Notes under the pieces: generated by a model
What the model was told of the DNA's origin: nothing
Database searches by the model: none
Seen by the model: only the letters and a program-made list of their open reading frames with translations
Program-made: the position numbers and the translations under genes
In this document: in pieces, positions 1-64,000 of the stretch
Position numbering within the stretch: the stretch's first letter is position 1
Layout of the letters: each line of letters opens with the position of its first letter
Assembly (NCBI GenBank): GCA_015654675.1
Contig: JAATGM010000011.1
Location: 62,001-126,000 of the forward strand
Length of the DNA stretch: 64,000 nt
Direction: 5' to 3'
DNA from: Planctomycetota bacterium
GTDB taxonomy: Bacteria > Planctomycetota > Phycisphaerae > UBA1845 > UTPLA1

Positions 1-1071
1 CACCTGGTGATGCCGATGATCGGGCGCGGGGAGGTGCTCCGGGCGGACGGGGGCGTTGAGCCGGCCGGTGAGGCGCTGCGGCGGGCGGGGCTGCGGCCGA
101 TCGTACTGGGCGCGAAGGACGGGTTGGGACTGATCAACGGGACGCAGTTCATGCTGGCTTACGCTGCGGCGATCGCGGTGCGGGCGCGGCGGCTGGCGAA
201 GGCAGCGGACATTGTGGCGACGATGTCGCTGGAGGCGTGTCGCGGGAGCTTGCGGCCCTTTGATGAGCGGTTGATTGCGTTGCGGGCGCATCGCGGGGCG
301 GTGGAGACGGGCGTCAACGTGAACCAGCTTATGGCGGGCAGCGAGATTCTGCCGAGCCATGCCGATTGCGGGAAGGTGCAGGACCCTTATTCGCTACGGT
401 GCGTACCGCAGGTGCATGGAGCTTGTCGCGATGCGCTGCGGCACTTTGCCGGGGTGGTCGAGACTGAGCTGAACGCGGTGACGGATAATCCGATTTTGAT
501 TGACGGCGAGAGCATTTCAGGCGGGAACTTTCATGGGGAGCCGCTGGCGCTGGCGACGGACTACATGACCATGGCGCTGACAGAGTGGGCGAGCATGTCG
601 GAGCGGCGGACTTATCTGCTGCTTTCCGGGCCGGACGGGCTGCCGCAGCTTTTGATGAGCGACACAGGGATCAACAGCGGATACATGATTCCGCAGTACA
701 CGGCGGCGGCGCTGGTGAGCGAGTGCAAGGTGCTGAGCCACCCGGCGAGCGTGGATTCGATTCCGAGCTCGCTGGGGCAGGAGGATCATGTCAGCATGGG
801 GGCGACGAGCGTGCTGAAGGCATGGCAGGTGATTGAGCACGCTGAAATGGTGATCGCGATCGAGCTGCTTTCGGCGGCGCAGGGGCTGGATTTCCGGCAG
901 CCGTTGAAGGCGGGGCGGGGGCCGGCGGCGGCGCATGCGGCGATGCGAGCGGTCGTGCCGCACGCGACGGCGGATCGGGAACTGGGACGGGATATGGCGG
1001 CGGCGGCGGAGCTGGTGCGGGGCGGGGGACTGGTCGGGACCGTCGAACGGTCGGTTGGAAAGCTGATTTGA
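1..1071 (+). CDS. hutH: histidine ammonia-lyase, 5'-truncated
   Basis: Aromatic amino acid lyase that removes ammonia from histidine to give urocanate, the first step of histidine breakdown. The frame is open from the window edge, so the N-terminus, including the Ala-Ser-Gly that forms the MIO cofactor, lies outside. About 355 residues remain. Counting from the first GTG at position 7, the family motifs GLINGTQ (about 41-47), DPYSLRCVPQVHG (126-138), the DNP motif (160-162), GNFHGEPLA (173-181) and QEDHVSMG (258-265) are all present. These fit HAL better than plant-type PAL, though a tyrosine or phenylalanine lyase cannot be excluded without the missing end. The next gene converges on it from the other strand after 33 bases. 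Confidence 0.88.
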   Translation, partial: HLVMPMIGRGEVLRADGGVEPAGEALRRAGLRPIVLGAKDGLGLINGTQFMLAYAAAIAVRARRLAKAADIVATMSLEACRGSLRPFDERLIALRAHRGAVETGVNVNQLMAGSEILPSHADCGKVQDPYSLRCVPQVHGACRDALRHFAGVVETELNAVTDNPILIDGESISGGNFHGEPLALATDYMTMALTEWASMSERRTYLLLSGPDGLPQLLMSDTGINSGYMIPQYTAAALVSECKVLSHPASVDSIPSSLGQEDHVSMGATSVLKAWQVIEHAEMVIAIELLSAAQGLDFRQPLKAGRGPAAAHAAMRAVVPHATADRELGRDMAAAAELVRGGGLVGTVERSVGKLI

Positions 1072-1104
1072 GTCACGCCGCTCCCAGATGGTCGGCGCGG
1101 CGCG

Positions 1105-1509
1105 CTACTGAACCGTGAACGCAACTTTGTCGTCGATGCCGCTGGTGGCTTCGCGGATGATCAGCTCGTAGGTTCCGGGATAGAGCGTCATGGATTGGGA
1201 GCAGAGGCCCTGGGTGCATTGCGGGGACGTGGACTGTTCGACGAAGCCGGTGGCGCCGGTGTTGAGGAATAGCTTCCACTGCGGGGCACCGAGGTTTGCG
1301 TAGGTCCACTGAATTGTGAAGGGCGTTCCGCTGGACATTTCGGACAACGCGAGGGGTTGCTTGATTTCGACGCTTGGGACGGGTTGCGCCGCCGGTCCAG
1401 AGAGAGTGGAGCCGGTCAGGGCAGCTCCCGACTGAGTCTGGCAGGCCGTGGCGAGCGCGGCGATGAGGGCCATCGATCCGAGGAATGCGGAGTGTTTCAA
1501 CAGCGACAT
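1105..1509 (-). CDS. small putative lipoprotein, function unknown
   Basis: A 134-residue protein starting with a short lysine-containing n-region and a hydrophobic stretch that ends in the lipobox LATAC (Cys at about 23). It is probably exported and lipid-anchored. After the anchor comes a Ser/Thr/Gly-rich linker and then a compact beta-rich domain with a pair of cysteines (motif CTQGLC). The pattern recalls Ig-like or 'Ser-Thr-rich' surface domains, but no family is recognised. The start is supported by a strong GGGGAGG six bases upstream of the ATG. It appears to be a single-gene unit. Confidence 0.7.
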   Translation of the reverse strand: MSLLKHSAFLGSMALIAALATACQTQSGAALTGSTLSGPAAQPVPSVEIKQPLALSEMSSGTPFTIQWTYANLGAPQWKLFLNTGATGFVEQSTSPQCTQGLCSQSMTLYPGTYELIIREATSGIDDKVAFTVQ

Positions 1510-1808
1510 GTTTTGCCTCCCCTGTGTGAACGACTACGTGAACGATCGGATCAAGAGATCCGAATTGAACGCACAGGTGCCAGCGCGAGCCGAGCGGAGA
1601 AATGATGAGCGTGTGGCGCGGCGGCGCTGTTCTATCGGATGCTATGCGCGGCGTTCTTGAGTGACCACGTTATTTCGATGTGCTGCGCGGTTTTATAGAA
1701 CTATTTTCGAACGCGTGCTGTCGGCCGGGATGGGATAGTACATGGAAATGTCGCGACGGATCGGGTGCATTGTCGCGCCGTGTCAGGGGGAATTCCGATG
1801 GGGCGACT

Positions 1809-2600
1809 TCAAGGACCGGCGACGGGCAATGACGAAGCCGTTTGCTGAATAGCGGGTTCGGGAGAGGTATTGCCGGTGTCGATTTCGCGCTCGATGGGGG
1901 TGGCGTGGAAGTGATGCTTGGAGAAATAGGCGGAGACGACTTTTCGTAGTTCGGTCTGGATTTTTTCCGGCTTGAGGCCGGCATTTACCGAGTGAAAGCC
2001 GAATTCTTGCGCGAGGTTTGTGTATTCCTTGAGCAGCGAGGTCTGGTAGCGCTTGAAGCTGTTGTAGGGATCGGCGCCCATGGCCATGTCCATGCCGAAC
2101 TCGAAGTAGTCGATGATACCGCGCGAGATGACGCGGCGGATGAGTGTCACCACGTCGATTTTGAGATAGAGGACGAGGTGAGGAATGGGGGCGAAGCCGA
2201 AAAGGTCGCGGACCCACTGGCGATCGCAGCCGCGGACGACGTCGCGGGCGAAGGCGGTGAAGACGTAGCGGTCGGCTAGGACGACGAAGCCGCTGCGGAG
2301 GGCGGGGATGATTTCTTTTTCGAGGCGGTCGGCGAACTCGGCGGCGTAGAGCAGGGAATAAGTCAGCGGGTTGAGAATTCGGCCTTGCTTGGCCTCGGCG
2401 ATGGTGCGGCCGATGAGGGGGCTGCGGGTCCAGCCGGTCTCGACGACGCCGTAGCCCTGGACTTCGAGCCATTCGCGGAGCATCACGATCTGGGTCGTGC
2501 GGCCGACGCCGTCGGTGCCCTCGATCGTGATAAGAACTCCGGGGTATTCGGACTGGGGCAGGTAGGGGAGTCCGGAGCCGAAGAACTGGAGTGAACTCAT
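1809..2600 (-). CDS. thymidylate-kinase-like protein with altered P-loop
   Basis: P-loop kinase of the thymidylate kinase fold, 263 residues against about 210 for typical Tmk. The nucleotide-binding loop reads EGTDGVGRTT at residues 27-36, so the usual lysine is arginine (Arg34). The DRY motif (110-112) and the following TAFARD...GCDRQWV block are shared almost exactly with the gene just upstream, so the two are paralogues. The last 40 residues are a Pro/Ser/Thr-rich tail without homology to Tmk. The start overlaps the upstream stop by ATGA, implying translational coupling. The Lys-to-Arg change suggests weak or lost phosphotransfer, perhaps a regulatory partner of its neighbour. That is inference. 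Confidence 0.8.
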   Translation of the reverse strand: MSSLQFFGSGLPYLPQSEYPGVLITIEGTDGVGRTTQIVMLREWLEVQGYGVVETGWTRSPLIGRTIAEAKQGRILNPLTYSLLYAAEFADRLEKEIIPALRSGFVVLADRYVFTAFARDVVRGCDRQWVRDLFGFAPIPHLVLYLKIDVVTLIRRVISRGIIDYFEFGMDMAMGADPYNSFKRYQTSLLKEYTNLAQEFGFHSVNAGLKPEKIQTELRKVVSAYFSKHHFHATPIEREIDTGNTSPEPAIQQTASSLPVAGP

Positions 2601-3307
2601 GCGATCCTCGGCTTTCGGGAATAGTTGGCTAGTTTTTTGGAGGCGACGGTGCGGACGATGCGTTGCTGGTCGGCGATGTTGGCGGTGGCGTCGACCACGC
2701 TGAAGTCGTGGGCGGCGGACATGCGATCGTATTCATCGAGGATTCGGCCCTGGAAGATGCGGAAGCTTTCGATGGAGTCGTGATGGAGGTTGAGGTCCAT
2801 GCCGGCTTCGAAGTCTTTCAGCACCTGGCGCGACTGGGTGAGGCGTTTGACGGCGACTTCGATCGGGACGCGGAAGTAGTAGGCGATGTCGGGCTTGGGG
2901 GCGAAGCTGTAGACCTTGCGAACCCATTCGCGGTCGCAGCCGCGGACGGTATCGCGGGCGAAGGCGGTGTACACGTAGCGATCGGCGAGGACGACCATGC
3001 CGGCCTTGAGCGGCGGGAGGATGTTGGTTACGAGGCGGTGGGCGAAGTCGGTCGCGTGGAGGATGCTAAAAGTGGTTGGGGTGAGACTGCGCTTCTTTTT
3101 GCCTTTCTTGGTGGTTTTCTTGACGAGGTCGGCCGAGTTCCATTCGGTGAAGAAGACGCGGTAGCCCATCGACTCGAGCCAACGCTGAAGAAGGCGAATC
3201 TGCGTGGACTTTCCGGAGCCGTCGATGCCTTCGACGATAATGAGGCGGCCGGGGAAGTCGTGGGGTTTGAGGGTGAGCTCAGGGCTGATGGGCTGAGTGT
3301 TCGGCAC
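2597..3307 (-). CDS. thymidylate-kinase-family protein
   Basis: P-loop nucleotide kinase of 236 residues with an intact Walker A (EGIDGSGKST, 26-35) and a DRY motif (109-111). In true Tmk the family phosphorylates dTMP to dTDP. Here the segment after DRY (TAFARD, then GCDREWV) departs from the canonical thymidine-binding sequence, and a lysine-rich loop lies at about 63-73. The substrate could therefore differ. It overlaps the preceding phosphatase gene by 29 bases and the following paralogue by 4, so all three are probably one transcript. Whether it is the cell's housekeeping dTMP kinase cannot be told from this window. Confidence 0.82.
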   Translation of the reverse strand: MPNTQPISPELTLKPHDFPGRLIIVEGIDGSGKSTQIRLLQRWLESMGYRVFFTEWNSADLVKKTTKKGKKKRSLTPTTFSILHATDFAHRLVTNILPPLKAGMVVLADRYVYTAFARDTVRGCDREWVRKVYSFAPKPDIAYYFRVPIEVAVKRLTQSRQVLKDFEAGMDLNLHHDSIESFRIFQGRILDEYDRMSAAHDFSVVDATANIADQQRIVRTVASKKLANYSRKPRIA

Positions 3308-4970
3308 TCGGGGACTCCTGCGGCTCGCGCTCGGCGAGGGTGATTTCCAACTTACGGCCGTAGGCGGCTTCGAACGATTCGCTTTGGCGATTCGCGGTCC
3401 ACAATTCTAACTCGACGTCCTTGTCGCTGCGAACTGCGACGCGGACGCGGTCGAGGAGGATGGTGCATGCGACGGAGTCGACGACGGAGTAGTGCGTGCG
3501 GTCGAGGGCGTTGGCGAGGCGGAGGATGGGGATAAGCTTGCGAAGGGCCTTGCGGCCTTCGCTGTCGAGGTTGCGGAAGCTGTAGTGGGACTTCTTGGGG
3601 CGACCCTTGCGATGGTAGCGGGCGAGGTTGGCGATCAGTTCGACGTCGAGCTCGTCGAAGCCCTTGAGGCCGCCGTTGCGGATGAGGTAGTAGGAATGTT
3701 TGTGGTGGCCCTTATGGGCGATGAGGTAGCCGACATCGTGAAGAATGCAGGCGAAGTGCAGCAGGTCGCGATAGTTCGGGGGGAGCTGGTGCAATTCGGC
3801 GAGCTGGTCGAAGAGTGAGACGGCGAGACGAGCGACCTGGTGGGCGTGTTCGGCGCGATAAGTGCAGCGTTCGGCGAGCTGGATGACGCTGCGGGTGCGG
3901 GGGTCGGGCCAGGTGGCGCGGGCGCGGAGGTGGGCGCGCTGGCGGGCGATGTGGTCGATGATGATGCCTTCGCGGAGCGCCATGTCGCAGTAGTCAAACC
4001 CGGGGAGGTCGAAGTTTTTCAGGACGAGGTGGAGGAGGATCGTGCCGGGCATCATCGAGTCGATGCGGGCCGGGTCGATGCCTTCGATCTGGGCGCGCTC
4101 GGCGCGGCTGGCGCCGGAGAGGTCTGTCAAAAGCGACTTGAGATCTTGTCGGGTGACGCGGAGCTGGGACGTGGAATCGACGTCCTTTGCGCCGCGGCGG
4201 TGGGCGATGACGGTGGCGATGTTTTCCGCGGTGCCGGACGTGGCGATGCAGCGAGGGGGGTGGTGGGGGGCGATACGCTTGAAGACCGGGCCGAGGTGCG
4301 TCTCCAGGTGGCGGCGGAGATTCTTGAGTTCGCTGATGGTGGGCGGGTCGCTGCTCAGGAAGAGCTCGGCGAGGCGCGATGATCCGAGCTTGACGCTGAC
4401 GAGTTCGTGCGGGTCTTCGGCATTGCCGACGATGAACTCGACGCTTCCGCCGCCGATATCGATGATGAGGTTGTCGGGCTGGCCGAGGTCGACGGCGTGG
4501 CGGACAGCCAGATAGATGAGGCGGGCCTCTTCGACGGGGGTGATGATGTGGAGCTGGAGACCAAGTTCGTCGCGTACGCGTTTGACGAAGTCTCCGCCGT
4601 TGCGGGCTTCGCGGACGGCACTGGTAGCAACGGCGCGCAGGCGGTGGACGCCTTTGAGCGAGGCCATTTTGGCGAAACGGGTCAAGGCGGCGAGGCCATC
4701 GTTAATGGCGCGGTCTGTCAGAACGTGATGGGCGAAGCCGCCTTCGCCGAGGCGGACGAGTTCCTTATCGCGGCCGAGGATGTTGAAGTCTCCCTCGGGA
4801 GAGATTTCGCACATGACAAGATGAATGCTGTTGGTGCCGACATCGATTGCGCCGAACTTCGCGGGTGGGGGGCGGCGGTTAATCTGGGAACGGGAATGCT
4901 CGATGTTCAACGCGGGATACGCGTCTCGACCCATGTCGGCGTGTCGTTGGCTGGCGGTGGAGTCTTCCAC
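3279..4970 (-). CDS. Ppx/GppA-type phosphatase with C-terminal HD domain
   Basis: Exopolyphosphatase/guanosine pentaphosphate phosphohydrolase family, cytoplasmic, 563 residues. It has the ASKHA-fold phosphate-1 motif AIDVGTNSIH (41-50) and the second nucleotide motif IIDIGGGSVEF (169-179). The C-terminal HD-type helical domain has His-Asp at 411-412 within CILHDVGY. The family strips terminal phosphate from polyphosphate or from pppGpp. The neighbours are a CHAD protein (71 bases upstream) and SixA, which favours the polyphosphate role. The start is uncertain: the frame opens with GTG at 4970, and an ATG at 4934 is also possible. Confidence 0.88.
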   Translation of the reverse strand: MEDSTASQRHADMGRDAYPALNIEHSRSQINRRPPPAKFGAIDVGTNSIHLVMCEISPEGDFNILGRDKELVRLGEGGFAHHVLTDRAINDGLAALTRFAKMASLKGVHRLRAVATSAVREARNGGDFVKRVRDELGLQLHIITPVEEARLIYLAVRHAVDLGQPDNLIIDIGGGSVEFIVGNAEDPHELVSVKLGSSRLAELFLSSDPPTISELKNLRRHLETHLGPVFKRIAPHHPPRCIATSGTAENIATVIAHRRGAKDVDSTSQLRVTRQDLKSLLTDLSGASRAERAQIEGIDPARIDSMMPGTILLHLVLKNFDLPGFDYCDMALREGIIIDHIARQRAHLRARATWPDPRTRSVIQLAERCTYRAEHAHQVARLAVSLFDQLAELHQLPPNYRDLLHFACILHDVGYLIAHKGHHKHSYYLIRNGGLKGFDELDVELIANLARYHRKGRPKKSHYSFRNLDSEGRKALRKLIPILRLANALDRTHYSVVDSVACTILLDRVRVAVRSDKDVELELWTANRQSESFEAAYGRKLEITLAEREPQESPSAEHSAHQP

Positions 4971-5041
4971 GGGGTCGTTCGGCCTCGGTAAGTGGGAATC
5001 GTCGATTCCAGTTCAGCGGTGGTGATTTTGTACGCGACCGG

Positions 5042-5971
5042 TCAGGAAGTCACGGCCGGGGCAGTCGCGGGATTGGGCGACGCTTCGGCGGACTGATAGA
5101 GCGGGGCGGAGCGGATGCCTGCTTCGATGGCGGGCCAGCGTTCGCAGATCAGCCGGCGGTCTTCCTCGGCTGCGGCGACTCGGTGGGCGGCATATTCGAG
5201 GAGGGCGCGCGACCAGGCCGTTTCGTTGGCCAGGGCGCTGCGGCGGGTGGCGATTCGGCTGATCCAACGGGCGGCGATGAGTTGGTCGTTCCAGTGGCCG
5301 GTGGCGTCCTGGAGCTCGGTCAGGCGTTCGGCGAGGCCGGTTTCGGGAATGATTTCGATGCGCTGGGCGAGTTCGAGACAGTAGCGGGTTCTTTTGACTC
5401 GGATGCGCGTTTCATGGAGATCGCCGCCTTCGGGGTGTCGCGGGTCGGCGGCGAGGAGGCCGTCGGCGAGTTCGCGGAACAGGACGGTGAAGCGATCGGC
5501 GAGCGTTTGCTCGGCATCGTCAAACTCGTCGCGGAATTCGCGGAAGAGGTCGCGACAATTGCGGACAACCGAAGTGGGGTGGGCGCGCTTCAGGTCTTTG
5601 AGGCCGGACTGGAGTTCGCGTTCGCGGCGCCGGGTGAGGAGCCCTTCGAGTTGGGCGAGCTTGCCCGCGTCGAGCATGGGGGGCGGCGAGGAGAGGGACA
5701 TCTGGAGCACGTCGAGATCGCGAACTTTCCGGAAGGCGTCGCGAAGTTGGCGGAGGCCGCGACGGGCCGCGCGGACACCGCGGCGGCAGATCCAGGGTTG
5801 CATGACGACGAGGCATTCGTTGAGGCGCCGCGACGCGACGCGCAGTGCGTGCACCGAGTCGACATCAGCGGCATTGAGTGTTTTCTCGACTTGATCGCCG
5901 AGTCGATCGAGACGATCGCGGGCGAAGTCCACGAGATTTGAGGAGAACGTGGCATCCGGAGCTTCGTTCAT
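5042..5971 (-). CDS. CHAD domain protein
   Basis: CHAD domains are conserved histidine alpha-helical bundles that bind polyphosphate. This protein is almost entirely one CHAD domain, with the characteristic VHALRVASRRL (His and Arg cluster) near residue 39 and LRDAFRKVRDLDVL further on, plus many basic residues in helices. The frame is open further upstream to 6124. The ATG at 5971 is preferred because GGAG lies eight bases before it and the extra 51 residues are unlike the family. It sits 71 bases before the Ppx-type phosphatase gene on the same strand, consistent with joint work on polyphosphate. Confidence 0.85.
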   Translation of the reverse strand: MNEAPDATFSSNLVDFARDRLDRLGDQVEKTLNAADVDSVHALRVASRRLNECLVVMQPWICRRGVRAARRGLRQLRDAFRKVRDLDVLQMSLSSPPPMLDAGKLAQLEGLLTRRRERELQSGLKDLKRAHPTSVVRNCRDLFREFRDEFDDAEQTLADRFTVLFRELADGLLAADPRHPEGGDLHETRIRVKRTRYCLELAQRIEIIPETGLAERLTELQDATGHWNDQLIAARWISRIATRRSALANETAWSRALLEYAAHRVAAAEEDRRLICERWPAIEAGIRSAPLYQSAEASPNPATAPAVTS

Positions 5972-6235
5972 TGCTCTTGCTCCGCAGGTAGAGATCGAGT
6001 GTCCGGCCATCCACCCTTTGGGTGACCGCGCCATGAAACCGGGTCGGAGTATAACGCGCGCGGGCGTGATCTCGCGGGAAATAGTCGATGCTTGGGTGCT
6101 CGTGCGCATCAAATTTTGGGGCACTGTCGTTATTTTAGGTGGGGGTACAACGCGTGGTAGTGAGCTGGCTCAATTGCCCTAGTAGTTGTGGTGTCGCGCG
6201 AATCAGATCCAAGAATCTTAGCGCAACGTTTGTTG

Positions 6236-6736
6236 TTAGCTCATCTCATTAAGGTGGCGCGGCGCGAGGAGCCAACGCAGGCGAGCGCGAAGCGGATCCC
6301 CGAAGTCGGAGATTTCGAAACAGGCGACGGCACCTTTCTTGAATTCGATGTCGGCGGCACGTGAGCCCGTGAGCAGATAGGAAGCAAACTCGCCGAGGAA
6401 GGGCTCGTGGCCGACGAGGGCGATGCCCGGACTGTCGGCGCTGAGCCGGAGCTCGGCAGTGAGGACGTCGAAATTCCCGTCGGGACGGAGTGCGTCGATG
6501 GTCCGGACGCGGGCGGCGACGGCGAGCTCGGCGGCGAGGATTTCAGCGGTTTGAGCGGCTCGAATGAGCGGGCTGGTCCAGATTGCGTCCAAGCGGACGT
6601 TGAGTTTGCGCAAGGCCTTGGCGTTGCGGCGCATTTTCTTGACGCCTTCCGGAGTAAGTTCGCGGGTGGCGTCGCTGGTTACGTCAGCATCTTCGCGATC
6701 GACGGCGATGGCGTGGCGGACGAGGTAGATCTGCAT
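6236..6736 (-). CDS. sixA: phosphohistidine phosphatase SixA family
   Basis: Histidine phosphatase superfamily protein of 166 residues, the usual SixA size. The catalytic LVRHA motif puts the nucleophile at His8 and the second catalytic His is in LVGHEPF (His110). SixA removes phosphate from phosphohistidine, for example on HPt domains or PTS proteins. It stands 264 bases upstream of the CHAD gene on the same strand, a pairing often seen with CHAD and Ppx proteins. It may have its own promoter or lead the operon. It is divergent from gdhA. Confidence 0.86.
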   Translation of the reverse strand: MQIYLVRHAIAVDREDADVTSDATRELTPEGVKKMRRNAKALRKLNVRLDAIWTSPLIRAAQTAEILAAELAVAARVRTIDALRPDGNFDVLTAELRLSADSPGIALVGHEPFLGEFASYLLTGSRAADIEFKKGAVACFEISDFGDPLRARLRWLLAPRHLNEMS

Positions 6737-6910
6737 GGCTGGGCTCCTATTCGATTCGTCATATCTGGCTGTGGAGTATAAGGTAATGCGTTGGCCAGGT
6801 CGCGGGGTCGGTTGACTCGGCCTGCCGCAACAGGTAGCGTAAATTGCGAGTTGCGGCGATTGGTTTATTCAGCGTGGCAGCATGGCCGGTGAGCGGCCGA
6901 AGGAACGAAA

Positions 6911-8224
6911 ATGAGTCAGGCGGATCGGCAGTCGAACAACGTGGACATCACGCAGGGGAAGAGCGCGTCGGCGAGCGTTTTTGAATCGGCGGAGAAACAC
7001 TTCGACGACGCAGCGAAGGTTCTCAAGCTGACCATGAACCAAATCGCGACGGTGAAGAAGCCGCGTCGCAGCGTGATCGTCAATCTGCCGGTGCGGATGG
7101 ATGACGGGACGATTCACGTCTTCGAGGGATTTCGCGTTCTGCATAACAAGGCGCGCGGACCGGGCAAGGGCGGGATCCGCTTTCATCCGGATGTGTCGTT
7201 GGATGAAGTTCAAACGCTTGCGTTCTGGATGACGTTTAAGTGCGCGGTGGTCGGAATTCCGATGGGCGGGGCCAAGGGCGGCGTGATCTGCGATCCAGGA
7301 AAGATGTCGGATCGCGAGCTTGAGAATCTGACGCGGCGATACGTCGCGGAGTTGTTCGAGGTACTTGGGCCTGACGTTGACATCCCGGCTCCGGACGTGG
7401 GGACGAATGCGCGGGTCATGGGCTGGATCATGGACACTTACTCGATGCAGGTGCATCGTCATACGCCGAGCGTTGTCACCGGCAAGGCGATTGAGTTGGA
7501 GGGATCGGCGGGGCGTGACGGGGCGACGGGTCGCGGACTCTTGTATTGTGTGCGGCGCTGGGCGGGATACCCGGCGAAGCAATTGCACGGACTGACAGTA
7601 GCGGTGCAGGGATTCGGAAACGTCGGCAGTTGGTCGGCGAGACTGCTGTCGGAGGACGGGTGCCGGATCATGGGGCTTTCGGACATCAGCGGGGCTTATG
7701 TCAGCAAGGACAGCGGCATCGATATTGGCGCGGCGCAGGAATATGCCAAGAAACACAAATCGCTCGACGGATTTGAGCGGTCGGGCAACGTGACGAAGCT
7801 GAAGCACCCGAAAGAAATTCTGGAGATGGAAGTTGACGTGCTGGTTCCGGCGGCGCTGGAGAACCAGATCACGCATCAGAATGCCGGGAAAGTGAAGGCG
7901 CGGCTTGTGGCGGAGGGGGCGAACGGGCCGACAACGTACGATGCGGACCGACTCCTGGCGGAGCGCGGCATCACGGTGATTCCGGACATTCTTTGCAATG
8001 CGGGCGGGGTATCGGTCTCGTATCTTGAGACGGTCCAGAACCGGATGGGGTATTACTGGAACGAAGAACGCGTGAATTATGATCTGGAAGAGATCATGAA
8101 TCGGGCGTTTGACACGGTTCGCGATACGGCGACAAAGTATGAGATCACGATGCGCAAGGCGGCGTACGTGGTCGGCATTCAACGCGTGGTGACGTCGTCA
8201 GAGTTCCGAGGGCTGTACGCCTAG
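6911..8224 (+). CDS. gdhA: glutamate dehydrogenase
   Basis: NAD(P)-dependent glutamate dehydrogenase, 437 residues, interconverting glutamate with 2-oxoglutarate and ammonia. Visible motifs are KGGIRFHPDV (about 86-95), the catalytic lysine region MGGAKGGV (118-125), the dinucleotide-binding QGFGNVGS near residue 233, and the glutamate-family end of the Rossmann domain (ILCNAGGVSVSYLE). The start is supported by AAGGA a few bases upstream of the ATG. It is a single gene with convergent and divergent neighbours. Coenzyme preference cannot be decided by eye. Confidence 0.95.
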   Translation: MSQADRQSNNVDITQGKSASASVFESAEKHFDDAAKVLKLTMNQIATVKKPRRSVIVNLPVRMDDGTIHVFEGFRVLHNKARGPGKGGIRFHPDVSLDEVQTLAFWMTFKCAVVGIPMGGAKGGVICDPGKMSDRELENLTRRYVAELFEVLGPDVDIPAPDVGTNARVMGWIMDTYSMQVHRHTPSVVTGKAIELEGSAGRDGATGRGLLYCVRRWAGYPAKQLHGLTVAVQGFGNVGSWSARLLSEDGCRIMGLSDISGAYVSKDSGIDIGAAQEYAKKHKSLDGFERSGNVTKLKHPKEILEMEVDVLVPAALENQITHQNAGKVKARLVAEGANGPTTYDADRLLAERGITVIPDILCNAGGVSVSYLETVQNRMGYYWNEERVNYDLEEIMNRAFDTVRDTATKYEITMRKAAYVVGIQRVVTSSEFRGLYA

Positions 8225-8231
8225 AGTAGTT

Positions 8232-8480
8232 TCAAGTGGCGCGGGCTTTCAGGGCCTTCAGCAGGGCTTGCTCGTCGAGGCGGTGGCGGGCCAATTCCAA
8301 TCCATCAATGCATATCACGGGGACGTGGTCGCTAAAGCGCGCGCGGAGGGTGGTATCGGCGTCTATGTCGACGTATTCGACGGCGACGTCGGTGCGATCG
8401 ACCAGTGCGCGTTCGAGGACGTAACGGGCGCTGTCGCAGAGGTGGCAGTTGGCGCGGGTGTAGAAGGTGATGCGGGGCAT
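8232..8480 (-). CDS. glutaredoxin-like thiol-disulfide protein
   Basis: An 82-residue thioredoxin-fold protein of the DUF836/glutaredoxin-like family. The redox motif CHLC lies at residues 12-15 after a first beta strand (ITFYTRA), and the cis-proline strand reads HVPVICIDG. The ATG at 8480 shares its A with the TGA stop of the upstream TPR gene, so the two are translationally coupled. The frame stays open far upstream, but that stretch is the shadow of the TPR gene. It probably acts as a small cytoplasmic electron donor or reductase. Confidence 0.85.
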   Translation of the reverse strand: MPRITFYTRANCHLCDSARYVLERALVDRTDVAVEYVDIDADTTLRARFSDHVPVICIDGLELARHRLDEQALLKALKARAT

Positions 8481-9589
8481 CAGCGTGTGATGGTGGCGTC
8501 GGCGTCGACGAATCTTCGAATCTCGGGATAGTTCGGATTCATATTCAGGAGCCGGCGAGCGAGTCGCACGGCTTCGTTGTGATGGCGAAGGACGTCCTGA
8601 TCGAGGGTTGCGATGTGGCGATGGAGATCGACGAGCTCGGCAAGGGACTGCTCGTCGTTGGGATTTAAGTCGACGGCTTTCGTGAGGGGCGCTTCGGCTT
8701 CGATGGGGCGCTTGAGCTGAAGTAGTGCGAGGGCGAGGTTCAACTGCGACGTCGGGTCGGTGGGCTGGAGTTCGACGGCCTTTTGGAAGGCGACGAGGGC
8801 TTCGTCGGGCTTTCCGAGATCGTGGCACGCGACACCCTGATTGAACCAGGCGGAGGCAACGAGCGGCTGGCGATCGCAGAAGCGGCGCCAGTTGGTGATG
8901 GCTTCGGCGAGCTTGCCCTGCTGCTGGCACACGATGGCGAGGTTGTAGACGGCGCGATCGAACGTTGGCTGCAGTTCGATGGCGCGCTGGAGATGATCGG
9001 CGGCGTCTGAGAGGCGTTCGGCGCGGCAGAGGCAGACGGCGAAGTTGTAATGATCAGTGGCCGAGAGCGGGCTGAGCTTGATGAGAACTTCGTAGTCGTG
9101 AATTGCTTCCGGGACGCGACCGAGTCGAGTCAGGGCGGCGGCGCGGCCGCGGAGGGCCGGTACGCTGGACGGTTCGGCGCGGCAGGCCGTTTCGAAACTC
9201 GCCAGGGCTTCGGGGAGGCGACCTTCCTTGAGGTGACGTTCGCCTTCCAGAGTCGCGGTGAAAGCGGCCGAGCCGGCGCCGGCTTTGGCCGCGGCGGCGT
9301 TGTCGTCGAGCTGTTGAGAGAGGGCTGCAGCGCGGGCCAGAAGTGGGTGGGGCGGCGGTGGACGTTTTGCGGGCGATGTCGCGACCCTCGGTACGGATTG
9401 GGGAGCGGGTTGCTCCCGTTCGGGCAAGTCGAGTAGCGAGAGAGTTGCAGAATTGCGCGGCGGGCTGCCGCTGACGTAGGACATGGCCGCCCATCCGGCG
9501 GTGAGCACTCCCACTCCGACGAATGTTATTGCGATGAGGCGGCGTCCAGTCACATGGATGATTCTGGGTGGCAGGGTGCGGTGCGTCAA
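8480..9589 (-). CDS. membrane-anchored TPR protein
   Basis: A protein of up to 369 residues with one N-terminal transmembrane segment (about 18-36), a Pro/Ser-rich linker, and a C-terminal array of some five to six TPR units from about residue 100 on (for example EALASFETACRAEPSSVPAL and its successors). TPR arrays hold protein partners; the partner here is unknown. No ATG start fits: TTG at 9589 or GTG at 9553 is possible, and the GTG would place two arginines directly before the membrane segment. It is coupled by a one-base overlap to the glutaredoxin-like gene. Confidence 0.8.
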   Translation of the reverse strand: MTHRTLPPRIIHVTGRRLIAITFVGVGVLTAGWAAMSYVSGSPPRNSATLSLLDLPEREQPAPQSVPRVATSPAKRPPPPHPLLARAAALSQQLDDNAAAAKAGAGSAAFTATLEGERHLKEGRLPEALASFETACRAEPSSVPALRGRAAALTRLGRVPEAIHDYEVLIKLSPLSATDHYNFAVCLCRAERLSDAADHLQRAIELQPTFDRAVYNLAIVCQQQGKLAEAITNWRRFCDRQPLVASAWFNQGVACHDLGKPDEALVAFQKAVELQPTDPTSQLNLALALLQLKRPIEAEAPLTKAVDLNPNDEQSLAELVDLHRHIATLDQDVLRHHNEAVRLARRLLNMNPNYPEIRRFVDADATITR

Positions 9590-9603
9590 CGCGGGGTGGT
9601 GGC

Positions 9604-9659
9604 AAAAAAAGGGAGAGCATCCGCGGGCGGATGAGTAGAATTCCGACCGGTGCTCTCCC
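9604..9659 (-). terminator. intrinsic terminator reading on the minus strand
   Basis: A perfect nine-base stem (GGGAGAGCA at 9611-9619 with TGCTCTCCC at 9651-9659) is followed, on the minus strand, by seven T. Within the loop a second hairpin (CATCCGC/GCGGATG, 9618-9633) competes with one arm. No minus-strand gene lies upstream before 13.2 kb, so it must end either a short unannotated transcript in 9660-9843 or a leader of the TPR gene. Confidence 0.7.
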
Positions 9660-9661
9660 GT

Positions 9662-9815
9662 CTATTCAGCTTCCCCGCCGGTGATCGTCGCAGACGCAAG
9701 CATCGCGACGACGCTACCGCCCGTAGCGCTTAACCCTCCGGTCTGGAGGTTACATGAAATCCAGCGTTGAGAGCAAGCTTGCGACGGTACCGACTTGCAG
9801 CGGTGATTTCTCCAT
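9662..9815 (-). other. hairpin-rich minus-strand unit, ncRNA or small broken ORF
   Basis: The gap before selB contains three successive stem-loops on the minus strand: CCTCC/GGAGG (9736-9750), CGCTAC/GTAGCG (9712-9728) and TCGTCGC/GCGACGA (9686-9712 region). The intrinsic terminator follows. A 21-codon ORF (9750-9815) ends in TAA, and a second open frame in another phase continues to a TAG three bases before the terminator stem. This could be a structured small RNA, a regulatory leader, or one short protein with a frameshift. No known RNA family was recognised, and a tRNA-Sec fold was looked for without success. Confidence 0.4.
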
Positions 9816-9843
9816 ACAAGTCGCGTCCGGATAGGATGTTGAC

Positions 9844-11775
9844 GTGGACGCCGCCGAACTAAATCGGGTTGTGAAGCGATTTGCGATATTGGGGACCGCG
9901 GGACACATCGACCATGGCAAGTCGTCGCTGGTTCGGGCGCTGACCGGGATCGATCCGGATCGGTTGCCGGAAGAGAAGGCGCGGGGGATGACGATTGAGC
10001 TGGGATTTGCACATTTGGAATTGCCGAATGCGCGGCTGGGGATTGTGGATGTTCCCGGGCACGAGCGGTTTGTGCGGACGATGGTGGCGGGCGCGACGGG
10101 GGTCGATCTTGCGGCGCTGGTGGTGGCGGCGGATGACGGTGTGATGCCGCAGACGCTGGAGCACATGGAGATCCTGAGTTTCCTGGGGGTGGAACGCGGC
10201 GTGGTGGTTGTCAGCAAATGCGACGTGGTGACGGTCGATCGGGTGGGAGAGGTGGCGCGGCAGGTTGTCGAGGCGGCGCGCGGGACGGCGATCGAGGGTT
10301 GGCGGGCTATCGGTGTTTCGAACGTACGGAGCGACGGGCTGGCAGAGCTTCGAAGTGAACTCGCGCGGCTGGTGTCGGGCCTTCCGTCGCGCGATTCGGA
10401 CGGATTGTTTCGCATGGCGATCGATCGAGTATTCGCGGTGAAGGGTCGCGGGACGGTCGTGACGGGTTCGGTCCTGCAGGGGCGAGCAGAGGCGGGGCAG
10501 ACGCTGGAGTTGTTGCCTTCGGGAATCGCGTGCAAGGTGCGCGAGATGCAGACGCATGGGGAATCGGCGACGGTGACCGCGGTTGGGCAACGAGCGGCAA
10601 TGAACCTGACGGGCGTCGATCGTGAGAAGATCGAGCGGGGAGATGAACTGGCAACGCCGGGCGCGCTGGTAGCGAGTCGCTATGTTGATGGGCGTATTCG
10701 CGTTTCGGTTCGACGAGAACGCGGGTTGGTGTCGCATCGGCGCGTGCGGGTATCGATGGGAACGCGCGAAGAGTTCGCGGTCGCAGTTTGCCTGGAGGGC
10801 GAGCAGATCGCAGCCGGGCTGACGGGGCTGGTACAGCTTCGATTTGACGGGCCGATGGTGGCTGCGCATGGGCAGCGCTTCATCGTTCGGGACGGGAATG
10901 GGGAGGCGACGATCGGGGGAGGCGCGGTGCTTCGGCCTGTCTCGCGAAGATTGAAGGGGTCGGTCGAGGAGACGTCGGCGCTGGCGCGGTTGGAATCGGC
11001 CGATGCGGCGGAGCGGATGGAAGGCGTACTGGCTGCGAGCGGGTTTCAGATTCCGACGGCGGAGCGACTGGCGGTGTTGGCCGGGGTATCAGTAGCGATC
11101 GCTGCGCGAGCGCTGGTCGAGGCGCGGCTCGGCGGTGCGCTGGTGAAGATCGGGACGATTGAGGCACATCGGGCGGGGATTGATGGATTAGAGGAGCGGG
11201 CGCTGGCGCACCTGCGGCGACATCATGCGCGGAATCGGCAGGAGCCGGGCGTGCTGGTTGATCGATTTGTCGGCTGGCTGGAAGGGCGAAGCGCGGCTGG
11301 ATGCGGGCGGGCGCTACTGGCGCGGATGCGCGAAGCGGGGCGGGTCATCGTGCGCGGGCCGTACGTGTCGAGCCGCGAGTTTCGGCCGGCGTTGTCGGCG
11401 GACGATGCGGCGCTGGTGGAGCGACTGGTGGCGGAGATTGCGGCGGCCGGGCTTGATCCGCCCGAGTGGGGGAAGCTCAAGGTCGTGGCCGATCTTTCGC
11501 GACCGCGGAGCGCGATGTTGAAAGAATTGGCGCGGACGGAGGCGCGGCTGGTGCAGGTCGGGCCGGAGTTAATCGCGGACGCGGCAGCCATCGCGAGACT
11601 GAAAGAGGCAGTGGGGGAGCTGGGACGCGGCGGGCGGCGATTCAAGCTTGCGGAGGTGCGCGACGCATTGAAGCTGTCGCGGCGGGCCGTCCTGCCGATG
11701 TTGGAGTATCTGGATCGAACAGGAGTGACGCGGCGTATCGGGGATGAGCGAGTGCTGGCGGGAACAACAACATGA
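9844..11775 (+). CDS. selB: selenocysteine-specific elongation factor SelB
   Basis: Translation factor that delivers Sec-tRNA to UGA codons marked by a SECIS element. It has 643 residues, normal for SelB. The N-terminal EF-Tu-like GTPase carries [12 protein letters not shown] (17-28), GMTIELGFA and DVPGHERFV, with SKCD as the guanine-recognition motif. Two beta-barrel domains follow, and the C-terminal third is made of winged-helix units that bind SECIS RNA. GTG at 9844 has AGGAT upstream; GTG at 9871 would begin directly at the G domain and is the alternative. The stop overlaps the selA start by ATGA. Confidence 0.95.
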
Positions 11776-13181
11776 AAGCACGACAGGAGAAGGTGGAGCG
11801 GAGCGGGCGGGCGGCGTTGCCGTCGATGACTGAGCTCTTGACGGCGGCGGATGGGGATGCCCGTTTTGGGAAAGAGGTGCGGGCGTCGGTTACGCATGCG
11901 CTCACCGCGGCGGTGGACGAGGCGCGACGGGCTATGGGGCCATCTGACGTGGCACCGTCGGTGGACGCATTAATGGCGAGGGCGCATGGGCTGCTCGGCG
12001 GGCAGGCGCGGCGCGGGCTGGCGGCGGTAGTCAACGCGACTGGGATCGTCTTGCATACGAATCTGGGGCGTGCGCCGCTGGCGGACTGCGCGATCGAAGC
12101 CATCACTGCGACGGCGCGCGGATATTGCAACCTTGAACTTGATCTGGAGAGCGGCGAGCGCGGGCGGCGCGGGGAACGATGCGAGGAATTGTTGCGAGAG
12201 TTGACGGGATGCGAGGCGGCGCTGGTGGTCAACAACAACGCGGCGGCGACGATGTTGGTGCTGGCGGCGCTGGCCGGCGGGCGTGAGGTGATTGTTTCGC
12301 GCGGACAATTGATCGAGATCGGCGGGTCGTATCGCCTGCCGGATGTGATGGCGGCGGGCGGGGCGGTGTTGCGCGAGGTGGGGACGACGAACCGTACGCG
12401 GCTGAGCGATTATTCGGAGGCGATCGGCGAGCGGACCGCGATGCTGATGCGGGTTCATCCCAGCAACTATCGCGTGGTGGGATTCGCCGAGTCGCCGGGA
12501 GCCGAGGAACTCGGACGGCTGGCGCGCGAGCGGCGAGTGCATTTTTTTGATGATCTGGGGAGCGGGGCGATTGTTGACGACGCGATGTGGCGGGCGGCGG
12601 GCGAGCCGATGGCGCGGGAGAGTTTGCGGGCCGGTGCAGATGTTGTGTCATTCAGCGGCGACAAGCTTTTGGGCGGGCCGCAGGCGGGGATTGTGTTGGG
12701 GCGGCGCGAAGTGGTTGAGCGCATCCGCAAGCACCCCATGGCTCGGGCGGTGCGGATCGACAAACTGACGGTCGCGGCGCTACAGGTGACGCTTGAACTT
12801 TATCTTGAGCCGGAACGCGCGGTGCGAGAGATTCCGACGCTGGCGATGTTGCGTGCCAGTGAAGCCGAGTTGCGGGGGCGGGCGGAAGGGCTGGCGGCGG
12901 AACTGTCGGCTGCGTTTCCGGGGGAATCATTTGAGGTAGCCGGGGAAGAGAGCTTTGCCGGGGGTGGTGCGCTGCCGGCGTGGCCGATGGCAACATTCGT
13001 CGTTCGGTGGCACCCAACGGCCGTTGCGGCCGGGGAGGCGGCGCGGCTGTTGCGGACCGCGCGGCGTGCCGTGCTGGTTCGCGTTCGCGAAGGGGCGATT
13101 TTGTTCGATAGTCGCACAGTCTCGCGCGACGACCATGCCGTGATCGTTGCAGCGATAGCAGAGGTCGTCGGGCGGAAATGA
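11772..13181 (+). CDS. selA: L-seryl-tRNA(Sec) selenium transferase SelA
   Basis: PLP-dependent enzyme that turns seryl-tRNA(Sec) into selenocysteinyl-tRNA using selenophosphate. The 469 residues show VVNATGIVLHTNLGR (87-101) and the PLP lysine in FSGDKLLGGPQAG (Lys298), both diagnostic. It is translated from an ATG overlapping the selB stop. The pair implies that the organism makes selenoproteins, yet selC, selD and any selenoprotein are not evident in this window. Confidence 0.95.
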   Translation: MKARQEKVERSGRAALPSMTELLTAADGDARFGKEVRASVTHALTAAVDEARRAMGPSDVAPSVDALMARAHGLLGGQARRGLAAVVNATGIVLHTNLGRAPLADCAIEAITATARGYCNLELDLESGERGRRGERCEELLRELTGCEAALVVNNNAAATMLVLAALAGGREVIVSRGQLIEIGGSYRLPDVMAAGGAVLREVGTTNRTRLSDYSEAIGERTAMLMRVHPSNYRVVGFAESPGAEELGRLARERRVHFFDDLGSGAIVDDAMWRAAGEPMARESLRAGADVVSFSGDKLLGGPQAGIVLGRREVVERIRKHPMARAVRIDKLTVAALQVTLELYLEPERAVREIPTLAMLRASEAELRGRAEGLAAELSAAFPGESFEVAGEESFAGGGALPAWPMATFVVRWHPTAVAAGEAARLLRTARRAVLVRVREGAILFDSRTVSRDDHAVIVAAIAEVVGRK

Positions 13182-13183
13182 AA

Positions 13184-13208
13184 AAGCCCCGGTCGATGAC
13201 CGGGGCTT
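13184..13208 (-). terminator. intrinsic terminator between convergent genes
   Basis: An 11-base perfect stem (AAGCCCCGGTC/GACCGGGGCTT) with a three-base loop. The five A on the left give a T run on the minus strand, so it mainly terminates the dehydrogenase gene ending at 13238. It lies immediately after the selA stop and may stop that transcript too. Confidence 0.85.
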
Positions 13209-13237
13209 GCAGGGGATTGAGTTTCAAATTGCCAGTC

Positions 13238-14614
13238 TTAGGGCGTGACCGTGTTGTCGTCGAGGCGGTAGATCGCGTTACGACAGAGGGCAAGGATGTG
13301 CCCGTCCGGCAGCGTGACGAGGCCGTAGACCGCGCCGGCGTCCTCCGGCGACTGCCAGGCGTCGCCGTAATAGACGACCAGGTCGAAGGCGCTCTTTGGG
13401 TAGTGCATCCGGCCGACACGGCCGAGCGACGGGCCTATGATCGGTGGGAACTGAACAAGGGCGCCGTAGGAATAGAGCACGTCACCCTGTGCGTCGGCAC
13501 GGTAAACGTTTGAGCGAATGATCGCGATACTGCTGAGCTCCGGGAGCGGCTTACTCCCCGCGAAATCGAGGGCGGGATTCGCAAAAAGAAATCCGCCGGC
13601 TGAGAGAAGCGACTCGAAGCTGGCGTTCGCCGTTCCCTGAACAATTGGATAGCCGTAATTTCCGCCCGGCGTAACGACGTTCAATTCGTCGCTGACCTGC
13701 CAGCCGCGCTCAGTGGCCCACATCTGATTGTCGAGCGGATCCCATGCGAACGCGGTGGGGAATCGGAATCCCCATGCATAGGCGGAATTGCCGCCGATTG
13801 GATTGTCGGCGGGGATGGTGCCGTCCAGGTTCACGCGGTGAATCTTGCCGGCAGGGATATTCACATCGGTGTTTTGTGCGTTGATGCGGGTGCCCCAATC
13901 GCCGTGACCGAAGTAAAGCTTCTGGTCCGGGCCGATGCTGCACGTCGTGATACCATCTTCCGCGAAGGGGATGGCGAGCGTGCCGGGGTCGCGCGGCGAA
14001 TAGTGGAAGAGGATGACCTCGGCGGCCGGATTCAGATTGTTGAACGGGAAGCTCGAGACGCGACTTTCGAGGCATTCCGGTTCGGACGTGGTATCGGCGT
14101 CGGTCGTGCTGCGGTTGTAAGTCAGGTACATCAGCGCGGGCGTGACACCCGGCGGACTGAAGCAAATGCCGAGCAGACCGCGCGTTTCGGCGGCGTTTAC
14201 GTTCAGGTCGAGGACGACCTGGGGATTGGCGGGGTTATTGGGATCGAGGCGGCGGACGCGGCCGGTCTCGCGCTCGGTGAAATAGACCATGCCATCCGGA
14301 CCGACGGCGCCGGCATGGGGCTCATCAACCAGGCCGGTTAATAGCGTCCCGTTCAAGTTCGGGGCATAGCCGGCGGGAATGCCGATTTTCAGGGGCACGA
14401 CCGGGCTGGATTGGGCTTCCAAGTCCGCCTTGAGCGGATCCGGTGCGTTGTTGATCGCAGTAATCAGAAGCTGGCTTCCAATGCTGAGGATTGCGCCTAA
14501 CGGGCTGTTTACAAAGCCGGAACCGAAGCTCAGGAGCTGGCCGCAGCCGGTCGTCATGAGCGCGGCCGTGATGGTTGCGGTGAGGACGGCCGGTTTGACA
14601 TAAGATCGAGACAC
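13238..14614 (-). CDS. PQQ-type glucose/sorbosone dehydrogenase-like lipoprotein
   Basis: Exported six-bladed beta-propeller of the soluble quinoprotein glucose/sorbosone dehydrogenase family, 458 residues. The signal peptide ends in the lipobox MTTGC (Cys near 24), so it is probably lipid-anchored. Family signatures include AGAVGPDGMVYFTERETGRVRRLD, LLGICFSPP, YFGHGDWG and ATERGWQVSDELNVV...GGNYGYP. It likely oxidises a sugar or aldose in the periplasm, but the substrate is unknown and some relatives act only as binding propellers. The GTG start at 14614 is supported by GGGGAGG eight bases upstream. An intrinsic terminator follows. Confidence 0.83.
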   Translation of the reverse strand: MSRSYVKPAVLTATITAALMTTGCGQLLSFGSGFVNSPLGAILSIGSQLLITAINNAPDPLKADLEAQSSPVVPLKIGIPAGYAPNLNGTLLTGLVDEPHAGAVGPDGMVYFTERETGRVRRLDPNNPANPQVVLDLNVNAAETRGLLGICFSPPGVTPALMYLTYNRSTTDADTTSEPECLESRVSSFPFNNLNPAAEVILFHYSPRDPGTLAIPFAEDGITTCSIGPDQKLYFGHGDWGTRINAQNTDVNIPAGKIHRVNLDGTIPADNPIGGNSAYAWGFRFPTAFAWDPLDNQMWATERGWQVSDELNVVTPGGNYGYPIVQGTANASFESLLSAGGFLFANPALDFAGSKPLPELSSIAIIRSNVYRADAQGDVLYSYGALVQFPPIIGPSLGRVGRMHYPKSAFDLVVYYGDAWQSPEDAGAVYGLVTLPDGHILALCRNAIYRLDDNTVTP

Positions 14615-14960
14615 TTTGGAAACCTCCCCTGGTTAAGTGGAAATCCAGACACCCAAAAGGCCGTCGTGCGAAATGTTCTCGGACGGCCAACCTGCGAGGT
14701 TGAGAAAGGGTAACGGAAGGGTTTGGGGGGTGCAAGAAGATTTCGAGGCCAGGGCCGGGCGGGTGAACTGAGGATGCCGAACGGGTAAAAAACGCCGTAT
14801 CGTGTATGGAATCGCGACTTTCGGCCGTTTGCGGTGGGTCGCGAGTTGAGAGCGCGACGATTACAAAGGCGATAGACGCCTGATCGCTCGTCTTGTGGGC
14901 GATTCGATGCCCGGGTCCTATTGGTTGTGGACGCGGCGAGCATGTTCGACGTGACGTTCA
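14615..14960. other. 346-base gap, no gene seen
   Basis: Lies between the start of the dehydrogenase gene and the end of the kinase-TPR gene, both on the minus strand. It should hold the dehydrogenase promoter. Short open frames cross it but have no ribosome binding site or recognisable protein. No clear intrinsic terminator for the kinase gene was found. Confidence 0.5.
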
Positions 14961-17114
14961 CTATTGGGAATTGCGCTGGGATGTGTCCCGCAATCGACTG
15001 CGGATCGCGAGGGCTTCATCGCGGCACTGTTGCTCGGCTGCGGAGTCGCCTGACGCCTTCAGTGTGTCGGCTATGTTTTCGAGGGAGTCGGCGACGGAGG
15101 GGTGGTCGTCGCCGTAGAACTTTCGGCGAATTGCCAGGGCCTGGCGGAGTAGCGGTTCGGCGGCGCGCGGGTCATTTCGCATGTGCAGGGTCAGGGTGGC
15201 CCAATTGGAAAGGAATATCGCTGTTTCCGGGTCGGCGTTGCCTCGGGCGCGTATGCGCGTGTCGAGCGCTTCGCGGAGCAGGGCGTCGGCCTCGGTGTAC
15301 TTGCCGCGGCGAAACATGACGAGCCCGAGGTTAGTCAGGGCGGCGGCGAGATCGGCCGGGTCGGCCTCGGGATGAGCGCGGTGAATATCGAGCGCCTGGC
15401 GGAGTAGCGGCTCCGCGTCGGCGAATCGCATTTCGAGGATTCGAAGCGTGGCGATGTCGTTGAGTGATGCGCCGACCGTGAGATCGCGCGGGCCGAGCAG
15501 GTTTTCGCGAATTACCTTCGCGGCGTTGTAGTAGGCCCCGGCGTCGGCATATTTGCCCTGGTTCTTCAGGGAGCGGGCCAGATCGTGGGAGGTGTCGGCG
15601 ACGGTGAGATTTTCATCGCCGAGCGCCGCACGCTGCAACTCCAATGCGCGGCGCAGGTGCGTTTCGGCCAACTCATAGGCGCCCAGCGTGACATAGCCGT
15701 TGCCGAGTGTGGCGTGAAGCGAGCCGGCGACTTCGGGTTGCTGCCCTAACTCGGAATCGACGCGGCCCGAGGCCTGATCGAGGACTTCGCGAAGCGTCAC
15801 TTCACCGCGCTTGGCTTTGGAGGGCTCAAACCATTCCAGCATTTGCTGTGTGTACTTTGCGATGGCGAGGGCCTTGTTTCTCTCGCGACGAAGGTGGGCG
15901 GCCTGGACGCTTGCGAAAACGGCCGACGCGACGATGAGCAGAATGAGCGCGGCGGCCAGGGCGGCGGCGAGCGTGTGCCGCGCGACGAGTTTTCGTAGCT
16001 GGTAACCAATCGTCGGCGGGCGCGCAAGAACCGGGCGGTGGGTCAGGTAGAGGGCGATGTCGTCGCGAAGGGCGGCGACGCTGTCGTAGCGCCGGGATGC
16101 GTCCTTCTCAACTGCCTTCAGGATGATGGTTTCGAGGTCGCCGCGAAGCGTTCGATCGAGTTCGCCCGGGCGCGGGGGTGGCTGATCGCATATGACGCGG
16201 ACCGCTTCCGGCAGCGTCAGGCCCTTTAAATCGAACGGAAGCCGATCGGTCAGCAATTCAAAGAGGATGATTCCGAGGGAATATACGTCGGTGCGGGTGT
16301 CAATCTGGTCGGCGATTCCGCGGGCTTGTTCCGGGCTCATAAAGGCGAGGGTGCCGCGAATTCGACCGACGTCGGTGTCGAGGGTTTGCGCGCTGAATTC
16401 GGGGTCTTCGATTCTTGCCAGGCCGAAGTCGAGCACTTTCGGGGTTCCGTCGGACTCAACCAAGATATTTGTGGGTTTCAGATCGCGGTGGATGACGCCG
16501 CGCTGGTGAGCGTACGTGACGGCGTCGCACACGCGGAGGAAGAGCTCGAGCCGGGCCGGCCGGCGAAGGGCTCGGGTTTTCGCGAATTCGGTGAGCGGCA
16601 CACCGTTGACCAGCTCCATCGCGAAAAACGGGGAGAGGTCGGCCGTGGTGCCCGAGGCGTAGATGGCGGCGATGGAAGCATGCTTAAGGCGAGCGAGGGC
16701 TTCGATTTCGCGCTGGAAGAGCTTGAGTCGTGAGCCGTCCGCGAACGGGCCTTCGCGGACGCGCTTAATAGCTACGGGGCGGCGTGGTTCGAGTTGTTCG
16801 GCCTCGAAGACACGTCCCATGCCGCCGGCGCCGATGGGACGGATGATCCGGAAGCCGGTGACTTCGCCAACGGCGCCGTCGTCGGCTGCATGAGGCGGAT
16901 GGTCCAGTATTGCGATGACGTGCCGGCAGCGATCGATGATGGCCTCATCGGCGCGGGCTTCCGCAAGCCAGCTTTTGCAGTTCGGGCAAGTGGCGACATG
17001 CTGATGGAGATCGGGCGAGCTACCCGCGTCGTCCGAAGCGGCGAGGAATCGTTCAAGCTCTTCGTCGCCCGGACAGCCGACCATACAGTCATGCTCCTCA
17101 GACGATATTGGCAT
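14961..17114 (-). CDS. Ser/Thr protein kinase with zinc-finger head and TPR tail
   Basis: Large membrane kinase of about 717 residues. Near the N-terminus HVATCPNC gives the His-x3-Cys-x2-Cys pattern of zinc-finger anti-sigma heads. The Hanks-type kinase domain follows, with PVAIKRV, HRDLKPTNI, DFGLA and an APE-like SPEQ. A transmembrane helix (ALAAALILLIVASAVFA) separates it from about six TPR or kinesin-light-chain-like repeats to the end. The gene overlaps or abuts the ECF sigma gene upstream, suggesting that it controls that sigma factor. The frame is open to a TTG at 17150, where it would overlap the sigma gene by 7 bases; the ATG at 17114 is preferred. Confidence 0.9.
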   Translation of the reverse strand: MPISSEEHDCMVGCPGDEELERFLAASDDAGSSPDLHQHVATCPNCKSWLAEARADEAIIDRCRHVIAILDHPPHAADDGAVGEVTGFRIIRPIGAGGMGRVFEAEQLEPRRPVAIKRVREGPFADGSRLKLFQREIEALARLKHASIAAIYASGTTADLSPFFAMELVNGVPLTEFAKTRALRRPARLELFLRVCDAVTYAHQRGVIHRDLKPTNILVESDGTPKVLDFGLARIEDPEFSAQTLDTDVGRIRGTLAFMSPEQARGIADQIDTRTDVYSLGIILFELLTDRLPFDLKGLTLPEAVRVICDQPPPRPGELDRTLRGDLETIILKAVEKDASRRYDSVAALRDDIALYLTHRPVLARPPTIGYQLRKLVARHTLAAALAAALILLIVASAVFASVQAAHLRRERNKALAIAKYTQQMLEWFEPSKAKRGEVTLREVLDQASGRVDSELGQQPEVAGSLHATLGNGYVTLGAYELAETHLRRALELQRAALGDENLTVADTSHDLARSLKNQGKYADAGAYYNAAKVIRENLLGPRDLTVGASLNDIATLRILEMRFADAEPLLRQALDIHRAHPEADPADLAAALTNLGLVMFRRGKYTEADALLREALDTRIRARGNADPETAIFLSNWATLTLHMRNDPRAAEPLLRQALAIRRKFYGDDHPSVADSLENIADTLKASGDSAAEQQCRDEALAIRSRLRDTSQRNSQ

Positions 17115-17143
17115 CGACGCCGGTAAGTCTGCCGCGCGGACGC

Positions 17144-17800
17144 TTACCAATCGTTTTGGACGTTTGCGAGGAGTTCGCGGGCGCGTCGGAGTACGCGCCG
17201 CTTCGCGCCGAATACCGCGTTTTCGGTCATCTGGAGGCGCTCGGCGACCTGTGAGGCGGACAACCCCTGGCAGGCGAACAACTCGAAGGCCTCGAACGTC
17301 CGGGGCTCGACTTCACGACGAACGGCGACGAGACAGTCACGCAGAATGGCGTTCTGCCATTCGTCATCCCATACGGCGGACATGGACTCATCGTCGGCGG
17401 CGCGGTCGAAAAAGCCCGTTCCGCCGTTGGAATCGGCCATCTGGACCTCGGCGCGAGTGGCCCGCCGCCGGCGCAGGTTCAGAATCTGATTGCGGGCGAT
17501 GCCAAAGAGCCATTCGCGCAGGCGACCGCGCTCGCGGTCATATTTCCCGGCCTGGTAGGCCCGGCAGAACTCGGCGAGCACCTGTTGTGTCGCGTCTTCG
17601 GCGTCGGCGGCGGTAAGCCCGAGACGCTGTGCGTAAGTCACGATCAGCGGCCGATAACGATTTACGTACTGGCCCCAGATGACGCGATTAGACGGGTCTT
17701 TCAAGCCATCGAGCAGAAAACTGCTGGTGACCGAGACTTGCGCTGAATCGTCGGGAGAACCGGGCAATGCCTTCTCCGGGGACTTTGACATGATCGGCAC
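17144..17800 (-). CDS. ECF-type RNA polymerase sigma factor
   Basis: 218-residue sigma-70 family protein of the extracytoplasmic-function type. Region 2 holds DAEDATQQVLAEFCRAY and the helix REWLFGIARNQILNLRRRR. Region 4 ends with a helix-turn-helix (LSASQVAERLQMTENAVFGAKRRVLRRAREL). The extended N-terminus (about 50 residues) and the spacer between regions are typical of planctomycete ECFs. It lies directly upstream of, and may overlap, the kinase-TPR gene with the anti-sigma-like finger, forming a sigma/kinase module. It probably recruits polymerase to promoters outside this window or to its own. Confidence 0.9.
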   Translation of the reverse strand: MPIMSKSPEKALPGSPDDSAQVSVTSSFLLDGLKDPSNRVIWGQYVNRYRPLIVTYAQRLGLTAADAEDATQQVLAEFCRAYQAGKYDRERGRLREWLFGIARNQILNLRRRRATRAEVQMADSNGGTGFFDRAADDESMSAVWDDEWQNAILRDCLVAVRREVEPRTFEAFELFACQGLSASQVAERLQMTENAVFGAKRRVLRRARELLANVQNDW

Positions 17801-17991
17801 GCAACTTCGGTTATTCTACAGGAAGTCGGGTGCACGCTGCGCAAGGTAAAAAGTCTTCCTATCGCGGCAGATGGGACGGTCGGGGAACCAATTACCTGTG
17901 TCGGACTGAATCGGGTTCGCTGGATGGCGGTTCGTCCGCCAACGCGTTTTGAGCGAGGTCGGCAGGTTCAGAAAAAGCGAGGGAGCACGTC

Positions 17992-19959
17992 ATGAAGAGT
18001 ATTTTTCGCAGCATTCCGGCCATCGCAGTTGGCCTGGTGGCGGTTCAAACGGCACAAGTTCGTGCGGCCTCGCTGACCTGGAATGGTACGACCGGCAATG
18101 CCGCGACGGCCTCGAAATGGTCGCCTCAGCAGCAGCCGGTGGCGGCGGATGACTTGTTTTTCCCGGGTGCTACGATATTCACGATTACGTTTGACGGTGT
18201 CGTACCCGTTGTCAATTCACAGACTTTTCGCAATACGGTCACCGCGACGCTTTCGTTGTCCAATCCGCACAGCGTGACGTCCACCTTCGATATTGGGACA
18301 CTTTCGGGGGACAACGCGATCGTTCATCTCGGGACCGGCGCACTGACGGTCGGGTCGACTTTTACGCTCGCTGACGTGAACGGCAGTTCGGGAACGTTCA
18401 CGGTGGACGGAAATGACGCCACGGTTGATTTGAGTGGGGCGGCGACTGATTTTCTGGCCGGCCGCGCGGGGACGGGCACCGTGAGCGTGACAGGCGGCGG
18501 CCGAATCACGGTCGGGGATGACTTCATCATTGGGGCGTTGACCTCGGGCGACGGCGACGTGACCGTTACCGGCGGGGCCGGATCGCTGCCGTTCCTTGAT
18601 ATTTCGACGATTGAAACGACATCGGCGGCGGGCGGCGACCTGATTGTCGGCAACAATGGCTCCGGCGATCTTCATCTGCTCGGTGGCGGGCTGGCACACA
18701 GTGCACACGACGTCCGGATCGCGACGGCCAACGGTGCAACGGGCACGGTCGATCTCAGCGGCTCTTTCTCGTTTCTGAGCTCGCGGCTGCTGGCCGATCA
18801 CAATATCGACGTTGCTCGAAACGACAGCGTCCTGGGGGCGGGCGTCGCGACGGTGACGATTAACTCGCCGGGCATCGTCAGCGCGGACAACGCCGTCCGA
18901 ATCGGCGACGCCGACGGCGGCACCGGGACGGTCACGCTCAATGGTGGCACTCTTGACGCGCTAAACGTCGACATTCAGACGAATGGCAACCTTACGGGCA
19001 CGGGTACAGTCAGCGCGAACATCAGCAACCTCGGCGACATCACCACTACTGGGGCAAGCGGCCTGACCATCAACGGCATCCTCTCCAATACGACCTCCAA
19101 CCGAATCACCGGCACGAAAATCCACTTTGGGGCGGGCGGCGGCTACACCGGATCCGGCACTTGCCAGGTCGACATTACGGGCGATCCCGCCTCCACCATT
19201 ACGGCCACGGGGACGCTCTCGATTGGCGATAACACTACGAGCGGTTTCTCGTATAACGGCACCCTCGATGTCGGCGGCAACATCGTCACTCTGCTCGATT
19301 CCAATGGCGCCGTCCTCGGCGGCCTGACGACCGTCAACAGCGGCCGAATCGAATGTCCGGCCGGCATCGGCAATCAGAACGGCGCAACGATTCAAGGTGA
19401 TGGCCTACTCATCGGCAATCTGACGGACTCCGGCGTGCTGGACCCCCATACCGCGGGCAGCAACGGTGGACTGATCACCGTCCAGGGGAATCTCATCATG
19501 AACCCAACGGGAATCGTTGACATGGAAATCGGCGGCACGCCCGGCGGGGCGAACAACGACCGCATCAATGTCAGCGGTACGGCCTCGTTCGACGGCACCA
19601 TGCGCGTGAAGCTGAAGAATGGCTACATTCCGCATGTCGGCGAGCAGTTCATCGCGATCAACGCCATCGGAGGCCGAACGGGCACTTTCGCCAACATCAC
19701 GCCGCCCAGCCCGACTCCGTGCAACAATGTCACGTTTGTGCTGGTCTATTCGTCGACTGCGGCCATCGTTCTTGTCCGTCCGCCATTGGGTTGCACCGCG
19801 CTCGGCGATCTCAATTCGAACGGCGGTTGCGACGGCGGAGACATTCAGTTGTTTGTGGATAGTCTGATCAGCGGACCATACAACCCGTGTGCTGATCTGA
19901 ACGGAAACTGCGTAAACGATCCCGCTGACATTTCCATCTTCCTCAACTGCCTTCTGTGA
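17992..19959 (+). CDS. secreted beta-strand repeat protein with dockerin-like C-terminus
   Basis: 655 residues with a signal peptide (MKSIFR... to RAAS). A long Gly/Thr/Asn-rich region of repeated short beta strands follows (patterns such as GTGTVS, GNLTGTGTVS, NTTSNRITG), resembling autotransporter-associated beta-strand passenger repeats. The last 55 residues form a dockerin-like Ca-binding module: LGDLNSNGGCDGGDIQLFVDSL and a second half CADLNGNCVNDPADISIFLNCL. No autotransporter barrel is present. A GAGGGAG motif precedes the ATG. Likely a cell-surface or extracellular structural protein; no enzymatic domain is visible. Confidence 0.82.
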   Translation: MKSIFRSIPAIAVGLVAVQTAQVRAASLTWNGTTGNAATASKWSPQQQPVAADDLFFPGATIFTITFDGVVPVVNSQTFRNTVTATLSLSNPHSVTSTFDIGTLSGDNAIVHLGTGALTVGSTFTLADVNGSSGTFTVDGNDATVDLSGAATDFLAGRAGTGTVSVTGGGRITVGDDFIIGALTSGDGDVTVTGGAGSLPFLDISTIETTSAAGGDLIVGNNGSGDLHLLGGGLAHSAHDVRIATANGATGTVDLSGSFSFLSSRLLADHNIDVARNDSVLGAGVATVTINSPGIVSADNAVRIGDADGGTGTVTLNGGTLDALNVDIQTNGNLTGTGTVSANISNLGDITTTGASGLTINGILSNTTSNRITGTKIHFGAGGGYTGSGTCQVDITGDPASTITATGTLSIGDNTTSGFSYNGTLDVGGNIVTLLDSNGAVLGGLTTVNSGRIECPAGIGNQNGATIQGDGLLIGNLTDSGVLDPHTAGSNGGLITVQGNLIMNPTGIVDMEIGGTPGGANNDRINVSGTASFDGTMRVKLKNGYIPHVGEQFIAINAIGGRTGTFANITPPSPTPCNNVTFVLVYSSTAAIVLVRPPLGCTALGDLNSNGGCDGGDIQLFVDSLISGPYNPCADLNGNCVNDPADISIFLNCLL

Positions 19960-19996
19960 CGATCGGGGGGCGGTTCGCGTGACCCAGGAGTGCGTC

Positions 19997-20026
19997 CGCG
20001 CGGCGACCGGTTAGAATCGCCGCGCG
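19997..20026 (+). promoter_or_regulatory. 10-base-stem hairpin before a ribosome binding site
   Basis: CGCGCGGCGA (19997-20006) pairs perfectly with TCGCCGCGCG (20017-20026) around a ten-base loop. The GAGGAGG of the next gene starts directly after it. It could be a T-less terminator for the upstream gene or a structure that affects translation. The loop contains a TTAGAAT that resembles a -10 box. Confidence 0.4.
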
Positions 20027-20038
20027 AGGAGGCGAGTC

Positions 20039-20452
20039 ATGGGCGTCAGTCTCTTTCGTGTGATTCTTCCGGTGTCGGACATCGACCGCGCGGCGAAGTT
20101 CTATGAGGCCGTGCTGGCGATGAAGGGGATGCGTGTCTCGCCCGGCCGGCACTACTTCGATTGCGACGGAACGATTCTCGCGTGCTTTGACCCCAACGCC
20201 GATGGCGACGGGTACGCTCACCGGCCGCTGCCGGAATGGCTCTATTTCGCTGTTGATGACATTGAGGCGACGTTTGCCGCTTGCAAGACGGCGGGCGCTA
20301 CGCTTGCACCCGGCGAAGTCCATGGTGACCCGGCGGGGGCCATCGCGAAACGGCCGTGGGGAGAGCGGTCGTTTTATATTGAAGATCCGTTCGGGAACAA
20401 GCTGTGCTTTGTGGACCGGGCGACACTTTTTGTGGGCCGGCCGCCGACGTGA
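20039..20452 (+). CDS. VOC/glyoxalase-fold protein
   Basis: 137-residue vicinal-oxygen-chelate protein, either a lyase/dioxygenase-like enzyme or a resistance-type binder. It has the two paired beta-alpha-beta-beta-beta units, opening with FRVILPVSDIDRAAKFYEAVL and ending with FYIEDPFGNKLCFVD. Glu and His metal ligands are plausible but cannot be assigned by eye. A GAGGAGG lies about seven bases before the ATG. The substrate is unknown. Confidence 0.85.
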   Translation: MGVSLFRVILPVSDIDRAAKFYEAVLAMKGMRVSPGRHYFDCDGTILACFDPNADGDGYAHRPLPEWLYFAVDDIEATFAACKTAGATLAPGEVHGDPAGAIAKRPWGERSFYIEDPFGNKLCFVDRATLFVGRPPT

Positions 20453-20461
20453 TGCAACGGC

Positions 20462-20866
20462 CTAACTGCCCGTGAGCGACGCGATGAACAGTGGGATGTC
20501 GCGGCCGTCGGCTGTGCCGTCGGCGTTCATATCGGCGGCGCGAACGTGGTAGGCGCTGGCGTCAACGCCCAGCAGGACGGGGACGATGAGCAGCGAGTCG
20601 GCGGCGTCGATGCGCCAGTCGGCGTTGAGGTCGCCGCGGCGAAAGGTCTGGAAGCCCAGATATTCATTGGCGTCGAGGTTGCCGTTGCACGCCTGGCAGG
20701 GTGGGACCTGACTGGCCGAGACGAGCGCGCCACCGTCGGGGTTGGCATAGGGGGCGAAGGCGAGATAGACGGTATCCGGGACTATGCCCCCGAAGGCGGC
20801 AGCCAAGTCGATCGTGGCTTCAAGGATCGCGCCGCGCGCCGACTGAGCGGGTGTGGGCGGGGAGGT
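20462..20866 (-). pseudogene. C-terminal dockerin-like part of the GH57 gene, out of frame
   Basis: This frame continues the GH57 protein encoded upstream on the same strand but in another phase. It reads through a Thr/Pro-rich linker, EATIDLAAAFGG, a beta-rich end (TVYLAFAPYANPDGG), and a dockerin-like pair (RRGDLNADWRIDAADSLLIV, then AADMNADGTADGRDIPLFI). No start codon and ribosome binding site fit the join, so it is best read as the displaced end of one gene. The frame change lies near 20860-20870 beside a G-rich run. It may be a genuine mutation or a sequencing error. Confidence 0.75.
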
Positions 20867-23387
20867 CGGACCAGCCGGAGTAGTTGTTGCTCACCTCTGA
20901 GCCGACGAAGGATTTCCAGTTGGCGACCTGGCCCGCTTTGGCCCACTGAGCGGCGCGGAGCGTGCCGGGCGGGCTGGCGATGTAGAGGAAGTGGTCGTTG
21001 TTGTTGGACGGATTCTGGGCGGCAAGGTAGAGGACCCCGGCCTTTACGCCGGCACGGAGGAACATCGGGCCGTTCGCGCCGGCCAGTGTGGCGTCAGCGT
21101 CAAGGGTTCCGTCCATGGTCCAGGTGGGCGCGGAGGCCCCGCCCTGCACGGCGAAGTGCCAGTCGGCGCCAGCGTTGTTGTCCCATATGCCGGCGCCATT
21201 GTTAAAGACCATGTCGAGTTGGTTGGCGGTTGATGCGGCAGCGACGGTGATTTCCCAACGTAAGGTGGAGGCGTTCCAAGTCATCGCGGGGTCGGGGGAC
21301 ATGACCGGGTTCCACTGGTTGAAGCCGTAGTGGAGATTAATGGCGGCAGCGCCGGCGAGCGGCCGGCCGGCCGGGTTGTATTGAATGAGAGCACTCTGGC
21401 CGGCCTGGGGCGGGCTGGGCGTGACGGTGATGACGTCGCCGCCTCCGCCGCCGGTGGTGTTCTGGCCTACCCAGACGTGCTGGATATCAGTGTGGAAGAC
21501 GTTGGCGTGTGCGTCGATCGCTTCGACGTAGTAATCGATGAGCTTGTTGTTTTCACCGGTGATCATGGCGGCGTAGCGGGTCGCGCGGTAGGTGGCGGCG
21601 AGGATGTTGGCGGGGACTGTCGGGTCGGGGATGAGCGCCATCGGGACGGCGTTCCACGATTCGACTTCGGGGCCGCCGGCGTAGGTTTCGTTTTGTGTCG
21701 AGGCGATGGGGTTCTGGCCATCGAGGTCGCGACGCCAGTTAAGCGTCACGCTGGTGAGTCCGCTGACGTCGTAGGCAAAGGTCCAGATCTGAAAGTCGCT
21801 TGGTTCGGGCGTCGCGCCCCACTCGAAGCCACCGGGGTTGTAGGGGTCGCGCTGCGGGAGGAAGACCGTCGGCGGCGTGTTGTCGGGTTGGCCGGCAATG
21901 GCTGCGTCGGCGAAGGTGGCGGCCTGATTGCAGGCGCGAGTGACGTTGCTGTCCCAGGGTTCGCTGCTTCCGTCCCAGTACCAATAGTCGCTGGCTTCCG
22001 CTGCGAGAAGGAAATGCCACGCTTTTTCGGTGTTCGTTCCCGCGCCTGTGAGGATGTTCTGGAGCGAGGTGTAGGGGGCGACAGCGTCGGCCATGAAAAT
22101 GCGGTTCTTGGCGGCGGTGAGGACGGCCCAACTGTTGCGATCTGGTGACCAACCGGAGACGTTGGGGTCGCCGAGCCATTTCTTGAACTCGGGGTCGCCG
22201 CAGTCGGCGCCGGCCCATGAACCGCTTTCGACGTGGATGACGTCGGTCGCGGGGACGGGGAAGCGGGCGAGATAGTCTTCGACGGTGGTGCATTCGTAGT
22301 TGGCGTCGCTCGCGAGCCAGTTGAGCATGTTCTGGAAATTGCCGTGGTAATAGGCGTCGGTTCCGCCGCCGTAGTTGTCGCCGTCGTGGTGAAGGACGAC
22401 GTACATGGGGTGGTTCGAGTCGGTGTTGTAGGCGATGTATTGGTTCATGACGGCGCTGTAGAGAAATGCGCCGTATCCGCCGCGGCCATCCTCGTTGCCC
22501 TCGTAGCGAGCTGCGGGGACGGCGATGATTTTGCTGATTGCGCCGCTCGCGGGGTCGATGTGCTGGACCTGGTGCGGCTGATAGCCGAACGGGACGCTGA
22601 CGCGGCTGGGGGCCCAGAGGTTGTTGAGCTGGACCCACGCGCCGCCGGACGCGGCCGGGTCGGGATTGATCTGGTCGGCCTTGTTGGGCGAATAGATGCA
22701 GGAGGCGTTGGTGTGTGGGTAGTTCGCGCAGGCGCGGTCGAAGTGAATGTTGTCGATGAGGGCCCAGTCAATGCCTTCGGCGACGAGGGCGGGGATGATG
22801 CGTTCGGCGAAAGCCGTTTCGGGCGGGAAGATGCCGTGCGAGTAGGCGGGGCGGTTGGTCCAGGCCTGGGCGTAAATGTGTTTATGGAGCTTGATCTGCA
22901 TGCGGATGTCCTGCGTGTCGAGCAGGGGCATGAGGGGATGGAAGTAGCCGAACGCGACCATATCGAGGCGCGGCTTATTGAGTGCGGTGTTGAGCAGGAG
23001 ACCGCTGTTGTAGCCGGATTTCCAGTTGGTCCACATGCCGCCGTTGATTCCGGCGGCTTCGAGGACGTTGAGGTTTTCGATGAGGGAGCCCGTGAAGCTG
23101 ACCTGCGCGCCAAGGTGGGCGAAGGACGCGCCGGATTGCACGGCGTCGCGTGGCCAAGTGGTGTATGGGCCGACGCGCTGGTTGTGGACATCGAGGACGT
23201 TGAAGGTGTAGCGGTTGGCGGCTTGTGTGGCGACGATCGATTCGTAGGGGTAGTAGATGGGCTGGTGCATGTGCCAGAGGAAGCCAAACTGCATTTTCGG
23301 TTGGGCATCGGCGGGGGTGGTCAATGCCAGGACCGCGCTGGCGATCATGGTTGGAATCAGTATGTGAAACCTAGCGCGAAATGCCAC
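20820..23387 (-). CDS. GH57 glycoside hydrolase with CBM25-like module (frameshifted end)
   Basis: Secreted 855-residue glucan-active enzyme. After a signal peptide (cleavage near ADA-QP), the GH57 domain opens with FGFLWHMHQPIYYP (34-47) and runs for about 450 residues. The family includes amylases and branching enzymes. A beta-sandwich region follows, and then residues about 640-740 resemble starch-binding CBM25 (GGDVITVTPSPPQAGQSALI..., LHYGFNQWNPV). The frame ends prematurely at 20820; the true C-terminus with a dockerin-like module lies in another phase downstream. Start is GTG. No other starch genes are adjacent. Confidence 0.87.
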   Translation of the reverse strand: MAFRARFHILIPTMIASAVLALTTPADAQPKMQFGFLWHMHQPIYYPYESIVATQAANRYTFNVLDVHNQRVGPYTTWPRDAVQSGASFAHLGAQVSFTGSLIENLNVLEAAGINGGMWTNWKSGYNSGLLLNTALNKPRLDMVAFGYFHPLMPLLDTQDIRMQIKLHKHIYAQAWTNRPAYSHGIFPPETAFAERIIPALVAEGIDWALIDNIHFDRACANYPHTNASCIYSPNKADQINPDPAASGGAWVQLNNLWAPSRVSVPFGYQPHQVQHIDPASGAISKIIAVPAARYEGNEDGRGGYGAFLYSAVMNQYIAYNTDSNHPMYVVLHHDGDNYGGGTDAYYHGNFQNMLNWLASDANYECTTVEDYLARFPVPATDVIHVESGSWAGADCGDPEFKKWLGDPNVSGWSPDRNSWAVLTAAKNRIFMADAVAPYTSLQNILTGAGTNTEKAWHFLLAAEASDYWYWDGSSEPWDSNVTRACNQAATFADAAIAGQPDNTPPTVFLPQRDPYNPGGFEWGATPEPSDFQIWTFAYDVSGLTSVTLNWRRDLDGQNPIASTQNETYAGGPEVESWNAVPMALIPDPTVPANILAATYRATRYAAMITGENNKLIDYYVEAIDAHANVFHTDIQHVWVGQNTTGGGGGDVITVTPSPPQAGQSALIQYNPAGRPLAGAAAINLHYGFNQWNPVMSPDPAMTWNASTLRWEITVAAASTANQLDMVFNNGAGIWDNNAGADWHFAVQGGASAPTWTMDGTLDADATLAGANGPMFLRAGVKAGVLYLAAQNPSNNNDHFLYIASPPGTLRAAQWAKAGQVANWKSFVGSEVSNNYSGWSDLPAHTRSVGARRDP

Positions 23388-23487
23388 GTCTCTGCCTCGG
23401 CGGGAGATGAAACGATTTACTACGTGGATTCTACGCGATCGCTTGATTCGACTTCAATTGTCGGATCGGCCGGTGTGGAGGCGCGAT

Positions 23488-24360
23488 TTATGGCACGGAA
23501 ACGAATTTTCGGATTGCGTTGATCATTTCAGGAACGCTGGTGGGTTTGGAGAGGTCGAGGGGTAGAAACGTTCCGTGGTTGTGGTCGCTGGCGAGGATGA
23601 TGATGCGTTCGTTGCGCACCGCGAAGCCGGTTTCCTGAGGGATGTGGCCGATGACGAAAAAGTCGACGTCGAGCATTCGCGCGAGCGATTCGAGGTGGGC
23701 GTCGGTGAAGCGTCGTCCCCAGACCAGCGAATAGACCGAGCCGCCTGATTCGAGATCGGCGGGGCGAAGGTCGCGATTGAAGACGGCGGAGTCGAAGGAT
23801 TGGAGATCGTCGGCGGCGGGAAGCGAGTGCGAGATCCAGACTCGGTTGGGGGTTCGGGCAGCGATGGGGAACGAGGCGATAAATTCCATCATTGCGGCGT
23901 AGACCCCGTCGCCGTTTCCGCCGTAGGCTTGGCTGACGCCGCGCTGGAAGTCCTCCAGGACGGCGCGGCCGCCCTTGAGAATCTGATGGGCGGTTAGCTG
24001 GGACAATTCGTGGTTGGACTGGAGGAAATGGACCTGATCGGGGAACTGGCACTTATAGCGGGCGGCTTCCAGCAGCAACTCGTGGGACGGATCGCCGTGG
24101 CCGGGGGCGGTTTCGGTGTGGATCAGCTCGTGAAGAATGACATGGCGAACGGCGGCCTGCTCAAGGCCGGCGTAGCGTTTCAGCTTCTCGAAGTTGGCGC
24201 GATGGCCGTGCATGTCGCCGGTGAGGACGAGCTGGCCATAGTTGGGAAAGTGGAGCATCGAAGCGCGGCGGAGCGGATCAGCTAGATTCTCGGCGGCGGC
24301 CTTGCGGAAAATCGCGATGGCTTCGCTCCCGGTGGTGGGAGCGGGGGGAGTGGCGGTCAC
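23488..24360 (-). CDS. calcineurin-like metallophosphoesterase
   Basis: 290-residue phosphoesterase. Metal-binding motifs are GDMHGH (about 48-53), a SNHE equivalent of GNHE (FLQSNHELSQ), and the C-terminal GHIPQETG with a further SDHNHG. The fold resembles PP1/PP2A-type Ser/Thr phosphatases more than nucleases. Its start overlaps the stop of the upstream protein kinase gene by ATGA, so the two are coupled and are likely an antagonistic kinase/phosphatase pair. Substrates are unknown. The N-terminal 30 residues are low-complexity. Confidence 0.85.
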   Translation of the reverse strand: MTATPPAPTTGSEAIAIFRKAAAENLADPLRRASMLHFPNYGQLVLTGDMHGHRANFEKLKRYAGLEQAAVRHVILHELIHTETAPGHGDPSHELLLEAARYKCQFPDQVHFLQSNHELSQLTAHQILKGGRAVLEDFQRGVSQAYGGNGDGVYAAMMEFIASFPIAARTPNRVWISHSLPAADDLQSFDSAVFNRDLRPADLESGGSVYSLVWGRRFTDAHLESLARMLDVDFFVIGHIPQETGFAVRNERIIILASDHNHGTFLPLDLSKPTSVPEMINAIRKFVSVP

Positions 24361-25322
24361 TTCTTGCCTCCGGGTTTTCCGCTTGTCTTACCCGGCTTGG
24401 CTGCCTTCGCCGCCTTGCCCGCTTTTCCGAGGACGGCTTCCTCGATGGCTTCGCCCGTTTCGGAGACGGTGATGTCTTTTTCACCGGCGGCGCGGCGTCG
24501 ATCGATGACGTGTTTAACAAGCTCCAGGCGGCTGATGACCTGTTTCATGTCGCGCGGCCGATCGGAGGGGCGATCGGCGCAGCACTCCATGACGAGGCGC
24601 GAGAGGGCGGCCGGGATCTCCGGATTGATTTCCTGCGGCGTCGGGATGTGCTTGCGGGGCACGGGATCGACGATGTTGTGGCCGGCGCCTTCGGTCTTGG
24701 CGATCATGGTTGGGAAGCCCTTGCCGGTGAGCACCCAATAGAGGGTTGCGCCGTAATTGAAGACGTCGGTCTGGCGGGTGAGGGGGCGGCGCTCGACCTG
24801 TTCGGGCGCGATGTAGTCGGCGGTGCCCTGAATGCGCTGCTTTTGGTGGCCGATGGGGCAGCTCTGGCCGAAGTCGATGATCTTAATTTCGTCGTCCTTG
24901 CAGACCATGATGTTATTGGGCTTCATGTCGGCGTGGAGATAGCCAGCTTCGTGCATGGCATCGAGGCCGGCGGCGACCTTGACGAACATGTCGACGATGC
25001 GCGCGGCGTCGGTGACGCGGTGCTGGTGGAGACTCATTCCATTGACGAGTTCGAGGACGACCTGGACTTCGTGCAGGCGCATCCACTTCTTGATTTTGTG
25101 GCAGTGGAGGGCCTTGCGCAGGGAGGGGTGGTCGAACTTGCTGGCGACTTCGAATTCGTCGATGGCCTGGATGAGAAAGCGATCGTCTTCGTGGGGCTCG
25201 CGGATGACGCGTTTGAGCGCGAAGCGCTGGCCGGTTTCGGGGTGGACGACTTCGTAAATCTGCGAGCGCGCACCGGTTCCGATTCGCTGCACGATGTTGT
25301 AGCCCGAGAGCAGGTCAGCCAC
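24357..25322 (-). CDS. Hanks-type Ser/Thr protein kinase, soluble
   Basis: 321 residues and no transmembrane segment, unlike the other kinases in the window. The kinase domain fills residues 8-270: IGTGARSQIYEV glycine loop, FALKRVI lysine, YLHADMKPNNIM catalytic loop, IIDFGQ for DFG, and APEQVE. The catalytic loop has HAD where HRD is usual; the Asp, Lys and Asn are kept, so activity is plausible. The C-terminal tail is Lys/Ala/Gly-rich (AGKAAKAAKPGKT), suggesting nucleic-acid or polyanion binding. It is translationally coupled to the downstream phosphoesterase. Confidence 0.9.
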   Translation of the reverse strand: MADLLSGYNIVQRIGTGARSQIYEVVHPETGQRFALKRVIREPHEDDRFLIQAIDEFEVASKFDHPSLRKALHCHKIKKWMRLHEVQVVLELVNGMSLHQHRVTDAARIVDMFVKVAAGLDAMHEAGYLHADMKPNNIMVCKDDEIKIIDFGQSCPIGHQKQRIQGTADYIAPEQVERRPLTRQTDVFNYGATLYWVLTGKGFPTMIAKTEGAGHNIVDPVPRKHIPTPQEINPEIPAALSRLVMECCADRPSDRPRDMKQVISRLELVKHVIDRRRAAGEKDITVSETGEAIEEAVLGKAGKAAKAAKPGKTSGKPGGKK

Positions 25323-25535
25323 GATGGCGTCGTTCCGTTACCGAGTCACGCATCCGCAGGACCGGGAAAATGCCATTTCCTGCGTCCCCGTTCAAGACCG
25401 AACAAGAGATTCTTACGAAGAGATCGGCGCGCCGTCAAACAGGGTTTACTACAGAGATTAGGGGCAGGGCCGGATAATCCGCGGGATCGGAGCGGTTCGC
25501 TTTTCGGATGGGGCGATGTGGGCTAGACTCAGCTT

Positions 25536-26024
25536 GTGAGTTTGCGGATTGAAGGACAGCTATCGGCGGGTGCGGCGAAGTTCGCCATTGTGGTGAGCCG
25601 GTTTAACGAGTTCATCACGGGGCGGCTTTTGGAGGGGGCTCGAGACGCACTTCGGCGGCATGGGGCCGCTGAAGACTCGATTTGTGAGGTCTGGGTGCCG
25701 GGGGCATGTGAGCTGCCACTGGCGGCGAAAGGGCTTATTGAGAGCGGCCGGTTTGACGCGGTGATTTGTCTGGGGGCTGTGATTCGGGGCGACACGACGC
25801 ATCATGAGCACGTGGGGTCGATGGCGGCTCGTGGGATCGCTGAGGTGGCGTTATCGTCGGGTGTACCGGTTGCGTTCGGCGTTTTGACCTGCGACACGAT
25901 CGATCAGGCGGTGGCGCGGGCGGGGTCCAAGGGCGGCAACAAGGGGGCCGAGGCGGCGTTGAGCGCGCTGGAGATGGTGAATGTGATGACGCAGTTGCGG
26001 GCGTTGGGGCGGAAGAAGGCGTGA
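25536..26024 (+). CDS. ribH: 6,7-dimethyl-8-ribityllumazine synthase
   Basis: Penultimate step of riboflavin synthesis, joining the pyrimidine intermediate and 3,4-dihydroxy-2-butanone phosphate. The 162 residues contain SRFNEFITGRLLEGA, WVPGACELPLAAK, LGAVIRGDTTHHEHV and GVLTCDTIDQAVARAG...GNKG, all family signatures. GTG start. It begins a plus-strand run with nusB 47 bases downstream and ftsY after that, an association common in bacteria. No FMN riboswitch was seen in the 213-base gap upstream. Confidence 0.95.
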   Translation: MSLRIEGQLSAGAAKFAIVVSRFNEFITGRLLEGARDALRRHGAAEDSICEVWVPGACELPLAAKGLIESGRFDAVICLGAVIRGDTTHHEHVGSMAARGIAEVALSSGVPVAFGVLTCDTIDQAVARAGSKGGNKGAEAALSALEMVNVMTQLRALGRKKA

Positions 26025-26070
26025 CGGACGGCTGGCGCGGCATTCCACGGTTTGACAATCGAATTGTGAC

Positions 26071-26523
26071 ATGACTTCCAGAAGACAGGCGCGAATTTTG
26101 GCGATGCAGGCGCTGTGCCTGCTGGACGTGCAGGGCGACGCGGGCGTGCGCGAGCTGGACGATTTTCTGGCTGATCAGGACGCGTCGGCGGAGGCGCGGC
26201 GCTATGCGCGCGTGCTGGCGATGGCGGTCTGGCAGAAACGGACGACTTTCGACGCGATGATTGCGCCGCTGGCTGAGAATTGGGACATGGAGCGCATGTC
26301 GCCGGTCGATCGGAACGTGACGCGGATCGGCGTTTGCGAGCTGGTCGATCACAATGATGTGCCCGCCGCGGTGGCGATCGATGAAGCGATCGAAGTGGCG
26401 CGGGAGTATGGCGGCGGCGATTCGGCGGCATTCGTTCACGGGATTCTCGACGCGGTGCGGAAGTCGGGGGTGACGGGGCGTGCGGATGAGAGCGGTGCAA
26501 AAGACTCCGAGGCGATGGGATAG
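26071..26523 (+). CDS. nusB: transcription antitermination factor NusB
   Basis: 150-residue all-helical RNA-binding protein that joins NusE (S10) on boxA in rRNA transcripts. It starts with SRRQARILAMQALCLLD and contains the conserved MSPVDRNVTRIGVCELV and VAIDEAIEVAREYGGGDSAAFVHGILDAV. It lies between ribH and ftsY on the same strand, 5 bases before ftsY. The short acidic tail is not conserved. Confidence 0.93.
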   Translation: MTSRRQARILAMQALCLLDVQGDAGVRELDDFLADQDASAEARRYARVLAMAVWQKRTTFDAMIAPLAENWDMERMSPVDRNVTRIGVCELVDHNDVPAAVAIDEAIEVAREYGGGDSAAFVHGILDAVRKSGVTGRADESGAKDSEAMG

Positions 26524-26528
26524 GGCCG

Positions 26529-27443
26529 ATGGGACTTTTTGATCGATTCAAGGCGGCGCTATCGAAGACGCGCGAGAAAGTCGTATCCAGCTTTAAGTCG
26601 ATTCTGCCGTTTGGGCGGAAGATCGATGAGCAGATTCTCACCGAACTTGAAGAGACGATGTTGCGCGACGACATGGGGCCGGCGACGACGGCACGCTTGA
26701 TTGAAGATGTTCGCGGGGCGTGGAAGGCGGGGAAGATTTCCGAGACGCAGGAGATCGTCCCGTTCTTGAAGCAGACGATTGTTCAATACTGGCCGGCGGA
26801 TTTGCGAGAGTTGAAGTTCGTTGAAGGCGGGCCGACCGTGATTCTGGTGGCCGGAATCAACGGGTCGGGAAAGACAACCAGCGTCGCGAAGCTTGCGAAG
26901 TGGCTGGTGGGGCAGAAGAAAAAGGTGATCCTGGCGGCGTGCGACACGTTTCGCGCGGCGGCGGTGGAACAACTCTCGATCTGGGCGGGGCGCTGCGGCG
27001 TTGAGATTGTGAAGCACGCGCAGGGGGCTGATCCCGGTGCGGTCGCGTATGACGCGTGCGAGGCGGCGATTTCGCGGAAGGCGGATGTGCTGCTGGTGGA
27101 TACGGCCGGGCGGCTGCATACACAGGACCACTTGATGCGCGAGTTGAACAAGATTGAGCGCGTGGTGGGAAAACGGATGCCGGGCGCGCCGCACGAGGTT
27201 TTGCTCGTGCTGGATGCGACGATCGGACAAAATGCGATCAACCAGGCGAAGCACTTCGGGCAGCACGTGAAGGTGACGGGAATTATTCTGGCGAAGCTGG
27301 ATGGGTCGGCCAAGGGTGGGATCGTGGTGGGGATTCGGGATCAGCTCAATGTGCCGGTGAAGTTCGTTGGGGTGGGCGAGCAGATCGACGATATTGAGCC
27401 GTTCGATCCGGGGACGTTTGTCGAGGCGCTGTTCGCAGAATAG
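26529..27443 (+). CDS. ftsY: signal recognition particle receptor FtsY
   Basis: SRP-GTPase that docks ribosome-nascent-chain/SRP complexes at the membrane translocon. The 304 residues correspond to the NG domains only: VAGINGSGKTTSVAKLA, DTFRAAAVEQL, VDTAGRLHTQ and LAKLDGSAKGG. The acidic membrane-targeting A domain of the E. coli protein is absent, as in many bacteria, and an N-terminal amphipathic helix (LFDRFKAALSKTREKV) may replace it. Last gene of the ribH-nusB-ftsY run; converges on a membrane protein gene. Confidence 0.95.
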   Translation: MGLFDRFKAALSKTREKVVSSFKSILPFGRKIDEQILTELEETMLRDDMGPATTARLIEDVRGAWKAGKISETQEIVPFLKQTIVQYWPADLRELKFVEGGPTVILVAGINGSGKTTSVAKLAKWLVGQKKKVILAACDTFRAAAVEQLSIWAGRCGVEIVKHAQGADPGAVAYDACEAAISRKADVLLVDTAGRLHTQDHLMRELNKIERVVGKRMPGAPHEVLLVLDATIGQNAINQAKHFGQHVKVTGIILAKLDGSAKGGIVVGIRDQLNVPVKFVGVGEQIDDIEPFDPGTFVEALFAE

Positions 27444-27444
27444 G

Positions 27445-28305
27445 TCAGCCGAGCAGGGCGTCGTCGGGGAGCGGGGGCGTGGTTTCGGTTGCGATTGCGC
27501 CGTTAAGGATAGCCTGCGCGAAACGAATCGGCTCTGAAACGTTCATCAAATAGAGCTCAACGGGCTGTGCATCGGACTGTTCGATACGGGCGATGCCGCG
27601 GCCGAGTGCGACTTCGATTTTTGACGTGCGGAGGTCGATGCGCTGGAGGAGATCGGCGCGGCCACTCAGGAAGCGAAAGCACAGGACGTCGAGTTGTCCG
27701 GGGGCGACGCGGTAGTAGATGGGGCGCACCCGGCTAAGGCCCCACGCAATCAGGGGAAAGATGGCGAAGAGCGCACCGTAGGCGTAGTAGGGGGCGCGGA
27801 TACTGTTCGGTGCGACGACCGGAAGGGTTTTGTGGATGGCGTAGTAGGCGATGGCCGCCACGATCAGGGCCACCAGCCACGTCCAACCCTTGGTGCCCTG
27901 GGTGACGATCACCGGTTCGAACATGTGAGTTTCGAGCGGGAGGAGGCGGCGAAGGGATGGCGGCCGGCCGCAGGCGCGGACCCGTGCGCCGACTTGCGCC
28001 GGGGGCAGCGGGAGGTCTTCGTCGGGCTTGCGGGCGCGGAACATGACGGCCTGGCTGATCGCGGCGATCAGGATGATGACAAAGAAAAACGTGAACCAGG
28101 CAAACGGCTTCGGCATTCCGATGACTTCGAAGAGAACGAAGAGGAAGAAAACCATCGCGAACGTGTGCGGGAGCCGGCTCAGGGGCGTGGCGTAGCGGTC
28201 GGGAAGGGCGACATCCTGCGTTTCTGTAGAGAGGTCGGGCTCGAAGGAAAGCGGGAGTTTCGGGGCTTCGGCGGTGTTGGTGGCTTGCCGGGGGCGTTTC
28301 GACAT
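27445..28305 (-). CDS. membrane protein with PH-like C-terminal domain, unknown
   Basis: 286 residues with two hydrophobic pairs: about 48-65 and 70-90, then about 140-158 and 172-190. The C-terminal part (YYRVAPGQLDVLCFRF, then QRIDLRTSKIEVALGRG) has the strand pattern of bacterial PH-like domains. The N-terminus is polar and probably cytoplasmic. No function is assigned. The gene starts 115 bases from the divergent ABC exporter gene, so the two may share a regulatory region. Confidence 0.7.
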   Translation of the reverse strand: MSKRPRQATNTAEAPKLPLSFEPDLSTETQDVALPDRYATPLSRLPHTFAMVFFLFVLFEVIGMPKPFAWFTFFFVIILIAAISQAVMFRARKPDEDLPLPPAQVGARVRACGRPPSLRRLLPLETHMFEPVIVTQGTKGWTWLVALIVAAIAYYAIHKTLPVVAPNSIRAPYYAYGALFAIFPLIAWGLSRVRPIYYRVAPGQLDVLCFRFLSGRADLLQRIDLRTSKIEVALGRGIARIEQSDAQPVELYLMNVSEPIRFAQAILNGAIATETTPPLPDDALLG

Positions 28306-28420
28306 TCGCGCAAATTGTACTCGCGGAACGGTGCCGCGCCGCCCATGACCGATCGGATGGAATCGCGTATGATCGACAATTCAACCTGATTAGCCTGGGA
28401 AACGGCGCGGATGGAGTTGG

Positions 28421-30718
28421 ATGCGAGTTAAAGGCACAAACAAGCGAGACATTGGCGGGAAGAATCGCGACAAAGGGATGATTTTTCTACGGCGGCTGTG
28501 GAAGTATGTCCGGCCGCAGAAGAGGACGCTCTCGCTCGCCATCGCGAGCATTGTCGTCATGGCGATCAGTTATTCGGCCGGAATCACCGCGATCCTGCCC
28601 ATTCTGACCGTCATGATCGAGCGCAAGAGCGTTCCGGCCTGGGTCAACAACAGCATCGCCGAGGAGCGTCTGCACGCAAAGCTGGACGTCTTCAACCGCG
28701 TGGACACCGGGACCACGGGTCCGCTGGCGGAGTATGACCACGCCGCGCAGCTCACTGCAAAGCCGAGAGAGAAGTCGCCGCTCCTAAAGTTGGCGCGCAA
28801 GGACGATCTGATTATCGCGGCGGATGACCGGCGGATGGATGGGCCGGAGCTGTTTCGCTACATCGCCTCGTTGCCGCAGGACGCGCAGGTGACGCTGACG
28901 CTGGTGAGCGCTCGCGAGTTGAAGCGGACGACTCTCTCCGTCCCGCTGGAAAAGACTGAGCTTCGCTGGCGGGCGGGGCACGCGGCGGCGAGCTTTCTGC
29001 CGAGCGGGACCAGCCGGTCGGACATGCTGCGGACGCTGATTTACATCCTCGGCGTGATGGTGGCGATTTCGCTGGTACAGAATGCAGCGCGGGCGGTGGG
29101 GGAATACCTGGTTGGCGTGGTGGCTGCACGGACGCTGGTAAGCGTGCGGCGCGACATGTACCGCAAGGTTTTGCGGCTTCCGCTGGCGTTTTTCTCGCAG
29201 CACGGCACCAGCGATGTCATGAGCCGGTTTACGCAGGACAGCCAGGACATTTATCGCGGGCTGACCTTTGTGTTCGCGCAGACGGTACGCGAGCCGCTGA
29301 AGTCGCTGGGTGTGTTCGTGTTTGCGCTGTGGCTGGCGCCGAAGGTGACGTTGTTCGCGATTGTCGTCGCGCCGGGGGCGATCGTATTGATTCGCTACTT
29401 CGGCAAGATTGTGCGGCGGGCGAACCGGCGGCTGCTGCAGGGCTTTGCGCGGATGCTGGCGGGCCTGGAGAGCGCCTTGATCGGGATTCGGGTGGTCAAG
29501 GGCTACAACATGGAGCGCTTCGAGCGGCGGCATCTGTTCGGCATCGACTGGACGATGATGCGTCAGCAACTCCGCATCGAGATGGTCGAGGCGGTGATCA
29601 GCCCGGTGTTCGAGTTTCTTGGGATATTCATCGGGGCGCTGGCAACGATCTGGTTTTTCAGCCAGATGCTGGACGGGCAGATGACGCCGGCCGGCTTCAT
29701 GACGATGGTGATCTGCCTGGTGGCGATCTTTGATCCGCTGCGGAAGCTTTCCAATCTCTATACGCGGCTGCAGCGGGCGAACGCGGCAGCGGAACGGGTG
29801 TTCGAGATCATCGATCTACCGGTCGAGGAGCCGTACCGGCCGGGCGGGCTGCCGAACCTCGAGGAGATGCGGCGTGAGATCACTTTTGAAGACTTAACTT
29901 TCACTTATCCGGGGTCGGATCGGCCGGCGGTGCGGGACTTCATGTTGCGCGTGCGCAAGGGGGAGCGCGTTGCGGTCGTTGGTCCGAACGGGTCGGGCAA
30001 GACGACGCTTTTGGCGATCTTGGCGAGGTTTTTCGAGCCGCAGTCGGGGCAAATTCTGTTTGATGGCGAGCCGGTTTCGAATTACTCGCTGCGGTCTCTC
30101 CGACGCCAGATCAGTCTGGTGACGCAGGACTCGATCATTTTCGCGGGCACGGTGCGAGAGAACATTGCCTATGGCGACGAACGCCTGATGCGGCAAATGG
30201 TGTTGCAGGCGCGGCATCCACAGCGGCGATATCCCGAGATCCAGGGTTTGGAGCGGATCGAGGACGCGGCGCGGGCGGCGTATGCCGACGAGTTCATCCG
30301 ACAGATGCCGCAGGGATATGACACGCTGATCGGCGAGCATGGGGCGACGCTGTCTGGCGGGCAGAAGCAGCTGGTGGCGATCGCACGGGCCATTCTGAGG
30401 AATGCGCCGATTTTGATCTTCGACGAGGCAACCAGCCAGATTGACGCCGATAGCGAGAACAAGATTCATCGAGCCGTGGAGGACTTTCTCGCGAATCGGA
30501 CGGGATTCATTATTGCGCATCGGTTCAGCACGATTCTGCAGGCCGACCGCATCGTGTGCATGGACGAGGGCCAGATCGTCGATGTTGGGACGCACTCTGA
30601 ATTGCTGGAGCGCTGTTCGCTCTACAAGACGCTCTTTGAGACGCAGCTCATGGATCGCCGGCCGGAGTCGCGCGTGGTTCGAGAAGCGGAACCCGTTGCA
30701 CCGGTGACGGGTTCGTAA
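28421..30718 (+). CDS. ABC exporter (permease-ATPase) with PDZ-like extracellular insertion
   Basis: Half-transporter of the MsbA/lipid-exporter type, 765 residues. TM1 (about 38-66) and TM2 (203-232) are separated by a loop of some 135 residues, where related exporters have a short one. The loop contains a PDZ-like stretch (126-176: DLIIAADDRRMDGPELFRYI..., VTLTLVSARELKRTTLSV). Further TM helices follow, then a full ATPase domain: GPNGSGKTTL, LVTQDSIIFAG, LSGGQKQ, ILIFDEATSQ and IIAHRFS. It exports an unknown, possibly lipid, substrate. GGAG precedes the ATG. Confidence 0.88.
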   Translation: MRVKGTNKRDIGGKNRDKGMIFLRRLWKYVRPQKRTLSLAIASIVVMAISYSAGITAILPILTVMIERKSVPAWVNNSIAEERLHAKLDVFNRVDTGTTGPLAEYDHAAQLTAKPREKSPLLKLARKDDLIIAADDRRMDGPELFRYIASLPQDAQVTLTLVSARELKRTTLSVPLEKTELRWRAGHAAASFLPSGTSRSDMLRTLIYILGVMVAISLVQNAARAVGEYLVGVVAARTLVSVRRDMYRKVLRLPLAFFSQHGTSDVMSRFTQDSQDIYRGLTFVFAQTVREPLKSLGVFVFALWLAPKVTLFAIVVAPGAIVLIRYFGKIVRRANRRLLQGFARMLAGLESALIGIRVVKGYNMERFERRHLFGIDWTMMRQQLRIEMVEAVISPVFEFLGIFIGALATIWFFSQMLDGQMTPAGFMTMVICLVAIFDPLRKLSNLYTRLQRANAAAERVFEIIDLPVEEPYRPGGLPNLEEMRREITFEDLTFTYPGSDRPAVRDFMLRVRKGERVAVVGPNGSGKTTLLAILARFFEPQSGQILFDGEPVSNYSLRSLRRQISLVTQDSIIFAGTVRENIAYGDERLMRQMVLQARHPQRRYPEIQGLERIEDAARAAYADEFIRQMPQGYDTLIGEHGATLSGGQKQLVAIARAILRNAPILIFDEATSQIDADSENKIHRAVEDFLANRTGFIIAHRFSTILQADRIVCMDEGQIVDVGTHSELLERCSLYKTLFETQLMDRRPESRVVREAEPVAPVTGS

Positions 30719-30739
30719 CACTCCAATGCCAAAAAATGC

Positions 30740-30776
30740 CACGCACCGGCCGGCCTTTTGGCTCGTCCGGTGCGTG
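30740..30776 (-). terminator. intrinsic terminator between convergent genes
   Basis: Ten-base stem CACGCACCGG/CCGGTGCGTG. On the minus strand it is followed by GCA and six T, so it primarily ends the dockerin-tailed gene finishing at 30809. It lies 21 bases past the stop of the ABC exporter and may serve both. Confidence 0.8.
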
Positions 30777-30808
30777 ACCGTTTCGGGAGAGTCTTCCCGG
30801 ATAGCCGG

Positions 30809-31780
30809 TTACGGTGCGTTCAGCAGACCGTTAACCATCAGGGGGATGTCCATGCCATTGACGCGGGAGTCGTTGTTCAGGTCTCCATAGAAGATGTCGA
30901 AGAAGCTGGTCATGCCGACACCTCCAACAACTTGAACCGGACGGGCCGGGTGGCTCATGCCCATCCCGACGAGCGTGATGAGGTAATCGCCATCGGGCAC
31001 ATCGGTGTCGATGGCGAAGTGGCCATCGTCATCGATGTCGGCGACCTCAACCGAGAAGGGCAGGTCCGTCGGCAGATTCGGCGAGCGCAGCTCGGCCAGC
31101 GCGATGTACGGGGGGAGGATGACTGGCGGAAGCGGGACGAAGCCGCCAATCAGGCCGCTATGAAGTTCGAATGACAGGTCGGTCGTGACCGGATTGGGGC
31201 AGTCGTCCGTGATGGCGCACTGGACCCCGCCCGCGATGTCACGCTGCTGGGCGGTACAGTTGTGGATGGGATGATGAGCCGACCACCGGAAGTCCTCGAC
31301 GCCGACCTGGACGCTGTCGCTATCCAATTCGGAAATCTGGAGCCAGTATTTCTGGCCGCCGGTCGCGAAAAACGGCGGCGTCAGTGTGGCCGTGAAGCGA
31401 TATACGCGGCGGTTCTGACAGTCTTTGCCGGCGTACTTCGTGGAGACGTCGACGCACCAAAAATTTGAGATCTGGCCGGCGTTGCAGGGGACCGGGCAGG
31501 TTCCAGCGGTGACTCCCGGTCGGATGGCGATGAAATACTTGCGCTGAAGCTGGGCCGAGCTCGAGACCGTCCCCCACCAGCGGATCCAGGTGATCTTCGT
31601 TGTCTGTGTGAACTGGAAGTCGTCCATGGCGACGCGGTTCATGGGTTGCGGCGAGGTGCAGGTGAGGACGCGGGATTCGACGGAACCCCAGGGTGCTTTC
31701 CAGGGCTGGTTTTGGGCGGAGGCGACGGTCCCGATGCCGAGCAGGATAATTGCGAGGACTAGTCGATTGGTTTGGATCAT
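30809..31780 (-). CDS. secreted protein with dockerin-like C-terminus, unknown
   Basis: 323 residues: a signal peptide (MIQTNRLVLAII... VASAQ), a Cys-rich beta domain of about 190 residues (QNQPWK... to SFELHS), and a short Ig-like or carboxypeptidase-regulatory-like module (FSVEVADIDDDGHFAIDTDV...YLITLVGMG). A single dockerin-like half follows (YGDLNNDSRVNGMDIPLMVNGLL). The first domain has paired cysteines and several Trp and resembles 'DUF7901-like' planctomycete exoproteins, which is uncertain. The ATG at 31780 has GGAG eight bases upstream; the frame is open further but without signal-peptide logic. Confidence 0.75.
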   Translation of the reverse strand: MIQTNRLVLAIILLGIGTVASAQNQPWKAPWGSVESRVLTCTSPQPMNRVAMDDFQFTQTTKITWIRWWGTVSSSAQLQRKYFIAIRPGVTAGTCPVPCNAGQISNFWCVDVSTKYAGKDCQNRRVYRFTATLTPPFFATGGQKYWLQISELDSDSVQVGVEDFRWSAHHPIHNCTAQQRDIAGGVQCAITDDCPNPVTTDLSFELHSGLIGGFVPLPPVILPPYIALAELRSPNLPTDLPFSVEVADIDDDGHFAIDTDVPDGDYLITLVGMGMSHPARPVQVVGGVGMTSFFDIFYGDLNNDSRVNGMDIPLMVNGLLNAP

Positions 31781-31941
31781 TGAACTGGCTCCTTTTTTCC
31801 GCGCTCCGATCCGCCGGCTCCGAGCCGGGGGTGGGAAGCGACTGGTTTTCTCAGCGGAATGGGACGTGATCCGCCTCGGGAGATAACGCGGAAAGCGGAG
31901 CCGGAGCGGCTCGCGAAATACCGGGATGTGTGGTTGGAGGC

Positions 31942-33162
31942 CTAGTAAACGAGGTTGGCCCATGCGTTGGAAGAGGCAAAGGCACCGTTGCCTACGGCAG
32001 AGAGCACGACGCCCACGGTATTGCCGGGGACGATGTCAAAGGGAATTCCCCCGACGGCGGCAGTGTTTTTGATGATAACGTTTCCCGTGGAGTCGACGTC
32101 TATGCCGCGGTCGTTGGCGGCGACGTTGTTTGCTTCAATGCGGGTCCCGCTACCGGCGGTCGAGGCGAGATGAATACCCGCGCCGTCTCCGACGCCGGCG
32201 CCATTGCCGGTGCAGTCGTTGGTGGCGATGCGGGAGTTGCCGCCTGCCTCAATGCCGTCACCCACGTTCACGCGCGTGGTGCAATTGGCCACGGTGCAGC
32301 CGATCCCGACGATAATTCCATCGCCCCCGTTGCCGCTGCTGGTGCAGCCGAGGACGGTGCTGCCGTTCGAGGCGGCGATTCCGTGGCTGTCGTTGTTGGA
32401 GGCGGTGCAGTTTGAAATGGTGCTGCCGCGTGGCGTGGCGCTGTTGGCGCTGAGGAGGCCGATGCCGCCATTGCCGGTAGCGGTGCAGTTGGTAATCGTG
32501 CAACTGTCGCCGAGGGAGAATCCTTCGGTCGTGTTCATCGAGCTTTCGCAGTTGGCGATGGTGCAGTTGCCACCGGTCTTCACGCCGTAGCTGCCGTTCA
32601 TGCAGGTGGAGATATTGTTCACCACACATTTCTGTCCAGTGGTAATTCCGTCGTCGGAGTTGTTGTTGGCCTGCATGTACATCACGTCGGTGTCTTCGCC
32701 GAAGACGGCGCCGCACTCATTGTCGTCCGTTTCAACCTTTTCAGCCGAGCTACTCGATGCGAGCAGCATGTTGAGACCGATGCCATCCCAACCCGAGATG
32801 ATTCCATTGCGTATGTTGATATTGATTTGGGGGCTGGCGACGAAGATGCCGTGCACGGAACCGGGAACTCCGTGGAGGGCGAAGCCGCTGAGGTCGAGGG
32901 TGACGGCGCTGACATTGATGGTGATTCCGCTCTGACCGGCGACGCCGGTGAGGTCGTCGGTGACGTAGTACGAACCGGCGGCATTGATGCTGAACGGCAG
33001 AGAGGAGATCGGAGTCCGCGGTTCCACTGTGTCGAGGGGAATCATCGATGGCGCGACCGGGCCGGGCGGCGGATTGAGACTGCCGGCGTTCGACCAGATG
33101 GCCAGGGCGCAGGTGATGGCGACGAACAGAGCGGCACGATAGCGGCGTTGATGAGTTGACAT
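31942..33162 (-). CDS. secreted right-handed parallel beta-helix protein
   Basis: 406 residues with a signal peptide (ALFVAITCALAIWSNAGS) and then about 14 turns of a parallel beta-helix. Repeating units read like CTITNCTATGNGGIG, STISNCTASNNDSHG and STVLGCTSSGNGGDG, with Asn and Cys at regular positions that would stack as ladders. The fold is shared by pectate lyases and surface adhesins; no catalytic Asp/Arg pattern could be assigned. A GGAGGGAG motif lies just before the ATG. It is 162 bases from the next secreted protein gene on the same strand. Confidence 0.8.
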   Translation of the reverse strand: MSTHQRRYRAALFVAITCALAIWSNAGSLNPPPGPVAPSMIPLDTVEPRTPISSLPFSINAAGSYYVTDDLTGVAGQSGITINVSAVTLDLSGFALHGVPGSVHGIFVASPQININIRNGIISGWDGIGLNMLLASSSSAEKVETDDNECGAVFGEDTDVMYMQANNNSDDGITTGQKCVVNNISTCMNGSYGVKTGGNCTIANCESSMNTTEGFSLGDSCTITNCTATGNGGIGLLSANSATPRGSTISNCTASNNDSHGIAASNGSTVLGCTSSGNGGDGIIVGIGCTVANCTTRVNVGDGIEAGGNSRIATNDCTGNGAGVGDGAGIHLASTAGSGTRIEANNVAANDRGIDVDSTGNVIIKNTAAVGGIPFDIVPGNTVGVVLSAVGNGAFASSNAWANLVY

Positions 33163-33244
33163 GATTCTCCCTCCGGCCCCGCAATTTCTAATTGGACATT
33201 CAGTGTAGCGATTGGGATGTCCGGCACGAAGCGGATTTCAGGGC

Positions 33245-35743
33245 TTAATCCAACTCCTCGGGCGGGCCCTCGCTGGTCAGTTGGGCGCGATACACGGCGG
33301 CCTCGTCCGGACGGCCGCATTTTTCGTAGAACTCGACCAAGCGGCGCAGGGCCTTTTGCACGGGCTTCTGATCAGTCGTCAGCTTTTGGGATACCGCACG
33401 GTACGCGGTAAGCAGCAATTGCTCGGCCTCGTCGCAGCGCTTGAGTTTCACGAGGCATTCACCGAGGTTGCCGGCGAAGAGGGCGCGGTTGATGTGTTTC
33501 GCGGGGTAGGCGGTTTCGGCGGATTTTCCGAGGGCGCGGAAGATGGGCTCGGCTTCTTCGGGCCTGCCGGCGCGCATGAGGCAGAAGGCGTAGTTGTTGG
33601 CGATAGCCAGGGATTTGGGGTCATTCGGGCCGAGGGCGCGGTTGGAGCTTTCAACAAGCGTGCGGTAACTGGCGAGGGCTTCGGCGCGTTTGCCCATGGC
33701 ATTGCGGACCCAGGCGAGATTGCTGAGTGAGGAGAGCGTGGCGGCGTGATCCGTGCCGAGCACCTCGCCGCGGAGCTGAACCGCGCGAGACAGCATTTGC
33801 TCGGCCTCCGGCAGGCGGTTCTGTTCGCGGAGACAGCCGCCGTAGCTGTTCATGATGGCGAGCGTGGCGGGATCTCGTTCGCCAAAGGCGGCAGCGGCTT
33901 CGAGCGCAGCGCGATAACACTGATCGGCTTCGTCGATAAGGTTAAGTTTGCGAAGGACGCGGGCGAGGTTGTACTGAGCGGCGAGCTTGTCACGCGGGCC
34001 CATTCCATCGACGTGCTCTGCCAGAGCGATGGCACGACGCAGATAAATCCTGGCGTCAGTCCACTGGCCGAGTTGAATAAATACCTCGGCGATATTGATC
34101 ATTGAAATGATTGTGTTGGGATTACTTTCTCCGAGCATGGAGAGGCGAGTATCGAGCGCTGCTTGCTGCAATTTGAGCGCTTCGTCAAATCGGCCGAGGT
34201 GATAATTGACAACGCCGAGCGTATTTTGAAGTCGGGCCTGCAGTTCGGGGTCACCAGCCAGCTGCTGGACCTGCACGGTTCCATTACGGAGTACTTTGTC
34301 GAGGACGACCTGGGCCTTTTCCACTTGGCGCGGGGCGTCTTCGTCAAGTTCGGAACCCTTGAAGAGATCGCGGAGAATTTTGTTCAATTGGTTCACACTT
34401 TGGAGTTGTCGAGTTGCCTCCCTAGCCTTGATCTGTGTTGCAATCATGCCACCCACGAGCGACAGGGTGACGAGAGCGACCGCGGTAACCCCGAGTTTGT
34501 TGCGACGAATGAATTTTCCAGCGCGATAACCAGCAGTTGCCCGGCGGGCGGCAATGGGCTCGCCGGCGAGATGGCGGCGGATGTCTTCGCCGAATTGTTC
34601 GACTGACTTGTAACGGCGCTCGGGTTCCTTTTGCAGGGCCTTCAAGACGATGGTGTCGACGTCTCCACGAAGGCGGCGGCGGAGGCGTTCGGGTTTGCCG
34701 TCGCGGGTTCGGCTGACCGACTCAGGCGTGAGCGTGGCGGCGGGGCCGCCATCGGGGACATCGATCGATTCGATGCGGCTGATTTTCGTGCTGGGGCGCT
34801 CGGGTTCGTCCTCACAGATGCGGCGGGCTATTTCGTGGATGGGCTGGTTGGCGATGGGGTACGGGCGATGGCCGGTGAGGAGTTCGAAGAGGATGACTCC
34901 GAGAGAGTAGACGTCGGTCGCGGTGCTGATGGGCTTGCCGCGGATCTGTTCGGGGCTGGCGTAGGCCGGCGTCATGGGTTGCGCGCCGGTGACCGTTAGC
35001 TGGTGGGCGAGGGCGGAGTCGTCGGCATCAAGCAATTTCGCCAGACCGAAGTCGAGAAGCTTAGGGATGCCCGTCTCGGTGACGAGGATGTTTCCGGGTT
35101 TCAAATCGCGATGGATGACGAGCTTCTGGTGGGCGAAGTTGACGGCTTCGCAGACTCCGCGAAAGAGGTCGAGGCGCTGGGCTGTGTTGAGCTTGTGGTC
35201 ATCGCAGAAGCAGTCGATCGTGCGGCCCTGGATGTACTCCATGACGAGGTAGGGCGTGCCATCGTCGGTCTGGCCGCCGTCGAATAAGCGGGCGATATTG
35301 GGGTGGTCCAGGTTTGCAAGTGTCTGGCGCTCGGTGCGGAAGCGACGAAGGAGTTCGGCGCGCTGGCGCGGTGTGGCGAGCGGATCGCGGCGAATGACCT
35401 TAACGGCGACGTGCTTTTGGTAGGCGTCGTCGGCGCGGATGGCGAGAAAGACCGCGCCCATCCCGCCGGCAGCGATCTGGCGAATGATGCGGTAAGGACC
35501 AACCATTCTTCCCGGAGACAGGTCGAGATCGGGCGGCGGAATGACGGTGGCGACGGCCTGAATGGCCGGTGTTTCAATGAAGTCGGGGTCGCGGTCGTGC
35601 GCGTGGACGTAGGCCTCGGCTTCCGCTCGGAGGACCGGATCTCCACCGCATGCCCGATCGAGGAAGGCGCTGCGGGCGCTCGGGTCGCGTTCGAGCGCGG
35701 ACTCGATAAGGGGTTTGAGTTGTTGCCAACGCTGCGGCGTCAT
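33245..35743 (-). CDS. Ser/Thr protein kinase with TPR tail
   Basis: 832-residue membrane kinase. The N-terminus (MTPQRWQQLKPLIESALERD...) is typical of a large bacterial kinase-TPR family. The kinase domain (about 85-375) has VAVKVIRRD, VIHRDLKPGNILV, LLDFGLAK and a SPEQIRG. A transmembrane helix (LGVTAVALVTLSLVGGMIA) comes next, followed by many TPR or kinesin-light-chain-like repeats. The frame is open to 35860, but the ATG at 35743 fits family starts and leaves 68 bases after the sigma factor gene. Likely the signalling partner of that ECF sigma factor. Confidence 0.92.
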   Translation of the reverse strand: MTPQRWQQLKPLIESALERDPSARSAFLDRACGGDPVLRAEAEAYVHAHDRDPDFIETPAIQAVATVIPPPDLDLSPGRMVGPYRIIRQIAAGGMGAVFLAIRADDAYQKHVAVKVIRRDPLATPRQRAELLRRFRTERQTLANLDHPNIARLFDGGQTDDGTPYLVMEYIQGRTIDCFCDDHKLNTAQRLDLFRGVCEAVNFAHQKLVIHRDLKPGNILVTETGIPKLLDFGLAKLLDADDSALAHQLTVTGAQPMTPAYASPEQIRGKPISTATDVYSLGVILFELLTGHRPYPIANQPIHEIARRICEDEPERPSTKISRIESIDVPDGGPAATLTPESVSRTRDGKPERLRRRLRGDVDTIVLKALQKEPERRYKSVEQFGEDIRRHLAGEPIAARRATAGYRAGKFIRRNKLGVTAVALVTLSLVGGMIATQIKAREATRQLQSVNQLNKILRDLFKGSELDEDAPRQVEKAQVVLDKVLRNGTVQVQQLAGDPELQARLQNTLGVVNYHLGRFDEALKLQQAALDTRLSMLGESNPNTIISMINIAEVFIQLGQWTDARIYLRRAIALAEHVDGMGPRDKLAAQYNLARVLRKLNLIDEADQCYRAALEAAAAFGERDPATLAIMNSYGGCLREQNRLPEAEQMLSRAVQLRGEVLGTDHAATLSSLSNLAWVRNAMGKRAEALASYRTLVESSNRALGPNDPKSLAIANNYAFCLMRAGRPEEAEPIFRALGKSAETAYPAKHINRALFAGNLGECLVKLKRCDEAEQLLLTAYRAVSQKLTTDQKPVQKALRRLVEFYEKCGRPDEAAVYRAQLTSEGPPEELD

Positions 35744-35811
35744 GACACTGGCCACACTGCCTAACGCGAGAAGAGGAGCTGGGACGGCGCAACTAAATTG
35801 CGAGTTTTTTT

Positions 35812-36381
35812 TCAGCCCGGGGCCACTTCGCGGCGGAGCCAGGCCTTGGCGGACGCCCATTCGCGTTTGACGGTCGCGGTCGAAAGATCGAGGACTTCTG
35901 CGGCGTCTTCCACGGAGAGTCCGCCGAAATAGCGCAGCTCGACGATGCGGGCCTGGCGCGAATCGAGTTCGGCGAGACGCGATAGGGCGGCGTCAAGGGC
36001 TTCGAGATCCAGGGCATTGTCCGGGTCGGCTTCCGCGAGGCCGCTGTGCAGCTGAACCCGACCGACTTCGCCGCCGCGCTTTTGTGCGTTGGTGGCGCGG
36101 ACGTAGTCAATCAAGACACGGCGCATAACAGTGGCGGCGACACCGATGAAGTGGGCGCGGTTTTTCCATTGAATCTCACGCTGATTCGCGAGGCGCAGGT
36201 ATGCCTCGTGAAGCAGAGCGGTTGCCTGAAGTGTTTGATCGCGTCGCCCCCGCAGGGCCCGCTCGGCGACGACGTGAAGCTCGCTGTATATCAGCGGCAG
36301 GACTTTGCCGAGGGCGGCGGCATCGCCTGGAGGGACGCTTGCGAGCAGTCGGCTGATGTCTTCCGCTTCCGGGTCTTGCAT
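35812..36381 (-). CDS. ECF sigma factor of the planctomycete kinase-associated type
   Basis: About 189 residues from the ATG at 36381 (frame open to 36489). It matches a well-known ECF subgroup: DISRLLASVPPGDAAALGKVLPLIYSELHVVAERAL, then HEAYLRLANQREIQWKNRAHFIGVAATVMRRVLIDYVR, and the region-4 helix-turn-helix LSVEDAAEVLDLSTATVKREWASAKAWL. Members are routinely encoded next to Hanks kinases, as here with a kinase-TPR gene 68 bases downstream. A phosphorylation link is plausible but not shown by sequence. Confidence 0.92.
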   Translation of the reverse strand: MQDPEAEDISRLLASVPPGDAAALGKVLPLIYSELHVVAERALRGRRDQTLQATALLHEAYLRLANQREIQWKNRAHFIGVAATVMRRVLIDYVRATNAQKRGGEVGRVQLHSGLAEADPDNALDLEALDAALSRLAELDSRQARIVELRYFGGLSVEDAAEVLDLSTATVKREWASAKAWLRREVAPG

Positions 36382-36577
36382 GTTGGCCCGCTCACTTATG
36401 ACGGCTGGTGCGGCTTTGAATACGGTTTTCATTGTCGCATTCACACTCGCGGGCGTCAAAGGCAGTTCAGCGGGCGAGATACGCCTCAAGGCGTGACAAA
36501 GGCGAGGCCGATGAGCGGCTGGGTGCGCGTCGCGGATGCGGTGCGCGCTGAGGACGACAGGTCAGGGAGGACCGACG

Positions 36578-38482
36578 GTGAAGATCGGCTGGTTTGGATC
36601 GCGCGGGGTGGGCGAGGCGTGTCGGCGGTTGGGGCATGACGTTGTCGAATTGCCCGTGGCCGGGTCGGCGGGTGCGAATGGGCAGCCGATTCAGGTGAGC
36701 GCGGAGTTGTCGGCGCGGATCATTCGTGCGGTTGGCGAGCGGCGCGTCAATTTCTTCTTTGATGAGAATGGGCGGGGGTTGCAGTTTGTCGTGACCGGGA
36801 AGAGTGACACGGGGGTTGCGGCGCGGCCGGCGCATGACTTTCTGGGGGTGCCGCTGGTATCGCATTTTCGACGGCCGGTATGGGAGTGTATTGAGCCGCT
36901 TCCGGCTGTGATGTTTTATTCGACGCTGGCGAGTCCGTCGTGGATCAAGCTGGTTGCGGACCAGGCGCACGCGCATGAGCTGACGCAGTTTGGGATTCCG
37001 GCGGTGTATCACATGCCGCTGGCGGCAGCGGATGGGGAGTATGACACGCGGCCGATTGGTGATTTGGGCGGGCGTGCGCCGATCGGATTCGTGGGCGACT
37101 GTGCGGGCGGGGGTGTTGCGACGGGGTATGCCGGACTCTTTGCGCTGGCGTGTCGGACGAGCGAGCCGGGGATGGCGTTTCACGACATTTATCATCACTT
37201 GTATGGGCTGGCGGAGCCGGCGCGGCCGGATGACTCGGGTGAGGGCCGGCTGGGGAAGATGGCGGCGTACTTCGAGGCGAAGTCGGCGTATGCGGCGATG
37301 ATGTCGAGGGCGGAGGGCGATCGGTTTGTGGTGTTCCTGAAGAAGCAGGTGGGGGGGCTGTTTGAGGTTCGCGGCGGCGGGTGGAACGAGGCGTATGGGA
37401 CGGCGTGTGTGGGCGGTGCGGAAGACGGTGGGCAGGATGGCGGGATGGGGCGGATGCGGGCGTTTCGGGAGACGCTGATCAATGTCTGTCTGGTCGGGAG
37501 CGAGGCCGAGACGGGGTTGAACCAGGCGTGCTTTGACATCACAGCGGCGGGGGGATTTCTGCTTTGTCAGCGGCGGGCGGAGTTGGAGCGTTACTTTGAG
37601 ATCGGGCGGGAGTGTGACGCGTTTTCGAATGAGGGTGAGCTGCTGGAGAAGTGCCGGTTCTATCTGGAGCAGCCGGCGAAGGCGCGGGAGATTGCGCGGG
37701 CCGGGCAGGCGCGAACGCTGCGGGAGCATCTTTATAGCCATCGGCTCGGGGCGGTGACGCGGTTGGTGGAGTCGGTGGGTTTGCGCGAGTCGTGCGTTCC
37801 GACGGAGCAGCGATGTTACAGCCTGGGCAATCCGCTGGATGATGTTGGCCGATTTGTTCCGCGGCCGGATGTGATCTTTGATTGCGGGGCGCATATCGGG
37901 GCGTATTCGTATGCGTTTCGGCGGCGGTATCCGGAGGCGCGGATCGTGGCGTTTGAGCCCGTGGCGGCCAACTTCGAGCGATTGGCGACGGTGGCGCCGG
38001 AGATTGGGGCAGTGGCGGTGCGGGCGGCGGTGTCGGACCGGAATGGGGTGGACGAGTTGCTGCTGACGGCGAGCGATCAGTCGGCGTCGTTGTTGCCGTT
38101 TCAGGCGAATGACAATCCGCTGGCGGAGGCGCACTCGGTGATCGGGCGGGTGGAGACGCCGGTGTGCACGCTGGATGCGTGGTGCTCGGGGAACGCGATT
38201 GATCCGCGGCGGGTGAGCGTGGTGAAGATGGACATTCAGGGGGCGGAGCTGAAGGCGCTGGCCGGGGCGGGGGAGATTTTGCGGAGCGTGCCGGCGGTGT
38301 TGTTGGAGGTCGGGTTCAAGAGTTACTACGCGGGGATGCCGTTGTTTGCGGATGTCGAGGCGTTCATGCGGTCGCGCGGGTTTGAGCGGTTTGCGCTGTA
38401 TCCGTCGAATGAGCCGGAGATCTGGGGTGATGCGCTGTATGTGCGGCGCGAGCTGGTTGATGCGGAAGGAGCGACGAGATGA
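36578..38482 (+). CDS. glycosyltransferase-like and FkbM methyltransferase fusion
   Basis: 634 residues in two halves. Residues 1 to about 390 resemble CgeB/YkvP-type glycosyltransferases, with the conserved donor-site region (INVCLVGSEAETGLNQACFDITAAGGFLL) and a helical segment after it. From about 415 there is an FkbM-family methyltransferase: VIFDCGAHIGAYSYAFRRRYP (SAM loop), FEPVAANFERL, and VVKMDIQGAELKAL. It could add and O-methylate a sugar on a surface glycan. The GTG at 36578 has GGGAGG seven bases upstream and was chosen over the first codon of the frame. Its stop overlaps the next start by ATGA. Confidence 0.82.
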   Translation: MKIGWFGSRGVGEACRRLGHDVVELPVAGSAGANGQPIQVSAELSARIIRAVGERRVNFFFDENGRGLQFVVTGKSDTGVAARPAHDFLGVPLVSHFRRPVWECIEPLPAVMFYSTLASPSWIKLVADQAHAHELTQFGIPAVYHMPLAAADGEYDTRPIGDLGGRAPIGFVGDCAGGGVATGYAGLFALACRTSEPGMAFHDIYHHLYGLAEPARPDDSGEGRLGKMAAYFEAKSAYAAMMSRAEGDRFVVFLKKQVGGLFEVRGGGWNEAYGTACVGGAEDGGQDGGMGRMRAFRETLINVCLVGSEAETGLNQACFDITAAGGFLLCQRRAELERYFEIGRECDAFSNEGELLEKCRFYLEQPAKAREIARAGQARTLREHLYSHRLGAVTRLVESVGLRESCVPTEQRCYSLGNPLDDVGRFVPRPDVIFDCGAHIGAYSYAFRRRYPEARIVAFEPVAANFERLATVAPEIGAVAVRAAVSDRNGVDELLLTASDQSASLLPFQANDNPLAEAHSVIGRVETPVCTLDAWCSGNAIDPRRVSVVKMDIQGAELKALAGAGEILRSVPAVLLEVGFKSYYAGMPLFADVEAFMRSRGFERFALYPSNEPEIWGDALYVRRELVDAEGATR

Positions 38483-39096
38483 CGGCGCTGTGCACGGCTC
38501 CGAATGCGAATTTGAGCGGATCGGCTTCGCATGGCCAGGACGATTTCCGCATGATGTTCAATCAGGATCGGTATCTGGTTGAGCGGGTGCAGCAGTATCA
38601 CGCGCGGCATTCGTTTGCGTCCGCGCTGGAGACGGGGACGCATAAGGCCGAGACGACGGTCGGGCTGGCGCGGATGTTTCCGAAGGTTTACACGGTGGAG
38701 GTGGATATCAACTACTTTCTGGCGTCGAAGGCGGCGCTGGCGGGGCGCGGGAATGTGGTTGCGCGGCTGGGGAACTCGCCGGAGGTGATCAGCGAGATTT
38801 TGCCTGAGCTGGAGCATCCGCTGTTCGCGTTCCTTGATGCGCATTGGTACGACTACTGGCCGCTGAAGGATGAATTGATGCTGCTGCTTTCGGTGCGCAA
38901 GCCGAAGCTGATCATGATTCATGACTTCCGCGTGCCGGGGCGTAACTTCGGGTTTGACGGGTATCAGGGGCGGCCTTGCGATCTGGATTTCATCGGGGAC
39001 GTGTTGCCGCATGGTGAGTGCAAGTATGTGTTCAATGATCGGACGGCGGCGGGATCGGCGAATCGCGGGGTTTTGTTTATTGAGCACCAACTCTAG
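38479..39096 (+). CDS. class I SAM-dependent methyltransferase-like protein
   Basis: 205 residues, translationally coupled to the fusion gene upstream. The motif ALETGTHKAETTVGLARMF followed by VYTVEVD fits a SAM-binding Rossmann fold. LFAFLDAHWYDYWPLKDEL and IMIHDF fit the class that includes Methyltransf_24 and cephalosporin-hydroxylase-like enzymes. Probably acts on the same glycan or small molecule as its neighbour. The exact acceptor is unknown. Some relatives of this fold are hydroxylases, so the reaction is uncertain. Confidence 0.78.
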   Translation: MTALCTAPNANLSGSASHGQDDFRMMFNQDRYLVERVQQYHARHSFASALETGTHKAETTVGLARMFPKVYTVEVDINYFLASKAALAGRGNVVARLGNSPEVISEILPELEHPLFAFLDAHWYDYWPLKDELMLLLSVRKPKLIMIHDFRVPGRNFGFDGYQGRPCDLDFIGDVLPHGECKYVFNDRTAAGSANRGVLFIEHQL

Positions 39097-39280
39097 CGGG
39101 TAGAACTGGTTGCGGCGCGGAACTCCGTGGATTCTATATTCATCAGGCCGAATACCTCGGAAAAACTGACAAGTCACGACGTACTACCGCTTATCTGACG
39201 CCATATCCGCTTCGGCCCGGTCAGTGAGCCAAATTGATCCCGTCGCGTACCGTGGACGCCATCGGGAAGCGAGCCAACGG

Positions 39281-39892
39281 TCACGAATCACTAAACAATC
39301 TGCATGGAGCACCGAGAATCGCGCGGAGCTTATTTCGGCCGTGATAGAGAAGCCCGCGGACCGAGCCTGGCGAACGCTGCATGATCCGCGCCGCGTCCTG
39401 AACAGACTTTCCTCCGAGTTCGCAGAGTTTGAGCGCTTCGCGCATTTGATTGGGTAGCAGCTTCATTGCAGCCTCGAGTTCGGCGACGGCCTCGCGGATT
39501 GACGCTTGGCGGCTGGGCGTTTTTGCGGTCGCGGCGGCCAACAGATAGGCGTCATGGCCGGATGAGTTGCGCGGGGCGACTTGGTGCCTCCGCGCGCCAC
39601 CGCGCCGCGCCCGGCCGGCGGCGCGCTTAATGTCAATGAGTTTTCGGTCGGCGATCGCCCTTACCCAGCACAGGAAGGACAAGGGCGAAACGAATCGAAA
39701 GGTTACTCGACTGCTCCACGCCGAGGCCTGCGTTTCCTGCAATACGTCTTCGACTCCGATGACGCCGCGGAGTCCGACTGGGAGTCTAGATCCAATGTAT
39801 GCGGCGAGCGACCGTTCGTGCTCGCGCCATAGTGCTGACATCGCTTGGTCATCGAGTCGCCCATCCCTAATGGGTTCCCAATCGTGAGGCAT
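39281..39892 (-). CDS. ECF-type RNA polymerase sigma factor, orphan
   Basis: 203 residues with a region 2 (IGVEDVLQETQASAWSSRVTFRF, then FLCWVRAIADRKLIDIKRAAGRARRGGARR) and a region 4 helix-turn-helix (LGGKSVQDAARIMQRSPGSVRGLLYHGRNKL). The long arginine-rich spacer and the RPVGLRGVIGVEDVLQET-like opening belong to a planctomycete ECF type. No kinase or anti-sigma gene is adjacent; the nearest gene is the divergent large lipoprotein at 40216. The ATG at 39892 lacks an obvious ribosome binding site. Confidence 0.85.
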   Translation of the reverse strand: MPHDWEPIRDGRLDDQAMSALWREHERSLAAYIGSRLPVGLRGVIGVEDVLQETQASAWSSRVTFRFVSPLSFLCWVRAIADRKLIDIKRAAGRARRGGARRHQVAPRNSSGHDAYLLAAATAKTPSRQASIREAVAELEAAMKLLPNQMREALKLCELGGKSVQDAARIMQRSPGSVRGLLYHGRNKLRAILGAPCRLFSDS

Positions 39893-40215
39893 GTGTGCCG
39901 GCCCTCCCGAATTGCCGAGAGAGTAACGCGGGGCTGCAGATCGGGCCAGTGAGTCGGGGTGTTGTGCTCAATCGCATGGGTTCCTGGTGAGGAAGCCGAA
40001 ATTCCTGTGCGCGCTACCGTCAGGCGTCGTTAGTGTAGTCGAGGCACATTAGTGACGGGTGGAGACACTGCGTCGCGCCGACGGTCAACGTCGGGGACGA
40101 ATGAAACCCGTCAGTTTGAAGATACAGCGCACTTCGCCCGTTCGGGTCCCATTGTCACCGCGATCTGCACTGGCGGAGAGTGTGTCGCGGCGCACGGTTC
40201 AGGAGCACTCAATCC
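39893..40215. other. 323-base gap between divergent genes
   Basis: Between the orphan sigma factor start and the lipoprotein start, so promoters for both are expected here. A short hairpin (CCGACG/CGTCGG, 40078-40094) is the only clear structure. A short open frame crosses it on the plus strand but shows no ribosome binding site. Nothing else was recognised. Confidence 0.5.
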
Positions 40216-42429
40216 ATGGCCAAGTTGAAAAGTGGGCGCGCCCGGTGTGCGCCGATCGACTGGATTCTCGTTATCGCGGGACTGGTTGGCGGGACGGCTT
40301 GTCAGTCGGAGTGGGAGAGGCTTTCCAGGATGCCCACGTTCGATGACGACGACGCGCGAGAGGCGTTGTACGAGTGCCAGAGATATGCGATCAGGTTCGG
40401 GTCGATTTCAGTGGCTGAGCCGGTGGCGGTGAAGGCGGAGCCGTTCGCATTTAATTTGGGGATGACTGCGAAAGAATTGTACGCGGCGATCGCACAGTCG
40501 ATTCAGGTGGCGGGACGTTTCGGGAACTTCACTGTCACCGACGTCAATGCGGCGCTTCGGCTCACTGCGCCGACGATTCCGGCTCACACCGTCAATCCTG
40601 TCGGGCAGAAGCTGGCGATTGATATTGCGCAGGCCGTGCTCAAAAAATCGCAGGAGAACATGAGCCCGGAGAACCTAGCGGCGTTGACGCAGATGTTCAC
40701 AACATTGATGAGCGGCGGTCTGCCTACGACATTGCCCGCGTTTGGATTGCCAGACTATTCAACCGCAATCGGTGGGCTTGCGCCGCAGCCGACATCCATG
40801 CCGGAGGTGAAAGCATTACCGGCGCCAGAGTTGGGGGCGAATCCGGCGGCGGCCCGGTTGAAGGAGCTGGGAGATCAAGCGGGGATCAATGCGCCGTTTT
40901 CTCAGGGTCCGACGAAACGGGTCTCGGAATCAATCAGCGGATCGGCGGACGCGTTCGAGCAGCAACAGGTCTTGCAGGTCTTGAGTCGCCTCGCGGAATT
41001 CCGATCGAACAAGAATCTACACGTTCAGCCATTCGTTACAGTTATCAGCGTGGCGCCTGGGAGCGTGACATCTTCGGGGTTTGTCGCAGAGGCGGCGATT
41101 CGCATGAAGGTATATCGGCGCGAGGCAGGGCCCGCGCGCGATTCTGCGGCCGGATCTTCACGTCGAGTGTACCTGAAGCAGGTCAACATCATCGGGCTCC
41201 ATCCGACGGGGATTGGGCAGGGGATGGATCTGGAGAATTTTTTCGCACTACAGAACAATTTGATGCTCAAGCTGATCGCCGAGGGATACGTCGCAAGTGC
41301 TGCGGGTCAAGCAGCCATCTCGCAATTGCAACAGGCACACGCTCGAACAATCAATCAGCGAATTCTGGTGTCGAGCTTTCAGCGAGCCAGCGTCGGTGAG
41401 GTTGGATTTCACATTCGGGGGGAATATTGGTCGACCGATCCAATGAAATTTGGCAAGGAGGGGCACACTATCAAGCCCGGACAGGCGGTCCTTCTGCAGG
41501 ACGTCTCTGTGCCAGTCGTGTGCTTCGCGATCCTGGACCGCCAGGTTCTCGATCCCCATTTTTCCCGCGCCGCGCATCCCGAAAGCCCTCGTCCATTCGT
41601 GAAGCCTACATCGGGGTTTTCGATCCCGACGCCGGTATTGGAAAAGCCTCCCTCAACCTCAGATGCGCCACGACTGGAGATCGACATCAGCACCACCTGG
41701 GTCCCGGAGGCGGAGGCCGATTTCCCAAGCCGACTTCGGTTTCTTCGGCCGGTGTCGAGGTATCCGGAGTTGGAACCGCAACAATCGTATTATCGTTCAC
41801 GAGTCGCCGATCTGCTGTACAACTGGAAGTCGCGGCGGACGAACGATCTCCGTGGCATTGCAGAGAGCGGCGACGATTCCCAAAGTTTTGCGTACGGTTA
41901 CTTCGCTGCGGGTCCCGAACAGGCCATCGCGAGCGTGGTTGCTACCGCGACGCTAGATCAGGAACTTCCGATTCCGCCCGAAGCGGAGGACCCGAAAGAG
42001 CCCTCGGTCACGGAGTGCTTTCCGGCGGAAGTGCCAGCGGATCGCGCGAGCTTTATCGTCATTAGGGGCGGATCGTTCACTGATAGTATGAAGGTAACTG
42101 CGGCCGGCCTGGCGGCAGACTTAGTTGGGACCTTCGATAAGGGACGCGTTGCACTTGTCCGCGTGGACCCCACTATGTCGGGTCTCAAGCCGAGGGCCGT
42201 GATCGGGGAGCTCAGGGTTGTTACGGACGGCGGATCGAACGGAACTCCGATCAAATTCTCGGTGCCTGAGCCCCAGGATAACGCGATGCCGAATCGCAGC
42301 GTTATTCGGTACAGGGGACCCGACAGCCAGCCATACACGATTGAAACCGAGAGCACGAGCGGGGCCGAGACGAGCCGGGCGGCCTACAAGGCGATTTCTC
42401 GCGTGGCGCACTCACAGCCATCGCATTGA
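40216..42429 (+). CDS. large putative lipoprotein with TIG-like C-terminus, unknown
   Basis: 737 residues. The N-terminal signal (hydrophobic WILVIAGLVGG, lipobox GGTAC) suggests lipid anchoring. The body is unlike known families: an alpha-rich half with Pro/Ala linkers, then a mixed domain around FQRASVGEVGFHIRGEYW. The last 120 residues read like an IPT/TIG immunoglobulin-like domain (ASFIVIRGGSFTDSMKVTAAGLA). The ATG at 40216 is supported by AGGAG ten bases upstream; an upstream GTG in frame is weaker. It is followed after 61 bases by a metzincin gene, suggesting an operon. Confidence 0.75.
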   Translation: MAKLKSGRARCAPIDWILVIAGLVGGTACQSEWERLSRMPTFDDDDAREALYECQRYAIRFGSISVAEPVAVKAEPFAFNLGMTAKELYAAIAQSIQVAGRFGNFTVTDVNAALRLTAPTIPAHTVNPVGQKLAIDIAQAVLKKSQENMSPENLAALTQMFTTLMSGGLPTTLPAFGLPDYSTAIGGLAPQPTSMPEVKALPAPELGANPAAARLKELGDQAGINAPFSQGPTKRVSESISGSADAFEQQQVLQVLSRLAEFRSNKNLHVQPFVTVISVAPGSVTSSGFVAEAAIRMKVYRREAGPARDSAAGSSRRVYLKQVNIIGLHPTGIGQGMDLENFFALQNNLMLKLIAEGYVASAAGQAAISQLQQAHARTINQRILVSSFQRASVGEVGFHIRGEYWSTDPMKFGKEGHTIKPGQAVLLQDVSVPVVCFAILDRQVLDPHFSRAAHPESPRPFVKPTSGFSIPTPVLEKPPSTSDAPRLEIDISTTWVPEAEADFPSRLRFLRPVSRYPELEPQQSYYRSRVADLLYNWKSRRTNDLRGIAESGDDSQSFAYGYFAAGPEQAIASVVATATLDQELPIPPEAEDPKEPSVTECFPAEVPADRASFIVIRGGSFTDSMKVTAAGLAADLVGTFDKGRVALVRVDPTMSGLKPRAVIGELRVVTDGGSNGTPIKFSVPEPQDNAMPNRSVIRYRGPDSQPYTIETESTSGAETSRAAYKAISRVAHSQPSH

Positions 42430-42490
42430 TGGGTTATTGAGTAGGACGGTCCATTGGTCGGGAATTTCCTCGAGGCGAAGGAGAATTGCG

Positions 42491-43552
42491 ATGCGGTGTG
42501 AGAACGGGATCGTCTTCGGGCTGGTTCTTGCGCTGACAAGTTCATCGCCTGGTCTCGCTCTAGATCGCGTTGAAATGCTTCCGCCGCAGCTGCTCACCAA
42601 GCTCGCGGCGAAGCAACAGCGGATCTCGACGCTGCCTCAAAGAATTGCGGGAAAGCCGCGAGCATACGCGATCAATTCGATTACGCGGTGGCAACCAGGC
42701 GCGACAGTGCTCGTCGCGTTTAACGGAGGGAACTATGAACTCTGTTCGGCAATCGAGCAGGCGGCGCGCGATTGGCTGGCGAATGACGTCAATTTGAAAC
42801 TTGATTTTGGCGGCGACACGACCTCGAAGACCTACCGGCAGTGGCGGCCGACGGACTCGAACTACGTAGCGGATGTGCGGATTTCATTCGGCGAGTCGGG
42901 ATACTGGTCCCTGGTTGGGAGCGAGTCGGTAAGTGTTTCGATCGCGCCGCCGGGGGTGGCATCGATGAACTTCGAAGGGTTCGATGTGGCGAAACCAAGC
43001 GATTGGCGGGCGGTTGTGTTACACGAATTCGGGCATGCACTCGGATTTGAACATGAGCATCAGAGTCCGAATTCAACCTGTGATGAACAGTTTCGGTGGG
43101 ACGACGACCCGGACTACGTCTTGACTCTCGATGCCCGATGCGCGGTCTCGCCAGACGACAATGGGAAGAAGCCTGGTATTTATACAGTCCTCATGCATCC
43201 ACCGAATCGATGGACGCGGCGGCAGATCGATACAAACATGCGCCGACTGGCAAACTCGCGGGCATTCCTGCTGGGTCCGTTCGATCGGCAGTCAATTATG
43301 CTCTACACGTTTCCAGATTGGATGTACAAGGCCCCGGCAAATAACGACTGCTACATCAGCGGAAACACCGGGCTGTCGGCCCAGGATCGGCGGGGAGTGG
43401 CGGCAGCGTATCCGCTGCGCGCGGAGGATGTGAAGTCGATGCTCAAAGAGCGCCAGGACTTCTATCTGGAGCTTTCGTCGAACGCCGGTTCATCCTCGAA
43501 GTATTTCGAGGGTTACAAACGGAAGGACAATTTGCGCGGCAACAATCCGTAG
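42491..43552 (+). CDS. secreted metzincin-type zinc metalloprotease
   Basis: 353 residues with a signal peptide (MRCENGIVFGLVLALTSSSPGLA). The catalytic zinc site is VVLHEFGHALGFEHEHQSP, the HExxHxxGxxH-E form shared with astacins. The Met-turn is SIMLYTF, where the methionine underlies the zinc. A regular pair of cysteines follows, and the C-terminal tail is Ser/Asn/Gly-rich. The ATG at 42491 has AAGGAG about seven bases upstream; the long open frame before it is the shadow of the lipoprotein end. It probably cleaves extracellular or surface protein. Confidence 0.87.
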   Translation: MRCENGIVFGLVLALTSSSPGLALDRVEMLPPQLLTKLAAKQQRISTLPQRIAGKPRAYAINSITRWQPGATVLVAFNGGNYELCSAIEQAARDWLANDVNLKLDFGGDTTSKTYRQWRPTDSNYVADVRISFGESGYWSLVGSESVSVSIAPPGVASMNFEGFDVAKPSDWRAVVLHEFGHALGFEHEHQSPNSTCDEQFRWDDDPDYVLTLDARCAVSPDDNGKKPGIYTVLMHPPNRWTRRQIDTNMRRLANSRAFLLGPFDRQSIMLYTFPDWMYKAPANNDCYISGNTGLSAQDRRGVAAAYPLRAEDVKSMLKERQDFYLELSSNAGSSSKYFEGYKRKDNLRGNNP

Positions 43553-43596
43553 AACTCGCTGGAGTTCGCCAGGACCCAAGCCGGGAGCACGATAAA

Positions 43597-44151
43597 GTGA
43601 TTTTTCACTGCATTGCGGATGGAATCGGGAAGCAGGCCGAGCTGGTGAAGTACCTGGTCACCGTACTGGGTATTCCAGTTGGGGTCGGTACGCTCTTGCT
43701 CGAATACCGTTGGCGGCGGCGACACTTTGCCGCGGGCATGATCCGAGAATGGAGCGATCATACCGCGAAGCACCGCGCCGCGATCGAGAAGGCCATTCCT
43801 AAGATCTTTGACAAGGACGCGGATGTCGATCGGTTTAACGAGAAGCGGGCGAGGGAAATCTACAATCAAACAGATCCATCGGATCAGTCGGGCGATCTTA
43901 AGCGGCACCTGATTGAGTTGCTCAATTACTGCGAGTTCGTTTCAGTCACATACGATATGAAAGTCGCTGACAAGTCGGTCATCCAACGATCATTCTCAAC
44001 GGCAATGTGCATGCTTCACCGAGCGCTTCATGCTTACATCAAGGTCATGACGGAGCGGCGAAATGGCAACCCGTGGCAGCCGTTTTGTGATCTTTGCGAG
44101 AGCTGGGAGCCCGGGGTACACGACAAGCTCACGAAGCAGGGAATGGCTTAG
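43597..44151 (+). CDS. small membrane-anchored protein, DUF4760-like
   Basis: 184 residues: an N-terminal transmembrane helix (YLVTVLGIPVGVGTLLLEY) followed by a basic stretch (RWRRRHFAAG) and an all-helical cytoplasmic domain (LIELLNYCEFVSVTYDM, CMLHRALHAYIKVM). The layout resembles DUF4760-type proteins often seen in accessory regions, but this is tentative. GTG start with GGGAG about ten bases upstream. It follows the metzincin gene by 45 bases in the same orientation, so it is probably cotranscribed. Function unknown. Confidence 0.7.
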   Translation: MIFHCIADGIGKQAELVKYLVTVLGIPVGVGTLLLEYRWRRRHFAAGMIREWSDHTAKHRAAIEKAIPKIFDKDADVDRFNEKRAREIYNQTDPSDQSGDLKRHLIELLNYCEFVSVTYDMKVADKSVIQRSFSTAMCMLHRALHAYIKVMTERRNGNPWQPFCDLCESWEPGVHDKLTKQGMA

Positions 44152-44218
44152 TTGGAGCTCTGCGTCAATCGGGTTCGCGAATGGCGCGGTTGAGAGTGGT
44201 TGGTGGTAATCTGGGGGG

Positions 44219-45724
44219 ATGTCGGTCGATGCGAAAAACTTACCGCGGTTGATTCCTACGGGGGAGGCGACGGCTATTTTGCCGGTGGGTGGTGGGAAGA
44301 AGAAGCCCATTACCGTCATCGGGACCGAGCGGATTCGGGCTACTTTTGATGCGGCTTGTTTGCAGCAGGCGATCAATACTCGGATGGCGCCGGGCGTGGC
44401 CGAGGTGGTTTTGAACCCGGACGCGCACATCGGGTATGGGGCGCCGATCGGGTGCGTGATGGCTTCGGATTCGCATATTTATCCGGGGCCGGTGGGGGTG
44501 GATATCAAGTGTTCGATGAGTTTGCTGCAGCTTGATGCGCCGGCTTCGGCGATCGAGGGGCGCGAGACGCGGCGGGCGATTATTGACGCGATTTTGAAGC
44601 GCGTGCCGACCGGAGCGGGGCAGGGGCAGCGGAACGCGCCGAAGTCGCGGCGGGTGGATGAGGGGCTGGGACGCGAGCTGGTGGTGCATGGGGCGTCGAC
44701 GGATGTTTGCGAGATGCTGGGGATTCCGGGGCATTGGGCGGGGCGGTGCGAGGATTCCGCGCATCGCGGGCATGATGACACGGCGGACGCGCTGGGGGCG
44801 CGGCTGGAGCGGCTGATCGCGGCGGGTGAGTTTCGGAAGTTTGGGGACAAGATCAGCCAGTTGGGGTCGTATGGCGGGGGGAACCACTTCGGGGAGTGCG
44901 AGGTGGTGCACGTCGTGGAAACCGAGCGGGCGCGGAAGACGGCGGACGTGTTCGGGTTGAAGGATGGGTGCGTCGCGTTTTTGTCGCACTGCGGGTCGCG
45001 CGGGTTTGGGCATCATCTGGCGATGGGGCAGTTCAAGGCGCTGCAGGGCAAGTTTGACGAGTGGGGGATTCCTTATCCGGGGCAGGATCGGGAGCTCTGT
45101 TATGCGCCGCTGGGGACGCCGGAGGCGGATGCCTATTTGGATGACATGTCGCTGGGGGCGAACTTTGCGACGGTGAACCATCTGCTGATTAACTCGCTGG
45201 TGCTGGAGGCGTTTGCGGAGGTTTTGCCGGGGGTTCGCGGGGAGCTGGTGTACTTCATCAGTCACAATATTGCGCGGAAGGAGATTGTGCAGGGGCGCGA
45301 GATGTGGGTCATGCGAAAGGGGGCTACGCGGGCTTTTCCGGCCAGTCATCATGGGTTGCGTGGGACGCCCTTTGCTGACACGGGGAATCCGATTTTGCTG
45401 CCGGGCGATCCGCAGCGCGGGTCGGCGGTGATGGTGGCGGAGCCAACGGCGTCGTTGAGTTGCTACAGCGTAAACCATGGGGCGGGGCGGATGATGGGGC
45501 GGCGGCATGCGATGCGGACGCTCGACCAAGGCGAGGTGAACCGGTCGTTTGCGGAGAAGGATATTCTTACGAATTGCCGGGACTATCCGCGAGACGAGTC
45601 GCCCGAGGCGTACAAGGATTTCAACGAAGTGTTGCGGTCAGTGATAGTGGCGGGGCTAGCGAGCGAGGTGGCTCGGCTGCGGGCGCGGTTTGTGATCAAG
45701 GATTCGAGCGAGGCGGATGATTGA
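44219..45724 (+). CDS. rtcB: RNA-splicing ligase RtcB family
   Basis: GTP- and Mn-dependent RNA ligase that joins 2',3'-cyclic-phosphate or 3'-phosphate ends to 5'-OH ends. The 501 residues contain NPDAHIGYGAPIGCV, the metal-site GVDIKCSM, GGGNHFGECEVV, HCGSRGFGHH, ISHNIARKE and the guanylylation-region GLRGTPFADTGNP. It is some 90 residues longer than E. coli RtcB. No RtcA or RtcR gene is next to it. The ATG has a G run directly before it. Confidence 0.92.
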   Translation: MSVDAKNLPRLIPTGEATAILPVGGGKKKPITVIGTERIRATFDAACLQQAINTRMAPGVAEVVLNPDAHIGYGAPIGCVMASDSHIYPGPVGVDIKCSMSLLQLDAPASAIEGRETRRAIIDAILKRVPTGAGQGQRNAPKSRRVDEGLGRELVVHGASTDVCEMLGIPGHWAGRCEDSAHRGHDDTADALGARLERLIAAGEFRKFGDKISQLGSYGGGNHFGECEVVHVVETERARKTADVFGLKDGCVAFLSHCGSRGFGHHLAMGQFKALQGKFDEWGIPYPGQDRELCYAPLGTPEADAYLDDMSLGANFATVNHLLINSLVLEAFAEVLPGVRGELVYFISHNIARKEIVQGREMWVMRKGATRAFPASHHGLRGTPFADTGNPILLPGDPQRGSAVMVAEPTASLSCYSVNHGAGRMMGRRHAMRTLDQGEVNRSFAEKDILTNCRDYPRDESPEAYKDFNEVLRSVIVAGLASEVARLRARFVIKDSSEADD

Positions 45725-45776
45725 TCGAGAATCAATAAGGTTCGCATCAGGACACGCACAGATTTTCTATCGTGAC

Positions 45777-46361
45777 TTACGGTGCGGCGTCAAATTGGGT
45801 AGTGGGAAATAAATCCGGATGATAGCGCGGTGGACCTCCCTTGTTCGGCCAGTCGGTGATGTTTGAAGTGATCCAATCCGCGCGCTCGTGCGTATCGAAG
45901 AAGACATCGGCGACTGGATCGATGAGGCTAACGAAATCGGCTTGCTTGCGAATGTAGTACGTCCAATGTGACCCAGTCCAGTGTGGAATAAGGGTATAAT
46001 CCTCGTAATCAACCGTGCTGAAGTCAGGCTCACCGATGATCGATTCGACCTGCACTTTGGTCATCCCGAGTTCGAGCTTCGGATAGCCCGAGCGAATCCG
46101 CTCCTTCCTCTCTGGCGATGACGCGTACGGGAACGGCTTCACCGAGTTTTCCCACGCCTCATAACTCCTTCGGCCGTCTTCGTGTGACGCGAAGCCCCAT
46201 TCACTACGGGCGGAGCAGCTCGCAAGCAGAACCAGAGTGCATGCCCGGGCGAGACACGCTGCGGGGTGAGCAGGTCGAACGTGCGGCCGGGTTGAGCAAT
46301 TCTGATCCACGGTTCGCCCACCTAGACGCTCAGCGTGGATTAATCCGACGACGGAGCGCAA
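45777..46361 (-). CDS. putative lipoprotein with BamE/SmpA-like domain
   Basis: Up to 194 residues. Residues about 35-50 resemble a lipoprotein signal (ACTLVLLASC), and the middle contains LELGMTKVQVESIIGEPDFS, the characteristic turn of SmpA/BamE-like small outer-membrane proteins. A Trp/Tyr-rich end follows. The start is unsure because the frame is open for about 40 residues before a plausible signal peptide and no ribosome binding site decides it. Function in this organism is unknown. Confidence 0.6.
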   Translation of the reverse strand: MRSVVGLIHAERLGGRTVDQNCSTRPHVRPAHPAACLARACTLVLLASCSARSEWGFASHEDGRRSYEAWENSVKPFPYASSPERKERIRSGYPKLELGMTKVQVESIIGEPDFSTVDYEDYTLIPHWTGSHWTYYIRKQADFVSLIDPVADVFFDTHERADWITSNITDWPNKGGPPRYHPDLFPTTQFDAAP

Positions 46362-46370
46362 GAAGCGATA

Positions 46371-48692
46371 CTAAGGGCAGGGTGCTCCGGTTGTCAGGCG
46401 GTTGACGAAGGCAGTTACGTCCTGGGCGCCCAGTGGGGGGCCGTTTAGCAGCATGTCGGCGCAGCGCGTGAAGTTGCCGGTGTAGGCGGCGACGAAGGCC
46501 TGGATGTCGCCGCCATCAAGCTTGCTGTCGCCGTTCATGTCGCCCTGACAGGTGGGGCATTCGCATTCATCGGGGGTGCCGTTGGCGTTGAGGTCGGCAC
46601 TGGTCGGCGGCCGGGTCGTGGTTTGAACAATTAGTGTCCAATTGTGGAGGACGCCGGAGTCGGCGCCGATGGTGTCAACGATATGGACGGTCCAGCCGCC
46701 GGCGGCGTTGGCGCCATTGAAGGCGGAGAGCAGCTGGGTTGGCTTATAGCTTCCAGTGAACGGGGCCAAGCCGGATGCGATGGGCGTTGTTGCCTGATCG
46801 TCCAGCGTGGTATTCAGGAAGTCGTGGCCTGCGCCCCCGACATGATTGGCAAGGATGACGGTCGTCGAGCCGTGGACGAGCGAGATCGCGATATCGCTGT
46901 CGTAGGTGTGCGAGATGTTGAGCTTGACGTTGACGTCCTCGATGTTGCCGGAGTCGGTGACTGAAATTGTGTGAGAGATGCCGGTGGGATTGGCGTCTGG
47001 GATGGGGATTTCGACCGCGCCGGAAGCGAGGGTTTGCACGCCGCCGCTGATGCCGGTGACGTCGCAATTGTCAGGAATCGAGTTGGCGTTGCAATCGCGC
47101 TGCGCGCCCGATGCGATTTCGCAGACGTCAATCACGCCGTTTCGGTCGCAGTCGTTCTGGCAGATGTCGGGTTGCAGGTTGTGGTCGCAATCGGCCATTG
47201 CACCGATCGGCGGAACGTCGCAGGGATCGGCGATGTCGTTGGCGTTGCAGTCGGGCTCGCAGCTATCCGGGATACCGTTGGCGTCGCAGTCGTGGCCGAC
47301 GGCGTCGCAGATGTCGGGAATGTGGTTGTCGTTGCAGTCGGTGGCGAGCTGGCACTCATCAGGAATGCCGTTTGCGTCGCAGTCGTTGTTAGTCAGCTCG
47401 CACTCGTCGGGGAACTGATTTGCGTTGCAGTCGGCGCTATGCCCGGAAGCGACATCCTGATTATCCGGGATGCCGTTGTTGTTACAGTCGGCGGCGGCAG
47501 GGGCGCGGACCTGACCGAACACGATTGATCCGACGCCGGGCTTGAAGAGGCCGATCGACGCGAGACTTCCGACAGGCGCTGCGTCGGCATCAAAGCGGAA
47601 GTTATAGAGGGTGCCCCAGCGGATCGCGTTGGCGTTTGGATTGGCGGTGTAGGGCTGAGTGGACCAGGTGATCGCGGTGGCGGCGACGACGGGGGTCCAG
47701 TCGGTGAGTGCGTAGGGCTCGCCGGTGTGGGAGTCGACGTCGTGGAATCCGATGTTGGTGACCGTGGTGCCGGGTGGGATGGGAATGCTGAAGGAGCCGG
47801 CACACCGATCTGAGTTCAGATTCTGGACCGCGTATTCGTAATGCCAGATTCCGCCGCCGAGTGAAGTCGCCTTGGAGGCAACCCAGATGCGGCCGTCGTT
47901 CGGGATGTCGGTCGCATAGAGGAGGACGTCGGGGTCGGGGGTGTTAATGCCGAGGCCGTGGTCCTTCCATGCCATGATGGCCGGCTTGGTGCGTTCGGTG
48001 GAAGCGGTGAGGGAGATATTGAACTGATTGGTCGGATTTTCGGTGAGCGTGCAGCGACGATACGAGGCGTTGTTGTTCTTGTTTCCGGCCGCGGCGTCGT
48101 CATGGGCGACGTACTGGCATTCGCCGAAGTAGATCGCGCCGGGATTGAGCGAGGGCTTGAGATCGGCATCGTGAACCTGGAGCCGCTTATCGATCGTGAC
48201 GGCTGCCGCTTGCCCGCCAAAAGGGTAGGGAAAAGTGCCGGTGGCGGCGTTTACTTCGGAACGGGGACCGAGTTCGCCCTGGTCGCCATTGAGTCCCGCA
48301 CCGTATGGGTCGGAGCAGCCGACGCCGAGGACGGAACCGCCGTGACCGTTGCAGGATCCGCAAAGACTCTCGGTCAGGGCGGTGAAGCCATGCTTAAGCC
48401 ATGACTGGCCGATTTGCTCGAAACGGCCGGCCTTGAGGCGATACATGTTTTGGGCGATGACCGGGTGCTCATTCGTGCCGGCGATCCAGAGTACATCGGC
48501 GGTGCCAATGTTGCAGGAGTCGGTTCCGATGGAGTAGGCGGTGATGCCGAGGGTGGCGTCGCGGCCCCAGCGGTTGATGCCGTTGAGATCGCCGGTGATG
48601 ACGTCGGGACCGGTGGCAAGGGCGGTTGAGCCGGCGGCAAGCAGGATTGAAACGGCTGCGAATAAACGGCTAGACAACAATAGCGACGACAT
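46371..48692 (-). CDS. secreted multidomain protein: Ca-binding repeats, P-domain, dockerin-like end
   Basis: 773 residues with a signal peptide (SRLFAAVSILLAAGSTALATG) and an N-terminal beta domain of about 330 residues. Then come repeats of DCNANGIPDxC type (thrombospondin type-3-like, calcium-binding, about eight copies), a proprotein-convertase P-domain (HTISVTDSGNIEDVNVKLNI...GWTVHIVD), and a Cys-framed linker. A dockerin-like half (CQGDMNGDSKLDGGDIQAFV, then CADMLLNGPPLGAQDVTAFV) closes it. The ATG at 48692 has GGAG upstream. Such repeat arrays are common in planctomycetes; the role is presumably surface or extracellular. Confidence 0.82.
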   Translation of the reverse strand: MSSLLLSSRLFAAVSILLAAGSTALATGPDVITGDLNGINRWGRDATLGITAYSIGTDSCNIGTADVLWIAGTNEHPVIAQNMYRLKAGRFEQIGQSWLKHGFTALTESLCGSCNGHGGSVLGVGCSDPYGAGLNGDQGELGPRSEVNAATGTFPYPFGGQAAAVTIDKRLQVHDADLKPSLNPGAIYFGECQYVAHDDAAAGNKNNNASYRRCTLTENPTNQFNISLTASTERTKPAIMAWKDHGLGINTPDPDVLLYATDIPNDGRIWVASKATSLGGGIWHYEYAVQNLNSDRCAGSFSIPIPPGTTVTNIGFHDVDSHTGEPYALTDWTPVVAATAITWSTQPYTANPNANAIRWGTLYNFRFDADAAPVGSLASIGLFKPGVGSIVFGQVRAPAAADCNNNGIPDNQDVASGHSADCNANQFPDECELTNNDCDANGIPDECQLATDCNDNHIPDICDAVGHDCDANGIPDSCEPDCNANDIADPCDVPPIGAMADCDHNLQPDICQNDCDRNGVIDVCEIASGAQRDCNANSIPDNCDVTGISGGVQTLASGAVEIPIPDANPTGISHTISVTDSGNIEDVNVKLNISHTYDSDIAISLVHGSTTVILANHVGGAGHDFLNTTLDDQATTPIASGLAPFTGSYKPTQLLSAFNGANAAGGWTVHIVDTIGADSGVLHNWTLIVQTTTRPPTSADLNANGTPDECECPTCQGDMNGDSKLDGGDIQAFVAAYTGNFTRCADMLLNGPPLGAQDVTAFVNRLTTGAPCP

Positions 48693-48912
48693 ACCTGGAA
48701 ATCTCCGGCGTTTAGTAAGCTCGCGATATTCGGACTGCGACACCAAGCCCGCGGGGCAGTTGACTAATTGGACGTGATCATTTTATCGCACGATCGTGCA
48801 AAAGATGTAAAACGCGATGAGAGATTTCTATGGATTATTGCGAAGTGCGACGTAGTTGTGCGTCAGTGCACGCATGATTCTGGTTCTTATTGAATTGAGT
48901 GGGATTCGGTCC

Positions 48913-50937
48913 CTAGGAGGGCGGCGCCGCGGCGGGGGCCATCAGGCGCTCGGCGGCGATGCGGTGTTCGGCGGCGCGATCGGCGCGGCCAAGCTGGCGG
49001 AAAATTGTGGCGAGATAGCGATGGGCGTCGAGAAGGGCGGGATTCATGGTGACGGCGAGTTCGAGGGGGCCGATCGCACGTTCAAATTCCTTCATCTGGG
49101 TGAGGGCGATGCCGAGGTGCATATGCGCCAGGGGAAAGTGATGGAGGATGCCGACGGCGGATAGCGCGGCGTCGGCGGCTTCTTCAGAGCGCTTTTGAGC
49201 GAGCAGGGACTGCGCCAAACCATCCAATGCTTCGTGGTGATGATTGTCAATTTCGAGTACGCGGCGGAAGGATTCCTCGGCCTCGTTCCAGCGGCGGAGG
49301 TGCAAGAGGGCGCCGCCGAGCATGAGATGGGGGCGAAAATCGCGAGGCCGGCGCGCGGCGGCTTGCTGGAGCATTTCAATTCCGGCGTCGGTTCGACCGG
49401 TGTTGAAGCGAGCTGCCGCAAGAAGCAAGTCGGCATCGGGGGCATTCGGAGTCGATTGAAGCAGCTTTTCGAGGATTGACGTGGCGAGTTCGGAGCGACC
49501 GAGGAGATGCTCGCAGTGAGCTACGGCGACTGCGAATCGCGGAGCTTCCGGCTCCGAGGCGTAGAGCGGCTCGAGCAATTTAAGCGCATCGGCGGGGCGG
49601 CCGGCGTCGAGGTAACTGGCGGCGAGGTTGTAGTTGGATTCCTTGACGGCGCGGTCAAAGTTCTTCTGAGCATCGTCACTGAGCGGCTCGATGTAGCCGA
49701 GCTCGACCAGTTGGGCGATTGATTGAGCGATATCGAAACCGGCCTGGTGGGTGTCCGGAGGATGCCGGCCAGCATCTCCTTCACGTTCGTCCCAGCTCTC
49801 GATTCTTTCTATTTGCGCGGGGACGTCGAATGCCTGGGCGAGGACCTTTCCGTCCATGTCTTTGCCGACAGGGAGGCCGAGTATGGTGAGAATGGTGGGG
49901 GTGACGTCGAGAAGCGTTGCGCCGTAGATGCGTTCGTCTTTGCGAAGATTGGGACCGGCCATGCAGATGACGCCGAGGGGGCGATGCCAGGCGGCGTCGA
50001 GGGCGGCCTCGGCGGCGGGATCGTCATGATTTTCGGGTGCGATAATGGGGCGCAAGTGATCTGAGTGAAAGCCATGGTCGGAAAGGAGGACAATGGCGGT
50101 ATCCGGTCCGGCGAGTTCCAGCACGCGGGCGAGCATCATGTCGTGGAAACGATAGATGCCGACGATGACGTCCTTGTAGAGCTCGAAATCGGCGTCGGAG
50201 ACGTTCAGCATTTTTGGCGGATGGTAGGGCATGAAGTGGTGCGAGCAGACGTCGATCGTATCGAAGTACGCGGCGACGAATTCCCAAGGTTCATTTTCGA
50301 GCGTGGCGGTCAGGACGGCTTGCACCGATGACGCCTTGGCGATTGATGCGGCCAGACGATCGGGGCGCGGATCTCGGCTGCGATCGATTTCTTCCAGGCG
50401 CGGAATGAATGGCAGCAAGTCGGTGATGGTGATTTCGCTGGGGTGGATTCGAAGCTGTCGGATCGGATCGCGGAGGCGCGGCGGATGAACGGCATCGGGG
50501 GGCATGGGCCAATCGGCGGAATCGGCCGGCGGCGCGACGGCAAATTGATTGGAGACGCAGACACCGCTCAGAGGCTCGGCTGGATGAGACGCGAAAAAGC
50601 CGATCGCACTGGCGTTCATGCCTGCCTGGTGGCACATGTTCCAGATCGCCTTGCATGTGCGGGACGTACTGGAGGCGGGGCGGATTCCGCGGCCGTCGGC
50701 GGTCGGCTCGACGAAGCCGCGAATGCCGTGTTTGAACGGGCGCTTACCGGTGACGATGGAAGTCCAGAGTATTGGAGAAAGAGGCGGTTGAAGCGTTGCG
50801 ATTCCGCCCACGCTCCCACGATCGATGAGAGCTGAAGTGGCGGGCATTAGCCCAGCATCGACGAGGGGCGAGATGATCTTCCAATCGGCGGCATCCCATC
50901 CGAGGAGGATAAGGCGATTTGTGAGCGGCTTGGACAT
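48913..50937 (-). CDS. alkaline-phosphatase-superfamily phosphodiesterase with TPR tail
   Basis: 674 residues. The N-terminal half belongs to the type I phosphodiesterase/nucleotide pyrophosphatase family: LLGWDAADWKIISPL metal site, SPILWTSIVTGKRP with the Thr nucleophile, FDTIDVCSHHF, and VLLSDHGFHSD. From about residue 430 onward there are roughly six TPR units (EAPRFAVAVAHCEHLLGR, FRPHLMLGGALLHLRRW). No signal peptide is visible, so it may act in the cytoplasm on a soluble phosphodiester. Starts just after the PEP-CTERM gene's terminator. Confidence 0.85.
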   Translation of the reverse strand: MSKPLTNRLILLGWDAADWKIISPLVDAGLMPATSALIDRGSVGGIATLQPPLSPILWTSIVTGKRPFKHGIRGFVEPTADGRGIRPASSTSRTCKAIWNMCHQAGMNASAIGFFASHPAEPLSGVCVSNQFAVAPPADSADWPMPPDAVHPPRLRDPIRQLRIHPSEITITDLLPFIPRLEEIDRSRDPRPDRLAASIAKASSVQAVLTATLENEPWEFVAAYFDTIDVCSHHFMPYHPPKMLNVSDADFELYKDVIVGIYRFHDMMLARVLELAGPDTAIVLLSDHGFHSDHLRPIIAPENHDDPAAEAALDAAWHRPLGVICMAGPNLRKDERIYGATLLDVTPTILTILGLPVGKDMDGKVLAQAFDVPAQIERIESWDEREGDAGRHPPDTHQAGFDIAQSIAQLVELGYIEPLSDDAQKNFDRAVKESNYNLAASYLDAGRPADALKLLEPLYASEPEAPRFAVAVAHCEHLLGRSELATSILEKLLQSTPNAPDADLLLAAARFNTGRTDAGIEMLQQAAARRPRDFRPHLMLGGALLHLRRWNEAEESFRRVLEIDNHHHEALDGLAQSLLAQKRSEEAADAALSAVGILHHFPLAHMHLGIALTQMKEFERAIGPLELAVTMNPALLDAHRYLATIFRQLGRADRAAEHRIAAERLMAPAAAPPS

Positions 50938-50968
50938 GGGTGGAGCTTAACGTGATGTGAAAAAAGAA

Positions 50969-50999
50969 CGAAGGCCGCGATTTTGGGTCGCGGCCTTCG
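50969..50999 (-). terminator. intrinsic terminator after PEP-CTERM gene
   Basis: Twelve-base perfect stem (CGAAGGCCGCGA/TCGCGGCCTTCG) with a seven-base loop, followed on the minus strand by TTCTTTTTT. It ends the gene finishing at 51025. Confidence 0.9.
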
Positions 51000-51024
51000 T
51001 GAGGTTACTGCGATGCCGTGCGTC

Positions 51025-51693
51025 TCAGGCGACGCGTCGGCGGCGAACGAGTCCGGCTGCACCCAACGCGAGAAGTGCGATCGTCGTCGGTTCCGGAGTC
51101 TGGCCGGCGTTGATCGAGCCGCCGGTGTCATCGTAGGCCCAATCAATCAGCTTGCCGCCGGCATATGCGCCGCCGCTGAGAGGATTGACCTGCACTCGGC
51201 CCCAGCCGAAATAGGTATTGGTGTTGGCGTTATTGCGAAACTTGAAGCCAATCAGTCCCGTGAAATTGCCCGCATCCCACGGTGCTCCAGCGGTAAAGAT
51301 TCCGCGTGCAGCGGCATAGGTGCTGGCGGCGTTGATCGGTGTACCGGCAGTGAGACTGGCCAAGCCGCCGCCGCCGGTCGCCACGAATCGATTAGTGGCG
51401 GTGGGACTCGGATACCAATAGGTATGCAAACTGCTCGTGCCCCAGAGATTGGCGACGGGGCGCGTTGCGTTGGTGAATCCGGTCGACGTGTTGGATGTCG
51501 CGCCGGTTTCGATGTCGACGTAAACGCCGGCGACCGTCACCGGGATATTGACGCCGCCTGCTGGATTGAAGTAGACGATTGCGGCCTGCGTTTTGTCGGC
51601 GGCAGCGGCGGCTCCCGCAGCGGCCAGCGAAGCCCCAACCCAGCGTTTGTCAAACTTCGCCAATATGGATTGGCGAACCGATGTTGATGCCAT
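51025..51693 (-). CDS. PEP-CTERM sorting-domain protein
   Basis: 222 residues. The C-terminus has the exosortase sorting signal: the PEPTTIALLALGAAG motif followed by the basic RRRR tail. The mature part is a small beta-rich domain with Trp/Tyr turns (FGWGRVQVNPLSGG...KLIDWAYDD). The N-terminus has a cleavable, Ala-rich signal. The ATG at 51693 has GAGGGAGG close upstream and was preferred over the ATG at 51708. The cognate exosortase is not in this window. Probably exported and anchored, perhaps in exopolysaccharide. Confidence 0.85.
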   Translation of the reverse strand: MASTSVRQSILAKFDKRWVGASLAAAGAAAAADKTQAAIVYFNPAGGVNIPVTVAGVYVDIETGATSNTSTGFTNATRPVANLWGTSSLHTYWYPSPTATNRFVATGGGGLASLTAGTPINAASTYAAARGIFTAGAPWDAGNFTGLIGFKFRNNANTNTYFGWGRVQVNPLSGGAYAGGKLIDWAYDDTGGSINAGQTPEPTTIALLALGAAGLVRRRRVA

Positions 51694-51912
51694 AAATCCC
51701 TCCCTCACATGAAAAAAGAAACATTTCCCGAAACACCCAACTAACCTATTCAGGATAAGCTAAATCGGGTTTGAAGTTCAAGGGCCTTGCGGGGCAATCG
51801 CATGGATTTCATTTGCGTCACTTCCAAAATTGGGGATTGGTCAAAGTTATCAACCCGAATGGCAGATCGGATTTTGCCGGATAATGCAGATATAGGGGCT
51901 AGCAACTCGATT

Positions 51913-52977
51913 CTACGGCTCGGAAGCGGCACGCAGGAGATTGGGAACGTCCTCTGGCGCGATTGGATTAATGAATGTGTTTGAGCCGAGTTCGAAGCCG
52001 CCGGGGGCGGTGGACCGAGGGAAAACCTGTATGAACATCCGGAAATGGTCCTGGGCGCGGAGCGTTCGCGGACCGCTATGGATGACGAGGTTGTAGTCCG
52101 GATCTCCGCGACGGGACTGAAGCCGGTGCAGCAGGTCACGGAGGAGCGTCGCGAGAAGGCGGACCGGCTCGTCACCGAGCTCTCCGAAAAAGGGCACGGG
52201 TTCGCGAGGGACGATCCACATTTCGCACGGGGCCTGGGGGGCGAAGGGGCTGAGGGCGACGAACTCGTCATTGGCGGCGATGACGCGGCGGTTGAGTTCG
52301 AGCTCTTCTTCGAGGAGTACGTCGAAAAAGGCGCGACCGTTCTCCTTCGCGAATGATTCCTGGCGGAGGAGCATGTTGTTCGCGACGGGGGGGACGATTG
52401 CCGTCGCGAGAATCTGGAAGTGAGGGTGGTCGATGGTCGCGCCGGCGGCGCGGCCGTGATTCTTGAAGATGCTGATGTACTTCACGTCGCGGGCCTGGAT
52501 GAGCATGCGCGAGCGGTGGCGGAGCGTTTCGATGATGAGGGCGGCCTGGCGATCGCCCTGGGCGGCGAACGGGACGTCGTGTGCTGGGGAATCGACCACC
52601 ACTTCGTGCTGGCCGGTGGCGGGTTGATGCTCGCAGAGTTTTGAGTCGGTCTTGCCGAGTTGGACGATGGTGGGGTTCTTGGGGGCGAAGGCGATCGAGT
52701 CGGGAGTGGGGACTTCCTTCGCATCGAGCTTTGTCGCGGGGAACTTGTTGGGGAAGCAGCGGACGGTCCAACCGGGGGTGTCGGGCTGGCTGTGATCGAA
52801 GCGGTAGGCGAAGAGCTCGGGCGGGGTTTCGCGTTCGTTGCCGGGGCAGAAGGGGCAGGCATTGTCGAAGTTGGGAAGCGATTCGAGCGCTGCGCGCGCG
52901 GGTTGAGGTCGCTGGTCGCGCTCGGGGGCGATGATGACCCACTGGCCGGTGAGGGGATTTTGGCGGAAGTCAGGCAT
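51913..52977 (-). CDS. galT: galactose-1-phosphate uridylyltransferase
   Basis: Leloir-pathway enzyme exchanging UMP between UDP-glucose and galactose-1-phosphate. The 354 residues include an N-terminal zinc site (NACPFCPGNERETPPEL) and the catalytic HPHFQ motif (in the HPHxQ form) after NHGRAAGATIDHP. FDVLLEEELE and APCEMWIVPRE are also conserved. No other galactose gene is adjacent. Related nucleotidyltransferases share this fold, so galactose specificity is inferred. Confidence 0.9.
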   Translation of the reverse strand: MPDFRQNPLTGQWVIIAPERDQRPQPARAALESLPNFDNACPFCPGNERETPPELFAYRFDHSQPDTPGWTVRCFPNKFPATKLDAKEVPTPDSIAFAPKNPTIVQLGKTDSKLCEHQPATGQHEVVVDSPAHDVPFAAQGDRQAALIIETLRHRSRMLIQARDVKYISIFKNHGRAAGATIDHPHFQILATAIVPPVANNMLLRQESFAKENGRAFFDVLLEEELELNRRVIAANDEFVALSPFAPQAPCEMWIVPREPVPFFGELGDEPVRLLATLLRDLLHRLQSRRGDPDYNLVIHSGPRTLRAQDHFRMFIQVFPRSTAPGGFELGSNTFINPIAPEDVPNLLRAASEP

Positions 52978-53096
52978 TTGGTCGGCGGCTCCGTTGGTTT
53001 TCGTTGCGGCGATGATACGGTGGAGCGGGTGGGAGCGGCAAACGCGGCGTGTATAATCGCGGCTGCGGTGGATCGTCAGGATTGGAGAAGTGAGCG

Positions 53097-53963
53097 ATGG
53101 CCATTGAGTCGGTGCTAGTGATCGGGAGCGGGACGATGGGGCGGGGGATCGCGCAGGTTGCCGCGACGAGCGGGCTGAAGACGTATCTGTATGACGCGGC
53201 GGCGGGGCAATTGAAGGCGGCGGCGGGGGAGATTGAGAAGAGCGTCGCCAAGCTGGCGGAGAAGGGAAAGCTGACGGCAGAACAGGCGGCGAATGGGAAG
53301 AAGGGGCTGACGGTTTGCGAGTCGCTGGATGCCGTGGGCTGGGGGGATGTGGGGCTGGCGGTGGAGGCGATTTTTGAGAACTTCGAGGCGAAGACGGGAC
53401 TCTATAAGCAACTTGGGGCGCGGCTGAAGAAGGACGCGATTCTGGCGTCGAATACTTCGAGCATCAGTATCACGAAGCTGGCGACGGCGACGGACCGGCC
53501 GGCGAAGTTCATTGGGATGCATTTTTTCAATCCCGTGCCGCTGATGGCGCTCGTGGAAGTGATTCGTGGGCTGGCGACGGATGACGCGACTTGCGAAACG
53601 ATCGAGGGGCTGGCGAAGCGGATGGGAAAGACGCCGCTGCGATGTAACGACATGGCGGGTTTCGTCAGCAATCGCGTGTTGATGCCGATGATTAATGAGG
53701 CGTGCTTCGCGCTGATGGAGGGGGTCGCGAGCGAGAAGAATATCGATGAAATTATGAAGCTGGGGTGCAACTTTCCGATGGGGCCGCTGACGCTGGCGGA
53801 TTTCATCGGGCTGGACGTGTGCTTGAACATTATGGAGGTGTTGCAGCGGGAGCTTGGGGATCCGAAGTTTCGGCCTTGTCCGCTGCTGCGGAAGATGGTG
53901 GATGCGGGGCGGATGGGGCGGAAGAGCGGGCGCGGGTTTTACGATTACAGCCAGAAAGCGTGA
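53097..53963 (+). CDS. hbd: 3-hydroxybutyryl/hydroxyacyl-CoA dehydrogenase
   Basis: 288 residues, NAD-dependent oxidation of 3-hydroxyacyl-CoA. It has [42 protein letters not shown] and the helical end [15 protein letters not shown]...[13 protein letters not shown]. It is short, as for stand-alone Hbd, not a fused FadB. The crotonase gene starts 6 bases after its stop, so hydration and oxidation steps are made together. Whether for fatty-acid breakdown or butyrate-type metabolism is not shown. Confidence 0.92.
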
Positions 53964-53969
53964 GGCCAC

Positions 53970-54737
53970 ATGAGCACGACTTGCGAATATAGCGGCGGCA
54001 AGATTGGGCGACTGACGTTTACCTCGGAGAAGGGGGTGAATGTTATTTCGACGCCGTTCTTGAATGGGCTGGATGCGAAGCTGGCGGAGATTGAGCGGGA
54101 TAAGGGGCTGCGGGCGCTCATTGTGACCGGGGCGGGGAAGACTTTTCTGGCGGGGGCGGATATTGCGGAGATGTCGGCGGCGCCGGCGGATGCGGGGCGG
54201 GAGTTTGCGCGGCTCGGCAAGAAGGTGTTTGATCGGCTGGCCGGGCTTGGCGTGCCGACGATAGGGGCGATCAACGGGGCGGCGCTGGGCGGCGGGTGCG
54301 AGGTGGCGCTGGCTTGTGATCTGCGGGTGATGTCGGTTGCTGCGAAGATTGGATTGCCGGAGGTGAAGCTGGGTCTTATTCCGGGTTGGGGTGGGACGCA
54401 GCGGGCATTGATGTTGCTTGGGCCGGCGCGGGCGAAGCGGCTGGTGTTTACCGGCGAGGCGATTGACGCGAAGACGGCGGTAGAGATTGGGTTGGTGAAC
54501 GAATCTGTCGAGGCTGAGCAGTTGAACTCTGTCGCGGAGAAATTGGCGACGTCGATGCTGACTGGCGGGGCGCAGGCGATTCGTCTGGCGAAGCGGGCGA
54601 TGAATCGGGCGGAGGCGCTGCTGCTTTCGGCGGGGATGGCAGAGGAGACGGGGGCGTTTGGGGAGGCATTTGCAGGAGAAGAGGGGCGCGAGGGGTGCAA
54701 GGCGTTTCTCGAGAAGCGGAAGGCGAGTTGGGCGTAG
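53970..54737 (+). CDS. enoyl-CoA hydratase/isomerase family protein
   Basis: 255-residue crotonase. Oxyanion-hole motifs are FLAGADIAEM and GAALGGGCEVALACDLRV, and the catalytic-glutamate region is GLPEVKLGLIPGWGGTQR. It adds water to enoyl-CoA or isomerises it. Directly follows hbd on the same strand with 6 bases between them. The C-terminal helix is Gly/Glu-rich. The precise substrate chain length is unknown. Confidence 0.9.
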   Translation: MSTTCEYSGGKIGRLTFTSEKGVNVISTPFLNGLDAKLAEIERDKGLRALIVTGAGKTFLAGADIAEMSAAPADAGREFARLGKKVFDRLAGLGVPTIGAINGAALGGGCEVALACDLRVMSVAAKIGLPEVKLGLIPGWGGTQRALMLLGPARAKRLVFTGEAIDAKTAVEIGLVNESVEAEQLNSVAEKLATSMLTGGAQAIRLAKRAMNRAEALLLSAGMAEETGAFGEAFAGEEGREGCKAFLEKRKASWA

Positions 54738-54776
54738 GCGACGTTGAGTTTGTGCTATGATCCGACTGGTGTATCG

Positions 54777-55337
54777 ATGATCATGCGATTGCAGGTCAAG
54801 CCGTTGACGGCCCGCCAGTTCGAGCGCGACTACGCGGATGTTCCGAATTGTGAGCTGGTGCGCGGGGAGGTTGTGCGATTGTCACCGGGTGGAATGGGAC
54901 ATGGTCGCCCGTCGATGCATGCGGCATACCTGCTGGAAAAGTGGGCGAGAGAAGGCAAGCACGGCCGCGTGTTTACGAATGAAACCGGCATCATCACGTC
55001 GCGTTCTCCGGACTCGGTCCGTGGCGCGGATGCGGCTTACTTTTCCTATCGCCGGCTTCCCACTAAGAAAACGCCGCGCGGCTTTTCGGCAATTCCTCCC
55101 GAACTTGTGGTCGAGGTTGTCGGTAAAGGGCAGGGCTGGAACGAGATGGTCGAGAAGGCGGGCGAATACCTGGCTATGGGCGTTAACCGAGTATGGGTTC
55201 TGGATCCTGACAAGCGAACTCTGCATGTTTTCAAGGATGATGCCGCGCCGGTACGGTTGATACAGAAAGAGCTGATTCGCGATTCAGCGATCTTGCCGGG
55301 TTTTTCGTGCAGGGTTGCGCGCTTTTTCGAGGACTGA
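54777..55337 (+). CDS. Uma2/DUF820-family nuclease-fold protein
   Basis: About 186 residues of the Uma2 (DUF820) PD-(D/E)xK-like family. Signatures are YELVRGEVV-like CELVRGEVVRLSPGG, GADAAYF, PPELVVEVVGKGQGWNEMVEKAGEYLAMGVNRVWVLDPDKRTLHVF, and the end of the fold. Members are thought to act as restriction-like or defence nucleases, but roles are unproven. The ATG at 54777 (or 54783) sits 39 bases after the crotonase stop. Possibly cotranscribed by readthrough. Confidence 0.85.
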   Translation: MIMRLQVKPLTARQFERDYADVPNCELVRGEVVRLSPGGMGHGRPSMHAAYLLEKWAREGKHGRVFTNETGIITSRSPDSVRGADAAYFSYRRLPTKKTPRGFSAIPPELVVEVVGKGQGWNEMVEKAGEYLAMGVNRVWVLDPDKRTLHVFKDDAAPVRLIQKELIRDSAILPGFSCRVARFFED

Positions 55338-55379
55338 ATCGGGGAGATCGGCACAGCCGGTCGGGTTAATCGTCCGCCC

Positions 55380-55778
55380 TTATACAATTTCATCCGCTAG
55401 CCACTTGTTAATCTGGGCTCGGATCGTGGCGGTGTCCGGCGGCTTCGTGTGTGATCGCGCGGACCAATTCGGGGCGGGCGGCCGCGCTTGCCGAAGCCGG
55501 ATGATTTCGTTTTGCCAAGCTTTGATGGTTGGCAGAGTCCTCTCGCGATTGCGATAGAGGGGCATTCGAACTGATAAGACATCCGCAATCTTTTCTGGGG
55601 TCGCCGCCGCGAACTGATCCGCGGTCGTTACGCCGCCGCGCCGAAGCGCTTTGAGCGTGCCGCGGCCGATTCCCGGAATCTCGAGGAGTGAGACGGTCTG
55701 CCGCTCGGCGGACTCGTGGGCGCGGATAATCTTCGTGTAGTAGTTAGGGTCGCCCTGTTTGCCGAATCGCCTTTTCAT
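55380..55778 (-). CDS. helix-hairpin-helix domain protein
   Basis: 132 residues from the ATG at 55778. The centre has LLEIPGIGRGTLKALRRGGVTTADQFAAATPEKIADVL, a helix-hairpin-helix DNA-binding pair as in polymerase or topoisomerase-associated proteins. A Lys/Arg-rich N-terminus (MKRRFGKQ) and a basic, Pro-rich tail flank it. It lies on the opposite strand between plus-strand genes and looks like a small free-standing DNA-binding protein. Specific function unknown. Confidence 0.7.
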   Translation of the reverse strand: MKRRFGKQGDPNYYTKIIRAHESAERQTVSLLEIPGIGRGTLKALRRGGVTTADQFAAATPEKIADVLSVRMPLYRNRERTLPTIKAWQNEIIRLRQARPPAPNWSARSHTKPPDTATIRAQINKWLADEIV

Positions 55779-55882
55779 GTTGCCGTTCAAAGATATCGGA
55801 TTGGCCAGTAGAATGGCGAATTAGATGAAGACGCGCAGAGTTGTGATGTCGCGTCGCGCGTAATTGAGGTGGGAGTTGTTTG

Positions 55883-57511
55883 ATGGCCGAGATGCTTGAC
55901 CGCCAATCACCGATTCAGCATGGAGAGATTGGGCCGCATACGACTATTTCGGGGCGGCCTTTGAAGGTTTCTTATGGGCCGGCGGATACGCTGGAGATCG
56001 ATGCGGTTGAGGACATTGGGGAGCCGGGGGGCTTTCCGTTCACGCGCGGCGTGCATCGCGATTTGTATCGCGGCAAGCTGTGGACGATGCGGCAGTTTGC
56101 CGGGTTCGGGACGGCGCGGCAGACGAATGAGCGATTCAAGTTTTTGCTTTCGCGCGGGCAGACGGGCCTTTCGACCGCGTTTGACTTACCGACTTTGATG
56201 GGGCGGGACAGCGACGATGTGTTGTCGCTGGGTGAGGTGGGGCGATGCGGCGTGGCGATCGACACGCTGTCCGATTTCGAGACGCTTTTTGACGGTATCA
56301 ACCTGCGCGACGTGAGCGTCTCGATGACGATCAATGCGCCGGCGGCGATTTTGCTGGCGTTCTACATTGCGACGGGGGACAAGCAGGGGGTGAAGCGGGA
56401 AGAGCTTCGCGGGACTTGTCAGAATGACATTCTCAAAGAGTTCCACGCTCAGAACGAGTTCTACTTTCCGCCGCATGAATCGGTGCAGCTCGTGGTCGAC
56501 ACGATCGAGTTCTGTGCGAAGGAGTTGCCGCAGTACAACCCGGTTTCGGTGAGCGGATATCACATTCGCGAGGCGGGGAGCACGGCGGGGCAGGAACTGG
56601 CGTTTACGCTCGGGGATGGGCTGCACTATGTGCAGGCGTCGATCGAGCGCGGGATGGACGTGGATTCGTTTGCGCCGCGGTTGTCATTCTTCTTCAATGC
56701 CCACAATGATTTTCTTGAAGAGATCGCGAAGTATCGGGCGGCGCGGCGGCTCTGGTCGCGATACATGCGCGAGCGGTTTGGGGCGAAGAATGATCGATCC
56801 TGCTGGCTGAGGTTTCATGCGCAGACGGCGGGGTGCAGCTTGTATGGCAAACAAGTGCATAACAACATCGTGCGGGTGGCGTACCAGGCGATGGCGGCGG
56901 TGCTGGGCGGGTGCCAGAGTCTCCACACGAACAGCATGGACGAGACGCTGGCGCTGCCGAGCGAGCATGCGGTGACGGTGGCGCTGCGGACGCAGCAGAT
57001 TGTGGCCTATGAGACGGGTGTGACGAGCGTGGTTGATCCGTTTGGGGGGAGCTATGTCGTCGAGAAGCTGACGAGCGAGTTGGAGGAAGAGGCCGCGGAG
57101 TACATTCGGCGGATTGATGAGATGGGCGGGATGGAGGCGGCGATCGAGAGCGGGTATGTGCGACGCGAGATCGCGGACGCGGCGTTTCGCTATAGCCAGG
57201 CGGTGGAGCGGAAGGACAAGGTAGTCGTCGGCGTGACCGAATTCACGGAGGATGACGGGCCGCCGATCGAGATTCTGCAGATTGGGCAGGAGACTGAGGT
57301 CGAGCAGACCGGATCGTTGCGGGCGCTGAAGGCGAAGCGCGATCGGTCGAAAGTAGAGGCGGCACTGGCGCGGATCACCGCGGATGCGCGGGCGGGGACA
57401 AATCGGATGCCGGCGCTGATCGAGGGGGCGAAGGCGTACTGCACCGTGGGCGAGATGATGAAGGCGCTGGAGGCGGCGCTGGGGCGGTATGACGGTGGGG
57501 CGCTGTGGTGA
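55883..57511 (+). CDS. acyl-CoA mutase large subunit (methylmalonyl/isobutyryl-CoA mutase type)
   Basis: 542 residues corresponding to the CoA-binding TIM-barrel subunit of B12-dependent mutases. Signatures are FPFTRGVHRDLYRGKLWTMRQFAGFG, GQTGLSTAFDLPTLMGRDSDD, the substrate loop NPVSVSGYHIREAGSTA, and SLHTNSMDETLALPSEHAV. The B12-binding small subunit is not in this window, so the active complex needs a second gene elsewhere. Members serve propionate or branched-chain acid metabolism. ATG at 55883 has GGGAG about eight bases upstream. Confidence 0.9.
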   Translation: MAEMLDRQSPIQHGEIGPHTTISGRPLKVSYGPADTLEIDAVEDIGEPGGFPFTRGVHRDLYRGKLWTMRQFAGFGTARQTNERFKFLLSRGQTGLSTAFDLPTLMGRDSDDVLSLGEVGRCGVAIDTLSDFETLFDGINLRDVSVSMTINAPAAILLAFYIATGDKQGVKREELRGTCQNDILKEFHAQNEFYFPPHESVQLVVDTIEFCAKELPQYNPVSVSGYHIREAGSTAGQELAFTLGDGLHYVQASIERGMDVDSFAPRLSFFFNAHNDFLEEIAKYRAARRLWSRYMRERFGAKNDRSCWLRFHAQTAGCSLYGKQVHNNIVRVAYQAMAAVLGGCQSLHTNSMDETLALPSEHAVTVALRTQQIVAYETGVTSVVDPFGGSYVVEKLTSELEEEAAEYIRRIDEMGGMEAAIESGYVRREIADAAFRYSQAVERKDKVVVGVTEFTEDDGPPIEILQIGQETEVEQTGSLRALKAKRDRSKVEAALARITADARAGTNRMPALIEGAKAYCTVGEMMKALEAALGRYDGGALW

Positions 57512-57515
57512 TTTC

Positions 57516-58343
57516 TCAGTCGCCTTTGGCGAACTGAGCGACGAAGGCGTTGGCGAGGATTGCGCGCGGGGCGGCTTGCGATGATTCGGCGCGGCGTTTG
57601 GCGGCGAAGGCGAGGTTGGAGGCGAGGCGGTTGATCGGGTAGGGGATCGGTTCCACGTCGTAGTATTCGGTTCGATCGAGTTTCCAGTCGGCGGGTTCGA
57701 AGAGATTTTTTAGCATTGTAGGTGTGTAGCACTTTCTTTCGACGTCGGACGCTTTTGTGTTGCGGCGCGTGAGCCTCTTGGCGGCGCGGGTTGCCGTTGT
57801 GATGAATGAGAGTGCACGGCCGAGCTTTCGGTTGAGACTGGCTGCGTTCGGGACGCTGATGAGGGCCATGGCGCCGGGGCGAGCGATTCGGGCTAGTTCG
57901 GCGGCGGCCATTTTCGGATCTTGCAGATACTCGATCACGCCGGCGGCGACGATGACGTCGGCGCATCGCGACTCCACGGGGATGCTGTAGATGTCGCCCT
58001 TTTCGCAGCGGGCGTCGGCATTGCGTGCGAATGACTTCGCTATCTGTGACTGTGTTGCCGCGACCATTGAGTCGGCGACGTCAAAGCCGCGATATCGGCA
58101 GCGCTTTGTCGCGAGGAATGGGATGAGGTTGCCGGTTCCGGGGCCGATTTCTACGACAAGCGAGCTGGGACGGACCGCGGCGTCGAGCAGGGATTCAAGG
58201 ATGGCCTGGCGGCGGAGGAAGCTCCAGCGGATGCGCGGGTCGGTGTGCTCAGCGTAAAGGCCGGCCCAGTAGCCGGTGGCGGCGAGCGTGTCGAAATGGT
58301 CGCGGGTGGCAAACTCGGTCGACGGGTGGGCGATGGTGGTCAC
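57516..58343 (-). CDS. SAM-dependent methyltransferase
   Basis: About 275 residues from a GTG at 58343, seven bases after the hydrolase stop. The frame is open further into the hydrolase. The class I fold shows VVEIGPGTGNLIPFLA, RYRGFDVADSMVAAT, DIYSIPVESRCADVIVAAGVIEYL and a C-terminal substrate region. It is the last gene of the zinc-uptake minus-strand run. The substrate is unknown; UbiE-like or small-molecule methylation is possible. The first residues of the longest frame are Ser/Pro-rich and look untranslated. Confidence 0.8.
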   Translation of the reverse strand: MTTIAHPSTEFATRDHFDTLAATGYWAGLYAEHTDPRIRWSFLRRQAILESLLDAAVRPSSLVVEIGPGTGNLIPFLATKRCRYRGFDVADSMVAATQSQIAKSFARNADARCEKGDIYSIPVESRCADVIVAAGVIEYLQDPKMAAAELARIARPGAMALISVPNAASLNRKLGRALSFITTATRAAKRLTRRNTKASDVERKCYTPTMLKNLFEPADWKLDRTEYYDVEPIPYPINRLASNLAFAAKRRAESSQAAPRAILANAFVAQFAKGD

Positions 58344-58350
58344 ATCGAGA

Positions 58351-59331
58351 TTATCGTCGGTCGGCGGGGCGCGACTGGAGCGGCGCGAGGGGTGGAGCAG
58401 CATCGATGCCGGTTTGTTTGAGCAGTTGATCGACGGCGGCGCGATAGTCATCAGCGGCGCGGGTGATGGGGTCGGGGGCGTGGCCGATGTGCGGCAATTT
58501 CAGCAGGTTCTCGTTCCTGGCCGGCCATGCACTGGCAATGTCATCCGCGCACCATGGGGGAACGATGGTGTCGTCGTTGCCCTGAATGATGAGGAGCGGG
58601 GTGTCCGGGCTGGCACGGCGACCGGAACTGGCTGGGTCGAAGTCGGCGGGGACCTGGAGGGCGAGCAGGGTTGAGGCGATCCAGAGATTCCACCAACCCC
58701 AACGCGGGCTCATGATAATTTTTGCGACCTGGGGCGGGCCTTCGAGGATGACACCGGACACGGGGCGGTTGGCTGCGATGTACGCGCTGGGACAGGACCC
58801 GATCGAGACGCCGTGAAGAATAATTGGTCGGCTGCCGACGCGTTTGTGCAATTCGTTGTAAACCGTGAGTGCGTGGTCGAGCGTGTTTTGGAAGCTGCGC
58901 GGGCCAGTGGAACTGCCGTAGCCGGGGTAGTTCCAGGCGAGGATGCCGATGTCGCGGCCGGCATAGAGTTTTTCGATCCAGAGGCCGGCGTGTTGGGCGA
59001 GCATTGCGTTGCCGCCGCTGAAGAGGACGAAGGCAGAGGGGAGATCGGCGTCTTTGGTGGTGGCATCGAGCGGGTGAGCGGGCTTTGCGATTTGTTTACC
59101 CGGGTTGTCGCCGAGGATGCGAGCGTCCCAGTACCAGGTTTCGATTGCACCGTGTGGGCCGCGGATTTCGGCACGGGTGGCGGGTTTGACGCGCGGTTGG
59201 GGGACTCCGCGGGCCGAGTCGTAGGTCATTGGGGGCTGGAAGACGAGGGTTGAGGTGCAGCCGGACAGGGCGACGAGCGCGGCGGCGTACAGCAGGACGC
59301 GAGTGCGGCGCTGTGGTTTGAAACGCTTCAT
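58351..59331 (-). CDS. alpha/beta-hydrolase lipoprotein
   Basis: 326 residues. A signal of the lipoprotein type (VLLYAAALVALSGC) ends in a Cys at about 25. The hydrolase core has a GVSIGS nucleophile elbow, oxyanion turn VLFSGGNAM, DTPLLIIQGNDDTIVPP (Asp) and LPHIGHAP (His). Its start overlaps the znuB stop by ATGA, so it is cotranscribed with the zinc-uptake genes. The frame is open further upstream, but that part is the shadow of znuB. The substrate is unknown, perhaps an ester or peptide. Confidence 0.85.
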   Translation of the reverse strand: MKRFKPQRRTRVLLYAAALVALSGCTSTLVFQPPMTYDSARGVPQPRVKPATRAEIRGPHGAIETWYWDARILGDNPGKQIAKPAHPLDATTKDADLPSAFVLFSGGNAMLAQHAGLWIEKLYAGRDIGILAWNYPGYGSSTGPRSFQNTLDHALTVYNELHKRVGSRPIILHGVSIGSCPSAYIAANRPVSGVILEGPPQVAKIIMSPRWGWWNLWIASTLLALQVPADFDPASSGRRASPDTPLLIIQGNDDTIVPPWCADDIASAWPARNENLLKLPHIGHAPDPITRAADDYRAAVDQLLKQTGIDAAPPLAPLQSRPADRR

Positions 59332-60233
59332 GCGGCCGCGCGCGGTCTCACGGCCGAGGCGAGCATGGATGCTATGAAGCAGACGGCGGCGAGGAGGATG
59401 ATGGTTGCGCCGGCAGGGGTGTCGGCGTAGAAGGAGATAATCAGGCCGGTGAGACCGCTGGCGAGGCCGAAGGCGACGGCCCACCAGAACATGCCGCCGG
59501 CGGAGCGGGCGATGTTGCGGGCGGCGGCGGCGGGAACGACGAGCATGGCGGTGACGAGCAGCAGGCCGACGGTGCGGATGCTGAAGGTGACGACAAGGGC
59601 GAGTAGGGCGGAGAAGGCGTAGTCGAAGGCGGTGGTGGCGATGCCGCGGCTGCGGGCGAGTGATTCGTTCAAGGCGATGAGCATGAGGCGGTTGAAAGAG
59701 AGGGCGAGGAAGAGGAGGACGACGGCGGCGAGGGACCAGGTGATGAGGACGTCTATGCGGCCGGCGATGACGATGGAGCCGTAGAGGTAGCGTTCGAAGT
59801 CGCCGCGGAGATTGTTGCGGGAGATGACGGCGATGCCGAGTGCGATGACGGAGGCGAAGAAGACGCCGATGACGGTGTCGGTCGGGAGGGTGGTGCGGTG
59901 GCGGACGGCGGTGATGCCGGCGCCGACGGCGACGCCGAAGACTGCGAGAGTGAGCGGCGGAAGGATGAGGTCCCAATGTTGGATATTGGGGTAGGAGCGG
60001 GCGGCGAGCGGGACGAGCAGATAGCCGAGGACGACGCCGGTAAAGGCGGAGTGGGAGATGGCGTCGGAGAAGAAGGCCATGCGGTTGTTGACGACCTTGA
60101 CGCCCATTGCGGCGCAGATGGGGGCGAGGACGAGGACGATGAGCAGGGCGTTCAGCATGAAGGCGGGTTGGGCCCAGTCGAAGGGGAGCAGGGAGCGGAG
60201 CGAACTGTAGAACGCGTCGAGTGGGCCGGACAT
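59328..60233 (-). CDS. znuB: zinc/manganese ABC transporter permease
   Basis: 301-residue membrane permease of the ZnuB/MntB (ABC-3) family with about eight hydrophobic segments. Conserved features include VVNNRMAFFSDAISHSAFTGVVLGYLL and GSIVIAGRIDVLITWSLAAVVLLFLALSFN. It follows the ATPase gene with a 10-base gap and its end overlaps the hydrolase start. Metal specificity (Zn or Mn) is inferred from the His-rich ATPase and the solute-binding protein. Confidence 0.9.
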   Translation of the reverse strand: MSGPLDAFYSSLRSLLPFDWAQPAFMLNALLIVLVLAPICAAMGVKVVNNRMAFFSDAISHSAFTGVVLGYLLVPLAARSYPNIQHWDLILPPLTLAVFGVAVGAGITAVRHRTTLPTDTVIGVFFASVIALGIAVISRNNLRGDFERYLYGSIVIAGRIDVLITWSLAAVVLLFLALSFNRLMLIALNESLARSRGIATTAFDYAFSALLALVVTFSIRTVGLLLVTAMLVVPAAAARNIARSAGGMFWWAVAFGLASGLTGLIISFYADTPAGATIILLAAVCFIASMLASAVRPRAAA

Positions 60234-60243
60234 GGTCGGGAGT

Positions 60244-61071
60244 TTAATGGTTATGGTGGTGTCCGTGCAGGTCCGGGTGATCGTGGGCGCCGTGGCTGTG
60301 GCCGGCGCCTTCGTGGGAGTGGGCGTGGTGGTGCAGGGCCGCGAGCGGGCCGTAGATGGCTTGGAGGTTTTCGGGCGTCAGGGTGTCTATGGTGCGGCCC
60401 TGGCAGTGGACGGTCTTGTTCATGCAGACGACGTAGGAGGCGTGGGCGGTGGTGACGGACATGTCGTGGGAGACGAGGATCATGGTGCATTTCAGCTCGC
60501 GCTGAAGCTGGGCGAGGATGTCGCAGAACATTCCAACACCGGCCATGTCGACGCCGGCGACGGGTTCGTCGAGGAGGAGGATGTCGGGCTGGAGGAGGAG
60601 GGCCATGGCAAGGAGGACGCGCTGCAGTTCGCCGCCGGAGAGTTGGCCGAGGCGGCGGTCGAGGAGCTTGGATGCGCCGATTCGATCGAGGGCGGCGGCG
60701 GCGGCTTTGCGGGCTGAGCTGGAGATGCCGAGCCAGAGGGCGCGGTGTTGTAGTTGGGAGCACATGACGTCTATCACGCGGATGGGGGCGCCGCGGTCGA
60801 AGTCGAGGGACTGAGGGACGTAGCCGATGCGCGGGGTGTGGCCGTTGATCTGGGTGAAGCGGACCTGGCCGGTGTGGGGGAGCTGGTTCAGCAGAACTTT
60901 CAGAAGCGTGGTTTTGCCTGCGCCGTTGGGGCCGATGAGGGCGGTGAGTTCGCCGGTGGGGAAATCGGCGTTGACGTTGGAGAGGACGTTCTGGCCGGCG
61001 AGCTGGACGTTGACGTCACGGACGGTGACGGCGGGCGTCGCGACGTTGGTAGTGCAACAGTCGCGGTTCAT
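60244..61071 (-). CDS. znuC: zinc/manganese ABC transporter ATPase with His-rich tail
   Basis: 275-residue ATPase: ALIGPNGAGKTTLLKVLL, IGYVPQSLDFD (Q-loop), LSGGELQRVLLAMALLLQPDILLLDEPVAGVD and VSHDMS. The last 30 residues are unusually rich in His (HHHAHSHEGAGHSHGAHD), giving a likely zinc-binding tail. Its start overlaps the solute-binding protein stop by 4 bases. Powers uptake of Zn or Mn through the permease. The His tail is longer than in textbook ZnuC. Confidence 0.92.
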   Translation of the reverse strand: MNRDCCTTNVATPAVTVRDVNVQLAGQNVLSNVNADFPTGELTALIGPNGAGKTTLLKVLLNQLPHTGQVRFTQINGHTPRIGYVPQSLDFDRGAPIRVIDVMCSQLQHRALWLGISSSARKAAAAALDRIGASKLLDRRLGQLSGGELQRVLLAMALLLQPDILLLDEPVAGVDMAGVGMFCDILAQLQRELKCTMILVSHDMSVTTAHASYVVCMNKTVHCQGRTIDTLTPENLQAIYGPLAALHHHAHSHEGAGHSHGAHDHPDLHGHHHNH

Positions 61072-61973
61072 TGTAGGGACTCTTTGAGGGTCTGGAGGTT
61101 GGCTCGCATTCGCTGCTCATAGTAATCGGGCGCGGGCTTGCTCGTCGTGGTGGTGAGTGGATCAAGGGAGTGGACCTTGACGCCGGCTTCGCGGGCGATG
61201 GTGCTGGCGAGGGCGGCGGAGACGTCGGGCTCGGTGAAGAGGCAGGGGACCTTTTCCTTTTTGATCGTCGCGACGATGGCGGCTACTCGGCCGGGGGGCG
61301 GTTCCTGCTGGGGGTTGAGGGTGATGGAGGCGACGACATTCAGGTCGAGGTCGCGGGCCAGGTAGGCGAAGGCGTCGTGCATGGTAACGATGTTGCGGTG
61401 TTTGAAGGTGGGGCGGGCGGCGGCGAAGTCGGCCTGGAGGGACTTGAGCTTGGCGGTGAAGGCGGCGGCGTTACGGTCGAAGTCGACGGCGTGGTCGGGG
61501 TAGGCGGCGGCGAGCCCGGCGCGGATGTTTTCTACTTCGCGGACGGCTTCGATGGGGCTTAGCCAGACGTGGGGGTTTCCGGCGTGGAGATGCGAGTCGT
61601 GGGCGTCGTGGGCGGCTTCGTCGCCGGTGTCGGCGATCACTTTGCAGCCGGTCCAGGCCTCGATCTGTTTTGCTTTCGAGTTGATGCGACGGATGGCTTC
61701 GCCGCTGAAGGTTTCGAGGCCACCGGAGAGGATGACGACGTCGGCGTCGGCGAGGCGGCGGGCGTCGGCGGTGGTGAGTTCGTAGTCGTGGGGGCAGCCG
61801 ATGTTGCTTGGCAGCAGGAGGTCGACGGTGAAGTCGGGGGTGTTGCCGACGACGGCGGTGGTGAAGAGGTACATGGGGAGGAAGGAGCAGACGATGCGGT
61901 GCGAGGATGATTGCGTCGTTGCTGGGTTGGGGGTGTGGCGGCAGGCGGGAATGGAGAGCGAGAGGATCAGCAC
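61068..61973 (-). CDS. znuA: zinc ABC transporter substrate-binding lipoprotein
   Basis: Cluster A-I solute-binding protein. It has the VCSFLPMYLFTTAVVG opening, SNIGCPHDYELTTADARRLADADVVILSGGLE, a short His-rich loop (AAHDAHDSHLHAGNPHVWLSP), VTMHDAFAYLARDL and PCLFTEPDVS. The signal peptide ends in a lipobox (LSIPAC). The 5' end is uncertain. GTG at 61973 gives a very short signal, while the frame runs open to 62165 through an 18-base repeat and over the end of the upstream gene. About 301 residues from GTG. Confidence 0.85.
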   Translation of the reverse strand: MLILSLSIPACRHTPNPATTQSSSHRIVCSFLPMYLFTTAVVGNTPDFTVDLLLPSNIGCPHDYELTTADARRLADADVVILSGGLETFSGEAIRRINSKAKQIEAWTGCKVIADTGDEAAHDAHDSHLHAGNPHVWLSPIEAVREVENIRAGLAAAYPDHAVDFDRNAAAFTAKLKSLQADFAAARPTFKHRNIVTMHDAFAYLARDLDLNVVASITLNPQQEPPPGRVAAIVATIKKEKVPCLFTEPDVSAALASTIAREAGVKVHSLDPLTTTTSKPAPDYYEQRMRANLQTLKESLQ

Positions 61974-61993
61974 GGGGATGAATAGGTCGAGGA

Positions 61994-62037
61994 CACGGGC
62001 GGGACGCCCGTGCCACCCGGGACGGGAGTGCCACCCG
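61994..62037. repeat. two-copy 18-base repeat with inverted repeat
   Basis: Two adjacent near-identical 19-base units (GGGACGcccGTGCCACCCG at 62001-62019 and GGGACGggaGTGCCACCCG at 62019-62037) sharing their end base. A seven-base inverted repeat (CACGGGC/GCCCGTG, 61994-62012) overlaps the first. It lies just before the preferred znuA start and would encode part of the leader if a longer start is used. Confidence 0.75.
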
Positions 62038-62040
62038 AGC

Positions 62041-63078
62041 TCAGGGGAGCGTGGCTTGCTGGAAGCTGCCGTGGCCGGCGTGGAAGTCGGACTGGGCTTT
62101 TCCGTCGAGGAGGTTGAAGCGGCCGTCGAGGTGGACGATTTCATTGTTGAACTTGTCGATTTCACGCGGGTCGAGCTTGTCGGGCGGAACGGGGATCAGT
62201 TTCGACCAGCGCGTGGGCGGGACGAGGGTGATCGAGGTCCGCAACGTTTTGAGATCGTAGCGTCCGGCGCGGTATGTGTCCCACTTGCGATAGACGGGGC
62301 CGGTTTTCCAGAGCCATTCGAGGGTGGAGCGGCGGCCGGAGCCGTTTTCGGGATCCCAGGTTTGCGGTCCGGCAAGGGTGTCCAGCAGGATCTTGAGGGT
62401 GACCTGGCCGTGGCCGCGTTCGTGGGTGATGCGCTCGTCGACGGCGGCGGCGTTGCGCGGGTGGCCGCGGACGACGATGGTCTGGTCGACGCTGAAGGTG
62501 AGCGGGGTCAGGAGCGTTGCTTCTAGGCGCGTCGCCGTGGGCGTTGTTGGCGAGCCGTCGGGACTGTCGGCGGGGACTTTGTGTACGGTGATGAGTACGC
62601 GGGCAAGGTCGTCGGTGACGAACTCGTGGTAGTGGATGCCGACGACGTCCTGCATGGAGCTGTCAAACCAGGCCTTCCAGACCTGCGGCGGGATCTTGAC
62701 CATGGGGATGGCGGCGACCTGCTGGTCGGGGGAGAAGGAGCCGGGGGGCTGATATGCGGCGGCGTCTTTTCCTGTCGGGCGGGCGCTGAGGAGCCAGGGG
62801 ACCGAATCGCGCGGCGATGGGTTTTTTGCGACGGTGTATTCCCAGTTGCCGAGTTTGACGACCGGGTCGAGGCGGATGCGATGCTCGAGTTTGCGCTCGG
62901 GCGAATTGGCGGATGGGTCGAGGTTGACCGGGATTTTGGCGGCGTGGCCGCCGAGGCCGGCGGAGTCGCGGGATTTGGATTTGGGGTCGGCGGCGCGGGC
63001 GGAGGAAGCGATGAAGGCGAGGGCTGGGGCGGCGCAGAGGAGGGCGACGATCGCGGGATTCGGCTTCATTGTAGACAT
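62041..63078 (-). CDS. secreted HExxH protein, DUF922-like
   Basis: 345 residues with a signal peptide (ALLCAAPALAFIASSARA). The key motif is ITHERGHGQVTLKIL, an HExxH-type pattern (HERGH) resembling the zinc-site of DUF922 predicted secreted proteases. The N-terminal half is beta-rich with no known match. It leads the zinc-uptake run 68 bases before the preferred znuA start. It may supply or sense zinc, or be a zinc-dependent protease; both are guesses. No third metal ligand can be fixed by eye. Confidence 0.7.
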   Translation of the reverse strand: MSTMKPNPAIVALLCAAPALAFIASSARAADPKSKSRDSAGLGGHAAKIPVNLDPSANSPERKLEHRIRLDPVVKLGNWEYTVAKNPSPRDSVPWLLSARPTGKDAAAYQPPGSFSPDQQVAAIPMVKIPPQVWKAWFDSSMQDVVGIHYHEFVTDDLARVLITVHKVPADSPDGSPTTPTATRLEATLLTPLTFSVDQTIVVRGHPRNAAAVDERITHERGHGQVTLKILLDTLAGPQTWDPENGSGRRSTLEWLWKTGPVYRKWDTYRAGRYDLKTLRTSITLVPPTRWSKLIPVPPDKLDPREIDKFNNEIVHLDGRFNLLDGKAQSDFHAGHGSFQQATLP

Positions 63079-63871
63079 GCGTCGCGAGGATCTGTTCGGC
63101 CGCGTCTGGCCACCCGCATCCGTGCTCGCCCCGGGGGGCCGGCCGCGACTGTATTCATGATAGAGCGATATTGGGGGTGGGCAAGGGAAAAGCTGAGGGC
63201 AGTTGATAATGGACAGTGGACAATGGACAACGAATTGCCTTTGGTGGGGCGGGGCAGCGGTCTAGCCGGGCCTAGTGGGGGCCGAGTCGGTTGTGAGACG
63301 GCCGAGGGATTCGTGAGATTTCATTGGATATCGGGAGTCGGAATTTAACCGGTTGTCGTTTCGATTGTTAGCAGAGTGTTTGGGCTGGCCACCGCGGCAT
63401 CTCGTGAGATTTTTGAGATTTGGGGCGGTCCGGTTTCTGGCGGACTACAGGCGGCAGGCCGCAGACTATAGACCACAGACTGCAGGTGATAATGGTGATA
63501 ATCGGTTCCTTTCGTTTTGGATTCACTTTTCAAAGATCGCCCATTAGAGCAGAGAATCGGCGCTTCCCTTTGGGTCGGGTTTTTGCGCATTGAGATCCCG
63601 GATTGCTCCCCCCTCGATTGTTGGGAGCGTGTTTGGTTAGTGTTTAGTCGGGTTTCCGTAGAAGTCAAGGCGGGCCTGGTTTTTTTGTGTGGGCGGTGCG
63701 GCGGGCGATGTTGCGCGAGGGTGTCGGTTTGAACCAGCAGTAGGGGCCATTGCGAATTCGACCCTCACCCGGCCTCTCCCTGTCGCAGGGAGAGGGGCAG
63801 GGAATTAGGGATGGCTCCTGGTGGGGGGCTGCCGTGGTTAGGGGTAGAATCAGGGGGCTCGGGTGGTCGCT
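63079..63871. other. 793-base gap, no convincing gene
   Basis: Holds the promoter region of the zinc operon at its left end. The rest has odd low-complexity stretches: short tandem-like runs (variants of GGACAATGGACAA near 63206-63230), a CAGACT-rich block (63440-63490), and a REP-like hairpin. A 107-codon frame on the minus strand (63345-63668) has no ribosome binding site or family resemblance and is not called a gene. Confidence 0.55.
63773..63795. repeat. REP-like palindrome
   Basis: CCTCTCCCTG pairs with CAGGGAGAGG around a three-base loop, next to CCCTCACCCGG. This core is a common intergenic repeat type in many bacteria; only one copy was noticed here. Confidence 0.6.
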
Positions 63872-64000
63872 ATGGATATGTCGGAACTAGAACTCGTTGA
63901 GTATGTCCAGGTCGTCGGAGGCGTTTGCGGGGTCGTCGCCGTTGCTTGCATCGTTGCGCACGGATTTGCGGGGGCGCGACCGCGGCTTCGATTCTGGATT
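63872..64000 (+). CDS. possible membrane protein, truncated at window edge
   Basis: Open frame from an ATG to the last base, 43 codons: a short acidic start, then a likely transmembrane segment (VVGGVCGVVAVACIVAHGF) followed by a basic stretch (GARPRLRF). Such a layout is typical of a small membrane-anchored protein. A G-rich stretch precedes the ATG but no clear ribosome binding site. Too short to identify. Confidence 0.4.
   Translation, partial: MDMSELELVEYVQVVGGVCGVVAVACIVAHGFAGARPRLRFWI

Follow-up and report, generated by a model that had tools for sequence, protein, structure and literature searches.

What is a large folded domain doing in the outer loop of an ABC exporter? This question is raised by an open reading frame of a planctomycete of the class Phycisphaerae (28421..30718, + strand, of the window, that is, the whole stretch of 64,000 nucleotides analysed here), which encodes a half-transporter of 765 residues with a transmembrane domain (TMD), a nucleotide-binding domain (NBD), and a PDZ domain in the loop between the first and second transmembrane helices. 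A sequence-only reading had pointed to this loop, estimating it at 135 residues in place of the usual short turn, assigning a PDZ-like fold to residues 126-176, and proposing that it could capture a C-terminus or peptide for export.

The protein itself belongs to the type IV ABC exporters, with six transmembrane helices fused to one NBD carrying the ATPase motifs, and MsbA is its nearest known counterpart. Pfam matched ABC_membrane at residues 190-436 and ABC_tran at 505-672, and the NBD (residues 485-745; 29873..30655, +; delimited by Pfam, motifs, and the structural model) retains all of its motifs intact, namely Walker A (521-529), LSGGQ (644-648), Walker B (D668-E669), and the H-loop (H700). 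The first 26 positions of the ABC_membrane model remained unmatched, which is expected if a large insertion follows TM1. Consistently, the full-length AlphaFold2 model (alignment of 59 sequences, mean pLDDT 88.6) places TM1 at residues 15-66 (28463..28618, +), behind which come a short helix (71-84), a domain of mixed alpha/beta structure, another helix (181-190), and TM2 (199-251), after which the remainder resembles a type IV exporter, with TM2-TM6 covering residues 199-464 (29015..29812, +; model and alignment to E. coli MsbA). Foldseek matches of this model included MsbA, TmrAB, and P-gp, the best being MsbA 6o30 (E 2.8e-31). The gap between TM1 and TM2 measured 132 residues, close to the length claimed earlier, whereas it comprises only about 15 in E. 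coli MsbA. Separately, the alignment revealed an insertion of about 20 residues within the NBD (591-610; 30191..30250, +) with the conserved pattern LRR.VL..RHP.R.Y, found in 17/17 members of the family of the window's organism (f1) and in none of the other families compared.

The loop is a real, divergent PDZ domain of the HtrA/DegP type, spanning approximately residues 83-177 (28667..28951, +). Modelled alone with 77 aligned relatives, it folded confidently (pLDDT 91.4, pTM 0.85) into a PDZ topology, neither low-complexity nor of another kind, and a Foldseek comparison with the PDB put the PDZ domains of DegP, DegQ, HtrA, MucD, HhoA, and CtpB on top, with DegP as best match (E 6e-5, probability 1.00) and TM-scores near 0.5 across about 105 columns. 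Likewise, a profile of 30 loops matched DegP and DegQ chains of the PDB by hmmsearch (E 2e-7 to 1e-5, best 2.2e-7), the best alignment beginning at the RLG motif on both sides. In hhalign comparisons with PDZ domains of the same genome, the class-wide loop alignment reached 98.6% (E 1.1e-15) and the f1 loops alone 96.9% (E 1.4e-10), as opposed to 0.0-0.7% in controls with reversed or column-shuffled alignments. Furthermore, at E values up to 1, Pfam detected PDZ_6 in 40 and PDZ_2 in 38 of the loops of the 77 relatives (best E 1.5e-9). The window's own loop, searched alone, gave no Pfam match; thus the PDZ domain is divergent there, and a single-sequence search would miss it. The earlier call of a PDZ-like fold therefore holds, but its extent was too short, as residues 126-176 make up only the C-terminal half. 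The domain shares both fold and motif order with the PDZ domains of DegP/DegQ/HtrA and CtpB (an RLG(V) loop, GL..GD.I, a helix, and two strands), from which it differs in lacking a protease, in being inserted between two transmembrane helices, and in that relatives have often lost the glycine of the first motif.

This glycine belongs to the carboxylate-binding loop, which aligns to R83-L84-H85-A86 (28667..28678, +) when the DegP-like PDZ domains are matched from RLG. While the class consensus reads R-L-G-V, the window's copy reads R-L-H-A, with H85 in place of glycine, and deviates from the x-phi-G-phi pattern of PDZ carboxylate loops. By column counts, the glycine is present in 48/95 class members and 5/17 members of the window's family; RLG as a whole is kept in about half of the class, and the signature GL..GD.I class-wide. 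The fold assignment stands despite this loss. However, replacement of glycine by histidine argues that classical C-terminus binding is weakened in the window's PDZ, and such binding appears more plausible in relatives keeping RLG. Sequence change is far more rapid in the PDZ than in the remainder of the exporter: within the family, the fraction of majority residues is 0.38 in the PDZ, compared with 0.75 in TM3-6 and 0.81 in the NBD. In contrast, the two short anchors flanking it hold nearly invariant residues: the N-terminal anchor helix behind TM1 (residues 71-84; 28631..28672, +) carries W74 (89/95) and R83 (86/95), and the C-terminal anchor (residues 181-198; 28961..29014, +), comprising the helix 181-190, carries P194 (86/95).

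How widespread is this architecture? Full-length relatives were found in all 17 genomes of the same family and in most genomes of the same order, and among 150 class genomes loop-spanning matches occurred in most sampled families of the Phycisphaerae, where the PDZ type was judged by reading the sequences and not by testing each loop singly. Among the relatives with a name, the labels are Phycisphaerae, Phycisphaerales, Planctomycetota, and, in one case, Planctomycetaceae. Our survey of occurrence covered the phylum Planctomycetota, and among 294 phylum genomes no loop-spanning match was obtained outside the class at E 1e-20. Planctomycete exporters outside the class have either a coiled-coil-like TM1-TM2 loop (f50 and f100) or a short one; partial matches in f50 were rejected as further PDZ exporters since their loops are coiled-coil-like. 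Such inserts lie between the same anchors (N-terminal parts of L106, L107, L109, L110, L112, L115, L116, L118-L120, and L123-L125). Within the class, f9 and f18 show by eye a different, apparently beta-rich insert (N-terminal parts of L243, L244, and L247), and f4 genomes (L230-L238) encode two exporter copies, one with the PDZ and one with the anchors directly joined. Six f11 genomes (G101, G118, G138, G148, G172, and G182) yielded two loop-spanning matches each, the second in G182 being a fragment. Literature searches for PDZ domains with ABC exporters or MsbA, including in Planctomycetes, returned no title or abstract describing this architecture, in agreement with the earlier impression that a PDZ between TM1 and TM2 is unusual for an exporter. 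Thus, the PDZ-bearing exporter is real, conserved in the class, and, as far as these searches show, so far undescribed.

Phylogenies shed light on the history of the insert. In a first tree, built on columns from TM2 onward with the loop left out, the PDZ-bearing rows formed one class-wide group (support 98/97), which included two PDZ-less exporters. Another tree, built faster and from more rows, in which the base of the PDZ group had moderate support (91), fits one gain of the PDZ and at least three losses, namely in part of f13, in the group of f10/f20/f22/f24/f26, and among the second f4 copies. The distribution is therefore compatible with a single origin at the base of the class-wide clade. 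Loss of the PDZ leaves the flanking anchors in place, the two being simply joined in the second f4 copies, and together with the other insert in f9 and f18 this indicates a TM1-TM2 slot that is stable in position and changeable in content. Moreover, repeated loss with retention of the exporter implies that the exporter can do without the PDZ, and since PDZ-less relatives persist, the family probably does not rely on the PDZ as its main receptor for substrate.

With respect to the substrate, a flippase of the lipid A/LPS type is the leading candidate for what the exporter is. TIGR02203, which models MsbA, the Gram-negative lipid A/LPS flippase and likewise a type IV half-transporter, was the best NCBIfam model, its 466 bits being ahead of all others (e.g. 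351 bits for TAP-like models), and MsbA was thus best by both family model and structural match. The score nevertheless falls below the curated cut-off of 602 bits, which is exceeded by no protein in 61 class genomes, and identity to E. coli MsbA is 33% over TM2 to NBD. In E. coli MsbA, mutation of R78, R148, or K299 disrupts LPS binding at the interior site (PMC10945598). By alignment, R148 corresponds to R290 (kept) and K299 to R441 (a conservative change, invariant in the 59-sequence alignment), so that both positions are basic here too, but R78 has no counterpart. In addition, a stretch of about 7 kb on a single contig of the genome encodes LpxK and LptF/LptG, KdtA and LptD are present as well, and an LPS flippase is therefore expected; LpxK was detected in 147/150 class genomes. 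Co-distribution of the PDZ with LptC was also considered, and was abandoned as the LptC profile proved too weak (28/120 class genomes, mostly marginal).

The gene neighbourhood proved less informative. The surroundings of the exporter gene are of a housekeeping nature, with ftsY upstream and, in between, a divergent gene (27445-28305, -) for a probable membrane protein of 286 residues without significant Pfam match. Farther upstream, a protein kinase gene (24357-25322, -) overlaps a gene for a calcineurin-like phosphoesterase (23488-24360, -), possibly constituting a kinase-phosphatase pair, and downstream open reading frames (30809-36489, -) resemble, by eye, a secreted protein ending in a dockerin, a beta-helix protein, a TPR-repeat kinase, and a sigma factor of ECF-like type. 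A look at co-conserved genes had been advised earlier; across 21 loci there was no conserved neighbour gene. In some relatives the exporter gene lies among dTDP-rhamnose, glycosyltransferase, and heptosyltransferase genes, and wider sampling again showed scattered glycosyltransferase, rhamnose, and heptosyltransferase genes together with housekeeping genes. The neighbourhood was hence set aside as a route to the PDZ partner.

Taken together, we tentatively favour a planctomycete counterpart of MsbA-type lipid/LPS flippases, operating as a homodimer with one accessory, periplasmic docking PDZ per half. According to this model, two TMD-NBD half-transporters would pair and flip a lipid A/LPS-like lipid, while the PDZ of each half, in the periplasmic TM1-TM2 loop and held at the membrane by the two short anchors, would sit as an accessory together with its twin above the exit to the periplasm. 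There, on the release (trans) side of the exporter, which the loop faces, the PDZ may dock a partner from the periplasm or the envelope close to where the lipid is released, serving hand-off or regulation and not substrate binding. The fast evolution of the PDZ, the near-invariant residues of the anchors, and the repeated losses fit an accessory module with a role either in docking a partner or in capping the exit; the swap for a coiled coil or another insert elsewhere and the precedent of BmrCD (see below) point the same way, and the rhamnose, glycosyltransferase, and heptosyltransferase genes around the gene in some relatives count in favour of an MsbA-like flippase. The TIGR02203 score below cut-off, the almost equal score of a second exporter in the genome, the lack of R78, and the unconserved housekeeping neighbourhood speak against this model, as does, for docking in particular, the missing carboxylate-loop glycine in the window's copy and in 12/17 family members.

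Somewhat less probable, but a serious competitor, is that the PDZ acts as a ligand-free structural cap or gate, which would bind no partner and would steer lipid release or couple substrate binding to ATP hydrolysis, a role that has been proposed for the extracellular domain of BmrCD. The degenerate carboxylate-binding loop and the fast-evolving strands of the groove would be readily explained in this way, as would the presence of a coiled coil or a different insert in the slot elsewhere. The MacB extracytoplasmic domain also sits between TM1 and TM2, and it is not known to be a PDZ domain. Such MacB-type (type VII) exporters have a large extracytoplasmic domain as well (PMC11466899), but their FtsX-like membrane fold is unrelated to that of the exporter described here. 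Among type IV exporters, the one structural precedent that we found in the literature is BmrCD of Bacillus subtilis, in which a folded extracellular domain, anchored to TM1 and TM2 of BmrD, caps the TMD, and its deletion abolishes substrate stimulation of the ATPase (PMC10632425). BmrCD differs, however, in being a heterodimeric multidrug exporter whose domain has the fold of the PBP4 C-terminal domain and not that of a PDZ (PMC11466899). Against a cap or gate, the PDZ signature is conserved class-wide, which is more than a mere spacer needs, and on several occasions the PDZ disappeared while the exporter was kept.

A different doubt concerns the cargo and is compatible with either view of the PDZ: the exporter could move another lipid or glycan carrier, for instance a lipid-linked polysaccharide, with the second exporter of the genome (G000:C28) being the true MsbA. 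We consider this rather unlikely, although that protein scores 450 bits with TIGR02203, nearly equal to the 460 bits of the window's exporter in the same comparison, so that an MsbA identity from the score alone was rejected. The occurrence of the gene among rhamnose and glycosyltransferase genes in some families and the unconserved R78 would also agree with another cargo. On the other hand, equivalents of R148 and K299 are missing from the second exporter and present in the window's, on which the model for PglK, a lipid-linked oligosaccharide flippase, reached merely 157 bits.

More daring, and in our estimation improbable, is the idea that planctomycete MsbA-like flippases have a plug-in slot in their TM1-TM2 loop, in which conserved anchors enclose an exchangeable periplasmic module (a PDZ, a coiled coil, another insert, or nothing), and that the Phycisphaerae PDZ reads a periplasmic C-terminus, e.g. 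that of a protein for outer-membrane assembly or transport, thereby tying flipping to envelope assembly. Less probable still, and not supported by these data, is the earlier proposal of a PDZ that captures C-termini or peptides for export. Binding of C-termini is indeed established for bacterial HtrA-type PDZ domains, and TAP-like exporter models match the protein too; yet the loop lies on the periplasmic, trans side, the carboxylate loop is degenerate, exporters persist without the PDZ, and the nearest relatives by profile and structure are lipid flippases, with two of the three LPS-site residues of MsbA kept or conservatively replaced. Likewise, families of precursor peptides, maturation enzymes, or processing peptidases were absent from the 25 commonest Pfam families among about 120 same-strand neighbours. 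Finally, that the loop is an unrelated or low-complexity insert, as the silence of Pfam on the window's own copy might suggest, has become negligible in view of the confident model with its PDZ structural matches, the hhalign scores far above controls, and the Pfam PDZ matches in about half of the relatives.

Beyond this family, our study illustrates that conservation throughout a class is possible even for a domain that single-sequence annotation does not see. The naturally occurring PDZ-plus, PDZ-minus, and swapped slots offer ready controls for the effects of a periplasmic domain on a type IV exporter. And, if true, a protein-docking domain in an LPS-type flippase would physically and directly connect lipid flipping with other envelope machinery in the Planctomycetota, whose envelope has been much debated.
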